A DNA stretch of 64,000 nucleotides from NCBI GenBank assembly GCA_021234155.1, contig JAJEKV010000777.1, positions 1 to 64,000 of the forward strand. Reading direction: 5' to 3'. Source of the DNA: Isoetes taiwanensis. Taxonomy: Eukaryota; Streptophyta; Lycopodiopsida; Isoetales; Isoetaceae. Position 1 is the stretch's first letter; every line of letters begins with the position of its first letter. Made by a program: the position numbers and the translations under genes. Of this stretch, positions 1 through 64,000 are shown in pieces. The notes under the pieces are model-generated. The model was not told the DNA's origin and made no database searches. It worked only from the letters and a program-made list of their open reading frames with translations.

Positions 1-3000
1 AATCTTACGTACAAGGAATATATAGAGTTGAGAGTTCAATGCAACGGCAATTGCAAACACCGCGGTAACAGAGCCACCGATTGAAAACTGCGAAATAACT
101 TCGCCAATGCCATAAGGCTTATGGTTGCCTCCAAAGGACCTATAGGGACAGCTAAAACTTCAGCCTTTGGAAGGTATTTATTAGTTTTACTGCCAAGCTC
201 AAGGCCGCGATCTTGATGACCTTGAAACTGTTTCCGCAGATTTGCATGAAATTGCAACCACCACCTCGGAAGCGTGCAGGAGCTTAAGGATGAAAAGCAA
301 TTCATTTTTATGGATGAGAAGGTTTTCGCTAGTTAATGGAAGTTACCAGTTCGTGGGTGAGTCGTGAACTCAAATAGGGACGCATCATGGTGAGTTTTCC
401 GCATGCTTCACGACTTCTCTCTTTAATAAGACTCCGCTCCGCTAAGCAATGGTATGTCAATGCGCTGTCGTACAAATTACCGATGAGAGATTTCATAGAA
501 GGCAAGAGACTCATTTAAAGGTGCGTGTAGCCTGTGTTGAAGTGAAGCGGGAGATTTGATTGGCACAACGGGCAATTCGACATCGTAACCCTCACTTTTA
601 TGAGGCTAAATTTTGTCTTTATGCCTCAAATTTGCCGCAAAAGGATTTCGACATAGTCGAGAAATTACCGCTTTCCGGATTTCAATCGCAGAATAATCGG
701 ATATATCAGGATACCCATACGAGCACGCGGAAGGCTAACCATATAATGTAAAGGATCATACACTAGGTAACCCACCAGCCTTTTGGAGCCAATCGTGAAT
801 ATCTCTAAAAGCCAAGAGGATAGAAAAAAAGAAAGGAAAAAGAAAAATATTGTCATAGCAAAGGACAAAGGATGGCATCCTACTCTCCTGCAAGTGTCGA
901 GAATGCCATTAATCGGATATTTGTATTGACATCCGAGGGATAAACAAGGTGCGATTGCAAGAAATAATACGCATTCATTTGCCATGATAGCTACTCATGA
1001 CGGATGCCAAAGTTTATCACTTGGTCATTATCAAGGCGCCAAAGTGAATTTGCCCACTGCTTGTTCAAATGTATAAATTGCATGTGGCTACTCACCCTTT
1101 TAGGTTCCTATGAAGAAATGGGATGGGAGAGCAAAGAAGGGGTGAAAGAACATCGCATTTTATTAGTCATATGCATTACCGTGAGTGATGTTCGTGGTAG
1201 CAATTCGCGGTAACCGTGAAAGTTGAGCTTCACCTATATCCACACCTAAGGTTCAGTCAACACCATTGCCTCCAATGCCGCTTACCGTAATGAGGATGCT
1301 TAATGAAGATAAAAAGAAATATCAGACTCTTTTTACAAACCAAGATTCAAATGCTGCAATGGAAGGAGATCTGTATTGAAATGCCGCCCGAAAACCTCCT
1401 ATGCCTACCATATTGCTGAACAAACCGGGTGCTTCAATCGATGGCTGTGTTCCGGATTTCTTTTCGGGCCGGACGGCTTCCTCGTGTTGCCTTTATGCAA
1501 GGCAAAAGAGCTGGCTTTCGAAAAGTTCGTAAAGTGTGCCGCTTCCTCGAGGGCGCTCTTTGAAACGCTTGATAAGATGGCCAATCCGCGCGCCGATGGG
1601 TTTGAGGAAGAGCCGAAAAGCAGAGAATGCTGACCCCCGAATCCACCAACCCGGATTAACCATTGACGATTGATTGATTGATTGACCATCCATGACATGA
1701 GCATCAGGTGACATCTCCAGAGCATATTGTCCACGACCGATAGTATTGATATTCGGATTCATCCGCAGTCAAGACGCAAAACGCTCTTTCATTGTGTCTC
1801 GTGGGGACTCCGCAGGTCATGTGCGTTATTCGTAGATAAGCATAACAAGCCATGGAATTGGGTAGAGAGCATGTCAACGCGATGGCCAATGAAATGGGTG
1901 TGTGATACCCCATCAAGTATCCTAAACACAATCGACACTATCTCCTTCAATCTAATTATGTTGTATATTACTTCCTTCAATGAAAACTTTGTTTCAAAAC
2001 TTTGGTTTTGTCTTTCGCATATCTTACCATCCGCTTAATGTTAAAAAATAATCACATCACATCCTCGTAGAGTAAATTATATTGGCTTTAAATAATCAAT
2101 TTTGTGTGATATCCTGTTCTGCACTTTCTTTAACACAATGCCTCATATGGTTTTAATAAAAGGCATTGCCTCCTTTCACCGCGAAACATTTTAAGCCAAG
2201 GCTTCTTGGCGAAGTTTTCACACTCTCCTACTACTATACTGCGGAACCTTTTGCATTAGCAAAGAAACTATATTTCCGACAAGACCTAAGCATTTTATGC
2301 ACTTGTGCAAAAACGCCAACTTTACTCAATTGGTAGTAGTTTTGCACTATATGGCTACCCGCTAACCTATTTCCCATGCTAAACGAATCAAATTTCTAAT
2401 TATGAATTCGTGGCTTTTCTCTGCTAGGATCCACAAAATGAGAAAAGTCTTGGAGCAGCTCTTAAGGAACTACCTTGCAACACAAGCAAGTGCATTGGCT
2501 TTATAATGTTTTAAACTTTGCACGGTATTGCTTAATGCCACGCAAGTCCGGCTTTTATTGTTTGATAAGAGCTGCAAGTCCTCGTTGTAATTTTATAGTC
2601 AAGATGCTCTCATGATTAATACATATTTCTTCTTTACCTAAAATCTACTTCTATTAGATTCTCGTGCAAAATGAGAAAGCCCCGGAATAGCTAAGGAATC
2701 ACTATTAATTTCTTTTCTTTTTTTAACGCTTGTCTTAGTAGGGTTTTAGAAAATGGCGCCTTTAGTAGTAGTGCAGAGATAGAGTATCGTCAGAGGGAAG
2801 CACCTTTAAAAACCTTGCTGTATTCACTTCCCAGTAGGTCGAACTAGCAATTACTAGGAGGTTTGGTGGAGTCTATTAACGCCCTTGTAAGCCATTCCCA
2901 AATTTGATTTTAGTTGGCAAATCCTCGTTGGTGTATGGGCAAAAAGCCCCCCCACTAACCTCAACCAACTTCACCTGAGCAAATCAACCCGGTAAACGCC

Positions 3001-3900
3001 ATTATTTCTGTTGTTGTTTTACTCATTACTTAAATCCTCCTCCCCCCCACCTTTCCTGACCAACCTAAGCTACAAGGAGTAGCTTCGAACGGACGCCTGA
3101 ATGAATTGCCCCACTGAGGTGGCATTTCAATTTAGTTTTGAGGGCAGATTTTTAAGAATTGCATCAATTTGGTCGCCAATGACAATGAGGTAATTTTTTA
3201 AAATGACAATGAGTAATTTCTTTTTGAATACGACCTAAAGGCCAATTCCGGTGGAGGTGCCTAAGAACTGCTAGTTCTACAAAAATCAAATATAATCGGA
3301 AGGAACAGTCGATGAGAATGCTCTTCTCGTTTCTGGTGCAATGAATATTGATCTCTGGGCGCGCGGGGGAATCAGTATCCCATCGATCCGATCACCAGAA
3401 GACATCCTGAATTTCATTCTCCATCGGGCTTATTCATTTTGCCTGTAAGGGTACCAAGGCCCGCTTGGCTATTGCAATAATATTTCAAGTAATTCCGATG
3501 TGCATTTGAGAACAATGTACAATCAATTGTGTGGAGTGCATTGCAATATGGTAGCACATTGTAATTTACCTCCAACAAAGTAACTATTTCAACCAACAGG
3601 TCTAAGAATACGTAAGAACCGCAAGCTTCCAATCAAAGGTTAAGCTATGGAGGTGGAGTCACTTAAACAAGGATTGAAGAGATGCTCGAGGACAATGACA
3701 AACCGAGAGGAAGTTAAAAAGACTAAAAATGACCACCGGGCATGAGGGAGAGGAAAAAAGAACTCAAGGTCTCTAAATATACTTGCCCCTAGTGGTGGGG
3801 GTTTCAAGAAGGATCCACGCCATTAAAAAATCGGGTCGGGTGGATCCTACTATGGTCGAAAAGAAGAAGAGAAAACCTTGTAATATGGCTAGTTTGTTGA
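1..3900. other. No supported gene in this stretch
   Basis: Only short ORFs (up to about 109 codons) overlapping on both strands are present, with no recognisable domain, signal peptide or splice-consistent continuation. The sequence is of mixed composition, with an A-rich patch near 820-850 and a short GATT repeat near 1670. I see no LTR, terminal inverted repeat or poly(A) tail that would define an element. Most likely old, decayed repeat sequence. Confidence 0.5.
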
Positions 3901-3919
3901 AAAAAAGCTTGTAACTAAA

Positions 3920-5790
3920 GATGATGTTATAGATATGTTGAAGCTTCCTGGAGCTAACCATTTAAGAAAAGCTGTTGCTGAACAGGTGCTTACTGAATTG
4001 GGAAAGAGTCAAAGTGCTGATAACATGCAAGAATTATGTGACAATGTGGGTATCAGTCGACAAGCTTACATTGCTCTCTTTAGATGTTTGCAGGATGGTA
4101 TCAAGCAATGTGGTATTACGAAGACCATACCGGCCAAGACTCCGCTATGTCGAAAGCAAGCGCAACAAAAGGGGAATGCAGAAGTATACCTAACATTTGG
4201 GAGAGATGTACCAGATCACCACATCCCGTGCACTTGGGATCACTAATCACTGGGAAAAGTAAGAAGAAGGGTGGCTCCGGAAATGATCTATTTGTTCTTA
4301 ATGAGAAGAATAATTGTTGGATGGATCTCTCTAAAATGCTTCTTCTGTTAGTTCGCTTTTATGATATGAAAGTGGAAGAATGTGGAGGGAAACCCAAATT
4401 GCTATAAAGTTGGATGAGATGGAACTGATCAAAGGTGAAAAAGTATGAGAGGGTTTCTTGACATTAATGAACGTATTGTCAAATTCCTCGACATAATGAG
4501 GAAGGGAAGTTCTCCTCGCTCAATCGGGAGGACCATATTTGGTGGATAGGGATATTTTCGGGTACGGAAGAAAATCATGGTGTTCTTCAAGGTCTTTCGC
4601 CAGACACCTATTCCTACTATTATTGCCGCCATGGAGTCCGGAGAGAAGCTTCGCCGTGTCCCCGGATACGGAGATTACGAGGTTGAATGACATCCGTCGC
4701 TGATCTAAAGACCATCAAGTGCATGTATAACATGAAACATGGTTCTATAAGACTACCCACGCATGTCCTTACCGCTTGTATGCTAGGGTAGATGATAAGG
4801 GGAAGGGAAATGAGTACTCGAATGTGACCAGGATGCTGAACCAACGCGCGAGAAGGAGGACAAAACTTTGATCCCCGTATTCTGCATCTCTCCCGTGAAG
4901 AGAGTACATATTTGCACCTCCATGCCTTTCTAAGAATAGTGGATAAGATGGTGTACATGAGCATTCTTTTTGCTTGGAATAAGTCTCCACAATCAGCCGA
5001 GAAAAGTGTATGAAAGATGTTGAGAACGGCTTTTCGATCTTGGTCTTCATGGTGGTGACTATAAAAATCCCCGCGAAGATCCTAAGAAGGGAGGCAAGGT
5101 TCCTTGTAAACCATCTATGGGTGGGGTGAAAGGAAGATTTCTGCCTTTGTACTAAAATTACGTGAAGAATGGATCATTGCCAACCGAAAGTGGAGGGGTA
5201 TAAGGACTTGCCGGAAGCGTAAGATGACGTGACTCTCACGTGGAGGGCAAAACTAAAAGAAAATTAAAGCGCGGGCGTATCCGGAAAAAACCGGGTAACT
5301 TTGATGGCGTGAGAAGAAAATGGTGGGTGGAAAGTTAGATGAATCAGAGTAGCAAAGAACTCTAACCTCACGAAGTCATTTATACAAGCATGGGGAGAAT
5401 GCAATGTCACACATTACATTCATATACTTCACCTATGGCTTGTGGTTTGCCAAAGAGCAATGGAGCTTGGGAATATGGAACACGCAGGAATGGAGAAGTC
5501 ACATAAGCAAGCCAAGAATGCTTTTTTCAGGTTCACACAACATCGAGGTTCGCGGTGGTAACTCATTGTAGAACAGATGTGCCAATGGTTCTATAGAAGG
5601 ATTATCCGCAAGCTAGAGAAAAAAAAGATAAAGCTAAACAAGACACTACATTGGCTAGAATATTGAGGAGAAAAGCTGGAGCAGAAAAAAAGAAACAGAT
5701 ATGGTGTAGCCTCTAGTGCCAGACAAGTTAAGGCAAGGGCTTATCCACAAGGATCGACAGGTAGAAGATATACTGAATCAATTGTATGAA
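3920..5790 (+). pseudogene. Relic of an unclassified transposase-like gene
   Basis: Two coding-looking patches lie in the same strand and order. The first (about 3935-4110) reads as an acidic and basic alpha-helical segment beginning MLKLPGANHLRK and containing CDNVGISRQAYIALF. The second (about 5370-5790) reads through VTHYIHILHLWLVV, then EKSHKQAKNAFF, then a basic tail with YRRIIRKLEKKK. The hydrophobic VTxYxHxL block followed by an E-K-x-H-x-x-x-K block resembles the C-terminal part of large transposase-like proteins scattered through eukaryotic genomes; that comparison is from memory. Frameshifts and stops separate the patches, so no intact product is possible. I found no terminal repeats. 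The superfamily is unknown to me. Confidence 0.4.
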
Positions 5791-5967
5791 TAAATTCATA
5801 TTAATGTATAACTATTGACCATGATGTGCAACTATAATGTTTCAAATATGTTTATTGGCAAAATGCGGCTAACGTTAAAACTTAGTTAGTATTCAATTGC
5901 TGAATGAGAGTGGTGCTCGACCGCGGCCCGCAAGTAATGAAGTTGGGAATTAGTAGATTAATCGCTA

Positions 5968-5992
5968 TTCGCGACCGGGCTACCTGCGCGAA
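5968..5992. repeat. GC-rich palindrome, cluster A (single copy)
   Basis: Imperfect palindrome with outer arms TTCGCG and CGCGAA around an ACCGGGCTACCTG core, set in AT-rich sequence. It matches the motif found in clusters near 7.65, 9.93 and 11.78 kb. Confidence 0.6.
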
Positions 5993-7627
5993 AAGCATTT
6001 GGTTCGCTGGCTATCTTTTCCCGCTGCGACGGTAGCAACGGTACCTTTATATAATTATGCTTGTTATCGATGTTGTCCGCTTTTGATATTTGTTCTAAGT
6101 CATTACATTGCATATTTATCAATCTTGTCCACTCATTTGTTGCATTACGCTCGTAGACAATGGCACGTAATAGCGGGTAATGCCGATCTAACAATCCCAA
6201 CAACCAAATAACGTAAGAGAAGGCCGCCTCGGGCTAATACATCATAGTGAAGACAACAGGGCAGCCAATTAACTAACTATGTCGCTGCTTCTAACAACCA
6301 ACAGCACCGCCTTCGCCGTAAAACATCCATCAAGCGTGTCCGGACGTCAGGTTCCGAATGTTGCCAATGACGCAGCAGGAGATTTTAGAGACATGCCCGG
6401 TTGCCAAGGCGCGTTTACCCGTTTCTTCTCCGCAAGTTAGTCGGAGAAGGAACCTTTCGTGGCAGCAAAATTTATATCTGCCATGGAGTTCCCTGCGTTC
6501 GATGATCGCATCGCCGCTAACGCCGATGTGGTAGCGTTGCACCGCATTAACGGTTAAGTTCGCTCCTTCGGCGGGGAGCTTCGATTAATTTGCTTGAGGC
6601 ACTCCATTCCTTCGTCAGTGGTGGCCCAGATTGATGGCTTTGATGCCAACTCCTAACTCATTCTCCGTGAGATCGCTAATGAGATAGATTACATAACCTA
6701 CCGCATAAAGGCCTAAGTTGATTGGTGGAGATAAACCAAAATGTAATTTGCTTGAAGATCTACAAATGAGAATGCTAAGCCCCATGAGGATGACCATCAG
6801 GATGTGCATGTCCGTGGATGTTCCCCGCTGGCTGATGTGCCCGCCCCGTAATGTTCCTATTGTTGTTTAGGCGCTTTTGAACCCCAATATTATGTACTGC
6901 GTCCCTTTCCGTGTGCCCGCGGATGTAGCTCAATTAGGAAGAAAATACCGTTTCTACAAGAGGCAAGTAACCGCAGTACCCGTGGACGGTTGCCAGCCTG
7001 AAAACCGCTAAAAATTGCATGCGTGCTTCCTCGCTGATGAGCAGCCGGCAATGTGATCATCCAAGAGACATAAGAGGAAGACTAAGCTCAAGCAGCCCTA
7101 AGAAACAAATTTTTCCGAAAGGCCCCTCCTAAGCTGAATAAGAAGGGCCAGCCGCTTAATCAAAAGTTAAGATGGATGCGCCGAACCGGCATTTCCTAAC
7201 CACGGGAGTGGGTGCTTCCAAGCTCACAATGGCTAGAATATGTAAGGAGGTGGTTCAGAGAGATACATTAAGATGAAGAGGGATGGTGCAAGGTACCGAG
7301 ACATGGTTACAATTTTCCAATGCCGCATCAGTGACTCGATTCATCGCAGATGCCCTTGATGCTCGCACGGGGTCACGAGAATCACATGGTCGTTCTTCAA
7401 GACGGTGGTGAAATGTGCCGCATTCCAAGAGAGTGACAATAATGAGGCAGATATTGCCTTGACAAATTACTCCCGAGGCATGTAAAGTGTTTTATATTAA
7501 TGAAACGATCTTTGTTGTATATTTTGTTTGCTTGCTAGGTATTTTGATTTTGATTGTATCTATTATATATTTTTATAATGCACCGCTGCCACTGCGAAAT
7601 GGGTATAAATTACTTTGTGGGAGAGTA

Positions 7628-7718
7628 TTTTCGCGACCGCGTACACGGGTGCGAAATTCCTCGTAAGTTACCTGGGTGAGGGGCAATTCTCGCTAACCGC
7701 GGGCCAATGTGCGAAATT
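7628..7718. repeat. GC-rich palindrome, cluster B (two copies)
   Basis: Two copies start at 7628 and 7687, 59 bp apart. The first has perfect outer arms TTTCGC and GCGAAA. The second contains AACCGCGGGCCAATGTGCG. The spacer between them is unrelated to the motif. Confidence 0.6.
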
Positions 7719-8402
7719 GAATCAATCCACAGAAAGTGCACCAACAAGATCAACATTTAGAGAACGCAAGTAACGGAATTATGTCCAAGTAACCTTCCCT
7801 AGGTTTCTAACCCCTTCCCCTTCCCCTGCGAGGTCTAACCCATGCATCTGTTAGGGAGTCAAGAGCTCACGCTCCCTCCCTAAAATTTGATTCTTCCCAC
7901 CATATGGGGTACCTAGTCATTAGAAAAGTAATTCCACATGATGATACTCACGGAAGAAGAGCGGGACCTAACTCCACAAAACCGTTGTACCTGCGGGTGG
8001 TACACCTAATAAGGCCATACATCCGGCCCCTCGGCTAATTTCATGAATGAATTCTGTTATGTATGCATCCAGAGAGTGTGCTAAATAGCCAAGACGTAAG
8101 AAGAGGCCTCAATTGCTGTAGCATCTCGGCCCGTGATAAGGAGGAGGGGGTTCAAGAAGTCCCTCATTGCAAGTCTCCTATAACATTCGGGGATGGATTA
8201 CTCTCCACGCTGGGCTCATGACCACAATCAAACGCCCTAATGAAGTGTTGATCAACTCCATTGTAAGCTCCTTTGGTAGGACTGTGGGCGCAACCTCCAC
8301 TCCAAGAAATGGTCCCATAGCTATCCATTCCAGGTCAGCATTTAATGCCCTGGGCATGCTTGCAGGCCTTGTGGAGTGGCCCTGTGGAGGATTCGGGTCC
8401 AA

Positions 8403-8700
8403 TCATTTGCAAAGAGCACGAAGATCAAGTAGCAAAGAACAAGGAGCACTAAGATGAAGTAGCAAGGAGCAAGAAGATCAAAAAGAGAAGGAAGATCATG
8501 GAGCAAGAAAGCAAGGAACAAGATCAAATAATTAGGTGGACAAGAAATTAGTGGATCGGGACAAGAAATTAGTGGGAGTGCACAGAAATTAGTGGAGCGC
8601 ATGAGAGGCAAGGAGCGCCAAGAGGCGACAAGAGGGGGGAAAGAGGCAAAGAAGCGCATAAGAAGTGCATAAGAGGCAAGGAGCAAACAAGAAGCAGAGC
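8403..8700 (+). repeat. Purine-rich degenerate tandem repeat
   Basis: About 300 bases are strongly A and G biased on the + strand. They are built from degenerate units such as CAAGGAGCA, AAGATCAA and ACAAGAAATTAGTGG (the last repeated three times near 8540-8600). The apparent long ORF on the opposite strand is a by-product of this bias. Confidence 0.6.
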
Positions 8701-9102
8701 CAATGATAGATTGCAGTGAAGGCATAGATGCCTATTTAAAGAGAAATCGTATATATGACATTATACGAGTATCATACAAGTATGTATATAATCCAATAAT
8801 TTCTATGTATATACGATCAATAATTTTGGTGCGCATACCATCAATAATTTGGTGGGTATAAATATACATCAAATTGCCGAAAAGCTAACATTGGCCATGT
8901 GGCCTCCTCCGGTCCGAACGCGGATTCCATCACCGCAAGATGAAATCACCTAAAACTAAAGCGAGCGACAAATACCAATGGAAGACTGATGACCACCGCC
9001 GCCTCAATCCTCCTATTATCCCCATGCAATGTATTTTTGTTTTCTTTTGTACTTGTGGTCGATGTCCCGTGATTTTCTTTGTGGTGCTAACGTAAAAATA
9101 TA

Positions 9103-9128
9103 CTTCCTTCCTTCCTTCCTTCCTTCCC
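9103..9128. repeat. (CTTC)n microsatellite
   Basis: About six uninterrupted CTTC units. A similar run sits at 56910-56931. Confidence 0.85.
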
Positions 9129-9894
9129 CTGATCCCTTCGATGTTATCATCCATCTAATATGGAATAGAGCATCAAATGTACATGATAGAAAAGATCACC
9201 GGGTGCTCGTGACAATGACTCGTAAGAGTCCCCCTAAATCAATACTTGTCATCCGGATCATATTGTCAATACTTATTTGAAGAGTTCATGATCGTATTTT
9301 GTACATTATGCCTCAGATATATAACCAATAATGCCGCATAAAGCAGCACGCCAATAATTTTGTTCGATATAAGTACAGCCCATTCATTCAATGGAGAAGG
9401 CATCCATTTGCTATGTCCGCCCGATTATTCTTGTTATTCCATTACTTGCACTATGACATATAATGATCTTTATAGATGTTCTCGAGGGGTATCCCCTTGA
9501 TTCCCTCGGCCGGAAGGGGTAGCGTAGGGTCAAAATCATTCTTCCAACGGGTTTATCGCGGTTTTTATCCACCTTCATCGGGTTCCAGAGCGCCACGCCT
9601 ATGAGATTAATCGCATCACTCAACTTGTCTGCCATGATGATCCCATTGGGAATGATCTTCGCGATTTATGTATGCTATGCCTTTGTATGAGTTCTAAATT
9701 GCTACTAGAATATTTTACATTCTCTAGTTATAGGTATGTATCCATAAGAGATAAGAACATATGATTCATCTATTTATCAAGACATTTTCAATTTGGAAAG
9801 CTCTTGGCCATTTTCCTTACATGTAGATTCTAAATCTCAGATACATCTCTTCAGCAAAGGTGTGTAGTCACGCGGCAATAAATAATGTGGATAT

Positions 9895-9980
9895 TTTCGC
9901 AATCGCGGGCCAATGCGCTTAATATTTGTTAGTTGTTAGCATCGACAACATGCCTTCGCGACCGCGGGCCACGGTGCAAG
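9895..9980. repeat. GC-rich palindrome, cluster C (two copies)
   Basis: Copies start at 9895 (TTCGCAATCGCGGGCCAATG) and at 9955 (TTCGCGACCGCGGGCCACGG), 60 bp apart. They are near-identical over the ACCGCGGGCC core while the spacer is AT-rich and unrelated. Confidence 0.6.
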
Positions 9981-11708
9981 TAAAATAGAAGCTGCAAAAA
10001 CAAATTAAAATAAAACCAAAGTTTATGTTCGGATATAACAAGAATAGAGATTTCAAACAAGTCTTTGCATTAATTGACAATGGTTACAACTTCATTTTCT
10101 TAGAAACATGTAAGTCATCTGACACTTCGACTTCTTCCACTGGATTCCCCGCACTCAAAGCATCCAACAAAACATAAGGCTAGGAACTGGGCTCCCTCTT
10201 CCCAAGTCAAGCCGAATCAGAGCCTTATCCACTCGACAAGGCCAATGCACCTTACCGCAGCCATAGAATACATACTAAAGCCACCAAAAATATGCGCATG
10301 ACATCTCTCCCAACAGCCACCACTACCGACGTAATTGGGCGATAATGGATGTGGATTATCAATCAACGAGAGGGCCTTGAGTTTCAAGACCTCTTCTCTC
10401 GTCCATATGGGCTTCATTTCTTAGAATGGAAACACAACCATCTCTCCCCTTATAAAGGTAGCCCATATAGGGCTTATACTTGCATCTCGCCAAGGGTAAC
10501 TCGCCATGTCCGGCTAAAAATCGGCCCACAAAAATCTCCCCGCTCAAGAACAAATAATCGCTCTTAGGCACTTAACAAAATAAGCAAACTTATGGTAGCT
10601 TACCTCCACTTCATCGTCGATGCAATAACCTCTTTGGTAGAAATGTTGATGGATTCACCTTGAAGAGCTTGATTCGGGCTTCTTTGATACTTGTTTTGCA
10701 CTATCCTTTTTAGCTTCTGATGTACTCGCCTAACTTTACTTTCGAGACTTCCCTTCAAGCCCATTTCGCCATCTCCTTAACTCTATCAAAAGCATTCTCG
10801 TGAGCTATTGAAGTTCCATCATAAGTTAAGAGATCGCGGTGTCCCTAGGCACTTCCGCTCTAAGTCAATGAAGTCGCCTAGACCAACAACGAAAAAGCAT
10901 AGATTTGTCCAAGGACTTCATCTTCCTCAAACCAAGAATGTTAGATATATCGCGGGAGAAGAAGATAGTCCTTCCTCCTATGTTAACCGCAAGGCTTCCG
11001 TGACACCCCATCTATCAAGATTCTCTTCATGCTCGCTTCACGCTTTCATCCTCCCCCGCCGAAGTTTTCTACAGAGTTCTTTCTCTTCGTGATCAAATAC
11101 CTCTCTAATAGTGATCGAGGTTCTCAATAGCCTTCTTCACCTGTGGTTCTTCCCCATCTATTTGGTGGAACCGTATATATCATGTAGTAGCAAACATGAT
11201 GTCAATCGATATAAATTATCCTTCCCATCCTTCTCACATAAGTCGCTGGCGGGTCTCTTGAACGACCTTCGAACCTTATCTTCGTCACCTTTGGGAAAAA
11301 ACTTCGTAAAGGACTTTAGACTCAATACAATCTTCCCGGCCGAGGAGAAGGATCGCCGCCGCCGGCCACGCCATGAAACCATGAATGTATCGACCATACA
11401 CGCCAGCATGTTTGTTAGCCTCGAGATTATATATCTACCGGCATGAAGTTATTGTAGACTACAAATGCGCTTCAACGGGTTTTCAGGCCGCTGAGCCGAA
11501 GTCATCCGGTGTGTGACAGCCGATACTCGCTTCCTTCCTCGGACGATCCGTCATACCATGCCTCGAATCGCTCCCCAAGCTTCCGACCGGCCGCTTGACA
11601 TTGCGGAATTGTAGCCTTTCTTTAGTGCAATAAAACCCGACGTTTAAAAGTGGTGCCGCGAGAAATGGCGCTGGGGAACTAAAATGTCTTAAGTGTCCCT
11701 GACGAATA

Positions 11709-11858
11709 CGCATCGCGGGCACCTGCGGCGAAAACAAATATAAACCACAAAGACAACAATAGGTATTCGCAGACCGCGGGTTACTGCGGCGATTTTTGCC
11801 AAAAAGAAGGCCAAATTTATGTTAACATAATACCGCGACCGCGGGCTAATGCGGCGTA
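11709..11858. repeat. GC-rich palindrome, cluster D (three copies)
   Basis: Three copies start at about 11709, 11766 and 11831, spaced 57 and 65 bp. Each contains a CGCGGG core followed by TGCGGCG. A partial copy, TTCGCGACGG, follows at about 11898. Confidence 0.6.
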
Positions 11859-13584
11859 AACTACACAACACGACAAACACCTAACATCCCACAAATTTCG
11901 CGACGGTAATACTGCTATTATCTTTGTAAAAGGATATAAGTTATTATAAACAACACCGGATTTGAACCCGCGAACACCATTGTTATTTATTTGTTTAACC
12001 GCTTTTCACTTAAAGAAAGTACAACAGAGGCATACGAGCTTTGTTGTATACAATTCTTCCCCACGTTTTCCTACCTTGACACCATCTACCAAAAAATGGA
12101 AGACGTTTAAGTCACATTCTCGATTCCAAAATAATTTTTACATCAAATAAAGACCATGCTTCTTCGACTCTTTAAAGTTTTAAACAATTGACCACTTTTG
12201 AAGATAGCAATGTCAATGACCCGAGAATGGGGTACCATCAAGATCGCCTTGTTCCACCGAACCCACGCCCATCCGCCTCTTCTTTTACTTCCCTCCATCT
12301 TCTCAGATTTGAAGGTAATAAACCGCTTGCTTTCGAATCACAATACCTGATTCAATGCTTTTTTTTTATCCTGTGACTGTACCTTCTCAACTCCTTCATG
12401 CATCGGATGACCATTCATCACATAAAATGTCATCCGTAAAACAAATGACAATCACTTATAGTAAACATTTTGAAGTCTTCTTTGACATTCTCGACATTCT
12501 TAAACAAGGTAATAAACATATCGATGGGTACATTTACTTTCACGCGGTCCACAGCATCCACCTTTCTCCTTCAAAGCACTGAAAATTTCCCTCGTGACAG
12601 CTTTCAGTTTGGCAAGAAATGTAGAACTGGAATCCATTGGACAGAACTAAGTTGTGATAATGGGGGCAATGGTAAGTCCACAATTTTGCCTTCCGAGGAT
12701 AATACTCATATTTTAAGAACCAAATCCCCTTTCCCGCAGCCGCACTTCGCTTTGACCTTCAAAAAGCAAGGATCCAATATCATAATAGAAAGCACGGAAG
12801 ATGCTTGTGATAGAACTCGATGGTTCCAGTCCAAAGACATCGGAAATACGAGCCCTCGAGATACTAGAAACCCCGATTAGTTGATTTCTTCAAAATATAA
12901 TGAATGACGGATTAGCACGATATAATGAAACTCACACCCGCACGGGCTCGTGGAAATTACGGGCCGAGATCTTATCTTTTCTTTTCTCATGTCCTGCCGG
13001 TGTATAGGTGTTCTGACCTTTGATATATACTTCCCCTCTCACCTCGAACCCGCCACAACAATAGCCTTCCAATGGCTTGAAATAACATTTTCCCGCCTTT
13101 GATCACCCGGATGAGGACCTCCGGTGGTCGGATTGTCACTTAAGCTCCAAGAAATATATATTGAAGCACCAAAATCGTTACAACAGGACAGAGGTAACGC
13201 TATCCGAAATGAACCGCAAATTAATTAGATCAAACACCAATCGATGAGCTCGCGAAAACTAGAAGGATTGAAAGCATTAGCAAACCTCGATGGAGAGACG
13301 AAAAAGAAGAGCCGCTGAGCAAGGGGGTACTTATAGACACCCCAACATTTGGGCGGTAATTCCGTATGGAATAATTGTAATTATTACTTCCCACCAATCA
13401 ACCTCCGTGGCGTGTAGGTGGGGGCGATAATGCCGAACCCGTACTCCTTTGACGACACCGGCATGGGAAGGAGGCATGGATGAAGAAAAAGCCTCGACTT
13501 CTCATTTATTACGATTTCCATCCCGCATCGAGCTTGGGACAATAAGTGAACCCAAAAAACTCTAATGTGGGTTTATCGTAAAAC

Positions 13585-13680
13585 TACCATGTAGGTCGGA
13601 GCGTATTGCATAGAAAAATTCCGTGCAGGCTGGAGCAGATTGCATAGAAAAATACCATGCACGCTGGAGCAGATTGTAGG
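13585..13680. repeat. Three-copy 34-bp tandem repeat
   Basis: Copies start at 13585, 13619 and 13653, exactly 34 bp apart. They share the pattern CCATGCAGGCTGGAGCAGAT followed by TGCATAGAAAAA; the last copy is truncated. Substitutions between copies indicate moderate age. Confidence 0.8.
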
Positions 13681-13806
13681 CTAATAAAACTGGCTTCATC
13701 ATACCATCTTGTTGCATTTGCGATTAGGCCAAAGTTAGAAAACTAAACACGTACCTAAAAGAGATCATGTGCATCAATTTATTGAATATGTCATGCTATT
13801 ATGATA

Positions 13807-14020
13807 CCCATGATATTATATTCCTTTCATTCATTTGCCCAAAATCTGGAAGGGCTTCTCTTTGATGGCCCCATTTTGAGTATGTGCAAAGATCATGGTA
13901 TTCCACAAGATTTACATTCTTGTTCGGCATTTGAAAAAGTTTCAAGGCTTCTTTGAACTCGACCTTTTGCGGAGATAGCCGAGAGTAATGCATTCCAGGA
14001 GGAAACATTGCAGCGTGCAT
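13807..14020 (-). pseudogene. Pentatricopeptide-repeat (PPR) protein fragment
   Basis: The - strand reads EALKLF, then QMPNKNV, then a helix-turn-helix repeat ending ALPDFGQMNERNIIS. This follows the plant PPR pattern (EALxLFxxMPxKNV, then a 35-residue repeat ending in LFxQM...). About one and a half repeats are visible, with no flanking repeats in frame, so it is a fragment. PPR proteins bind organellar RNA, but this piece cannot. It lies just downstream, in the same orientation, of the decayed Helitron helicase, which makes capture by the Helitron one possible origin. A chance older pseudogene is equally possible. Confidence 0.45.
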
Positions 14021-14099
14021 TTTCTAAATAAGTTAGGTGGGGCCACTAGTTTCTTGTGGGTTTGCTAACTCAATGATGTAATCATCCAACGCTTGTCTT

Positions 14100-14790
14100 G
14101 ATATTCCATGCAGATCGCTATGCCATTAGTTGCGTAAATAATGGGTCATTTTCCTATTTGAACGTGGTGCCGTGAGGTGTGTTTGATCAAAAATGTTTTT
14201 CCGCTACCGGGTGCTCCCTCGATAGAACATGGATGGCTATAGGAATGCCGCATAATAATAATCGAGAATATTGTTTGTTGTTGGATGTTAATGTGATGTT
14301 ATGTATCCTGTGCGGAAGTCTTTCAAGTAAGTTTGAGCTAAGTTGTCTTGTTCTTCTATGTTTAGTGACGCTGTTGTGTGGTCTAGCAATGGGTTTAGCC
14401 TTTGCAAAATGCCATTCAAAAATCGGTGGTTTGCTCCTCGCTTCCTAGTAGGTGGTATTCGTGTACTTTTGGATGTATTGCATGATGTCGCCATCGTTGT
14501 TTATAAGGCTACTTGATTTGGCATTCTATGAAATAAGCGGGATTTGGAATTTTGGGTTGATATCAAATGATTTTCTTTGGGTAAATGGCACTTTTGCTAA
14601 TAGAATGTTATAGAAAAACCCCTCAAAGTGATGCAATGGATGGCGACCAGATAGCTTAACTATATTCTTTGATGGTATAATTTTATTGCCATAGCTGTCG
14701 ATACCAATGGCATCTAGTTTGTAGCCTTTCGGCGCAAGTTGGTATTTTTTCCAATATTCTTTGAATGTTATTTGCTTTAAGCTTTAAGGT
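14100..14790 (-). pseudogene. Helitron helicase relic with Walker A motif
   Basis: At 14194-14217 the - strand encodes GAPGSGKT, followed by FLIK. This is the P-loop of a Pif1-family helicase, which unwinds DNA during rolling-circle transposition. A further 40 codons on, YATNGIA resembles helicase motif Ia. Upstream, about 14790-14480, an almost open frame reads TFKEYWKKYQLAPKG and then HHFEGFFYNILLAKVPF, matching the inter-domain segment of plant Helitrons that precedes the helicase (consensus close to ERYYLRLLL). Stops interrupt both pieces, and the later helicase motifs are not visible. Confidence 0.6.
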
Positions 14791-14894
14791 CTAGCACAAT
14801 AGAGGTCAACATGGTGCAAAGTTGTTGTTGATGCCTTTGACACAATTCTTTGTCGTGAGGATGGAGGTGATATATCTATGTATTGTACTTTTTT

Positions 14895-15995
14895 TTATCT
14901 CTGAATGGATCGGATCTGTAGGCATGTCAGGGTTGCTTCTGGAGTCAAGATTGGCTTTGTCAGTAGCATAGTAGAGATAATTTTGCACTTTGTGTCATCT
15001 AGGTTAGTTATGCCTAGTTTTCTTATATCGTCAATGTTCAAGATGAGGTTGTTGTACGATTCACACCTCATGGCATATTTTAGCATGTAGTATGACCAGC
15101 AGCCATCTGTTACTCTTTGAATATTAATGTGTACTCCCCATAAAGAGAGTATAGTGGGATGGTATGGCACAATGCACTCGTATTGGATTCTCTATGGTAT
15201 ATCCAACACTAGCTTTGTTGGTCAAGTTTAGTTGCAGCAGAGTAATATGGAGGGAAAGGAAATCCATAGAGAAAAGTAATAAGTACATGCATTTGGAATG
15301 ATGGCATCTATCTCATTTGTTACTCTATCAATATCTTCACTTGATACCCAGAGGACAATATGGGCATGCAATGAATGCCTATTCTGAACTTCATATCTCA
15401 CATAATGGAGAACTTTGCCAACTATTTTGTTTTCACAAAGTATGTAATTTTTTAGGAACATTTGCATCCTAACCTGGAATAACACTGCGCATTCAACTGG
15501 GCTGTCCACTTCGTCTGCAATTAGTGTGAGGAAGAATGATGGAATTCCCCAATATTCTACCATAGCTAACGTCTTTAAGGTGCTTTCTATGCCATGATGG
15601 CGAGTTTGGGATTGTTTTTGGCACTATGAATTTAAGCACATGACGTGTAAAGTCTTCTTCACTGGAGGCTGAATGTGTCCTCCTATATTCTATCATGTCC
15701 TTTTCCAAACAACATCTATTTAGCAAGCTTGCTATAAAAGAAGCTTGTTTGACCTTGTATATCATTAGGAGATATGGCTTGTACAAAGTGTATACTGAGA
15801 ACATGCAGCTGATTCGTTGCTTTAAGTTCAAGTATGTCTTCTTTCCCATCATAACATCCAGTAAATGTGGAAATAAAAAAGGGACTATGCACATCTATAA
15901 TGTCAATGACAAGCCAGATACTCTATTGGCTATTGTTGTACCAGTTAATGTCATGTATCTCGCGAGTTGTGTTAGATTGCCCCCATCTCCCTTTG
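14895..15995 (-). pseudogene. Helitron Rep (HUH endonuclease) relic
   Basis: Reading the - strand, an N-terminal part (15894-15560) is followed by MVEYWGIPSFFLTLIADEVD, which matches the Helitron segment with consensus close to GxPTFFLT. The signature NRHSLHAHIVLW follows, with the two histidines of the HUH metal site encoded at 15366-15368 and 15360-15362. Downstream, PYHPTILSLWGVHINIQ (15160s) matches the Helitron PYNPxLLxxxxAHxN segment, followed by KY residues typical of the catalytic tyrosine region. The frame changes at least twice, so it is not functional. In a live element this protein nicks and joins single-stranded DNA ends. Confidence 0.7.
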
Positions 15996-16005
15996 ACAAT
16001 GTTTT

Positions 16006-17137
16006 TTATTTTTTTTGAAGGAAAGAAAATTTTTATTAAAAGATAGGAAGAATTACAACATATGGTCTCACATAGACCAGATAAAGTTTAAGCACAGAGA
16101 TCACATATAGATCAGATTTCATATCCATAACTTCTGTATTAATCTGCCTTTCTCAACATTTTCTTCTATCTATCCAGTACTACATGATTAAAACCAATCT
16201 TCCTGTTTAGATAAAGTACTACAGGGGCTTAGCACAAACTTTCCAGAAACTGCAGATAAGTCTTGAATGCTTCAAAAATCCTCTTGCAAAACTAAAAATG
16301 AAGAGAAAAGAGCTGAAGAGTAATCTGACCAATTCTCCCGCACTGCTCAGAGAAGCCCAACTGCTTCAAACTATGATCTAATTCTGCAGTTTTTCTACCG
16401 AATGTAGAATTAAAAGGAGATGCTGCATTGTCGGGATGTGCCAGTCAGCCAACCTGCAAAGCTAGACACACAGCCCAGCACCAAAACTTCCCTTAAAGTT
16501 TGGTTCATAATATCTGGATTGATATGGAAGCGTCTTCCTGGACACAATTATATCCCTAGCTCGGCAATCTCAGAAAAATTAAGCATCCTGTTTCAAAACT
16601 GTAAAATCGAAATCAAGAATTTACTCTGACTCCTTCCAAAACAACATCTCTAGATCTTTCCACTAGAAAGAAAGAGCAAGAGAAAGGGGAAAAAGCCAGC
16701 ATTCAGAAGATCCACCATAGATTAGATTGCCCAGAAAATCATACATGAGAACTGCTCTCTTTATATTTCTGCTAAAAATCTGCTACCTTATAGGCTGTAT
16801 GCCCTTTCGGATCTTGCTCTAAACAAGAAAATTATAAATTCCAGGAAACTTACATGTTCTTGCTCAACAGCTTTAGCAAATCGGGCCACGTTAGTGGCAT
16901 CAGGCAAAAACATTAGGACTGCCTGAAGCAGTTTCAAGCAAGCAATCCGGAACATTCTTTAGAAGATAAGAAAGATCCACCTGAATTAGAATGGCAAAAC
17001 CCCGCTAGCATCCAGTTCGGTCTCTGATCTGCAAGAAGTGCTGAGGCAGTGCCGGAATCGGGGAAGAGGAGGGCGGCATCCTCTCCCCTTGCCCCCCTAG
17101 CCGCAGGCGCTAGTTGAGTCGGGAGCTCGTACATCTC
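16006..17137 (-). mobile_element. Unidentified insertion within the Helitron, probably a retroposon
   Basis: A stretch with no Helitron similarity separates the N-terminal Helitron segment from the Rep domain. Its low-coordinate end is a poly-T run (16002-16016), that is, a poly(A) tail for a - strand element. Its other end is a GC-rich head (17060-17137) unlike the flanks. A seven-base ATGTTTT occurs at both edges (15999-16005 and 17138-17144) and could be a short target duplication, though T-rich matches are weak evidence. No reverse transcriptase or tRNA-like head is recognisable. A non-autonomous LINE derivative or a retroposed transcript would both fit. Confidence 0.4.
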
Positions 17138-17430
17138 ATGTTTTGAGAAAGTGTCTGATGACCCATTTTGTGTTACATCTTCCAATATTGAAAATCCCCT
17201 TGTGTTTGTTGTCTCCATTGCAATGCATAGTCTTGTGACAGCATATTGGTCAGCAATTTTTTGTATTACATTGACTGACATGATGCTTATTCCGGTAGTC
17301 GAATTTGGTCTTTCATATAGTGTTATGAAATTTTTCACAAGAAGATTATGCACCAATAGGTATCCCAACAAAGATCGTATGTCTGCTTCATGGTTGGCAT
17401 CCATTGGAAGATCAATCATGTCACCCTATG
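17138..17430 (-). pseudogene. Helitron-like N-terminal segment
   Basis: From 17419 on - the frame reads MIDLPMDANHEADIRSLLGY, then LLVHNLLVKNF, matching the plant Helitron N-terminal pattern of a short helix ending in NxLVxxFR, followed by a segment with ADQYAVTRLCIAM. It belongs to the same gene as the Rep relic, from which it is separated by the insertion at 16006-17137. The open frame then runs on into the inserted sequence, so its last 65 or so codons are not Helitron. Confidence 0.5.
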
Positions 17431-18238
17431 CCATGAGTGGGTTTTTTAGCAATGATCTATTGGAACGAGTTCGAAATGCAATGCTATTATATTTCTTCAC
17501 TACTTCAATGGAGACAAGGCCGAGAAAGGACATGCCACAACATAAAAGAAATGCCAAATTGGTCATTCTAAACATTCTTGAGCATAAAAGGAGGAAAAGA
17601 TTATCAAAACAAAGAGGATTCCAGATGTTCTATTAAAAAGATGTCATAAATCGTGGACTTTGTTGGGAAAGACAAGGTTTCTTAATCTTCTCCTCTTAAT
17701 GTTCTTGCATGCAAAATCTAGTATTCATAAGAATGTTGTAATTTATACTTCATTTCAAAATGTGAAGCAATTCCATGTGAAAAACAACTTACATAGTAAG
17801 CAAAAACATATTGTGGGAATTATATGTTTGTTCTCTTCAACAATAACCAACTCCAAATTAATAAGCAAATTAATTTACTAGAATTAGAGACCATTTTGTT
17901 TGCTCATTTCTTTAAAAAAAAAGAAAAAGAAAAGAAAAAGCAAAAATGGACAAGACAAAAAAGCTAATTTTTTACAGCTAGAACCCTTACTTTGAGTGTT
18001 ATGCTAGAAAAAGTGGGTGAGAGAACAAGAGGGTACAACGATGGTACAAATAAATCCATATTTACGAAGAATCCCAGAACACAATTACGAGTCCTTTATT
18101 TATGTCTTCTTGTTGATCAAGTATATCAATTTAAACTTCTTTTTGTCCAACAACATCAGTCTTCAGCAATGCTCCCTTTGCCCAAATTTCAGGTTAGGTG
18201 AAGCCCAAGGTCCTTGCATATCATAAATGAGCCGAGCT
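17431..18238. other. No supported gene
   Basis: AT-rich sequence with an A-rich run near 17910-17950. Three short + ORFs (60-75 codons) show no recognisable features. It may include the 5-prime flank of the Helitron. Confidence 0.4.
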
Positions 18239-18523
18239 TTATGATATGACATTTCTACAACTTTTCACTGTCCAAGAATGTGTGCATATTGATTGAGCAC
18301 TAGAGTTATAACCGGGCTTTAGATTATCAACATAAGCAGGGACGAGGGTGGTGATGAGATTTTGGAGGAATGCCTGGCTGCATTCAGAGGCCTCCAGTGC
18401 TCGAACGTCCTTTTTTGTCATTTTAACCTTCACTTTTATCACAACGCCATCTTCCTCTACACCCGAAATGCGCCCACTACAAAGTCCTTTCTTCTTCTTC
18501 CAACTCTTATGTATAGCGTTTCC
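18239..18523 (-). CDS. Candidate small MGN-starting protein (94 aa), function unknown
   Basis: An intact single-exon ORF on - starts with MGNAIHKSWKKKK and ends at 18239. Gly2 followed by N and a run of lysines resembles an N-myristoylation start with a basic membrane-contact patch. A central stretch VIKVKVKMTKKDVRALE resembles the lysine and valine-rich core seen in small plant proteins of the MGN type, by general recollection rather than a named family. The open frame extends upstream to 18595, but I prefer the internal ATG because of the MGN start and its good context (GGTTATGGGA). Three TTTATAAC-like motifs occur upstream on the - strand (about 18565-18650) and could include a TATA box. 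Intactness and orderly composition support a gene, but expression is untested and no homologue is identified. Confidence 0.4.
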   Translation of the reverse strand, partial: GNAIHKSWKKKKGLCSGRISGVEEDGVVIKVKVKMTKKDVRALEASECSQAFLQNLITTLVPAYVDNLKPGYNSSAQSICTHSWTVKSCRNVIS

Positions 18524-19105
18524 CATAACCCTAAAGCCTTCCTTCCCCCGCCTAAAGCCTACCTTCCCGTTATAAACACGTTTCACAATGTCCAAAGGGA
18601 ACCCGTTATATACACATTAGAAAATGAGCGAAAGGAACGCGTTATAAACAGCCAAAAGGAAACACCGCATGTAAGGCCTTTTCCCGGCAACGGTATCTAA
18701 CGTTTCCGGCAACCAAAACTTAAAATTCGCCAAAAGGGTCACATTTCTTTGCCCTAAGTTGCTCGCTGGTCCAGATTGCCGGAACGCACGAGCAAAGGCA
18801 GATATTTGCCGGATCATGAGCCAGGTATGCTTTCGTCGCCAGATTTTCTTTGCCAGATTTTCCGCGCATCAGTCTTCCAAGTATAAATTGAGGCTGCCTT
18901 TTTTTAAGCCGTTGCCAAATTTGAGTCCTTGGTTTAGGATATATGAGACGGGAAGAAATGGCTCTGTCATGGCATTGCATCTTGAACTGGGATGTTTTCT
19001 GCCACGTAGAGTACTTCTGCTAGGGTTGTTGGATCCTTTGGGAATTGGCCAGAGGAAGCACAAAGAACTGCTTCCTCTACGGTATGATCATACTGTGCTC
19101 ATACT

Positions 19106-19145
19106 AACCTAAGCCAAATCATACAAACCTAAGCCAAATCATACA
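19106..19145. repeat. Two-copy 20-bp tandem repeat
   Basis: The unit AACCTAAGCCAAATCATACA occurs twice in direct succession without a mismatch. Confidence 0.9.
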
Positions 19146-20317
19146 GTAAGACCATACAAGGATACTGCATGATCTCCTACTGTATGATCTGCTTTATGTA
19201 GTAGGTCATAGTAGGAAACCCAAGTTGTGGAGTTTTAAAATGTCGTCCTGAAATTGATTTTTCTTCTGGTGCAGGTAGCATCCCAGAATTTTAGTCTGAA
19301 GAAAGAACTTTAACAGGTTTTGGGTTTGCTCATAGCATTATTGTTTTTCCGTGTTAAAGAATATTTGAAACTGCCATAGATATCAATTGCATGTTTTTTA
19401 AGCTATTGAATACCATAAAACTATGTTTGAGCTGTAAACAATCTAGAAGTAGCAATGCAAAGATCCAGTAAGGCTAGAAAGGTAAATCAGTGTAAAAAAT
19501 CTAGGATTGTTACTGCAACAAATGAGGATTTAGCTCATGATGCGCATCACGTTACTAAGCCATATGGGTTGCAAAGGCAGATTGATTATCATTGTATGTC
19601 TAGGTTTCTTGTGGGAGCTGGAAAGCAGTTAGCAAAGTTATAGGATGTCATGTTTTGGTTTGACGAAGATAATTTTGGTAAGCACTTGCATCCTTATACT
19701 TGTTCCATCCTTATACTCGTTCCATCATGACCCTTGATTTAAGGAATATACCGAGAGGATATACCATATCCTCACAAAAAAAAAGATGGGGTCAAACCCC
19801 ATTTTCCACGTCGACCTTATGATTTCGGGGCCATGATCCCAAGTCAATATCTGGTCAATCATATAGTCAATAATACAAGATGTGCCACGAGTGTTTTCAT
19901 AATGTAAGCCCGCCCCTCCATAGCATACATTGGATTACAACAACGTAAAACATAATTGGATTCACGAGGAACTAGAGCTTGACACAACTCTGCCATTAGA
20001 GAGCCTGATACAACTCCCCCATAACATACCCTAATACTCCTCTGTCTTGCATAAAGATCAAGCGGGGCAGCTATGCCAAGAACATACATTGAATTACAAA
20101 AAGAACATAATTGAATGACAAGAACAACAATGCGGAACGAAGAGTCTGAAACAACTCTGGACTATATTACAAGCTGCTATTGAAGTTAACAGGAGCACGT
20201 CTCCCATCCAACAGAGAAGGTGTGCAAACAACATACACTTCAATTACAAATCAAATTAAAACAGAAGAATCCAACAAAACACCACAACACGTTCATTTGC
20301 CCAGTCTGCAAACAAGC

Positions 20318-20422
20318 ATAGGAATGTGCTTGCAAGAAGCTTGCTGGAACTACCTGCATGGAAGTCAAGAATAGGAATGTGCTTGCAAGAAGCTTGCTGG
20401 AACTACTGCATAGAAGTCAAGA
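20318..20422. repeat. Two-copy 53-bp tandem duplication
   Basis: The segment beginning ATAGGAATGTGCTTGCAAGA at 20318 is repeated starting at 20371, with one deleted base and one substitution near its end. The near identity indicates a fairly recent duplication. Confidence 0.9.
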
Positions 20423-21973
20423 AGGAAAAATGAAATTCAAACGGAAGATCCATGAATTATGCCTTTTTTTTGCAATAGCATCTTCTCATATGAACCCACA
20501 AATTCCCTGCGAGAATTGGCCAACATAAAAAAGGCAAAATGCTTGTGAGCAAATTCGTGGATGCAACACGAATTTGAATGGGAATGCCCGCCTTCATCTT
20601 TGCTCACGGTTATACCGTGTTTTTTGTTGGCAAGGTTTCTTATTTCGGGTTGCTTTGTTTAGAAGGTAGGTTCCTCGCAAATTTGTGCGGCAGGATGGGG
20701 GGGAAGGCCATGGCGGCGTAGGAAGCTAGAGAGCGAAGTGAGGAGCCGGTTGTTGCAGTGGCATTCACTCTTTTTCCCTCTTGTGTGGTTTGTGTGAGAT
20801 TTAGAGCAAAGTTGGAGAGAAGGAGGCCTTCGCGACAATCCAACATAACCTATCAAAGAATAGCTATGGGTACTTCAGATTTTCTTGTGAGCGAATAACA
20901 GTTTGAAGTTTTAAGATGGAGTGTTGGATTGAAGGTATCGAAGAAGGATTTCCGGAGGCTTTTCCGTATGTGTTTGTTATTTTAAGTGGTTGGTTTTTCG
21001 TGGATTCTAATCTTCGTGTCCTTAAGCAGGGACGGATTCAGCTGCTATTGTTCATATATGGCACTTTTCGGTGGGGTTCAAATTCCCATTTTTACATGTG
21101 AATATGTATAGCGGTTTTGGATTTGTATTACTTTCCACTGCTGTCTGCACGAGCATGTGCTTCTCGCTTTAACTGTAGAGCAAAGCAAGCAAGCACGAGT
21201 GTATGCTTCTGAAGTACAAGCCACAACAGAATGTTGCTTTCAGATTTGGCAGGGGTTTAGAGTTTGTGATGCAAAGCCTGTTTATGTTTGTTGTGGTAGA
21301 TCCGTCTACTTCTCAGCTAGTATTATTCATGTTTTCATTCTCATGTGTATTGTATAGTGTATATTGAATTGTACCCCATCTTGATTTCATTGAACAAGTG
21401 TGGTTGTTGGAGAGGGAATATCAGATGGCATATTCCCCTCATCAATGGCCGAGGATTAGCGATTCAAGCGAACCCACAAGGTTAGGCCTAGCGACAGCCA
21501 TTGCCTTCACAAGCTTAATAGCCATCGACGTTTCCTTTCATGAAAACCTCCAAGCACAACCCTGTGCCACACGCAGCTGCCATCGCCTCCATGCTGCAGC
21601 CTATAAGACGGAAAAAAAAAGCCCATAACCATGCCAAAACCCAAACTCTATTTTTTACTTCAAAGTACGTTTGGCATACTTATACATGCCAAAACCATGC
21701 ACAATCTTATGTAACCCTTTTTCTTCAATTTAAGATAATAAATAAATCACCACGTTGATAAGAATTATTTTAGGGCTACTTTAAAATGCAGGAAAAGTGA
21801 TGTGCTTTCTACTTGAACATGCCTTTTGAGCTATTTAATGCTCCATGAGGTGGACAATGAGTTTAATGGAAGGTGTGTGTTTTCACAATCGATTAGCGTG
21901 CACTTATCTCATGTGTGATATAGTATGACTCACCGTTCTGAGGGACAATGAGGAAATTGCTTAAGCAAATGGA

Positions 21974-24900
21974 TAGAACCGACATTCTATGGATGGGGGC
22001 GCCCTTTTAGGACTCCCTATTTATTCAAAGATATTTTCATTTTTCGGACATCTCCGGCCGCTTCTTGAGCTAGTTTTTCATTTCTTCTCTATCCTACCAG
22101 TTCTCTTGAGCTAGTTTTCTGCTTCTTCTCTATCCTACCGGTTGGATAATCTACCGTTCAAAGACTATTCCTATGTTTGATCTTTTATGCACAATCTGCT
22201 AAAATTTCTGGTGCGGTGATCATGTCCTTTTGGCGTTTCTATGCTTTTGAGATTGAATGTAGCATCCTTTTTCCTTTCTCTGCGAGTTTTCTTTGGCTTT
22301 CCGGGGCTCTTCCTTTGGCTTGATTCGCCACTACTGCCCGGACCGGTTCCCCGCTAAGCCTTCGTGGTTTTTCTTGGTTTTCTATTTTGAATGGGTTCTT
22401 AGCGGTGAGGGTTTTGCGGGAATCCAGTTCTTTTGGTTTTATGATCTCGGTGGACCACTCAATATATTCGTGGACAGTTTTCAATCATTTTTCTTCCCCG
22501 ATCTTGCTAGAGCACAAAGCATGAATCGATGGTTGCAAGGAGTCTTTCACGGAACACGGGGCATGCCGGATAATATTGATACCTTTTGTATTCCACTTTT
22601 GCAGATGTGATCTGTGGTTTAGCATAAATCGATGGTTGCAAGCCCGAACCTGTTCTGTTCATATTGATTTTTGTGCTGCTTGATGTTCAACATGAGGGCT
22701 CGTGCCGTTTTCCTGGTTGTCGGTGCTTATAGAGACCCAGCTGATTCGTTTGTCAAAGGCCAGTTTTGAGCCGAATCGACTCGGATCGTGTTAACAAGGA
22801 CTGGACTCTAGCCACAGCATCTGGCAGAATAACTCAGATCGAATCCTTGCATGGATTCAGTTCGTTGCCGCGACCCTAGAAGTCTTCACCGCAAAGCAAA
22901 CCTTCCCCATCTGTAAGTCAGTTTCTGTAATCGTTTTTGCCTTCTTCAAAAAAATATGATATTATTAATACAAATTGATAAGGGTACATTGGATAGCCAA
23001 ATGGTTTTTTATTCCTGTGGTCATAGGTTCAAGTTCCGAATGAAACAATTTTTCGAGTCCAATGTTTTGGCGTTGTATTTATCTTTATTTGTGATTGGAA
23101 GGTTTTTTCAAATATTATTGTCTTGGGGATGTTTGTATCTTTCATTGTAGCGTCATTGGTTGCTAGTCACATATGGGCCGTTACATGATATTTTATCCTT
23201 CTTCTTAAATTGTTTAGAGTGACCCATGTGAGTAAAGTCCTATTTTAAGGCATTTCTTTTTGTAAAGATCTAGGCTTTAGTCCTCATATTAACGACAAAA
23301 GTACATTTTCCTATCCTTATTTGTTGTCCAGGAGATGTTTTGTCCATTTTATAAAATGCCTTCATCGGGTTTTTTTGGCAACATATGTTGTTGGATTTCG
23401 TTCCATTCAAATGCCTTGATATGTGATACTTAGCCTTTCTATGTTCGGGTCGTATTTTTCTTCTTGTGGATTTTTTCGAGCACAACCTAGGTATGGTTTT
23501 GTTTTCTCATTTCATTCATCTACCATTGAGTTTCCCGACTAGGTATATTGTAATCATTTTTTTCCTAATGTTGCCCCGAATTTTTTGTGGTTTCTTCAAG
23601 CGCAACCTAGTGGATTTTTTCAAGCGCAACCAAGATGTGTGTTTTCGGATTCTCGTTTCATTTAATTGCTCGGGATAGGTTATACTTTGCTCTCCTAATA
23701 TTGGCTGCATTTTTTTTTCTTTTGTGGATTTTCTCAAAAGCGCAACCTAGGTATGTTTTTATTTTTCTCATTTCTTTGGGTTCATAAAACTTGCATTGGA
23801 TTTTATTGTGCTATGGGCTCAATATTTTTTACTCTCCGCCTAGAAGGCCCATATAAGGGTTTAGGGTCGGCCTCCCTTTTGTCATATTTTATACCCGGTT
23901 ATAGATTGCATGCCCAGCTATTGTGTACCGGACTCACAACTTTTGTTTGTCGAAAGCATTTTTTGCGCTTTTATCTTTCTCATTGTCATTAGTTTAATTT
24001 CTTTTGTGTTGTATAGTACTCCATGGTTGGGTGGTTCGATGCATCATCACTTGGATGCGGTCTTTTATAGTTTGCATCACTTGTGTATGTGTTTTTATAG
24101 ATGTCCCCTCGAGGTTGTATTGTGTTTTGACCGATATTGGCGTTTTCTTGAGATCCTTCTATAAGATTCGTACTTGCTAATAGTGATAACTCATCATGTT
24201 GTTGCCCTTTTCTCTTAGTTTGTTTCATATAGCGTGTTAGTCGGTCTTTGGTGCTTTCAATTGATCGATCTTTTTTAGTTTTCCAATTTTTATGACTACA
24301 TTCTTGTGGGACTATCACAACTTATGGTCTTTTGGATGTTTTCCATTTGGTGGCACGCGTGATGGGGATGTTTTGCGCTTATCCCCTCTTTTTTCGGTTT
24401 TTAGGTTGTATGTCATTTTGCTCAAGGTGCTCATTCTTCTATTGACGCCACTCGTATTTGTGCCCCTTTCTTCTTGACTTCTGCATTAAGCATGGCGTCC
24501 TTATTTCACTCATGGTAGCCTTTAGAGGCAATTTTGTAGTTCTTCTATCGCAATTTTTTCATTGAGATTGCTTGTATGCATTATGGTGATGTGCACATTT
24601 TCATGGCATATATTACATAGTTCTCTCCATCGTTGTTTTTCCAGATTTCTTAGTTGTTTCGATTATCTATCTTGTGTTACGGCATTAGAGTTTCTTTTGG
24701 GCGTTGTTTGCAAGTTATGGATCTCATCAGCTATTCATTTATAGGGTCGCCTATAAATTTTCTAGTTGTTTATCGTGTTGTTCCTTGTTCTCCATTCTTC
24801 GCTTTGAGTCATCCTATTTGCATTTACATTTGTTCCTTTGCCCCTTTTGTTGCTCGTTATTTTTTGCCCGTTGCCACTCTTGCTCACGTTCTTATTTTTA

Positions 24901-27222
24901 GATCCTCCCATAATTTGGGGACTGCGGGTTGCTTTTCAGGTTATCTTTGGTCCCTTCGGGTTCACGTCATTACCCTTGTTTCGACATCTTTGAACTTTTT
25001 ACGTTGATCTTGCTCCCTATATATGTGGTTCGGTTGATACTAATTTTTCGCATATTGGTCATCCGGGTTTGGCATCATGTTTTATATGCATGTTTCCTTT
25101 GTCGACTAGTCTTTTCATTCATTAGCCATTTGCTCCATGTATTCTCGTTGACTTCTTTTTAGCTATTTTAGTTCCTTTTTAGTTCACCTTTCTATTTATT
25201 TTTTTGATCCACATTTCATTAGTCTCATATGTGTTTTTTTTCGTTTGTTTATTGACGTGTCGAGCCTTCATTAAACTTCTTTTTTAATCTATTGGCTCAA
25301 GTTCCTTTTAGTTTTTATTCAATTAACCTTTTGAATTGTCTTTACTCTATTAGCCTTGCTTAGCCCTTTCTTCTTGATTTGTAACCCTCACGATCTATTC
25401 TAGTCATCCTTTTTGCAAACTTGTTACGTCTTCTATTGCTCATTTGTTACTTGTTTCTCTCGCTTTCAACTGTTATGTTCAAACCCAGTTGTACCAAGTT
25501 GTATTCAATCCATGTTGTATTTTCACAACATCGGTGAAGGATGATAATCGATATCTTAGCCTTTGCTAATGGTTTTATCTGTTGTCTATTTTCTTAATGG
25601 TCAGGTTATATAGTGGTTGTTTATATTGATTGAGATTTAGTAGTACACCTGTTTGCTTTCTTTGCATGGTTCCGGACCATTTTGGGTCATGTTTTTACCA
25701 GTTTTGATGCTTTTTCCATTGAGTTATCATTGTTCTTTGCTACATTGCTCCATGGTTTCCACATTCTATGCTTTAGAGTGCGAGTGGTTTATTTGCTCCT
25801 TAGCTTTTGGTGTCCTTGATCATTTCACCTATATGTGCTTCATCCTTTTTGAATTACTAAATGACCACCATTCCCTTTTTGTCTGGGAAGTTCCTTTGGT
25901 CTCCGATAATTCAGGTCATTTCCTATTAGCTTCGTTTATCGCTTTTATTTTTGTCGTTTCATTTGCTCCATTTGCACTTTCATCTTGCCTTCTTTGTACC
26001 ATTGCCTTAAGCTTCCTCTTTCAAACTCCATTGCCTTCATTTGACTCTTTACCATGTTTTATGTACTCTCTTTAGATTTTTGGTACCATGGGTTTCAATT
26101 TTTTCGCTTTTCTCTGCCTAGTTCTCTTCTTTGCATTTGATAATCCTATGTTTTTGTTACGTTTCCAACCCTTGGTTGCTTTCGGTTCAACCGGTTTGCT
26201 CACTTTTTCTAGGATTTCCAAATTTTAAAAGTACTTTACGCCGTTATTTCTGGTTGTTCAAGTTTGTTAATAGGTTTCTTTATTTTTAGGCGTTTTTACT
26301 TTTGTCATTTAGGTATTCTTTTGGCCCTTTTTTACTCCTGTTTTTGTGCTTTTATGTTTTCCGCTTTGACCCTTTGTTATTTTCGTTTTTAGATTTGTTA
26401 CGCTTGCTCAATATGTCCTATTAGCTTCTTCATTGCATTGCGTTTCATTTTGTTTTGCAATGATCCTTGTGGACTTCGTTTCTCCCTGTCTTATTCCACA
26501 TTTTCAATCGTTCTATTAGATTCGACTTGCTCCATTATGGGTTGTTGCGCTCATTTTTGTTATCACGGTCCTCATTATCTCAGCAACTCTATTTGATGGC
26601 ATTTCTCTATTCGGTTGTGTATGCCATGTTCCCTTCATTGATTTCCTTTGGCTTGTTGTTTCCTTTCACATTACTCCTTTAGTTGCATCGGTTCCTTCTT
26701 TGTCTTCTTGCTCCTTGTCTTTTTTGCTAGTTAGGATAGTTCGGATTTTTGTATCTTTGTTAGTGTAATATGTATTGGTGCATTGGCCATTTGCCATCGT
26801 CACTCTATTGATGTCGTCAGGTTCATGGCTCTGTTTCTTTGTTGTACCATGAGTTCCTTTCCTCATCTCTTACCGCACTTTTCCATCTGCTCCTTCATTT
26901 TTATGCTTCTCTTCCATCTTCCACGATAGTGTCCCATTGTGTCCTTCTTTTCTCCTTTTGTCTGGGTTCACCCTCTCTGTACCTTCCGGGCTTTTGGTGG
27001 ATCGTTCGCTTTTACCATATTTTCTATCAGCCTTACATGTGCATTGTTTTCGTCTTTATTTTGTTGACCCTTATAGTCTCATTTCTCCCTTGCTTTTCGA
27101 GCAGTTCTTCATTTTTTGGCTTCCTTTCTTTCTTTGTCCATGTTGAGATTTGTTCCTCTTCTATCGGCCGATATATATATGTTGTCATAGGACCCATCCT
27201 AGGAATGCCACGGTTCTATTGC
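21974..27222. mobile_element. T-rich element with terminal inverted repeats (copy A)
   Basis: The left end begins AGAACCGACATTC, then TATGGATGGGGGCGCCC. The right end (about 27193-27220) reads CCCATCCTAGGAATGCCACG, then GTTCT. Reverse-complementing the right end gives AGAACCG, then CATTCCTAGGATGGG, which is the left end with a few changes; this is a terminal inverted repeat of about 26 bp. The interior is extremely T-rich and A-poor on +, giving many spurious Phe, Leu and Ser-rich ORFs with no transposase domain. I therefore call it a non-autonomous DNA element. The target duplication is not clear. Confidence 0.5.
23465..23756 (+). repeat. Four copies of a CAAGCGCAACCTAG motif
   Basis: Copies at 23465-23495, 23586-23610, 23611-23635 and 23722-23756 share a TGTGGATTTTTTC lead, followed by AAGCGCAACC and, in three copies, TAG. 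The spacing is irregular. The motif lies inside the T-rich element. Confidence 0.7.
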
Positions 27223-27255
27223 GATAGCAATAGAACCGACATTCCTTGGATGGGG
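27193..27255. repeat. Inverted-repeat junction between the two T-rich elements
   Basis: Arms of about 28 bases (27193-27222 and 27227-27254) are complementary except for a 2-3 base indel and one mismatch, and are separated by only four bases. It reads as the right terminus of one element fused to the left terminus of the next. Confidence 0.7.
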
Positions 27256-27558
27256 ACGCCCCTTTTTCGGACTCCCTATCTATTTAGCATATTTTCATTT
27301 TTTCGTCATCGGCGTTCTCTTTGAGCTAGTTTTTCTTCTCTCCTACCGTTTCCCTCGCCCTCCCTCCCTTGATGGTTGTCTACATCGACCTTATCGGCGT
27401 TTTTGTTTTCTCATTATCCTTTCTATTCCATTTCCTTTTTGTCCGTTGACCATCTTTGTCTATGTTTCCATATTTTTTCGGTCCCCTCGTAGCCTCTTGA
27501 TCTTAGTGGTTTCCTTTCGATGTTTTTGATAGTGCATATGTCCTTATTCATCAATTTT

Positions 27559-28089
27559 CTGGATGTGGCACTTTAGCCTGTGAGGCCTACTCATTATCTC
27601 ATTCTTCTCGGAGTCTGTCAAATCTTCTCGTACTTTTCGTGTCGTCTTGCGTGACCTTCGATATCCTCCGTGCTTTCTTTCTTCTTTGAGGATATATATA
27701 TTTTTATTTCCATTTTTTCTCGGTGTGGCTCTGTAGCCTCCGCGACTTCTTATCATTTCATTCTTTCTTAGCATGGCTATAGCCTCTGTGACTTAATTCA
27801 TTTTTTCTCGGACAATATTTATTATTCATTTTCCGCGGTAGGTGTGGATCTGTCTATGTTGTGGCTCTGGTGTCGTCAGCTTTGTCTGCATAGTTTTTTT
27901 TTCTCGGCATGGTGTCATAGCCTCCGAGACAATCTTTGTTATTGATTTCCTCTCGGCGTGGCACTGTAGCCTCCGAGGCAGCACTAATCGGATGGTTTTT
28001 CTTTTTTCCCGCGATGGTTTTTTTCCGCGGACGGTTCCCGATTGGTCGGCTGTTGTTTCTTCCTCGGCGTGGCCCTGGAGCCTCCGAGT
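27559..28089 (+). repeat. Array of six short imperfect palindromes
   Basis: The motif CTCGGCGTGGCACTGTAGCC continues CTCCGAG, with arms CTCGG and CCGAG. It recurs at about 27559, 27718, 27767, 27902, 27951 and 28061. Copies diverge in the arms but keep the GGCNNTGTAGCCT centre. Spacers of 20-130 bp are T-rich and unrelated. Confidence 0.7.
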
Positions 28090-28548
28090 GCTATTATATT
28101 TTTGATATTTGCGCTTCGGCACGTGTCCAGGCTTGAAGCTCCTAACTTTCTAACGGGTCATTCTCCTTTGCATTCTTTCCACTGCAGGTTCTTTCTTGCA
28201 GCTTGCTCAGTTGTCAGCGCCATCACGTTGTCTTTCAACTCTTTTCTTGGCAGATGTATGCTAGTAGCAGTCTTCTGGAACGTTGGTGGCCATTTGTCAT
28301 AAGGGCGGGGGTTTGTATCCCGATGGGAAGCGGTCGCGGGTTCTTACCCTTGCTTATACCAAGTAGCGAAGAATCACCCTCTATTCTGGATGAGAAGCAT
28401 TTACTAATTTTCTCACCTTTGCATAGACCATGTGGCGGATACATCATCTTTTATCTTGTATTCCTTAGTCTTATCATGCTCTCGATGATTGTCTAGTTTT
28501 CGGAGCACTAAAATTTCAAGTTTTTCAGAAGTTCTACTCCAGTAGGGG

Positions 28549-28588
28549 TTTCAATTTGTACTCAACGATTTCAATTTGTACTCAACGA
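28549..28588. repeat. Two-copy 20-bp tandem repeat
   Basis: The unit TTTCAATTTGTACTCAACGA occurs twice in direct succession. Confidence 0.9.
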
Positions 28589-28666
28589 TTTTACAAAGCT
28601 CAATGAGAACACCACTTCACTTCGGCCGATATATATATGTTGTCATAGGACCCATCCTAGGAATGC

Positions 28667-29924
28667 TAGATTAGGTTGTGATTATGACAATAAGTCTCGT
28701 AGAGCATCATTTATCACTTGTTTGCAAGCTGCATGCATTTGAGAAGATGTTGCCACGAAAATAACAAGACAAAAGAGCATAGATGCATATAAAAGGTATG
28801 ACTAAAGTAGGAAATTCTTCTTTATAGTTATATTTCCTTCTTTATTAGGGAAATGCAAGATGAAGTGTTGTTGCTATTGAGCACCATAATGCTTTTCAAG
28901 TGCCTTGACAACTCAACTCAACTCAACTCAACTCAACTCAACGAAAACGAAAACGGAAACGGAAACGGAAACGGAAACGGAAACGGAACGGAAACGGAAA
29001 CGAAAACGGAAATGGAAACGAAATTATTGGTGCTGCCTCCAAACATTTTGCTGGCAAGGATAGCATGCATATCATCAGAGAACAAATTTTTAACATTCAT
29101 CAAGAAGCTCTTTGGAGGGAAAATTGTTATTATGCATTTAGCATTCCATGTACATCAAAAATGTGTTGAGACCTGACTTAGGATAGTTTTACCCTAGTTT
29201 GGGTTGATCCTGCCCTCTGGGATCCCCAAATGGGATTCCCTCCTCCAGGATCCCCATGCGTGATACCTTCCTTCAGGTTCCCACAGTCAACTGCGCAGTT
29301 AATGGGTTACAGAGCTAGAGATAAATGTTTTGTTGTAATCGAAAGATAAGTTACTTTCTAGATTGAGATTTTCTAGACTGAGACGATAAATAGACAAAAG
29401 AAGAAGAAAATCAATTTTTACATCATGACATGCGACGAAACTAGGTCTAAAATCTGGGCGCTAATAGCACCTTATTATGGGTCGTGGCACAATCATGAAC
29501 ATTGGTTATTCTACGGGATGGAATCACCAACCGTTGGGATTGCACCACATCAGCCTAACAAGATCTAAAATGACCTGTATTATTTTGTGCCTTGTCGGCT
29601 GAAAATAAGTTTACCTATAATGTGGTGATACATTCGCGAAGATAAAGAATCACAACAAAAAATTCTTCCCAAGGAATGAACCATTGTAACTGCACAGTAA
29701 GTCAAATACTGCGCATTTTTTGGGCAAATTCTTACCCTGTTGCAACTCATCTAATCCACAGGCGCTCGATTCGATTTCTGGTTGTTGCAATCTGCGCCGT
29801 CGCCTAATTTAGACCGCTATGGAGGTGGTCTAAACCAATTTGGAGCTGAATCGGACGACAAACATCTCCACTCAACTGGCAGGCACAGTCAACTATACAG
29901 TTACGACATAGTTTTGTGATTCCA
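28667..29924. other. No supported gene apart from simple repeats
   Basis: Contains the (CAACT)n-(GAAACG)n block. Beyond it are mixed sequences with GGATTCC or GGGATGGAATCACC fragments (29220, 29518) that foreshadow the array beginning near 29925. No coding signal is seen. Confidence 0.45.
28909..29021 (+). repeat. (CAACT)n followed by (GAAACG)n
   Basis: About seven CAACT units (28909-28942) run directly into about twelve GAAACG or GAAAACG units (28943-29021). Both are purine and AC-biased on +. They sit in an open frame of 107 codons at 28853-29176, which gives a Thr-Gln then Asn-Gly-Asn-Gly stretch. I regard that frame as incidental. Confidence 0.85.
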
Positions 29925-30545
29925 CCGGATGGAATACCTTCACAACATATTACCACATTAAGGGATAGCAAAGGGTTTTGTGATTCCGCCACGGTATCAC
30001 CAAATTAAGGAACAAAATATTTTTACCCCGGTTATTGTGATTCCATCGCAAAAAATTCCATCCCGCGGAATCACCAGGCCGAGACCCCGTTATCCGCACT
30101 GCAGCCCCCATTATCCGTACGAGCGATTGTGGCTTTCAAGTCATTTATACCTTCCGGCTGAATCACAACTTTGCTATTCGCCGGATGGAATCACCAATTT
30201 ACGATTCTTTGAGATGGAATCTTCGCTCATGTATTCCACCGGGCGGAATCACAACCGTATTATTTATTCCACGAGGCGGAATCACAATCGTGTTATTACG
30301 CCGGCGGAATCACAACCTTGCTATTACGCCGGATGGAATCACTTAACGCGTCGATTCGGTGAGATGGAATCACCACTTACGATATCCGCCGCATTTAATC
30401 ACAACATTGCTATTCCGCCAGATGGAATCACAACCATGCGATTCTGCCCGGTGGAATCACAAATGTAAGATTCTTCGAGATGGAATCACCACGAATGCAT
30501 TCCGCGTGACAGTATCACAACCGCGCTATTCCGTGGGCCAGATGG
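29925..30545 (+). repeat. Degenerate array built on GGAATCAC palindromic units
   Basis: At least twelve units of about 30-35 bases follow the pattern CTATTCCGCCGGATGGAATC, then ACAACC. Each unit contains the complementary pair ATTCCGCC and GGNGGAAT, so each can fold on itself. Units vary at many sites. The 162-codon ORF across the array is a product of its periodicity and has no domain. Confidence 0.7.
30012..30078 (+). repeat. Left arm of a 2-kb-apart inverted repeat
   Basis: Contains AATATTTTTACCCCGGTTAT, then TGTGATTCCATCGCA, then ATTCCATCCCGCGGAATCAC. It is the near reverse complement of 32033-32110. Confidence 0.65.
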
Positions 30546-31139
30546 TTCAATCCCAGCAGAAGTTTATGCCTGATTCTATAAAAAATGGTTGAGGATGGTT
30601 TAAGCTAAGCCTACGTTACTTGAAGATCATCAATGGTGCAAAAAAAAAAGATTGGCTATTCCATTTTGTTTGTGCATGTCCATTGTTATGCTATGCACTG
30701 CCCAAAATTTTTCTGTTGGGGATTTGAACCCCTTGCCAATATCGGCAATGCCATGGGCTGCTTCAAAGCAAGAGCAAGAAATAAGCCCGTTTTAAAGCAA
30801 GAAATAGAATAGAAACCCCCTTCTTACCAGAAAATATTGTCTGGCTCTAATCTTTATTGGGTTTGTTGGAAATCCATGCACAGGGAGGCGGATTTCTGCC
30901 CCTGGTTGCCACTATACTGCCCTGTCCAGCAAATTGAACTGGCATGCCCGAAAAGCAGAGCTGTTGCCCATGCTCACTATGTTCTCGTCTCTTTTAGATT
31001 AGACAGAGCCCAAATAAGGAAAGAAAAACATAGACAGATTCTAAGTGTTAGGAATCATCCAGTGCACTGAAAAAGCGGCGAAAAAGCACTGAAGGTAGAG
31101 AAAACGGCTCTAGAGAACCCTGCGGAATCACGGAAACGG

Positions 31140-31780
31140 CTCATCGAACCCCCGAAGGCCGATACAAACCGCAAAGGTTATTACTCGGATCTTCGTCGAT
31201 TCCCGCATGGCCGCGGAGCTGACCACTTCCCTCAATCCGGCAACCATCTTTGCCTCCACCACAATCTCGCCCAGTTGCATGATTGAGAATGCGCAGTTGC
31301 ACATGCATAAGGGCTAAACGAGCAAACTTCGTCACCCAGTAAAGACATGCCGTCGTTCCACACGGGATCCTTGCGCCTTCTTCGGGGAATCCGTGTGGAT
31401 CTTTTCACAAACGGATTCATCCACACAATAGCATAAGGATTCATCCTGCGAAAAAGACTCACATCTTTAGATCTTCGCGGCCGGTAAGGCGTGAGCTCCG
31501 TGAAATGTATCTCTCGGGCGCAGCGCCATGGCCATAGCCGCGTTGATGGCGAGGTCGAGTCCGGCGCCTCCATCGTAATCGCAAGAAAAAGGGAAGCCTC
31601 GCATTGCAATTCCAAGCCCCTCGCACGTAATTTCCAAGAAACCGTTCAAGAAATATCTCCCTAAGCCGTTAAAAAACCCAGCCAGTATTCTTCCCTTGAG
31701 ATCTTCTTCGTGGATCCAAAACCCAAGGTAGCCATCGCCGAGCAAAGCGGCCATAAGAGCACTACCTGAAACACCTCCCA
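31140..31780 (-). other. GC-rich unique core between the inverted arms, unassigned ORFs
   Basis: Three overlapping - ORFs of 104-127 codons cover a stretch of higher GC than its surroundings. The frame at 31467-31781 has a Gly-rich and aromatic stretch (GDGYLGFWIHEEDLKGRILA). I do not recognise a family. Its position between inverted arms makes a captured gene fragment conceivable, but composition alone could also produce these ORFs. Confidence 0.25.
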
Positions 31781-32032
31781 CAAGAATAAAGAATAGGACG
31801 TAAAAAAATTTGAATTTTTACTGGAATATTCTGGATGGTGATTCCGTCGCATGGAATAACAGAGCAGTGATTCCGTCCGGTGGTATTTGGCAGATGTGAT
31901 TCTGCCGGAAGGTATAAAACGGACGACCAGGATGGACCCTACAGACGGATGGCTGGGATCCATCAGAAGGTACACCTGACGTTGTCAGGTACGAAAAACG
32001 GGGCCTCCAGAACGGATCCCGTTCCCGGAGGG

Positions 32033-32110
32033 TCTGTGATTCCACGGGAGGGAATATCTTGCGATGGAATCACAATAACCAATCACAATAACCGGGATAA
32101 AAATATTTTC
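32033..32110 (-). repeat. Right arm of the inverted repeat
   Basis: On - it reads AATATTTTTATCCCGGTTAT, then TGTGATT, then a 13-bp duplicated GGTTATTGTGATT, then CCATCGCAAGATATTCC. It mirrors 30012-30078 apart from that duplication and a few substitutions. Related half-units (GTGATTCCGTC) occur at 31840-31900. Confidence 0.65.
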
Positions 32111-32832
32111 AGGCCCAAATAAGAACCTTACCATAAGTCGGAAACCATAGGGCTTGTATGGGTCAACGTAGACACATCTAAGCAACGGTCAAAATACGGC
32201 CATGTGGCATCTCGCAATATCATCGGATGTCCGAGATTCGCTTACAGATTTACATCCCAGCATCCAGGCCGCAGAAAACCAACGGTTGTGATGTTCCGCA
32301 TCCAGCGGGAGGAAGCCGTAGCCGTCCATTGTGATGCACAGGCTACGACGAGGACCAGAATCCGTGGGACATAGCAGAGGACCTCTGCCGGAACTTGGCT
32401 ATGCTACAATTCCATTATTTTCTTCATTCCGGGCTCGATTTTAGAGAAAAATGCGGGTTTTTAGAGCCGTTTCTGGCCCTGTATCATGCCCTTTACTCCC
32501 CCTCTCGACCCCCGATGTGTAACAGAGCCGCATTTTATCTTTCATAAGCTTTTTTGAGCTTGTTTCGGATTGGGTCCCTGCTCCGGCAGCCCAAAAGCGG
32601 TTTCTTTGCATTATTTTCTGAATCTCTTCTAGAGGTAATAGTTTGTCTTATTCCACTTTAGTCGTCTGCTCTTGTTTATTTGATGAATGATAAGTTTCTT
32701 CTTATTTGATGTACAGGAAATATTCCTGAGCTAAAAGGAATGGTAAAACAAGTCCGTTTCTTTTTATAGTCTGGATTACGAGCTATCGGAGTGCTCCAGC
32801 ATTTTTTCTTGAGTTCCTAGATTGACAATAAG
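32111..32832 (+). promoter_or_regulatory. Upstream region of the GH17 gene with possible leader intron
   Basis: No coding signal. Within it, AG/GTAATA at 32634-32635 and a pyrimidine-rich stretch ending TGTACAG at 32716 could bound an 82-nt leader intron. I cannot place the transcription start or a convincing TATA box. Confidence 0.3.
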
Positions 32833-34670
32833 ATGGATAAGCCTAAAGCGGTTCTGTTGCAGAGCATATTGAGCATTTTTGTGTTTATTGTTTCAGCGAC
32901 AGGTTTGTGCGTTTGTAATCCTAAATAGCCGATCGTTAGTGTCATTTACTTTTTGGAACCCTTCTGTGGGTTTAAGTTTGAGGGTTTAGGAACAAGCCCG
33001 TTTTGCTATTTTCTAAAATCCATTCCTGATTTCGCTTATATTTACAGAGCCATATGCAAACATATTTATATAGCAAATCCAATACCGATTCATGCTTATA
33101 TTGCAGGGACGTTTGTTGGCGTAAATTATGGCACAGATGGAGACAACCTTCCCAGGCCACAGCAGGCTGTAGATTTTATGAAGAAGCAGGGCATAGGCCA
33201 AGTGAGAATATTTGATACCGATCCTGAGGTTTTAGGAGCTCTGGCAGGTACAAATATTCAAGTGATAGTTGGAATTCCAAACGAGGCCATTCTTAGTGTT
33301 GGAGCATCAAATGCAACAGCAGCTAACTGGGTAAAGAAAAATATAGTTCAATATTTACCCAATACCAACATCACCGGAATAGCTGTAGGTAGCCAAGTTC
33401 TCACAGATTACACCGCAGCTGCATCAGTTTTAGTCCAGACTATGAAATTTATCCAAGCTGCCCTTGTTGCTGCAAATCTCGATACCCAAATCAAGGTTTC
33501 TACACCCCATTCCACCGATTTGATCCTCGATGCATTTCCTCCCTCCCGTGGCTTTTTTAATCAAACTTATGCCAAGACTATTATGCTGCCTATGCTTGAT
33601 TTTCTGGTAGACACGGGCTCTTATTTTATGCTCAATATCTATCCCCAAGCAATCTATCAGCAGAACCAACAAGTTATGTCTATTGATTATGCCCTGTTTA
33701 GGCCTAACACAGGGGTTCTTGATTCCATAACAAATTTATTGTATACAAGTGTGTTTGATGCTGTGCTTGATGCTACATTCAGCGCCATGGCCGGTCTGAA
33801 TCATACTAACGTGCCTATTGTTGTTACTGAAACTGGTTGGCCTTCAAGGGGAGATATGAATGAAGCAGGAATTTCTACAGACAATGCTGCTACTTATAAC
33901 AACAATCTTGTTAAGCATGTTCTCAACAATACTGGAACACCTAGAAGGCCAGGAATTGCTATTAACACTTATGTATACGAAATCTTCAACGAAGATCGAA
34001 GGCAGGGGCCTACTTCTGAGAAGAACTATGGTATTTATTATCCAGACCAAACACCTATTTATACTCTTGATACCACAGGAACAGGGCTACTAGGGGTTAA
34101 CATTTCTACTGTAAGAACTTGGTGCATTGCCAAGCAAGGGATTAGCTCCAACAGCTTGCAGGCTGCTCTTGATTATGCATGTGGTCAAGGAGGTGCAGAC
34201 TGCTCGCTTATTCAGCCTGGAAAGAGTTGCTATTTTCCTGATAGTATTGGCGCTCATGCTTCTTATGCATTCAACAACTACTATCAAAAGAACATGAAGG
34301 CAACTGGCTCCTGTGATTTTGCTGGAGTTGCTACTCTTACCACCATTGATCCCAGTATGTGTTCTTTTCTCTGCTTCCAAGGTTATTTGCATGGTAATCA
34401 TATATCAATAAGTTGCTTAGTTATTTGTTTTCTAATTGCAGGTACTGGCCAATGTCAATACTTATCCAAGTAAGCAGATTTTTTCTGTCCTTTGCATTTT
34501 CCTCTTCCTTTATGCTTAATCTCTATGCTGATGATCCTGTTTTCTTTTGCAGTGTGCCTATTAATGCCAACTTGACAGTCTCTGACCCTCCTAAAAATGG
34601 CGGTTGTAACCTATTTCCTTCTATCAGTTCTTTGGCAATATCATTTTCACTACTGGCAGTAGTGATGTAA
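32833..34670 (+). CDS. GH17 glucan endo-1,3-beta-glucosidase with X8 (CBM43) domain, GPI-anchored type
   Basis: Four exons, 32833-32902, 33107-34354, 34442-34469 and 34553-34670, all with GT-AG borders, give 487 residues, a normal length for this plant family. Residues 1-23 are a signal peptide. Residues 24-350 are a GH17 barrel starting GTFVGVNYG; the nucleophile is E265 in VTETGWPSRGD. The acid/base position, normally Glu in VG(S/N)EV, is Gln at residue 120 (VGSQVL, codon CAA at 33394-33396). Residues 361-447 form an X8 callose-binding domain with all six cysteines (C363, C382, C389, C398, C426, C444); the last is in the 28-nt exon 3. The tail SISSLAISFSLLAVVM after NGGCN fits a GPI-attachment signal. 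Family members remodel callose at the cell wall or plasmodesmata. The frame is intact, so the gene looks maintained; whether it hydrolyses glucan is doubtful given Q120. I chose the ATG at 32833 because it yields the signal peptide and splices in phase. Confidence 0.92.
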
Positions 34671-34925
34671 ACTTAGAATTTGGAGCTGCCTTTGCAATTT
34701 TATTGCAGCATCACATTGTAGACATTATACCAGAAAAATCACCCCTGTGAGAAGAGGAAAGTGGTTTTTTTGGCCCATTGGTTCAAGTAGCATGGTGGCA
34801 GGTTTATTATTACTGCCTGCACTTTTTGACCTGACAGAAACATAGAATGGAATTTGATGAGTCCATGACATGGTTCTACTATAACATGGAATACTCAGTT
34901 TTGTAACTTATGACGCGCTTAAGGA

Positions 34926-34931
34926 AATAAA
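34926..34931 (+). terminator. Polyadenylation signal of the GH17 gene
   Basis: AATAAA lies about 255 bases after the stop codon, in a T-rich context. This is a plausible plant near-upstream element; the actual cleavage site cannot be seen. Confidence 0.45.
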
Positions 34932-36234
34932 GTTTTCATTATTTGGGGAGTCTTGGATTCTCAGAGTCATTCTAATATTTACTCTACTGTGTAGAATCTT
35001 CATCGTGTTTGGCAACGTTGGAGCCCTTTTCTCCCATGCCATGATGTCTTTTCAATGGTATCCTGCAGAAAAAAAGGAACTAGAAAAGGAAGAAAACCCT
35101 TTGTCAGTATTTGTCAACAAAAGCAATACCAATTTTTTGCAGAGACTGAAATCATATATGAAACAGGGAATGTTAAAAAGAACTGAGCAGTCAATGTCAT
35201 CATGCTCGACTCTGCACAGAAAGGCAAGCAAAAATAATGGGACGATTTATAGATTCCTGAGGTGAAATCTTACCTTATTTTAATGCATAAACCTTCTGGC
35301 TACACATGCGCAGGTACTTAAGCAAATGGAAACAGAATATTTAACTTGACATAGCTATTCAAGCACTAGAAGTTACTGCTGATAGAGACTACTGCTGATT
35401 AAAGAATTGAAGGTAGACTGATGGAGAGATCTGGGAGAAAAAGTGGAGGTTCTGGTCTAGTTTGTCTATTTCAAGGGTACCTTGTAAGTGGTAGTTTGTT
35501 TTTGCTTGTTTGTTATGAGGGCCAGCTGTAGGCCAGCAGGTCGAAGTTAACAGCTTTTCTAGTCTTGTCCCTTAGTTTCTGCGAGCCCAACAAAGATACC
35601 ACTTTGCAATTTGCACTCCCTTGCATATTTATTGGTATACTAGTGCACTACTAAGGTATATATCTATGCACCTAGTAGTATCATTTTGCAAACCATTCAA
35701 TGACTTTGAATTCACACCGAGTGTATTGTTATACCACATATACAATCACTATACGATACATTGCTACACTGTGGACCATATATACAATGCATCATAATAA
35801 GAAATACCAAGAAGAGGATGTTTGTGATGCAGATGACACGAGATATAAAGTTATGTTTTGACATTTTTGAAAATATTCTCCTCCAAAAGGGAATCCTATT
35901 ATTTTAGGCAACGTCCTTTAATGTTGTCCTCTCTTTGGCATCTCATATTATCAAGATATAAGAGGATCAAATGGCACATGGTGATGTGGTCGTGCAATCC
36001 TCAAACACATGAATGTGCATCCCTAGGATTAGAAATCCCCTCATCAGCACAATATATTGATACAATATGTGATGCTGGTAAAAATCATCCAAACAATTTA
36101 GAATAGAGTGATATGGGTCTTTGAATATAGGGCATGCAATCTAACTCCCCTTGACATCCTGCCTAGATAACCATCCAAATGATTCGAATCGGAAAAATAA
36201 AACTAGTAGTAGAAGGTAAAGGAGCTACCTAAAG

Positions 36235-36352
36235 GAAGAGGTTATGGGAATTTTGGATCACATTGGTGTGAAGCACACCACTTTTATTGCACCTAAAAGA
36301 AGTGGTTATGGTATTGAATCATATTGCTTTTGGGGCACACCACTTTTATTGC
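36235..36352. repeat. Two-copy direct repeat, about 60 bp each
   Basis: Copies at 36235-36291 and 36299-36352 share GGTTATGG, ATTTGGATCA-like, and CACACCACTTTTATTGCA at the end. Identity is high only in the second half. Confidence 0.65.
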
Positions 36353-36515
36353 AGCAACATCCGTTATTCAACATCCATTATTGTGCGTAAGATGTGGCTC
36401 CCAAATAAAGTACTTAGTAGAAATCAAATAACATCAACAAGAACATCATGTTTATTGAATTAGAATGCTATAAGAAAGATATGTGAACTCACAATAAAAG
36501 TTTACAAGAAATTTA

Positions 36516-36541
36516 TCGCGGCGGCCTTGCGGCCGCCGCGA
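36516..36541. repeat. Perfect GC-rich hairpin palindrome
   Basis: Arms TCGCGGCGGCC and GGCCGCCGCGA are perfectly complementary over 11 bases around a TTGC loop, in otherwise AT-rich DNA. Confidence 0.85.
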
Positions 36542-39480
36542 ACATTTCTCTTCTCCAACCCACTGCAAAAGAAGTTTTGTGCTAAGTCGAATAGATCTCA
36601 ATTCTGGACATTTTTGAGCTGCGACGATAGATATGTATGTTGATTGCAGTTCACATATTGTGAGGCAAGTCAAGACATGCCTGTTCGACCCCATATTCTT
36701 TGCAGGAATGGTCTAGAGTGCCCAACATAGAATATTCCTCATAAACTACTGCAATCTAATGGCCTCGAAAAAATTTAGAACATGTGAAATGATAATACAC
36801 CCTACAAATAATGGAATATTACAAACTGCCTATATGTAGAGATGAGACAAAAAGTAAGTAGTTTTCAAAGTTAGTATGTCCCATAGGCCGATTGGCCATC
36901 GTGGACAATAAAAATCGTTCAATAATCATAACAAACCATCCATATTTTATCTCGCCCAACGTTCCATGACGAACAACCACAAATAGAAAGGGAATTTCCA
37001 ATAATATAGAAATTGGGTCTCTTTTTTCTTTGGGGTGTAATTTTATACGCCACATGGCACTCTTCTACAATGTGGAATGGAAGTTGGGTAGCCACATTCT
37101 CGCATGACAGCTCTCCCCCGATTACCATTTATCGTGGCTCGTTCTAGACCCAAAGCACCGTGTTTTGGAGTGACCACGGTTTGAATCCTTATTCGCGAGT
37201 TTTTGAATGCTTAATTCATAGTTTTGAATCGTAGTTTAAATTGGTTAGAAGACTCTGTTGTATTTGTCTTGCTATACCACAATGGTCTTTCAAAAGGTTT
37301 GTTAACCCTAGAAGTAGTATGATTAACCTATAATTTGTTAACATCAAGAGTTCATATTGATATGGGTATTCTTGCTAGTTGAAATTGGTTGTTTCACGAA
37401 CACAAAATTCTAACATTTGCATAGTATAGGCACCATATGCAACCATCTAACGGCATGTGAAGCAATGACAGTCTACAAAATTACATATGCAATGTGACAC
37501 ATCTGAAAGTGCATCAATTGGAATCCGGTGACACTAAGTTCCAAAATGCACAAACTTCACAAATAACCAGTAATATAGACATGGCACACTATTACTGAGC
37601 TGCAAAATGTAACTCTCCTACATGGATTCATGTTATTTCTAATTGAATACTTTGGCATAAACACGAAGCTTAATATCCTATGATAAATGTTTAGATATTC
37701 TTGGAGCTATGAGAACTATGAATCATGAACTATGAATATTCTGCATATCTGGCAGAACTTCAGTGCAAACTCTGCGTGAAATCAATCATGTCTCCATTGC
37801 AAATTATGTTATTCAGAAGTGAGGAACAACCTCTCATCGAGACAAAGCTGCATTCCGAAACACAAATGAGATGTTTATTGGTCATGGAAAATGAATAAGC
37901 AAATTGTTTGCAAAAATGATTATCGTGGTGAATTTGAAGTTTTCTTGGATGGTACTGGCAAATATCATAGCCATGCATGTTTAACACTAGCAGAAGATTG
38001 ACCAGCTCCATGCTGACCAATGTAATACAGATTGTATTCCAGGTTGGAAGCTTGCAAATAGTTCATTAAAATATGAGCTATGTGGCACGCTCCCTGTATC
38101 ATTGTTACACTTCATGCCTCATGAGATTCCAGGAGTTACATCTCCCATGCATTGGCATGCTCTTCGGCTGCTTTGCATGGCGTGTGGAAGATCATGATCT
38201 GCACAGCTTAGATTATTTACACTTGTGAGTACACCTAAGACCTGGTACGCTGTACCTCCAGATGCATCCCTTGCACTTCAGAAGTAGCGAGAATGTATGG
38301 GGGAAATATTGATCGCGAAGCTCCTTTTGCACTTCTTGGAGAAAAAACAACAATTATGTCACCGAAGTTCTTTGTAGGCTAGGTAAAACCGGATCTTGTA
38401 ACATATGTTACGAAAAAGAAGGAGAAGCTCCTTGCGGGGGATATGTTACGACAATCCCTTTTTGGTGAAGCTACTCCAAAAAATCTCCATAGTCGCAATC
38501 TCACGGCGGCTCAAGCTCCATAGCTCGCAATCTTTGAAGCTCAATTGAAAATCCTCGAATCTCTACAGAAAAACCTCGGCCCAGATTCATAGCTCGGGTG
38601 AATCGAATAGCTCGCAATCTTCTAATCTCGCAGAAAAATTCCAACTCGATTTTCCTTCTAGATGTTGAAGGAAAATTATGCAGAATGGATGCCGACCATA
38701 GCTTAGCACGACGCCACGCTTTGGATCACAAGAAACTTCTGACCTAGTAATTTTTGAACACATCGTCCAGTCAATTGCATGCAAAGGCTGTCAAATTTAG
38801 ATGGGAGCTTCAGGAGGGCTTGGAAGCTAAGATCTGGATCGGAATTGATGAGAATGCCCTCTTTTTCTGGCGGTGGTTGCCCTTGTTTCCAAATGCCCCT
38901 TTGCCCAATGCACGCCGGAGGCTTCGCTCCGCCATGATTTTTTCTTGGATGGGAATAAGCTCTTCTTGGCCAGTAAAATAAGCTCGAACTCTTTATTTTT
39001 GTTAATAACGCCATCGTCCAAACGCCGAGACCACCGAGTAAGCCCACCGCCGCCATAGCCAATGCGAGAACAATGAAACGAGGTCGTCGAAGGCCCTTCA
39101 TTTTTCATCTTTTTTTAAGAGCCCCTATTTTTTCCTTCCGGAAATACGTGTCGAATCCAGGAAGAGGCATCAACGCCGAATATGCCTAAAGAATCTTTCC
39201 CATAATAATTATACATGTATTGATACTAAAACGATAAAGTCAAAATTGAACACGTCCAAAAAATATTGGAAATACTCCACGTGCAAGGAAAAAAATTAAC
39301 AACTTCATGTGGTTTTTAAAAATGGAATAGGCTATGTTTTAATAAATGTGCTTATAAACCTCTAAATAATGTTGGGAGAACTTCGGGGTACAAGGAAAAT
39401 AACAAAATGAAATTTTGAGTTAGTGCATTTTAGGAAAATGCTAGGCTACTTGTTCTGCTTCATGGAAATGACACTAAGTA

Positions 39481-39759
39481 TATTAGAATTCAAGCTGTAC
39501 ATTAGAGTACATTAGATACATTGATGTACATTAGATACATTGAAATGCATCATGTACATCTCTGGCCTTTGGCCTTCTGTTTCCGGTTGTTGGCCTTTCA
39601 GTGCCATTTATTCCATGTATTCATAGATTACATGCAATATAGAGAATATCCAGATTGTTCCTATTCTATTCCTATTGTGTCTCTTCCATTCTTGCTTTTG
39701 CTTTGGCTCACTCTGTGCTGCAGATTTGTATCAGTCCATAGCTGATACATTTTCCAACA
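39481..39759 (+). repeat. 5-prime LTR of the Copia element
   Basis: Starts TATTAGAATTCAAG where the right LTR has TGTTAAAATTCAAG, so the canonical TG is mutated, and ends CCAACA. It includes internally repeated ACATTAGATACATTG units; the right LTR has one extra nine-base unit. Confidence 0.95.
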
Positions 39760-39771
39760 TGGTATCAGAGC
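39760..39771 (+). other. Primer-binding site (initiator tRNA-Met type)
   Basis: TGGTATCAGAGC immediately follows the left LTR, the standard plant Copia primer site. Confidence 0.9.
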
Positions 39772-39856
39772 CTATTGGCATGTAAAGGGAAGTTCGACAA
39801 TAGAGGAACTTGGGAGAACCATTCTGGAAGAATACTTATCTGATCAAGAGAAGAGC

Positions 39857-40640
39857 ATGGAGACCAGATCTGTATCAGCAATTCTGAAGCCTCCTATGTT
39901 TGATGCAAAGGGTTTCAAGGCTGGAAGAAATCTATGAAGTTATATCTAATGGCAGAGGATGTCTGGGATATAGTGGATAGGTCTGAAACTAAACCAGAGA
40001 ATGTTGTGACAGCTGCTCAAATCAAGCTTCAAAAGGATTGGCAACGTCGTAATAATAGAGCAATGGCTTGCATATGTATGTGTCTTTCCAGAGCTATAGT
40101 CATGCAAGTAGATGTGGATCAGAGCAGCTATTCTCTTTGGATTTGGCTTGAAGATAAGTATGGCACCAAAACAGAAGGTGATGCATTTATATACACATAT
40201 TAGGAATTGCAAGTATGTGGAAGGAGCTGATCTGAATACACACATAAATCAAATGACGGAGATGTTGATATGTTGGCAGCAACGGATTCCAAGTATGCAG
40301 TTCCAGAGGGGCAACAAAAGCTCTAGTTATATGCTTCTCTTCCAAATTCATGGGAAACCTTTGTTGATTTCTTGACAGCTCAAAATAGTCTTTCAAGAGA
40401 TGAAGGAGATGCGCTTGAAAGGCAAAGTGGAGGATTCCAAGCCATCACAAGCTATGCTTGCACGAGGGAGGCAAGACAAAAAGCCTCATTACAAAAAGCA
40501 GTAGGATGGAAAGGTGGAAGGATGAAAAGGAGCACATCCCAAGAAAGTTTATGCAGTCGATTGTCCAGAGGAAAAGAACAAATCAGAGAAAGCACACCTA
40601 GTTGAGGCATATGTCATCAAAGGAGAGGCTTCTCTTGTTA
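39857..40640 (+). pseudogene. Copia gag relic
   Basis: The frame starts METRSVSAILKPPMFDAKGF, then shifts into an ORF (39934-40203) reading YLMAEDVWDIVDRS and LQKDWQRRNNRAMACICM, which matches the Copia gag pattern of a W-x-x-x-D segment followed by an A-x-x-x-I segment. At least three frame changes occur. I see no intact CCHC zinc knuckle before the protease. Confidence 0.75.
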
Positions 40641-40649
40641 TCAAATCAG

Positions 40650-41957
40650 ACCGGAGTCTCAGAATTAAAGGGGAAGCTTATGTTGTGGAAACAAGTGCAT
40701 GTGTTGCCGCTGGAAAGAAGGTTCTTACAGTGGATTCTGCATGCACATTAGTGATGCTGAAGGATATGGATATGTTCTCAAGTTATCAAAGTGACGAAAG
40801 TCTGGTGCAATTGAGAGATCACAGTGAAATTAAAGCACAAGGAATTGGTCAATATCATTTCACACTATTGAATGGTGAAAGTATAGTGCTTCCAAAAACC
40901 TTACATGTCCCGGAATTGCGGAAAAAACTTTTGTCAGTTGCATGTGCAGCATATGCTGGTCTGCAAGTTTTCTTTGATGATAAGGAAGTTCTTTTCTTGA
41001 ATAATGCATGAATTGAAGGGGATATAGTGGCCAAAGGCTCAAGACATGGCAATTTGTATGAGCTGGAGGTGTCTGATCCAAATCAGACCCTAGTAGTATC
41101 AGCCAAAGAAAAGGAGAAAGTGCTACTTTGGCACAAAAGGTACGGTCATGCTAATGTTTAGCTTTAGAAATAATGCAGCGGAAGAACATGGTTCATGGCA
41201 GACTCGAATCTTTGTGAAGCATGCATCCTTGGTAAGCACCCTCGCAGATCATTTGCAAGTATAGGCAGCAGAGCTAAGCAAGTGCTAGAGCTTGTCCACT
41301 CAGATCTTTGTGAACCAACATAGGTGTCTGCCGCATTGGTAAGGCAATATATTTCATCACGTTCATTGATGATTTTAGTCGGAAAACAATTGTCTATTTT
41401 CTAACCAAGAAACATGATGCTCTTGAGGCTTTTAAATTGTATAAAGCATGTGTAGAAAATCAGACAAGGAAGTGGATCAAGCAGTTGCGCACTGATGGTG
41501 GTGGAGAGTATCTTAGTGATCTCTTCCATGATACATGTGACCAGGCAGGGATCCAGCGCCAATGCACAACGAGGGCTACACTCCTCAACAAAATGGTGCT
41601 GCGGAGAGGAAGAATCACACTTTGTGCAATGCGACAAGAAGTATGCTTGCTGAAAGTCATTTGCCAAAGTATTTTTGGGCTGATGCAATTGTTGCAACAG
41701 TTCATGTGCAAAATAGATTGACCACAGTTGCATTGGATAATGAGATGACTCCAGAAGAAGCTTGGTTTGGAGAGAAACCGGATGTTTCTCATTTGCGCGC
41801 CTTTGGATGTACCGCTTATATACATGCACCTGAGCATTTGCGCAGAAAATTTGATGCCCGTAGCACCAAATGCACTTTTATTAGCTATGCGCCTAATCAT
41901 ATAGCATACTTGTTGTGGGATCAGGAGCGGAGAAGGTATACACCAACTCAGAAGTAG
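40650..41957 (+). pseudogene. Copia protease and integrase relic
   Basis: The protease region reads KKVLTVDSACTLVMLKD in place of the usual DSGAS(x)HM active site, so the catalytic Asp is kept but the loop is altered. It is followed by GIGQYHFTLLNG. The integrase region has LLWHKRYGHAN (zinc-binding H-H part), LVHSDLCEP (first catalytic Asp), RTDGGGEYLSDLF (second), GYTPQQNGAAERKNHTL (catalytic Glu) and HLRAFGCTAYIHAP. Stops and frameshifts near 41010, 41160 and 41560 break the reading. Confidence 0.85.
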
Positions 41958-42349
41958 TTTTTGATGAGTCAAATTCTATGTGTATTGATCCACTTGCAGA
42001 TGGAAACTTCATTCAAGACAAATATCTTGTTCTTGATGATCCTCCACTCGTTGAGCTTCAAGATTTGAGGCTGGACCAGCAGCAAGATATGCCTTTACCA
42101 GTGGATCTGCAACAACACATCAATGATGATCCACCTCATAATCAAGTTCTTCCTGATCCTCGGTTCATTGAAATGCCCCCCCTCCTCTGCTCAACCTTTG
42201 CCACCACGTAGCAGAACACATTCTCGTAAAGTTCTTGAAAATGATGAACTTAGTTTGGTTGAATGGTGTTGCTTGGCAGTGCAAGGTGAACCAGCAAGCA
42301 TTGAGGAAGCATGGGCTTCCTCCAAGCCCACATTGGAAATAGGGCGGTG

Positions 42350-43640
42350 AGGTAGAGCTCGCGATCCATGGATGCAAACCCGGTATGGGAACTTGCTGAT
42401 TTGCCCATTGGCGCGAGTGGATTGCAAATGGCTATTCAAAAAAAAGTACAAGGCTGATGACAGCCTTGGCAAGTATAAGGCTTGGCTAGTTGCTCGAGGT
42501 TTCAGCCAAGTCAAAGGTCTTGATTACGATGAGTCTTTTCACCGGGCATGAGAATGAATAGCTTGCGTGTTTTGCTTGCCTTAGGAGCCAAATTGGATTG
42601 GGAAATTCATCAAATGGATGTGGATCGGCATTACGAATGGAGATCTTCTTGAGGACATCTATATGCTGCAACCTTCAGGTTTTGAAGTACCCGGCCAGGA
42701 AAACAAGGTATGTAAACTCTGGAAGGCCATTTATGGCTTAAAGCAGGCATCTTGTATTTGGTACAAGAAGTTTGATGATGCACTTAAGCATGAAGGATTT
42801 CAACTTGCTACAACAGATTCTAATGTTTACATCAAGTGCATGGGAGGTATGTATTTGATTTTAGTGCTATATGTGGATGATATGCTTGCAATGGGCAGCA
42901 ATCTTCTTGATGTTCAAGCACTTAAATCTAAACTAACTAGCAGGTTTAAGATGAAAGATTTGGGTGCAACTAGCTCTTTCTTGGGTATGCAGATACATCG
43001 TGATAGGAAGAAGAGGCTAATTCATTTCAGTTTGAGCAATTTCGCATGGCAGATTGTAAGCATGTTTCCACGCCACTGGAAGCTGGCATAAAATTATTTG
43101 AAGATGAACCTGTTTGTGACAATGTGCAGTCATCTTCTCTACCATATAGGCAGCTTGTTGGGAGTTTGATGTATCTCATGACCATAACACGACCTGATCG
43201 TCGTTTTGCTGTGCTTGCATTGAGTTAGTTTAACCACTGTTATGAGTTAAAGCATTGGCAGCTAGCAAAGCGTGTTCTTCGCTATTTGCAAGGAACAAAA
43301 TTCTCATTCCACTACAGGTAGCACATGAATGTTTTATGGAGGTGCAGTAGGGTGGATAAGCAAAAAGCAATCTGTTGTAGCACGATCTTCAGCAGAGGCA
43401 GAATACATTACTTTATCTACTGAACTTGCAGATCTTGTTTGGTATAATCGTTTGCTTGATGATGTTGGTATTTCTGCGCAGCAGCCTATTCATGTTTATG
43501 TGGACAACCAAAGTTGCATGAAAATGGCAGAGCGTCCAGGACATCATCCTCGGACAAAGCAGCAATCAATTCATTATTCTACTTGCCCACTGGTGCAATG
43601 GTTGCAGATATATTTACTAAGCCACTGGGTACACAAAAGT
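42350..43640 (+). pseudogene. Copia reverse transcriptase and RNase H relic
   Basis: Reads KARLVARGFSQ-like sequence near 42475, then EDIYMLQPSGFEVPGQENKV, AIYGLKQASCIWYKKFD, the polymerase active site YVDDM (about 42870), LGMQIHRDRKK, LVGSLMYLMTITRPD, and the RNase H end KKQSVVARSSAEAEY followed by HVYVDNQS. Order and motifs are typical of plant Copia; several frame changes and an internal stop at about 43228 leave it non-functional. Confidence 0.88.
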
Positions 43641-43700
43641 TTGTACAATTTAGATTAGCACTTGGTGTTATACCATTTCAGTAGCTTCAGATTATCCAGC

Positions 43701-43710
43701 TAAAGGGGAG
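43701..43710 (+). other. Polypurine tract
   Basis: TAAAGGGGAG directly precedes the right LTR and would prime plus-strand DNA synthesis. Confidence 0.8.
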
Positions 43711-43998
43711 TGTTAAAATTCAAGTTGTACATTAGAGTACATTAGATACATTAATGTACATTAGAGTACATTAGATACATTGAATTACATCATGTACATC
43801 TCTGGCCTTTGGTCTTCTGTTTTCGGTGGTTGACCTTTCAGTGCCATTTATTCCATATATTTATAGATTACATGCAATACAGAGAATATCCAGATTGTTC
43901 CTATTCTATTCCTATTGTGTCTCTTCCATTCTTTTTTCGCTTTGACTCACTCTGTGCTGCAAGTTTGTATCAATCCATAGCTGATATGTTTTTCAACA
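43711..43998 (+). repeat. 3-prime LTR of the Copia element
   Basis: Starts TGTTAAAATTC and ends TTTCAACA; 288 bases against 279 for the left copy. A TG...CA terminus is retained here. Confidence 0.95.
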
Positions 43999-44009
43999 AA
44001 GTATTCAGT

Positions 44010-44031
44010 GGGTAAAAGCACGCTGTGGTGT
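44010..44031 (+). repeat. Left terminal inverted repeat
   Basis: 22 bases starting GGGTAAAAGCACGC and ending TGTGGTGT, preceded by CAGT. It lies six bases beyond the Copia target duplication. Confidence 0.88.
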
Positions 44032-44065
44032 TCCAATTCGGCTGTCCCCCCTGTCCCCCCAAAAT

Positions 44066-44998
44066 GTGGCGTTGTATCCACCACTAATTATGGCACTGCT
44101 CAGCTGCCGTTATTTAAGAATAGAGTTGGGGGAAATTCTAATTTCAAAAACTAAAATTCAAATTCAAATTCCTATTCTTTGGCCCCTTCCTGTTCTTTGT
44201 CTACGTCCTGTTCTTTGGCTCCCTCCCTGCTGCAAGCTCCAATCCATTGTGGATATGGATGTCAATGAGGTAATCTGTCCACAAACTGGCATTTCAGACA
44301 GGAGAAAACGAAGAAGAACCAAGGAACAAGAAATGTTGAAGAAAAGACGGCAGAGGAAAAGAAGAAGAGAAGAAAAATTGGAGCTTGCAGAATTGGCAAA
44401 AGGATCCGGTTCATCAAGAAGTGCAAGCAGTAAACGCCGTATTGTCCTTAATTTGCTAACGTCTTTCTATAAACAGACCAGAAGAATGGAGGATAGCACG
44501 AAGAAAGAAATTTTACTTGATTTTTTGAGGGATATAACATTGGAAAAATTCATAGGTGAAGAATTAAAGGATTTGGAAGCCAAGAGCATCGTTATAAGGA
44601 GCCTCTGGGACTCCATGCAGACTGTCAAACTCTCTACCAGCAATGACTGCCTAGCAGCCAAGAATAGCTGCCTTGCAATGTCTGTACCATGCCATGCAGA
44701 TTCTGAAACAAGTGACAAAATCAGCCAGCGAGATCTTGGAAAGGTATTAGGTGTTCACCCAAGAAACCTGCAAAAGGCAAAGAAAAAAAGGGAAGAGATC
44801 GATTACAATGGTGGGAAATGGGTTTCTTACAAGAGGGCTAAAAGATTCGATGCAATTTCAGATGAACATATAGAAAAGATTCAAAAATTTTGGATTGAGA
44901 ACACCAGAGTGTCTCCTAACACAAAGGATGTTAGAACTAGAAGATTGGAGAGAAATGTAAGAGAAGAACATGCTGCCCACTATCTGGAGGAATCACAT
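44066..44998 (+). pseudogene. Transposase gene, exon 1 (N-terminal basic and HTH-like region)
   Basis: Open for 311 codons to a GT donor (GTTAGT at 44999) in phase 0. The start may be the ATG at 44066 or, more likely, 44255 (MDVNEVICPQ), since the first 63 codons look like non-coding sequence near the terminus. A strongly basic run (DRRKRRRTKEQ, then KKRRQRKRRREEK) would serve as a nuclear signal or DNA contact. SQRDLGKVLGVHPRNLQKAK looks like a helix-turn-helix. The end, TRVSPNTKDVR, then HAAHYLEESH, continues directly into exon 2 at 46863. This exon itself is intact; the gene is counted as a pseudogene because later exons are broken. Confidence 0.65.
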
Positions 44999-46862
44999 GT
45001 TAGTTTATTTCTGTTATTCATGTTTTCTTAGTTATGGTGCTTAGTGTGGTGGTTATTGTGTTGTACAGTGATTGTGGTGTACTGTATGCAACATGTGAAT
45101 TGTGTGTAGTTGATTCTAGTCTGAAATGCAATATTTAATATTTGGAATATTATTAGAACATGATAGAATTGAGTACTCCTTTACTGGGTGTGTGTACAGT
45201 CTAAAAATATTTGAGAATGTTAACTAACTGATCCTGAGATACAAATTTTTGTTGAATAAAAATAATTTTTGTCGATTCAAGCACGACTTCCGTTGGAAAG
45301 TATGATATATTAAAAAAAGGATCTTATAAAATTTGGCTTTACAAAATTTGGCTTTCCATTGAAAGCTCTGTACTCGAGAACTAAATTTACATGTATGATT
45401 TCCTAAGCAACAGGAAATGCTGGTATGACTGGCTCGAGAACTGGTGCATCCAAAATTATTGTTTTCTGCACTAAACCATCTAAGCTTTTCTGCGGTCATC
45501 CCAATTTAACAGATGAGGTTTGCCGGTGCTTCCTCGCATCCCCCCGGTGGTAAGGCACGCAATTTGCCATTAAAACCCGCCAAGGCGAGTCGAGCGGACA
45601 AGTGACAGAGAACAAATATACCAGCTGCCCTTGTAGCAGCATGTAACATAAGCTCATGGACCTTGTCTAAGAGCTCTCTTCCTGATAATCGACTCCAAGC
45701 ATAGCCATTGAAGGCCCGGCATCCATTCGTTGTATGCCTTTAGGTTGGATTCGAATAAAGCCAAAGAAGGTGGATTTAGGCATATCCACCTTGGAGATTG
45801 ATCATGAGCCCCGTTTAACATGTGTCGAATGCCCTCCTCGCCACCCTACAATAGCCGTGAGTGTCCTACCATGTTGCCGAATGAACTTGTTGAATTGGCT
45901 AATTTGGAATGAAACGCCAAAAATCGACGTAGGAAGCAGGATTTAGGACCCGTGATCCTTTTCTAATGATTAGAAGAGGAATGTAATTATTATCGTGGTG
46001 TCTGAATTTCAGAAGTGTTTATGAGAGCGGGGCTAAGCAGATTTTTTATGTCGGGGCTAAATAGGATAAAAGTTGGTGTGGTGTGGTGTGGGTTGCGTTA
46101 TGTCCATGGTGTCATGTGGGTGTGTGCATGTTAATGTATGATATCGTGGATTCAATTTTATTTATTCCCCCTCACCCCACCACACCCCATCTATTCCACC
46201 ACCATAGACTACCACCACATCTTTTGCGACCACCACATTACCACCACATGCACACACATCCCACCACATCCCACGCCACACCCCTCCACCACCACCACCA
46301 CACTCCACCACCACCACATCACACCACAATCCACAACACCACACCACACCACCACCACTACACCCCCCCACCACACCACCACCACCACCACACTCCACCC
46401 ACACACCACCACGACCACCACACCCCCCACCACCACACCCACCACACCACATCATACCACCACACACCACTACACACACCACCACCACCACCCCCCACCA
46501 CCACGCCCCATCACCACACCACACACCACTCCACCACACACCACCACCACCACCCCCACCACCACCCCCACCCCCACCCCCACCACCACACCACACACCA
46601 CTCCACCACACTCCACCACCACCACACCCCACCACCACCACACACCACTCCACCATCCCCCACCACCACACTCCACCACCACTCCACACTCCACCATTTG
46701 GTGTATGGTGTGTGGTGAATGGTGTGGTGTGTGATGGGGTGTGGTGTGGGTACACAACACTAAGGTGCTCGTTCTGGTGAATATGATGAGTGTGGGGCAT
46801 GGTATGGTGCATGGTTTGGTGTGGTATACACATCCTAACAGTTTAGTGTTCATTTCATGCAG
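44999..46862 (+). other. Transposase intron containing the (CCA)n tract
   Basis: GTTAGT donor and TTTCATGCAG acceptor join two coding exons in phase 0, so this 1864-base segment is well supported as an intron. It includes non-repetitive sequence to about 46150 and then the CCA tract. A 91-codon - ORF at 45224-45499 inside it has no recognisable features. Confidence 0.65.
46160..46830 (+). repeat. (CCA)n tract with short complementary TGG tail, in transposase intron
   Basis: From about 46160 to 46697 the + strand is an irregular CCA, CCAC and CACCC repeat almost devoid of G. From 46697 to about 46830 it flips to TGG and GTGTGG-rich sequence. The two parts can pair, so a transcript would form a hairpin. 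Long ORFs on both strands here (His, Thr and Pro-rich, or Gly and Val-rich) are artefacts of the three-base periodicity. Confidence 0.9.
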
Positions 46863-48629
46863 ATGCTATTGTTCAAGAGGTTTCTGGACCAACATCCAGA
46901 AATTAAGATTCGTCTTCGAGCTTTTGAGAAGCTAAAACCCTGGTTTGTTGTGAAATTGAAGGACTTCAATAGTTGCTGTTGCATTCAACACGTGAGGATG
47001 CAAATGCTAGTGGATGGACTCAATGGGATGAGAACCAAACATCCGAAGAATTGCACTTGCACCTGCGATGTTTGTAGATCACATGAACTTGGTCAATGGG
47101 GCACACCAAGCATAAAAATTGCAAGTACTGAGGAAGCTTGTGGAGATCTATATTGTGTCCAAAGAGTAAATTAGATGAGTTTCACAAGAAGGCGTGCATC
47201 CTTGGAGATTGTGAGCTGTGTGGAATCAAGAAGTTTCAGACCTGTCCCATGGAAGGAAGTGGCAGTAACAGGAAAGTGAAATGGGAGTACATTGACTATG
47301 AAAAAAGACAACGTCTCGAGTTCTGGTAGGAGACTGACTCATCAGTACAATGAGACAGAACCCAAGGAGCTTCTGGATAAACTGAAAGAGCGTCTAAAAA
47401 TCTTTCCACTGCATAATTTCAGGTACCAATGGTAGGCAAAACAGTTTAAGGAGCTTCGAGAATCTCCCGGCCAGATGCATGTCTCGGTAGAGTGGATTTT
47501 GCAGAGAACTATACATTCAAGGAACAAGAGGAGGAGCAGTCGATGCGCTGGGTCAATAATCAGATTACCATTTTGGTTCAAATAACATATCAGTATGACT
47601 CAGTGGCAGATGAGATTATCAAGGAAACACATTACTATGTATCGATATAGGGGAACACGATACTTTGTTTCGCGGCAACACCGCTTCATGAAGCACCACA
47701 AATATCCGGGAGCGAAAGGAAGGGTTCCAAAGAGACATTATGTGTTTTCTGGATGAAAAACATCTCAATTCAAGGCTTCTAGACCATTTTACTTTGTGGC
47801 TAGGTACACAAAGCATTAATCGATGTCTATATGATGTGGATTTTTTTGGTTCTAACCACGGGAAAGGTGAACACGATGGCAAAGCTGCTGAGTTGAAGAG
47901 ATGGTTAAGACAACTGCAATTAAAATACAGCAAGATAAAATTGGGTAATGCTCATGAAGTGGTAGAAGTTGCCGAAGAGATGTTTATTTGTGGAACATCC
48001 GAAAGTGGATGAACACATCCGAAACCAAGAAGAGGAAGAATATAAAAAGGTTCTTTGGGAAGTCAAGGTGGAGGATATAGATAGAAAGAAAGCATGGGGT
48101 GCGAGAAAGGATTTTTGGACACTAGGCAAAATCCATTGTGTACATGCATTCAATCTGAATCTCCATTGCGGTTGCACACGAGGGAACTTTCATGCTTCCG
48201 CCTTCGCTTGGATGGCATGTGGGACAGTTGTGTGAACAAGCACCACGCTGATGATTGGAAACTTCAAGTTATTGTACCATCCTCCAATGTGCATGCCGAC
48301 ATTGAGGACCGTAAATCCAACAGTCCTTGTTCTCCTCCAATCCCACGATGTTAGCAGAGGCACTTAGAGTTGGTGATAATTTTGCCGCTGCTGTTCAAAG
48401 GGAATGATGAGGGTTCTGAATTTTGGATTACGATGTGCACAAAACCAAAATGGATAGTGGAAAAGACTTCCAACTCAATGGAACATGGTATCTCGCCGGT
48501 GATAGTGTCATAGAAGGTATGTATTACAAGAAGGGCGCAAGATCAACCGCCGCCTATGATCTTTGCAAGAAAGAAAGACGCTTTAGGCATAGTATTCACA
48601 ACACGATCCGTGCAATCGACTTCACATGA
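46863..48629 (+). pseudogene. Transposase gene, zinc-finger and DDE catalytic region
   Basis: After the acceptor the frame reads MLLFKRFLDQHPEIKIRLRA, FEKLKPWFVV, a CCCIQHV cluster and CTCTCDVC, a zinc-binding type arrangement. Frameshifts follow near 47155 and 47330. The catalytic core is recognisable in pieces: VDFAENYTFKEQE (first Asp, codon 47495-47497); FSG followed by a stop then KTSQFKASRPFYFVARY (47738-47805), where FSDG with the second Asp would be expected; and GSNHGKGEHDG (Glu codon 47869-47871). The C-terminal part reads FQLNGTWYLAGDSVIEGMYY and RFRHSIHN. This D-D-E order supports a cut-and-paste transposase. At least four lesions, including loss of the second Asp motif, make this copy inactive. 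Confidence 0.7.
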
Positions 48630-49109
48630 CACCAACTAAACGCCAAAACAGACTGTATATAGCTGGATCCTTTAGATGAGGAGAAAATTTTACTGAGAAT
48701 TTACCCAAGTTCTTTTCGATGATGATGAAATGTAAAACCATTCGTAGTTTTTAACTCATGTGAAGTTTTGTGCTTCAATTTGTGAAAATGAGTTTGTCTT
48801 GATTTCTTTGAAGTTTTGAATTCTTCTGAAACACTTGATTCCTTTGTTTGTGAGATGAATTGAATATGAATTTTCATTGAAATGAATCGAGGTTACAATA
48901 ACAATTATGTACATAAGAAAGATATACAGTGATTTAAGTACGAGGTGACTCATGCATGCACCCCAATACATATGTTCCTCTCAGTTCCAGTTTTTGTTGC
49001 TTCTAATCTTAAAACTTCAAGCATGAACACTCTAACATCAACTAGATCCTGGTCTGAAATGTCCACAACCTGCAGTTAACCACACTTTGTCAATAACAGA
49101 GTTTGGTTT

Positions 49110-52100
49110 GTCTGCTGCACTTAAGTTGACTTACTAGATCAGGCAACAATATATTCACTCCTTTCAAGTACCCCCTCACAAATTTGTGCATAAACGAACA
49201 TACGGCAGGGCCACATGAATGACCATCGGTTTGAAGAGGCGTTCTGGAAATTTTCACAACATCTGAGGTTGTAAAGCTGAAATTATTGTGTCCAAGCAAT
49301 TCCAGGAACCTGCACTCAAAGTTTGTTGTCATTGTGCCATAACAGCAAAATGCAATGAGCAAGCACTAACCTCTCAATATGTCTGCTTCTGCCATGCAAG
49401 CTCGAGCTATCAAAGTGATATATCCCTGGTTTAGATCTCAGGCGTAGACACGCTGCGGGTTTTACAATAAAATAAAACAGTCCAAATTGATGTCCATCAC
49501 AAGTGCAAAAACATGTAATTGGCACTTATCCGCATTCACATGTTTCCTTATTGTTTTGTAACTATTTGTGTCCTTGGACAATGTCGAAAGTGAAAAAAGA
49601 GGGTCAAAGAAATGAAAGGGGCTGGCTCATTCCTTGAGAATCAAGTAGTATTCCATGTATCCGCAAACATATGCATATCATCCGCACAACTCGATGATCA
49701 CAAATCGATGAAAGTATCACCTTGAGAAGAGGAGGACCAATTCATCATTGAACCCACAGATCGCTTCCAAAATTTTGATGTCTGTGGAGCTAATCAATTA
49801 CAGTTTCAGTTCCACTCAAAGACCACTTCCGGATGTGTATTTGGCTTTAGATAGTCGTGGACCGGCCAAGCTCTATCATCTCTAGTTCTAAACACACACG
49901 AGAACATTTGCTCACAATCCATTCAAATATTTTAAATCGAAAAAGTATAACACATATCATAGAAATTTTTTTACTTATATTGACTTTCAAAAAGTTTTTA
50001 CAAGATTCATTTATGAAAATACTTGTCGAGCATTTTCATGCGCTTGCGCTGACTCTTCGTAATCCCACATGTTCCACATTTGATGTTCCTTCACATAAGC
50101 CGGCACACTTTCTGCACCCGTAAGTCCCTCCTACCATGGTTTGAGTTGCTCCAAAAGGAAATTGGAATCCAACCCGTCGGGAGCAAAACTATTTGGACAT
50201 ATCATTGTTCTACCGGGTTGGCGTAACCCTTATATCGGCCGTCATCTATCAACAATGTGTTTGTCACCGGTATCTCCAAAATTTTCGGGTACACTTTGGA
50301 TGATCCATAAGGAAAATTGGCTTATTAACCACTTTTAATTTTGTGTTGGCAAATCATCCCGATTCCAAAAAAAAGAAATCTGCCCTTATATTCAAGCAAA
50401 GAACTTTCTCATCAACAAGTCAACATTACTCTTAGCCATGCCGACCACAATGCAATCTCAAATTTTGAAAAACACCATTCTAAGAACTCCCGTAATCCAG
50501 GCCCGAAACCGCTAACTTTGATGGTTCAATTTCTGGATGGTCACTTGCCCTACCGATGGGGGATCCTCTCTTTCAAGTCATAAAACTTGCCTAAAACCCC
50601 ATTAAAATCCGAACAAGGAGAATTTGGGTTAACCTCTTGGTTTTTCTTGGTTGAGGTTGTATTGGACTCGTTGGAGCGCCTCAGATCTTGTCCGTAACCC
50701 GGGGTTTCTTTTGTCAACTTCATCACCCGTGATCCCATTTGGCTCATGTTTAGCACCAAAACTTTTTTTTCGGTGAAAGGACCCCGCATTTAATGAATCT
50801 CAAGGGAATTAATTTCCCCCCCTAAATCAGATGCACTAGGAATCTCTTCAGTAATGGCTTCCGGTTGTAGGTAGCATTTATCTCTCAAAGAACATAATTG
50901 AAATGAGGAAGACCACAAAAATATACAAAAAATAAATCATGTATGTGGCATCGGTATTTTACTTGATGATGATCGATGATTGCTTTGACTATCCAAATTT
51001 CGTTTTGGAGTCTCCACGCCGTCAGCAGCTTGGATTGACTTTGGAGTATCAAATGGGGTGAATTCTAGGTACAACCGGGAGGTATCTTGCAGTCTCATAA
51101 CTGATCGATGCATGGATAACTGTTGGATATCCTTGGTCTCAAATTTCTGCAATTCTGCAAACACTAAGTCAGTAGACCTGCGGACAACATCAAGAAACAT
51201 TAGTTAAGGCACTTACTTGTGTCTATTGGTTCTTGTGGTACCACGAACACCAAAAGCCAAAACCATGTCTCGGGCCATAATGTGGGCAATAACGGGACTG
51301 CAGCTAGGTTCTAGAGTGTCGCAAAAACAAATTCAAAATCAATAGAGTCTTTAGACGAGGGTTAGAGATGATAATATTTACCTCAAATGGTGTGATAGAC
51401 ATGGAATGTGATACTGGTGACTGTATTCTGCTATCACAACTGGCAACATTTTACCCTCCCATTTCAGACAACGTCCACAAAATGGACAACCTTCATCACC
51501 CTCTTCTTACGCCTCGGCTTCTCAGAAGCATTGGAAGTGCAGGATCTAAAGGAGTGTCATGACCACTCACGCCGAAAAATCTCAAATCTTTGCATTCGAG
51601 GTAGCAGCTCCAGCAGAAGTCTTCACATGCCTTTAGCTCAATTTCAGCCGCTAATTCCTTCTTTAATTGTTTCAGCCCAGTGCAACATTGTACCATTTAG
51701 CTCTTCATCCTTTAGTTAGAAACACAACCCGAACACCCTCCGCCGCTGGATTTCTTTGCCATGATTGATTGCCATCCATTGTAAATCAGCTCTAACTCTC
51801 GATGCTTTATGCTCCATCAACTCAATCTTTCTTTTGATATTATTTTTCCTATCCTCGCTTGCTTGCAATCGCTTGCTTGCATCTATCAAACCTAGCTGAT
51901 GTTGCAGCCAACCATTCCTTCACAAGTCCGCCATAAGTCGCAAAACAAAACACTACGTGATATGTCACCTCCCAACATAGTAAGCCAATGATCGTTGGAA
52001 AACCACAATCACACACCACACAACACAAGGTAGCCCACACCACCACATACCACACACCACACAACATATGTCAAGACAAGATGCACACACACCACATTTG

Positions 52101-53300
52101 TGGTGGTGGTGGTGGTGGTGGTGTGGTGGTGGTGGGGTGGTGGTGGTGGTGGTGTGGTGGTGGTGGTGGTGTGGTGGTGGTGGTGGTGGTGGTGGTGGTG
52201 GGGTGTGGTGTGGGACATGGTGGAGTGTGGTGATGGGGGTGTGGTGGTGGGGTGTGGTGTGGTGGTGGTGGAGTGTGGGGTGTGGTGGGGTGTGGTGTGG
52301 TGGTGGTGGTGGATTGTGGTGGTGGTGGAGGAGTGTGTGGTGGTGGTGGTGGGTGTGGTGGTGGGAGGAGTGTGGTGGTGGTGTGGTGGGAGATGGTAGA
52401 TGGAGTGTAGTGGTGGGAGATGGTGGGGTGTGGTGTGGGACATGGTGGATGCCAACAACTCACCACCACCACACATACCTCATCTATCATTCCGCATCCA
52501 TTGCACGAAATGCCCCACAGATGGCATCATAGAGACACAACATGACAATACTGCCAACATGATGCAAAATGGTAGTAGACATACCGATTCTTGAAGTGGA
52601 TTTGATGTTACCTTTTTCAGGTTGATAGAAACAATCTAGATCAAGCTTGAGATTTTTTTCTATTGTAACACAACTAATAATTGAACATACCCGCAATGGC
52701 ATATTTTGGTCTCGTAACATTGCTCGCTTTTTCTGCTTTTGATTGTGAGTTCATATTGAATGTGTGGTCTAGAGGAACCCGATTTGGTTTTTTCCTTATC
52801 ATCTTCATCATCCCCGCCACTTTTACTATTTTCCTCCTCGCCAAGTTGGATTTGCCTATGCTTTCTCTTTGGTCTAGAAGAACCGGCCCTCGCTTCTCAT
52901 CGGGGAGTTTTATAATAATCCGAGAAGCTCTTCCAATTAACATCGTCCCCTTTATATGCAAATAATAAGCCACGCCTGTGTTCCAGAGCCATTCCACCCC
53001 ATGTATGTGGCTTCCCTGTAATTTTTTTGTAAATTTGCATGTAACTCTTTGTATTGTTCATTGCTCGATTCTTCAACCCGCATAAGAAAAACATATGCCT
53101 TAATTTTTCGCTTTGAACAAAACATTTGGGGAAAATACCTCAGCCAGATTTATTTGGAACTCGTCACCCCAAAGCTTCTTTAGATCTTCGTGGGGCACAA
53201 TCTTTGTTTGAGGAGAGATTTCATCGGTAACCGGGCCGGGCGCTCAATTCTCGACTCCATTAGGGTTCAATCGGCAAGAAGCGCAAAAACGTAAGAAGAG
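49110..53300 (-). pseudogene. Second transposon gene: Cys-rich segment plus Ulp1-type (C48) cysteine protease
   Basis: Exons on - can be traced by splice sites. About 53230-53139 ends INLAE before GTATTT. The exon near 53090-52691 includes KPHTWGGMALEHRRGLLFAY and ends before GTATGT. About 51710-51383 includes CPFCGRCLKW, then HQYHIPC, a zinc-finger-like Cys-His cluster, ending before GTAAAT. About 51178-50937 starts after TTGTCCGCAG. The protease core comes last: GHQFGLFYFIVKP (His), GIYHFDSSS (Asp) to 49371, an intron (49370-49310), then LQTDGHSCGPAVCSFM with the oxyanion Gln and nucleophile Cys. The His-Asp-Gln-Cys order is that of Ulp1/SENP deSUMOylases, which several plant transposons carry. 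Stops in the 53.2 and 52.9 kb exons and the 50.1-50.8 kb part indicate decay. The TGG tract lies in one of its introns. Confidence 0.65.
51995..52470 (-). repeat. (CCA)n tract (TGG on +) with short complementary segment, in the protease-gene intron
   Basis: On + this reads CCACAC-rich sequence to 52095, then TGG and TGGTGTGG repeats to about 52446. In the direction of the host gene (-) this is a long (CCA)n tract followed by a short GTGG stretch, the same arrangement and sense as the tract at 46160-46830. Large ORFs on both strands here are artefacts of the repeat. Confidence 0.9.
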
Positions 53301-53465
53301 GTGATTATTTCTTAATTCAAAAGGTGGACAATGACGGGCATAAAATTCAAAATAACCGACGCCATTAATTCAAGACTCCGCAATCTCTCCGCTTCTGGTA
53401 TGCACCACCCGATTCTACCACAAAGGTGGTGCCAAAATGTGGCGCCAAAATGCACGTTTTTTGAT

Positions 53466-53487
53466 ACACCACAGCGTGCTTTTACCC
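53466..53487 (-). repeat. Right terminal inverted repeat
   Basis: Exact reverse complement of 44010-44031, ending GCGTGCTTTTACCC on + and followed by CAGT. Confidence 0.88.
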
Positions 53488-53571
53488 CAGTACATGAAGA
53501 TCTTACTCCATTTCAGCTCAGTAAAAGAGGGGAAGAGCTAGCCAAGATGAGAGTAGCAAGACATCCCAAAA

Positions 53572-53583
53572 GGGGGGGGGGGG
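53572..53583. repeat. Homopolymer G run
   Basis: Twelve consecutive G, followed after CCGA-type bases by a further G7. Such a run is a likely assembly or sequencing weak point and a potential G-quadruplex. Confidence 0.85.
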
Positions 53584-53963
53584 TCCGAGGGGGGGCAGGC
53601 ATACCCATCATTTGGGATCATTGGCCTTCTGATCCTTAGACTGGTTTTGCGTAGCATTGTCTTCTTCTTTGTTCGTGCATGGGGGTTTTGTTTTCTTTTA
53701 TTTTATTTTAGTTCTGTTGTGGTCTTCATGCCCGTGTTCTTATTGCCCCATGGTCTCTATAAATGTAAAAATTCCTTATCTTATCTTAATGATTTAATTG
53801 TGATCAAGGTTGGACCTTGAAGCCCTTTTTGTCAAAAAATTGACATTATCCATTTTCCTAAAAAATACTTACGGGACCATTTGTTACAGTTTTTTATGAT
53901 CGCCTTAGAAATGCCACTGGGTGGTTTAGAAACGTTCAAAAGGTTAGTTGCTACCTAGGGGCA

Positions 53964-54636
53964 GTGTTGAGGGATATTTAAATGGCATTTCTCGTATGTT
54001 AAGTGGTCAGTTAAATTATTTGTTAATGGGACATCTATTATTTAGAGAACCATTGATTTGAGGAGTCCACGGGCAGAATCCCATTGGTTGGGGTGATCCA
54101 AAAGGGAAAATCCCCTTTCTCCTTTACGAGACAGTTCAGGACTGTCGGATTTGATCCAGTAGGCTAGATCTATTGATAGGAGGCTATTTGGAGCCAGGGA
54201 AAAAGGCTGGGGCTTCGATTTTCCTAATCTTAGCCATAGCCGCAGTATATAAAGGAAAGAAGGACGTTTTTGGAAAGGACACAGCTTTTTGGAGCAATCC
54301 TGTGAAACTTAGATTCTTGTGAGTAGTCTATGTTTCAGTGTTGTATGAACCTTAACCTTCTTTCTTGATTGCTTAGAGGCCTTTTCGACCTTTGGAGTTA
54401 TTTCCAAAGCTCTATGGCTCAGTTGGAAATTGTCCATTCTGCTTGTGTTTTTGCTCTTGTGGTTGAGCAATACTGCTACTGCAGTACTAGTTCTTGAGAT
54501 AGAACTATTTGTGAAGCTGGGCTTCATACTAATCCAGGGGATTAGTATCGCGTGGGGAGTTCTGGGAACTCAAGGAGTGGGGAACTCAGCTAGTTCTTGG
54601 TAGCTCGATTGAACCTATTCTGTGTAGGCTGTGACA
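53964..54636 (+). mobile_element. Probable LTR of a second retrotransposon
   Basis: The 673-base segment starts TGTTGAGGGATA and ends TGTGACA. It is followed after three bases by TGGTATCAGAGC (54640-54651), a tRNA-Met primer site, and contains a good TATA box (AGTATATAAAGG, near 54246). Oddly, CTAGGGGCAG directly before its start resembles a polypurine tract, which would precede a 3-prime LTR. No second LTR or coding domain is visible in the window, so it is a fragment or a recombined copy. Confidence 0.45.
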
Positions 54637-55508
54637 ATTTGGTATCAGAGCTTTGTTTGCACTCTTCCATTCTGATCCTCTGTGGCAACTACCTAGATTA
54701 GTTGTGCTATAGAATATGCAGCTATGGTGATATCAGAAGTACCGCTTTGTACCATGGTAATGTGCCTGTTATATATTGTCAATTCTAGTATTAAGTAGAT
54801 ATTCGTGTTAAGGTTGCAGCCTTGTAAGGAGGTTAGCAATTGAACTGCGGGCCTAGTGGTCATAAAGATCATGAAGGGCATGATCTTGGAGTACTGAAAA
54901 GTAAATACCAGGAGGGTGTATACAAAACTTTGTGCTTATATATGTCTCATCATGATCTAGGATCATGTCTTCATGAATTTAATTCATGGAAGTTGGTCAA
55001 GGAAAGTTATTTGAGATTGAGGTTTGAACTCTTCATCAGTAGCTGGACTCATTTGGATCAATTAGTACAGTGCTGTTAAGACTCAGAGCAGCCAACAAGC
55101 TTTCTTTGTGTGAGTTCTGAGCAGAGTAACTTCTCAAGTCGCCTAGTTAATTTACATGTATAGATTAGGTGTTAGGTGGTTTTAGGACACACATGGAAAG
55201 TGGAAAAATGAAACAACCATGAAAATCTTGATGAATAATGAAGACTAAAACGTGCAGATCAAGCTGTATGCATTTCATATTACTAAAGGAGAACCACAAG
55301 ATGCTATGCGCGCATAGGCAAGCGACAAAATACAAGATATAACTAACATGTATGATAGCACTTTGTGCTCAGCAAATGCTTTCATGAGCACGTCCTGCAG
55401 ATGCAAAATAAAAAATTGCAAAACACTATGCACGCATAGCAAGGACCTTAAGTGTGGACGACAAACACTAGCCAAAACTAGTCATGTACAGTCGTACAAA
55501 CACGTAGA

Positions 55509-56140
55509 TTATACAACAAGCTTATAGCCAATGAGAAGAGCAGGATTAGGAATGTCATCATACTCATCAACTCCTTCAGATTGGTCATCACTCTCCTCAT
55601 TATCACTTCAAATGGTCGAAAAGCTAATCACTGGAGCATTGTCTTCATCTTGTTCAACTTCGTTGGCGCTATCCTCGCAGAAGGACTTCAACAAGTTAAT
55701 TGTTGTTCTACGAAGTCTGTTATCAACATTCAATGTAAAATCATAAGCCAACACTTGTGTTTCAGTCAAGTCATGTTGTCCATGTGATTCTTATTCATTG
55801 TTTTCATGCCCTTCTTAAAAGGAATTATCAGGAATCATATCGACCAACAAAAGGATTTGTATCCTTAGTGGCATACCAGTGAACTTTTATCATTGAGGGA
55901 AGATTGTCTTTATAAACAATGACTAACGCTTGCAATCTAGAAAGGACACTCTTCATCATCATCGTCAATTGAAGGTACAACTATTAGCATGCCCTTTTGC
56001 AAATCTGCAAGTTTTTCTGGAGTTTGAACCTCATTCTTCTTGAGGGCACATGTCCGAGGTACATAATACGATCCTCATGTTTTAGTACTACAAAAAATAG
56101 ATCACTTTACAATTCCTTGGGCAATCTTGACAAGGGGGGA
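55509..56140 (-). pseudogene. Possible decayed gene with acidic C-terminus
   Basis: The - strand frame ending at 55509 reads TLNVDNRLRRTTINLLKSFC, then an acidic stretch (SANEVEQDEDNAPV, then one stop, then SDNEESDDQSEGVDEYDD) and finishes PALLIGYKLVV. Higher up (56130-56020) another frame reads KHEDRIMYLGHVPSRRMRFK. The composition looks coding, but it has a stop and frame change and matches no family I recognise. Confidence 0.3.
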
Positions 56141-56909
56141 GACTTAACTACCAAGCCAACAAAAAGGAACCTGCAGAGAGATGTTGTTTAGAAATTCTGC
56201 ATGATTTTAAAGAAATCCTCCCACCAACCTTTGTCTTTCTCAATACTTAAAACCCATCTTATGACAAAAGAAATTTTGTCCTTGTTCTTTTCAGTGTCGT
56301 CTATGGCACTTTTCAGTGGCTATTGAATAGCCCTACTCATCTACCATTGCTGCCATAGCCTAGAACGATTTTTGAGTGGTTGCCCCATTTTTATTCATGT
56401 TGGAGTCCCGATCTCTCATAATATTTTTGCAAAACAACTTGCTTTTTCACTTGTATGTATCTGAAGTTTTTCCTCTGATCTGGATAGAATAGTTTTTTCC
56501 AAAGACAGTTAGCTTGGAACAATTTGCGGGCAGAATATATAATGACTTAATGACACATCAACCATCAAGATTAAAATGTAATAATCTATAGAATGCTGGA
56601 TGACAACATTCCTTCCATCCCCCTTTTTTTTTTTTTTAATTTTGAAATATTTAGTGCATATGTTGTTTTATGTAGGTCACCTTTTCCCCTGCCTGCCGGC
56701 CGATTAGGGCATCGCGGGTGGTGCATGATCAGATATATTTGGGTGTTTTCAAGATTTTGTATGTTAGTTTGTCGGCCAGGGTGATTGTCGCCACTGCGTT
56801 TTTCCCTCAAAACCCTTCGTATGGGTTTTTTTAATCCGGCAAGAATCCGCTTGCTGCGTTTTTGTATTGGGTCCCATAGACCGATTGGTCTCCGTGGATG
56901 ATAAAAGTA

Positions 56910-56931
56910 CCTTCCTTCCTTCCTTCCTTCT
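56910..56931. repeat. (CTTC)n microsatellite
   Basis: About five and a half CTTC units. Confidence 0.85.
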
Positions 56932-57208
56932 TTGTTTCAACATCAAATAATCACAATATGAAATAACACACATCACGGAAATCATTATTTAATGATATAC
57001 CGGAGATGCTGACTTAAATTAAGACATCAAGTCTACAACAACAACAACAAAAAAGTGTTTAAAGCAACCACCTTCCTTTTTTGTATTCCTAGACAGGCAC
57101 ACTCTTAAGCTGATAACAATAGGCATAACAAATTCCCCAACATAAACCTCTATGCCAACCTTAGCCCTTACATTTGTGCTAATTGGAACCTTGTAAAATT
57201 TTCTTAGC

Positions 57209-57234
57209 CTGTCTGTCTGTCTGTCTGTCTGTCT
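57209..57234. repeat. (CTGT)n microsatellite
   Basis: Six uninterrupted CTGT units. Confidence 0.9.
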
Positions 57235-57348
57235 ATACTATTCTTCCACGTGTTTTAGACATACATAATATGGAATTCCAAACTAACAATGGAAGTTATA
57301 TATAGATTTGTATACATTGGATTATGCTAGTGCCTCCCATCTAGTGCA

Positions 57349-57656
57349 ACTTCTAACGCACGTTAGAAGTCTACCATATAATAAGTCATGTGCTCTTCAA
57401 TTTTAGCATTGCTTCATTTGACCGCCTCTTACATAGTGTACCTTCCAACTTCCAACACGTGTTAGAAGTTTAATAATGCTAGTAACTCCCATGAGTTTAA
57501 CACATTGTCTAGAAACTTCCATGTAGAGTAACTACCAACATATGACATATCATAGGTTAAACGTGTTGAAAGTACCTTTTGTATTCATGTGTGCCATGCC
57601 TTTGTCATCAATTTCTCAAACCTCCCATGTTGTTATCTTCCAACATATGTTGGAAG
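57349..57656. repeat. Three related AACTTCCAAC palindromes
   Basis: Palindromes at 57349-57370 (ACTTCTAACG, CA, CGTTAGAAGT), 57447-57470 (AACTTCCAACACGTGTTAGA, then AGTT) and 57637-57656 (CTTCCAACATATGTTGGAAG, perfect). Spacing is about 100 and 190 bases. Confidence 0.75.
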
Positions 57657-57850
57657 TTAAACTTCTTTCATTGCTTTGTGTAAAAGTATTTGGAAACTTC
57701 TTTCTATTCTCTTTATTTTCTTATGTTTGATTCTTTTATGTATGCAGGATTCATATTCTTTCCTGTTTTTTATTAGCCCATATGGGATACAGAGTTGTAT
57801 TGATGTACTTACTAAGATAGAAGGGAAAGTCCAATTGGCCTTCGGGTACC

Positions 57851-58140
57851 ATGAGTCAAGCACAAGATAAGGGGAGTATAATATCCGTGAAAACATATGT
57901 TGTGCTTGCACTTGTTTCAAAATCAAGGAAAAGCAATTTGGATAACCTTGTACAAGAAACGTTGTCCTTGGAATTTCGAAATGATGATGAGATTCCGTCT
58001 TTTGATTCCACGCGTGACATTCCAAAGACAGAAACATCATCTAAAGATTTATATTTGCGGCCACTAAGTTACTCAATGATAGGCAGAAATCAAGCTGGTC
58101 CTATTGTAAAGGATACAATTCCAAGAAGGGCTATTCTTCT
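57851..58140 (+). pseudogene. 5-prime part of an ORF interrupted by a LINE
   Basis: From ATG 57851 (MSQAQDKGSIISVKTYVVLA) the frame is open up to the LINE target site AGAAGGGCTATTC. The diverged duplicate of that site after the LINE poly(A) (60201-60216) resumes in the same frame, so the two parts formed one ORF before insertion. No domain is recognised. It is polar, with a Ser, Asp and Glu-rich middle. It may be the N-terminal region of the FCP1-like gene downstream, on the same strand, but that link is inferred. Confidence 0.5.
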
Positions 58141-58899
58141 GCAAATTTCGGCTTGGTGCATTTGGACCATGCAACCTTGACCACAACATGCTCCTCAGTC
58201 CCACCCCAAATAAAATTACGGACAATAGTAACAATCACCTAAAATTTTGACAGAGAAGCCGGAAGGGCAGAGGCCATATAGACATGGGAATTACTTAAAA
58301 CATGCTTAGCAACCGTTATTCGCGCTGGCAGAGAGAGCTTAGCAGTATTCCACCAAAATAAATGCTTACGCAACCCTTCTATGATAATATCCCAAGCATC
58401 AGAGGTAGAAATATGAATGCTCACAGGAATACCAAGAAGTTTAGTAGCCATCCCATGAGGAAGCACCTTCCAAGGAAACTCCGCAACACAAGGAGGCACA
58501 ACCCCATCGAGCGTCCATAATGCAGAACACTTTGGCCAACCAACAAGAACTCCAGATGCCAAAGAGAAAGTATCAAGAAGAAGCTTTGCATTCTGAAGAT
58601 TGTCCGTATCGGCAACAAGAAAGAGGAACGTGTCATCAGCATACTGGTTACAAATCTCCTGTGAACCATCCTCCATACTCAACCCCTGCACTATCCCATC
58701 CTGCACGGCCTTAGCAAATAGCTGTGAGAGGACCTCAGCTACTATTGTGAACAAAAGTGGAGCTAATGGGCATCCTTGGCGGACACCTCACCCAACTGAA
58801 AAAACAGTGGAGGGTTCCCCCTGAAATAACACAGTAGACCGTGCCGAGATATGGAGCTTCATAACATCACTGGTGAACTGCTGACCAAAGCCCAATGTT
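58141..58899 (-). pseudogene. LINE reverse transcriptase fragment (inverted segment)
   Basis: On - it reads LTLGFGQQFTSDV, then GVRQGCPLAPLLFTIVAEVL, NQYADDTFLFL (YADD active site at 58632-58643), LLDTFSLASGVLVGWPKC, and FIWGGTEEH. These are the RT palm and thumb landmarks of plant L1 elements. Stops occur near 58790 and 58238. The upstream endonuclease and ORF1 are absent. Confidence 0.85.
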
Positions 58900-60191
58900 A
58901 AGAGGCTTTTTTCCAAAAATTTCCAATGTACACTTCCATTTGCAGAGTAAAATTCTAATTTCTAAATTCATTTGGAGGATCCTCAAGGATATGGGTGACT
59001 CACCTGGAGTGCGGTTGGTGAGGCAGTCACTTGCACATTGTGTTCCTTTTGGGAAAGCTTCATTAAAACCGCTTCTTCCTTGGAGTCTCTTTTATCAGCT
59101 ATGCCCTTTTCCTAATGCCTCTCCTTTTCTGAAAGGCTTGCTGGAGTCTTGGGAGACAATACGGACCTTATTTCATATTGATCTTGTTGCATGTCATCAG
59201 TTGAGTGCCCCTTGTTGGTGGATACCTGTGGAAAATAATCTTCCACTTTGTGCCTCGGTTCATCCATTAACTCAACGGCGCTGGAGGTTAGCAGGAATCT
59301 TGACAGTTGCGGCATGGTATAATTCTGGCCAGTTAGCGACATGGCAAATCTTTCAAACCAAATTCTCATTGTCTCGATGGGACAGACCTATTTTGCAAAA
59401 GATTGGTAGTACTCTGCCATTGGTTGCTCCAGAGGATATTGAAGGGTGCATGTGGGTTTCCCACCAGAGTGTTCATGAGCATAGGCTTGTGAACTCTATG
59501 TATAGGCTGCTTGTCAATAGTGATATCCTTCCGCCATCCACTAGGTGGTCCCTTCAGCTTTCACCTCCTAATTGGAGACGTATGTGGACTTGGGCTTGGG
59601 ATAAACTACTCCATCCTAAGGTGGCGGTGCTTTGGTGGCAGATTCTTCACAGATGCCCTCATGTGAACGTGCTTGTCCACAGATTTGATCCTCGAGTGTC
59701 AGCACTCTGCCCACTGTGCAAGCAAAGGGACGAGACCATTGAGCATTGTTTCTTTTTATGTGTTCATCTCCAGCCTGTTTGGTCTTGGCTGCTCTCTCTT
59801 TTTCATGTGACATTGACAAGTCCGCAAGTGCTTCTGGCTATTTATCCGGATGCTTGGAATAAGTTGCGGAGCCAAGCATTTCATTTAGCATCAGGATAGT
59901 TGTTGTGGTCAATCTGGAAGCGCAGAAGACTGTGTATCTTTCAGGGTTTGGATATTCCTCCTGCAGTTGTCCTCCAGGACGCACAAGCTAGAATCGCTAA
60001 GGCATACCATTGTTCTTCGCTTGCTCCTACCAAGCAACAGTTGATATTTGAGTCTTATTTGAGTGTGCTGTCTTATGCATAGGCTGGTGGTTCTACTCAG
60101 TGGATCATGATTATCCTCTGAGACTTTATTCCTGCCTCTGCATTTGTATTTTGCTTTTGGCTTGGAGTTTCAATAAAGTTCATCGTTCTTC
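58900..60191 (+). pseudogene. LINE C-terminal region with RT zinc-binding domain
   Basis: A 1005-base open frame on + reads WRRMWTWAWDKLLHPKVAVL, WWQILHRCPHVNV, CPLCKQRDETIEHCFFLCVH, then VWSWLLSLF. This is the zf-RVT domain (CxxC...HxxxxC) that ends plant L1 ORF2. One stop at 59897 separates LLWSIWKRRRLCIFQGLDIP, the usual last helix. The 3-prime UTR and poly(A) follow. Confidence 0.85.
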
Positions 60192-60200
60192 AAAAAAAAA

Positions 60201-60773
60201 AGAAGTGCTATCCTTCGTTTTATAAACTGCTTGTCAAAGTCTAACCAGACAATAGTAGAGGTCAACTGTGGTGGAAACATCGCAAGAGAGGATTTGCTTA
60301 TGGGTAGAGAAGTTTTGGTATTCACAGAGTCAGTGGCTCAAAAGACGGCAATTGAGGCTATTGTCAGCATTTTTTCAGGACTAAGTTTGTTTCAGATATT
60401 TGCACCAGTCCGTTCAACACATTTGCATAGCCAATTGTTGCAAAGGGAATCTTCAAAGTCCAAAGGGGATGAACATCTTGAAGTTTTATCATCTCACTCT
60501 GCATCCACATCATCAAGTTCTTTTGGATCTAGAAATAGTATAGAAAGCTCTTTCAATGAAAAACTTGAGGAAATTCCAACTACTGAACAAGAAATTCCAA
60601 CAACTGAACAAGAAGATCATGAAGTGCAGGAAAACACTCCAATAGCTGGACAAGAGTTGGAAGGAGATGGCATGGGTACATCATTGCAAGATCCAAACTA
60701 TGAATCTGGTCAAGTATTGGTGGCATCTCATGATCCTAATCCAAGTGAAAACCAGGAGCAGAGAGAAAGATGA
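60201..60773 (+). pseudogene. 3-prime part of the LINE-interrupted ORF
   Basis: Resumes in frame at the duplicated target site and stays open for 190 codons: IVEVNCGGNIAREDLLMGRE, then an apolar segment, then Ser-rich and Glu-rich stretches (ASTSSSSFGSRNS, EEIPTTEQEIPTTEQ with a tandem six-residue repeat). It ends at TGA 60771. The low-complexity acidic tail is typical of a disordered linker, and would fit the region before the FCP1-like domain that begins 450 bases later. Confidence 0.5.
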
Positions 60774-61216
60774 CGAAAGGGCAAATTGGTACAAACCTCA
60801 GGTGATAATCTATCACATCTTTTAATCAATTCAAAGTTTGAGAGGTCTTCTGGGCCTAGTGAGTGGAAAGTTGTTAGAGAGATAGCAAAAAAATGGAAAA
60901 TCAATAAGTATGGATCCAACTTAGGCTATGATGCATGAAATTGAAATAGTTACATCATGCATATGTTGGAAGTTATGTAAACTAATGAATGCTATTTCTT
61001 ATTCATAGGAATATGATCTCTGCTGCAAGTTCTATGGAGACAAATTTTCAATATATGACTTTAAATTGTTGAGATCCTATCTACTATCATAACTTTCCAT
61101 AAGTTTAATGTATTATTATGATGTTTGAGATATAAATAATGATGCATATAAATAATGTATTGTATCACGAGTTAGGGTTATAGCATTGGAATTTATTTTA
61201 ATATTATCATAGTTTT

Positions 61217-61936
61217 ATGCATTTAATATTTCATAGAAGTTGCACTAATGGCTTTTTGTTCATAGATGTTGAAGGTGTCCCTGAAACATATTCATTTCTT
61301 ACAAGAAGGCTTATTATACTTGACATGAATGGAGTCCTTCTAAAATGTGAGCATCAAGAGTATAACAAGTATAAGATAATAATTAGGCCAAATTGCACGG
61401 AATCTATAAATGAACTTTTGAAGTTTGCTGAAGTTGGAATTTGGACCACAATGTCGGACACTGCCCTCATGATTTGTTTGAAACAAATTGTCCAAAATGA
61501 TGATGTTTTCAAATTTTTATGGACTCAGCATAAGTGCACAAACTTGGGCTACAATAAGCTCTCTCATAAAAAGCCATTCCTTATTAAAGACCTCAGAAAG
61601 GTATGGAGAAGGTATCCAGAGTACAATGCTCATAATACTATAATGGTTGATGATGATTGCAGAAAATCTTTTAGAAATCCAGAATATGTGGTGTTGCATC
61701 CTTATATATATTCTGGAGATGAATCGGACATGTTTCTTATGGATATATTGTTACCATATTTACAAGAAGCATGTACATCCACAGATACACAAGAATACTT
61801 ACGTTGTAACATCAAAGATGAAGCTTGCCAGAGCAATCCAATGAAATTCAAAGATGTCTGGACCATATCTCTGAGGTTTGGCAACCTAGAGAAAGGGTTG
61901 GTTCGGCTCCAGGATCCGAAACAAATACTACTATAA
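61217..61936 (+). CDS. FCP1/NIF-like HAD phosphatase domain
   Basis: A 239-codon open frame. ATG at 61217 is one possible start; two ATAG acceptors (61236, 61265) suggest it is really a 3-prime exon. HAD landmarks appear in order: RLIILDMNGVLL (nucleophile D36 kept, but the usual second Asp of DxD is Asn38), IWTTMSD (motif II, IWT), FLIKDLRKVW (motif III Lys) and MVDDDCRKSFRNP (motif IV acidic pair), followed by VVLHPY. FCP1-like enzymes dephosphorylate the Pol II CTD and other phosphoproteins. The DxN form occurs in some plant FCP1-like proteins, to my recollection, and its activity is uncertain. The domain is intact, but whether the gene is complete depends on the LINE-split ORF upstream. 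Confidence 0.7.
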   Translation: MHLIFHRSCTNGFLFIDVEGVPETYSFLTRRLIILDMNGVLLKCEHQEYNKYKIIIRPNCTESINELLKFAEVGIWTTMSDTALMICLKQIVQNDDVFKFLWTQHKCTNLGYNKLSHKKPFLIKDLRKVWRRYPEYNAHNTIMVDDDCRKSFRNPEYVVLHPYIYSGDESDMFLMDILLPYLQEACTSTDTQEYLRCNIKDEACQSNPMKFKDVWTISLRFGNLEKGLVRLQDPKQILL

Positions 61937-63590
61937 CTGCCAGCATGGAATGGGACGACAGCAAAGGAAGTAATTATCCTATCTTGTAAATGGTCCACCA
62001 AAATTGGGACAACCTACTCGCCATTATAGAACAAGTGCCGAAGCTCGAATGCAAAATGCTTCTTTGAAAAAAGATTTGAGAAAATGAAAACATGTTTGAT
62101 GGATCCATATGTACTTTATCTTTCATGTGTAACTTCAGTGTTTCTAGATATAATTGAATGAGATACTTCACATACATGCTATCATATATATTTAAGTTGT
62201 AATTGAAATCATATCCGTACAATGGTTATAATCAATGTACCATATCTGTTCAGTATTTGTTAAAAGATACTGGAAACCTTAGAAAGAAAATTTGAGCATA
62301 TAAAAATATTTGTTTTTAGAATGGATTTATGTGTGCTATTAGTATAACTTCATACAATGTTGGATGTTGTTAAATATAATACATGTATTAAAATCCTATT
62401 TGCAGAATGCTCAGTCTTATACAAATTTTATTGTGTACTATTATTTTTTCTTGTGTACTATTAGTATAACTTCATATCATGTTGAAAGTTTCTAAATATA
62501 TTATATGTATTGAAACCCTATTTGCATAATGCTCAGTCTTATGCAAGTGTATTTTACTTTATTAAAAACGAATAGTATATATGGATTCTTTGCAGAATGC
62601 TCAGTCTTATACAAATTTTTTCGTGTACTATTCTATTCTTTTCTTGTGTACTATTAGTATAACTTCATACCATATTGAATGTTTCTAAATATATTATATG
62701 TATTGAAACCCTATCAATCAATCTCGTTAATTTGGGATTTTCAGGTTTGGCCGAAAACGTTTTTGGAATTTTTTTAGCATGATTTCCTAAGATTTCAGGG
62801 TCTTTAGACGTCGGAAAAGATTCCGGTAATCCAAAAATTGCAGAAAATTAATTCGTTATGATTTTTGGGGCTTTGGGATTTCGTGGCTTGGGTATCCATC
62901 CCCAACATTTCTTTTCCTGCTTATCGGCATGGTTGCCACGGTTGTGGTTGCCACGGTTGTTTTGCATAGCTGTAGCAAATCAAAATTTTATTCTTTTTTT
63001 TCAAAACATTCCGGCCCGATAATGGCATCGAGATGCATTGCACAGAGATAGCTCATCCAAAATCCGTGATGTATGCAGATGCAGGGTTTTTGTTTGAAGC
63101 GATGTAACTCTGTATGTTTTATTTCTAAGTATTGCAGGGGTTTGGTGGTTCGATTTTGTTTTTAATCTTGATCTTCTTCCTCAGGGTATATGCATTGGGA
63201 TTTGCTGCATCAAGAAACCCTAAGGTGAGCATTTATTCCTTATCTTCACATACATATTCTTATATTTGTGAACCTTAGCTTAGGAAAATCTGTACTTGCT
63301 TGCTTTGTATAGCCTAGAAGTGCAATCCCATTAAGCTTTTGAATCTACTGCAGATTCTAGCAGCTAAAATATTTGGGCACCATTGCACGCTTCATCTACG
63401 GGGAATAAGATACAAAGCTCTTTGTGAATTATAATCTGCTGTAATGTGCATCATTGATGCATAGTGAAAGCATTAAAAAAGCAAAAATTTAGCATGAGCA
63501 AAAAATCATGGGATACTTGCAGATGTGTCCTATAGCATGGTCTCTTAAGTGCACATTGACCATGTCATTCGTCGGTTTGCAAATTGAAGT
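61937..63590. other. 3-prime flank and AT-rich non-coding stretch
   Basis: No ORF of note. Holds the three-copy tandem repeat at 62331-62720, a doubled GGTTGCCACGGTTGT unit near 62931-62960 and the presumed 5-prime flank of the PPR sequence. Confidence 0.45.
62331..62720. repeat. Three-copy AT-rich tandem repeat, unit about 122-190 bp
   Basis: Copies start at 62331, 62453 and 62646 with GTGTNCTATTAGTATAACTT, then TTCTAAATATATTATATGTA-like and AATGCTCAGTCTTAT stretches. The middle copy carries about 70 extra bases; the third is truncated. Confidence 0.8.
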
Positions 63591-63593
63591 GTG

Positions 63594-64000
63594 ATTGAAG
63601 CAAATCAGGCATTCAATGAGGTCTCAGAACCAAGTTTGTATATGTGGTATGCACTCATTGAAGGCTGTGCTACGCTCTTTCAAGAGGCTATGACCATTAG
63701 TTTGTACCATAATCTGCAACAAAAGGGCTCAAATCCAGACAAGTACACATTTTTTAGTATCTTGAAAGCCTTCAGTAGCACAAATGCTTTAGAACTTGGT
63801 AGAATTATTAATGGGCCTTGATCATTTACACGTTGACAAGATGTTATTTATCCCAGACTGCAATGATTTCAGGGTATGCCCAGAATGGCCTGGGGCATCT
63901 TGCTGATTGTTTTGAAGGGATGCAGAACAATTGCATAAAGCCTAACAAAGCTACTTTTTGGGGTTTATTGAAGGTATGCAGCAATTTATCTGCCATTGAG
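63594..64000 (+). pseudogene. PPR protein, partial and frameshifted, runs off the window
   Basis: The first frame reads LYMWYALIEG, ISLYHNLQQKGSNPDKYTFF, then SILKAFSSTNALELGR, a full PPR unit followed by the start of the next. A different frame near 63866 reads AMISGYAQNGLGHLADCFEG, then MQNNCIKPNKATFWGLLKVC, SNLSAIE. Both match the PLS-type plant PPR pattern. The break lies around 63815-63860, and part of the repeat between them is missing. Such proteins guide RNA editing and processing in organelles. With the frame break it is probably a pseudogene, unless an intron or an error explains it. Confidence 0.65.

Follow-up and report, generated by a model that had tools for sequence, protein, structure and literature searches.

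The 64,000-nucleotide stretch of Isoetes taiwanensis DNA analyzed here (the window) raises the question of what kind of transposon occupies positions 44010-53487, and what its SUMO-protease gene contributes beside the transposase gene. The segment belongs to a large family of cut-and-paste DNA transposons and is a decayed member of it. Comparison of its ends bore out the identical 22-bp inverted termini with CAGT on both outer sides that had been claimed for it, the perfect terminal inverted repeat (TIR) at each end being GGGTAAAAGCACGCTGTGGTGT. The terminal features are as follows.

44006..44009, unstranded: left target site duplication CAGT (4-bp duplication in 13/13 readable family-A copies)
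44010..44031, + strand: left TIR, 22 bp
44062..44072, + strand: left subterminal motif AAATGTGGCGT
53435..53445, + strand: right subterminal motif AAATGTGGCGC
53466..53487, − strand: right TIR, 22 bp
53488..53491, unstranded: right target site duplication CAGT, 4 bp

Copies sharing these termini had been predicted, and the 1.66-Gb host genome contains 452 exact occurrences of the 14-mer end GGGTAAAAGCACGC, as against 0 for the reversed control. Two divergent families were distinguished, family A (that of the window) and a sister family B, with ∼60% identity in transposase exon 1. The target duplication varies in sequence and measures 4 bp in every family-A copy with two readable ends (four further A copies without a readable end pair are left out of the 13), as well as in the single family-B copy, of three, having both ends. 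This length, also part of the original prediction, is proven at empty paralogous sites for two copies. One pair of flanks, joined through a single TGAT, aligned at 216/216 positions over 216 bases with 96-97% identity at five loci, and a second pair, joined through AAGA, aligned at 142/142 positions over 142 bases with 96% identity at two loci. The motif AAATGTGGYG lies close to the left end in 5/6 A copies and 3/3 B copies, and close to the right end in 5/6 A copies and in the B copy L055. With a proven duplication length, two diverged lineages and these exact ends, the family is well anchored.

The plus strand carries a predicted transposase gene.

44255..44998, + strand: transposase exon 1, basic N-terminus
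44999..46862, + strand: transposase intron 1 (GT..AG), predicted from sequence
46863..48680, + strand: transposase exon 2 with Cys clusters, catalytic core and C-terminal domain, frameshifted here

Its expected make-up was confirmed: exon 1 is basic, and both Cys clusters and D...D...E-type blocks (VDFAENY, SDG.ASQFK, and GKGEHDG) are present. Frameshifts break the gene in the window, where the candidate catalytic residues of exon 2 fall at 47495 (D), about 47752 (D), and 47869 (E); open frames of 440, 486, 525, and 526 aa are retained in four other copies. Residues D217, D302, E341, and D343 are invariant in 5/5 rows of alignment A2, consistent with a putative triad D-84-D-38-E whose last acidic member would be either E341 or, two residues on, D343. 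This conserved D-D-E block makes the gene a candidate RNase H-fold transposase. Exon 1 had at least 152 genome-wide matches among 7501 first-look candidates (150 scored). Searches of Pfam, NCBIfam, PHROGs, and PDB with the transposase returned chance-level matches only, and no relative turned up when contigs from viruses and prokaryotes were scanned with one 440-aa transposase; the transposase of a well-anchored family thus matches nothing in the libraries searched. Unnamed proteins in cnidarian genomes presumably share its three catalytic blocks.

Ulp1 cargo occurs in CACTA and Zisupton/KDZ elements, and the Zisupton target duplication is 8 bp; the 4-bp duplication of this element places it outside Zisupton/KDZ, in agreement with the misfit originally predicted for Zisupton, CACTA, and Mutator-like elements (MULEs). 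The misfit also stood for CACTA, which in the available part of its description has 3-bp duplications and CACTA/G ends as compared to 4 bp and GGG ends here, and for plant MULEs, given 7-12 bp in the available part of a review. It did not stand as an exclusion of MuDR, because the wider IS256/MuDR group (MuDR and its prokaryotic kin) is assigned duplications of 4-10 bp in the published excerpt, and duplication length alone therefore cannot exclude MuDR. The MULE transposase domain of Mutator/VANDAL elements was looked for separately, and no Pfam transposase match, the MULE domain included, appeared in L079, L080, and L082 at E up to 5. Ginger1 is alike in its 4-bp duplication and in the Ulp1 domain of some members; however, the accessible part of its description gives CCGG/CCGT targets, TGT ends, a Gypsy-type integrase, and Ulp1 fused to the transposase, whereas here targets vary, ends are GGG, Pfam searches gave no integrase match to the transposase, and Ulp1 lies on the opposite strand. 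Ginger1 was rejected accordingly.

Convergent to the transposase gene, the minus strand is predicted to encode an N-terminus, a coiled coil, a RING-like motif, an NIF/FCP1-like HAD domain, and a Ulp1 protease.

49090..49930, − strand: Ulp1 (C48) protease domain, degraded in the window copy
50014..50821, − strand: NIF/FCP1-like HAD phosphatase domain, degraded in the window copy (open frame intact in L041)
51381..51581, − strand: RING-like zinc motif (weak Pfam RING matches, none over cut-off)
51762..52008, − strand: coiled-coil segment (sister-family counterpart seen by eye only, missed by tblastn)
52674..53266, − strand: conserved N-terminal exons of the minus gene, with a lysine/arginine-rich stretch

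The Ulp1 core proposed for this strand was recovered by Pfam PF02902 (E=4.4e-7, 30.4 bits versus a cut-off of 20.7, with His-Asp-Gln-Cys) in a two-exon model that joins one L041 exon to one window exon, and thus two copies; single Ulp1 exons fell under the PF02902 cut-off, and the two family-B stretches searched gave no C48 match. A PDB search returned SENP5 (E=0.0057). The window copy is damaged, reading HQF in place of HHW. PF03031 matched L041 at 2e-16 (60.5 bits versus a curated cut-off of 21.8) and L054 at 22.6 bits, and the HAD region also gave dullard-like and HAD-IIID matches below cut-off. As in other NIF/FCP1-like HAD proteins, family A has the PF03031 domain with D-x-N-G and LLIDDS motifs; unlike them, the domain here sits in a transposon beside Ulp1, and the nucleophile is lost in two B copies. 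The first Asp is present in family-A copies L041, L045, and L047 and in the window, the L043 stretch being out of frame, and is replaced by Tyr in 2/2 family-B copies read. Over 42 residues, the RING-like motif shares 55% identity with its L055 counterpart, and one Cys is lost in 2/2 B copies read. Phosphatase and RING activities may be dispensable, since both B copies read have lost these residues. Where the NIF exon ends, family A shows either an in-frame stop or a candidate GT donor, and family B gives no clear answer; NIF and Ulp1 may be encoded by one gene or by two adjacent genes. The proposal of a two-gene element held for the convergent layout and was incomplete in its gene content; at least five segments were recognized on the minus strand, belonging to one gene or to two. 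A SUMO protease is here united with a phosphatase-like domain; a literature search for this pairing in a transposon found no paper. The original prediction mentioned neither the sister family nor the motif arrays described below, and on the minus strand it missed both the NIF/FCP1-like domain and the RING-like motif.

Counterparts of the transposase and of all minus-strand segments, at least five, occur in family B in conserved order. Between the families, dN/dS was 0.14-0.15 for transposase exon 1, and pS and pN were 0.87-0.89 and 0.16-0.22 for the catalytic core, 0.80-0.81 and 0.35-0.38 for NIF, and 0.67-0.75 and 0.37-0.46 for Ulp1 (several comparisons have saturated dS, and those of Ulp1 span just 36-87 codons). 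Amino-acid change is well under synonymous change in all four stretches, and the helper appears to be retained by selection. The window element had been called a decayed copy of an autonomous-type layout with convergent genes, which fits the many exact ends, the exon 1 matches, the 4-bp duplications with their empty sites, and the layout of the matches listed: among 150 Ulp1 matches, 51 have a convergent transposase match within 15 kb, 1 has a transposase match solely in another arrangement, and 98 have none nearby among those listed.

The same two predicted introns hold, in both families, dense arrays of the heptamer TGTGGTG, built from unrelated repeat units.

46190..46740, unstranded: CACCACA/TGTGGTG array in transposase intron 1 (27 heptamers, against a mean of 12.5 and a maximum of 25 in 200 shuffles)
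52080..52440, unstranded: TGTGGTG array in a predicted minus-gene intron (19 heptamers, against a mean of 8.9 and a maximum of 16 in 200 shuffles)

The window element contains 59 heptamers, compared to 8 in the remaining 54.5 kb of the window. L055 contains 56 (shuffle mean 1.5), mostly within three arrays of unrelated units in which the heptamer ranks 1, 3, and 1. The heptamer is part of the family-A TIR; the family-B TIR has TGTAGTG instead. Family-A arrays consist mostly of CCA-triplet microsatellites. In intron 1 the heptamers of A and B run in opposite directions, and one B array has them in both orientations. Measured from the ends, two arrays lie ∼2 kb and ∼1 kb in, and the third, in B, is well within the element.

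These features suggest a cut-and-paste transposon whose helper binds the intronic arrays and counters host silencing in a VANC-like manner, a tentative reading to which we assign a probability of roughly 0.4. VANC proteins, including the Ulp1-bearing kind, KIU, are described for Arabidopsis VANDAL elements of the Mutator superfamily (PMC13317346, in part), and their target sites are short motifs repeated in tandem within introns and elsewhere in non-coding sequence (PMC5735166, in part); binding of the motif by the element-encoded protein leads to loss of methylation. Likenesses drawn from the available portions of these accounts are a transposase with a separate helper, some with Ulp1, and intronic or other non-coding motif arrays; here too a short motif forms dense non-coding tandem arrays, with less uniform orientation. 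VANC21 arrays share one orientation in the portion of PMC5735166 consulted, whereas A and B differ and one B array is mixed. VANDAL TIRs are degenerate in the available text of PMC10398659, in contrast to the perfect 22 bp here, and the helper adds NIF and RING-like parts. In the proposed scheme, the transposase would bind the TIR plus the subterminal AAATGTGGYG motifs and perform excision and strand transfer, while the minus-strand protein, or the transposase, would bind the intronic arrays. The SUMO-protease domain of the minus-strand protein would remove SUMO from host silencing proteins, and the HAD domain would serve either as a phosphatase removing phosphate from silencing proteins or as a binding module, so that the element would stay expressed and mobile. 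By analogy with VANC, the helper probably binds TGTGGTG arrays and opposes host silencing. Counting against anti-silencing are the loss of the HAD Asp and RING Cys in the two B copies read, the TGTAGTG of the B TIR, the microsatellite-like A arrays, and the inconsistent heptamer orientation. Also weighing against it are the saturated dS, the short Ulp1 comparisons, and the 98 listed Ulp1 matches that have no transposase match nearby.

A somewhat less probable explanation has the transposase itself as the target of the minus-strand protein, which would de-SUMOylate, dephosphorylate, or stabilize it or serve as a second DNA-binding subunit like Spm TnpA; the arrays would then be sites where either protein binds for end assembly rather than for anti-silencing. 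The sharing of the heptamer between the arrays, the A TIR, and the B subterminal motifs would agree with this, as would the A-B conservation and colocation of segments of both genes; the excerpted text of PMC10398659 makes Spm TnpA an activator correlated with demethylation. However, arrays ∼2 kb and ∼1 kb in, with a third in B well inside, do not obviously fit end assembly. It is also conceivable, and quite improbable, that the transposase acts alone, the NIF/Ulp1 gene being captured host cargo of no benefit and the arrays microsatellite growth. Plant transposons commonly capture genes (PMC13317346, in part), some fetched B copies have damaged or absent transposase exons, and the window holds a separate NIF-like gene at 61202-61936 with many host relatives. 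This explanation is weakened by the excess of synonymous over amino-acid change between families as divergent as A and B, and further by the conserved segment order and the identical heptamer within unrelated-unit arrays of the same introns. The separate NIF-like gene is 26% identical to the NIF of the element.

Compatible with any of these, and slightly short of an even chance, is the reading that this element is a Sola superfamily member whose helper gene is unusual. The element is Sola-like in its target duplication, and the available part of a review gives Sola variable termini, sizes of 2-9 kb with some >15 kb, and occurrence in moss; Sola also appears in the visible part of a fern genome repeat table. 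The likeness is one of published features; against it, 4-bp duplications are also ascribed, in the excerpts available, to piggyBac, IS481EU, Ginger, and some PHIS and MuDR-type elements. Moreover, the review describes a DDD triad, whereas the third residue here may be Glu (with Asp two residues on), and the accessible Sola description does not mention an NIF and Ulp1 helper. A literature search for Sola, Ulp1, and transposon together found no paper.

Returning to the anti-silencing reading, its broadest form is rather unlikely: that a superfamily outside Mutator independently evolved sequence-guided anti-silencing, with a multi-domain helper (RING-like, HAD phosphatase-like, and SUMO protease) targeted to intronic TGTGGTG arrays. 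If true, removal of SUMO and phosphate would be a general transposon route past plant silencing, with the array serving as a portable address. Features suggesting a land plant were recognized in the host DNA, namely GH17-X8 and NIF genes and Copia, with PPR-like sequence seen by eye. Both lineages retain this helper and carry the heptamer in arrays of differing repeats, so anti-silencing makes clear predictions for binding and methylation, and the role of Ulp1 in transposons becomes testable through the family A/B helper.

The transposon at window 44010–53487, a decayed copy of family A, begins and ends with identical 22-bp inverted termini (GGGTAAAAGCACGCTGTGGTGT), and CAGT lies immediately outside each, as the original prediction had described. 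The host genome (1.66 Gb) contains 452 exact occurrences of the first 14 bases of the terminus, 222 in forward and 230 in reverse orientation, with the first 100 places listed, and 0 of the reversed 14-base control. Transposase exon 1 (44255–44998) gave at least 152 host-genome matches, 150 of them scored, from a pool of 7501 first-look candidates, with 60 to 100% identity among the matches listed. Common blocks of the window copy and eight other copies were mostly 86–93% identical, and the repeat-rich introns lower. Six open exon-1 matches among those listed reached only 60–62% identity and represent a sister family, B; three of these copies were taken for study, and their main common blocks are about 89–98% identical to one another. 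Both ends (GGGTGAAAGCATGTTGTAGTGG) are present in only one of the three, L055 together with L056 and L060; it is 14.1 kb long and flanked by ATAT on both sides. In the stretch L057 (1–5700), two family-B left ends are separated by about 3.94 kb and their left flanks are nearly identical, which suggests a local duplication or an assembly artefact.

Target duplication was surveyed in 17 family-A copies, comprising the window copy, seven fetched whole via the transposase exon and nine end pairs about 9.5–10.1 kb apart from the 14-base end matches listed. L039, L041, L049 and L051, whose fetched stretches lack a readable end pair, were left out of the count. All 13 copies with a readable end pair carried a 4-bp direct duplication (CAGT, TGAT, ATCT, TTAG, AAGA, CATG, TACT, CCAA, ACGT, AAAA, AAAG, CATG and TTAT; AAAA lies within an A-run and is weak taken alone), and no duplication longer than 4 bp fits in these 13. 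Since its sequence varies between copies, the element has no fixed target. By eye, the flanks of L043 are the coding region of another transposon and those of L061 a Copia reverse transcriptase; because these two copies inserted within other repeats, their empty sites are present elsewhere. L043 flanks joined with one TGAT matched at 216/216 positions over exactly 216 bases, with 96–97% identity, at five loci (C1007, C1080, C908, C1104 and C1048), and the occupied copy matched the same query as two parts, 1–110 and 107–216. L061 flanks with one AAGA matched over 142 positions and 142 bases at 96% identity at two C1061 loci, and the occupied copy as 3–54 and 51–144. These empty sites, the check attached to the original prediction, together with the 13/13 copies therefore show that 4 bp are duplicated on insertion.

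Transposase exon 2 of the window copy is interrupted by frameshifts; other copies hold open frames of 525, 526, 486 and 440 aa. D217, D302, E341 and D343 are invariant in a five-row alignment, as are VDF.ENY, DG..SQFK and KGEHDG, while in a 15-row alignment with many partial rows some decayed rows are altered beside the acidic residues. The D-84-D-38-E spacing would suit an RNase H core. Cys clusters flank this core on both sides, and a C-terminal domain is present. No Pfam, NCBIfam or PHROGs family and no PDB chain scored above chance, and scans of viral and prokaryote contigs found no relatives.

The convergent gene or genes, here termed the helper, contain the following segments.

Segments of the minus-strand helper gene or genes, listed 5' to 3'
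About 53266–52674, minus strand: N-terminus, first segment (5' end)
Between N-terminus and coiled coil, minus strand: array-bearing inferred intron
About 52008–51762, minus strand: coiled coil, likeness to family B by eye
About 51581–51381, minus strand: RING-like motif, weak Pfam matches, all below cut-off
About 50821–50014, minus strand: NIF/FCP1-like HAD domain (PF03031)
About 49930–49090, minus strand: Ulp1 domain (PF02902), last segment (3' end)

The HAD domain matched PF03031 at 2e-16 in L041 (family A) and 9e-5 in L054 (family B), and is backed by dullard-like and HAD-IIID profiles, though these score under their own cut-offs. A Ulp1 model joining exons of two copies, L041 and the window, across a short GT-AG intron matched PF02902 at 4.4e-7 and, in PDB, a SENP5 chain (E=0.0057); no C48 (Ulp1) profile match was obtained in the family-B stretches searched alone. 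In tblastn, four family-A segments (N-terminus, RING-like, NIF and Ulp1) each hit family B, with best E values between 7e-66 and 2e-8; a short Ulp1 N-terminal piece does so at E 0.06 only, and the coiled-coil counterpart was missed. The HAD nucleophile is Asp in family-A copies L041, L045, L047 and the window (the L043 stretch is out of frame) and Tyr in both family-B copies read, which also lack one Cys of the RING-like motif. These two changes count against a catalytic role for every helper domain; the HAD and RING-like parts may be binding modules.

Between families A and B, exon 1 gave a dN/dS of 0.14–0.15, the transposase core pS 0.87–0.89 and pN 0.16–0.22, NIF pS 0.80–0.81 and pN 0.35–0.38, and Ulp1, over only 36–87 codons, pS 0.67–0.75 and pN 0.37–0.46; the copies are partly decayed, which shifts values towards neutrality. 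Synonymous change is near saturation and amino-acid change far lower, on which ground the helper is read as maintained and no mere passenger. Both match lists sample larger families. Among the matches listed, 51 of 150 Ulp1 rows (matches rather than copies, some being two exons of a single copy) had a transposase row in convergent orientation no more than 15 kb away, one had a transposase row in another arrangement only and 98 had none, against 118 transposase rows after three short second-fragment rows were dropped. Among 23 NIF rows hand-picked as family-A-like from the search matches, 13 were followed within 6 kb by a same-strand Ulp1 row, and nine had a convergent transposase row.

TGTGGTG, bases 15–21 of the family-A terminus (TGTAGTG in family B), occurs 59 times in the window element, counted over both strands, versus eight in the remaining 54.5 kb of the window. 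L055 has 56 occurrences, where 200 dinucleotide shuffles average 1.5 and never exceed 5. It ranks fourth among heptamers of the whole element in the window copy and L055 and first in the family-B stretch L053. AGATTCC-type heptamers, commonest overall in L055 and outside the commonest in L053, point to a putative unrelated nested repeat. The three main family-B arrays have unrelated repeat units, and TGTGGTG ranks 1, 3 and 1 in them among all heptamers. In family A the two intron arrays consist mainly of CCA triplets; even so, their counts (27 and 19) lie above the highest of 200 shuffles (25 and 16). Two family-B arrays occupy the same inferred introns as these two: intron 1 of the transposase and, in the minus gene, the intron that precedes the coiled coil. 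Intron-1 clusters were present in 6/6 longer family-A and 3/3 family-B copies examined, in opposite orientation in the two families, which speaks for recognition of the arrays as double-stranded DNA rather than RNA. AAATGTGGYG lies near the left end in 5/6 family-A and 3/3 family-B copies. Close to the right end it stands in 5/6 family-A copies and in L055, the sole family-B copy with that end.

Jointly, the transposon, its 4-bp duplication and its conserved multi-domain helper are well supported (probability about 0.95). PMC5735166 describes VANC21 as binding a nine-base motif that is densely arrayed, all units in the same orientation, within introns and elsewhere in non-coding sequence, the arrays turning over rapidly; PMC13317346 describes KIU, VANC genes with Ulp1, as having the same mode of action, the role of Ulp1 there being unknown. 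The present element, with motif arrays and a Ulp1-bearing helper, has the same design as these accounts describe. For the helper, a role as an array-guided anti-silencing factor is the best single mechanism, proposed tentatively and at somewhat less than even odds; action of the helper on the transposase itself ranks next. As to affiliation, the transposase gave no match to Mutator, and the duplication of the element falls outside the 7–12 bp of plant MULEs and within the 4–10 bp of the wider IS256/MuDR group, as given in the accessible accounts. By the same kind of source, piggyBac, IS481EU and certain PHIS elements likewise duplicate 4 bp on insertion, and the features described for Ginger1 do not fit the element. 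Sola agrees in duplication length, size and variable ends, on comparison with the accessible published description only, and membership is plausible. In the open literature searched, no paper turned up in which a DNA transposon combines Ulp1 with a NIF or phosphatase domain, and none on Sola together with Ulp1.

Elsewhere in the window, a second, separate NIF/FCP1-like gene (61202–61936, plus strand; PF03031, 6.4e-19) is 26% identical to the transposon HAD domain and has dozens of host rows or more, at 60–95% identity among the matches listed; it could belong to a host family close to the origin of the captured domain, or be cargo of another element. A Copia-type retrotransposon occupies 39483–44008, and two of its LTR stretches share 89% identity across 297 bases; by eye, the DNA transposon lies about 10 bp past its 3' LTR. 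An open reading frame at 32929–34473 (plus strand) encodes glycosyl hydrolase family 17 and X8 domains, and at 58239–59899 a LINE-like reverse transcriptase (minus strand) lies, by eye, beside a zinc-finger RVT-like reading frame (plus strand).
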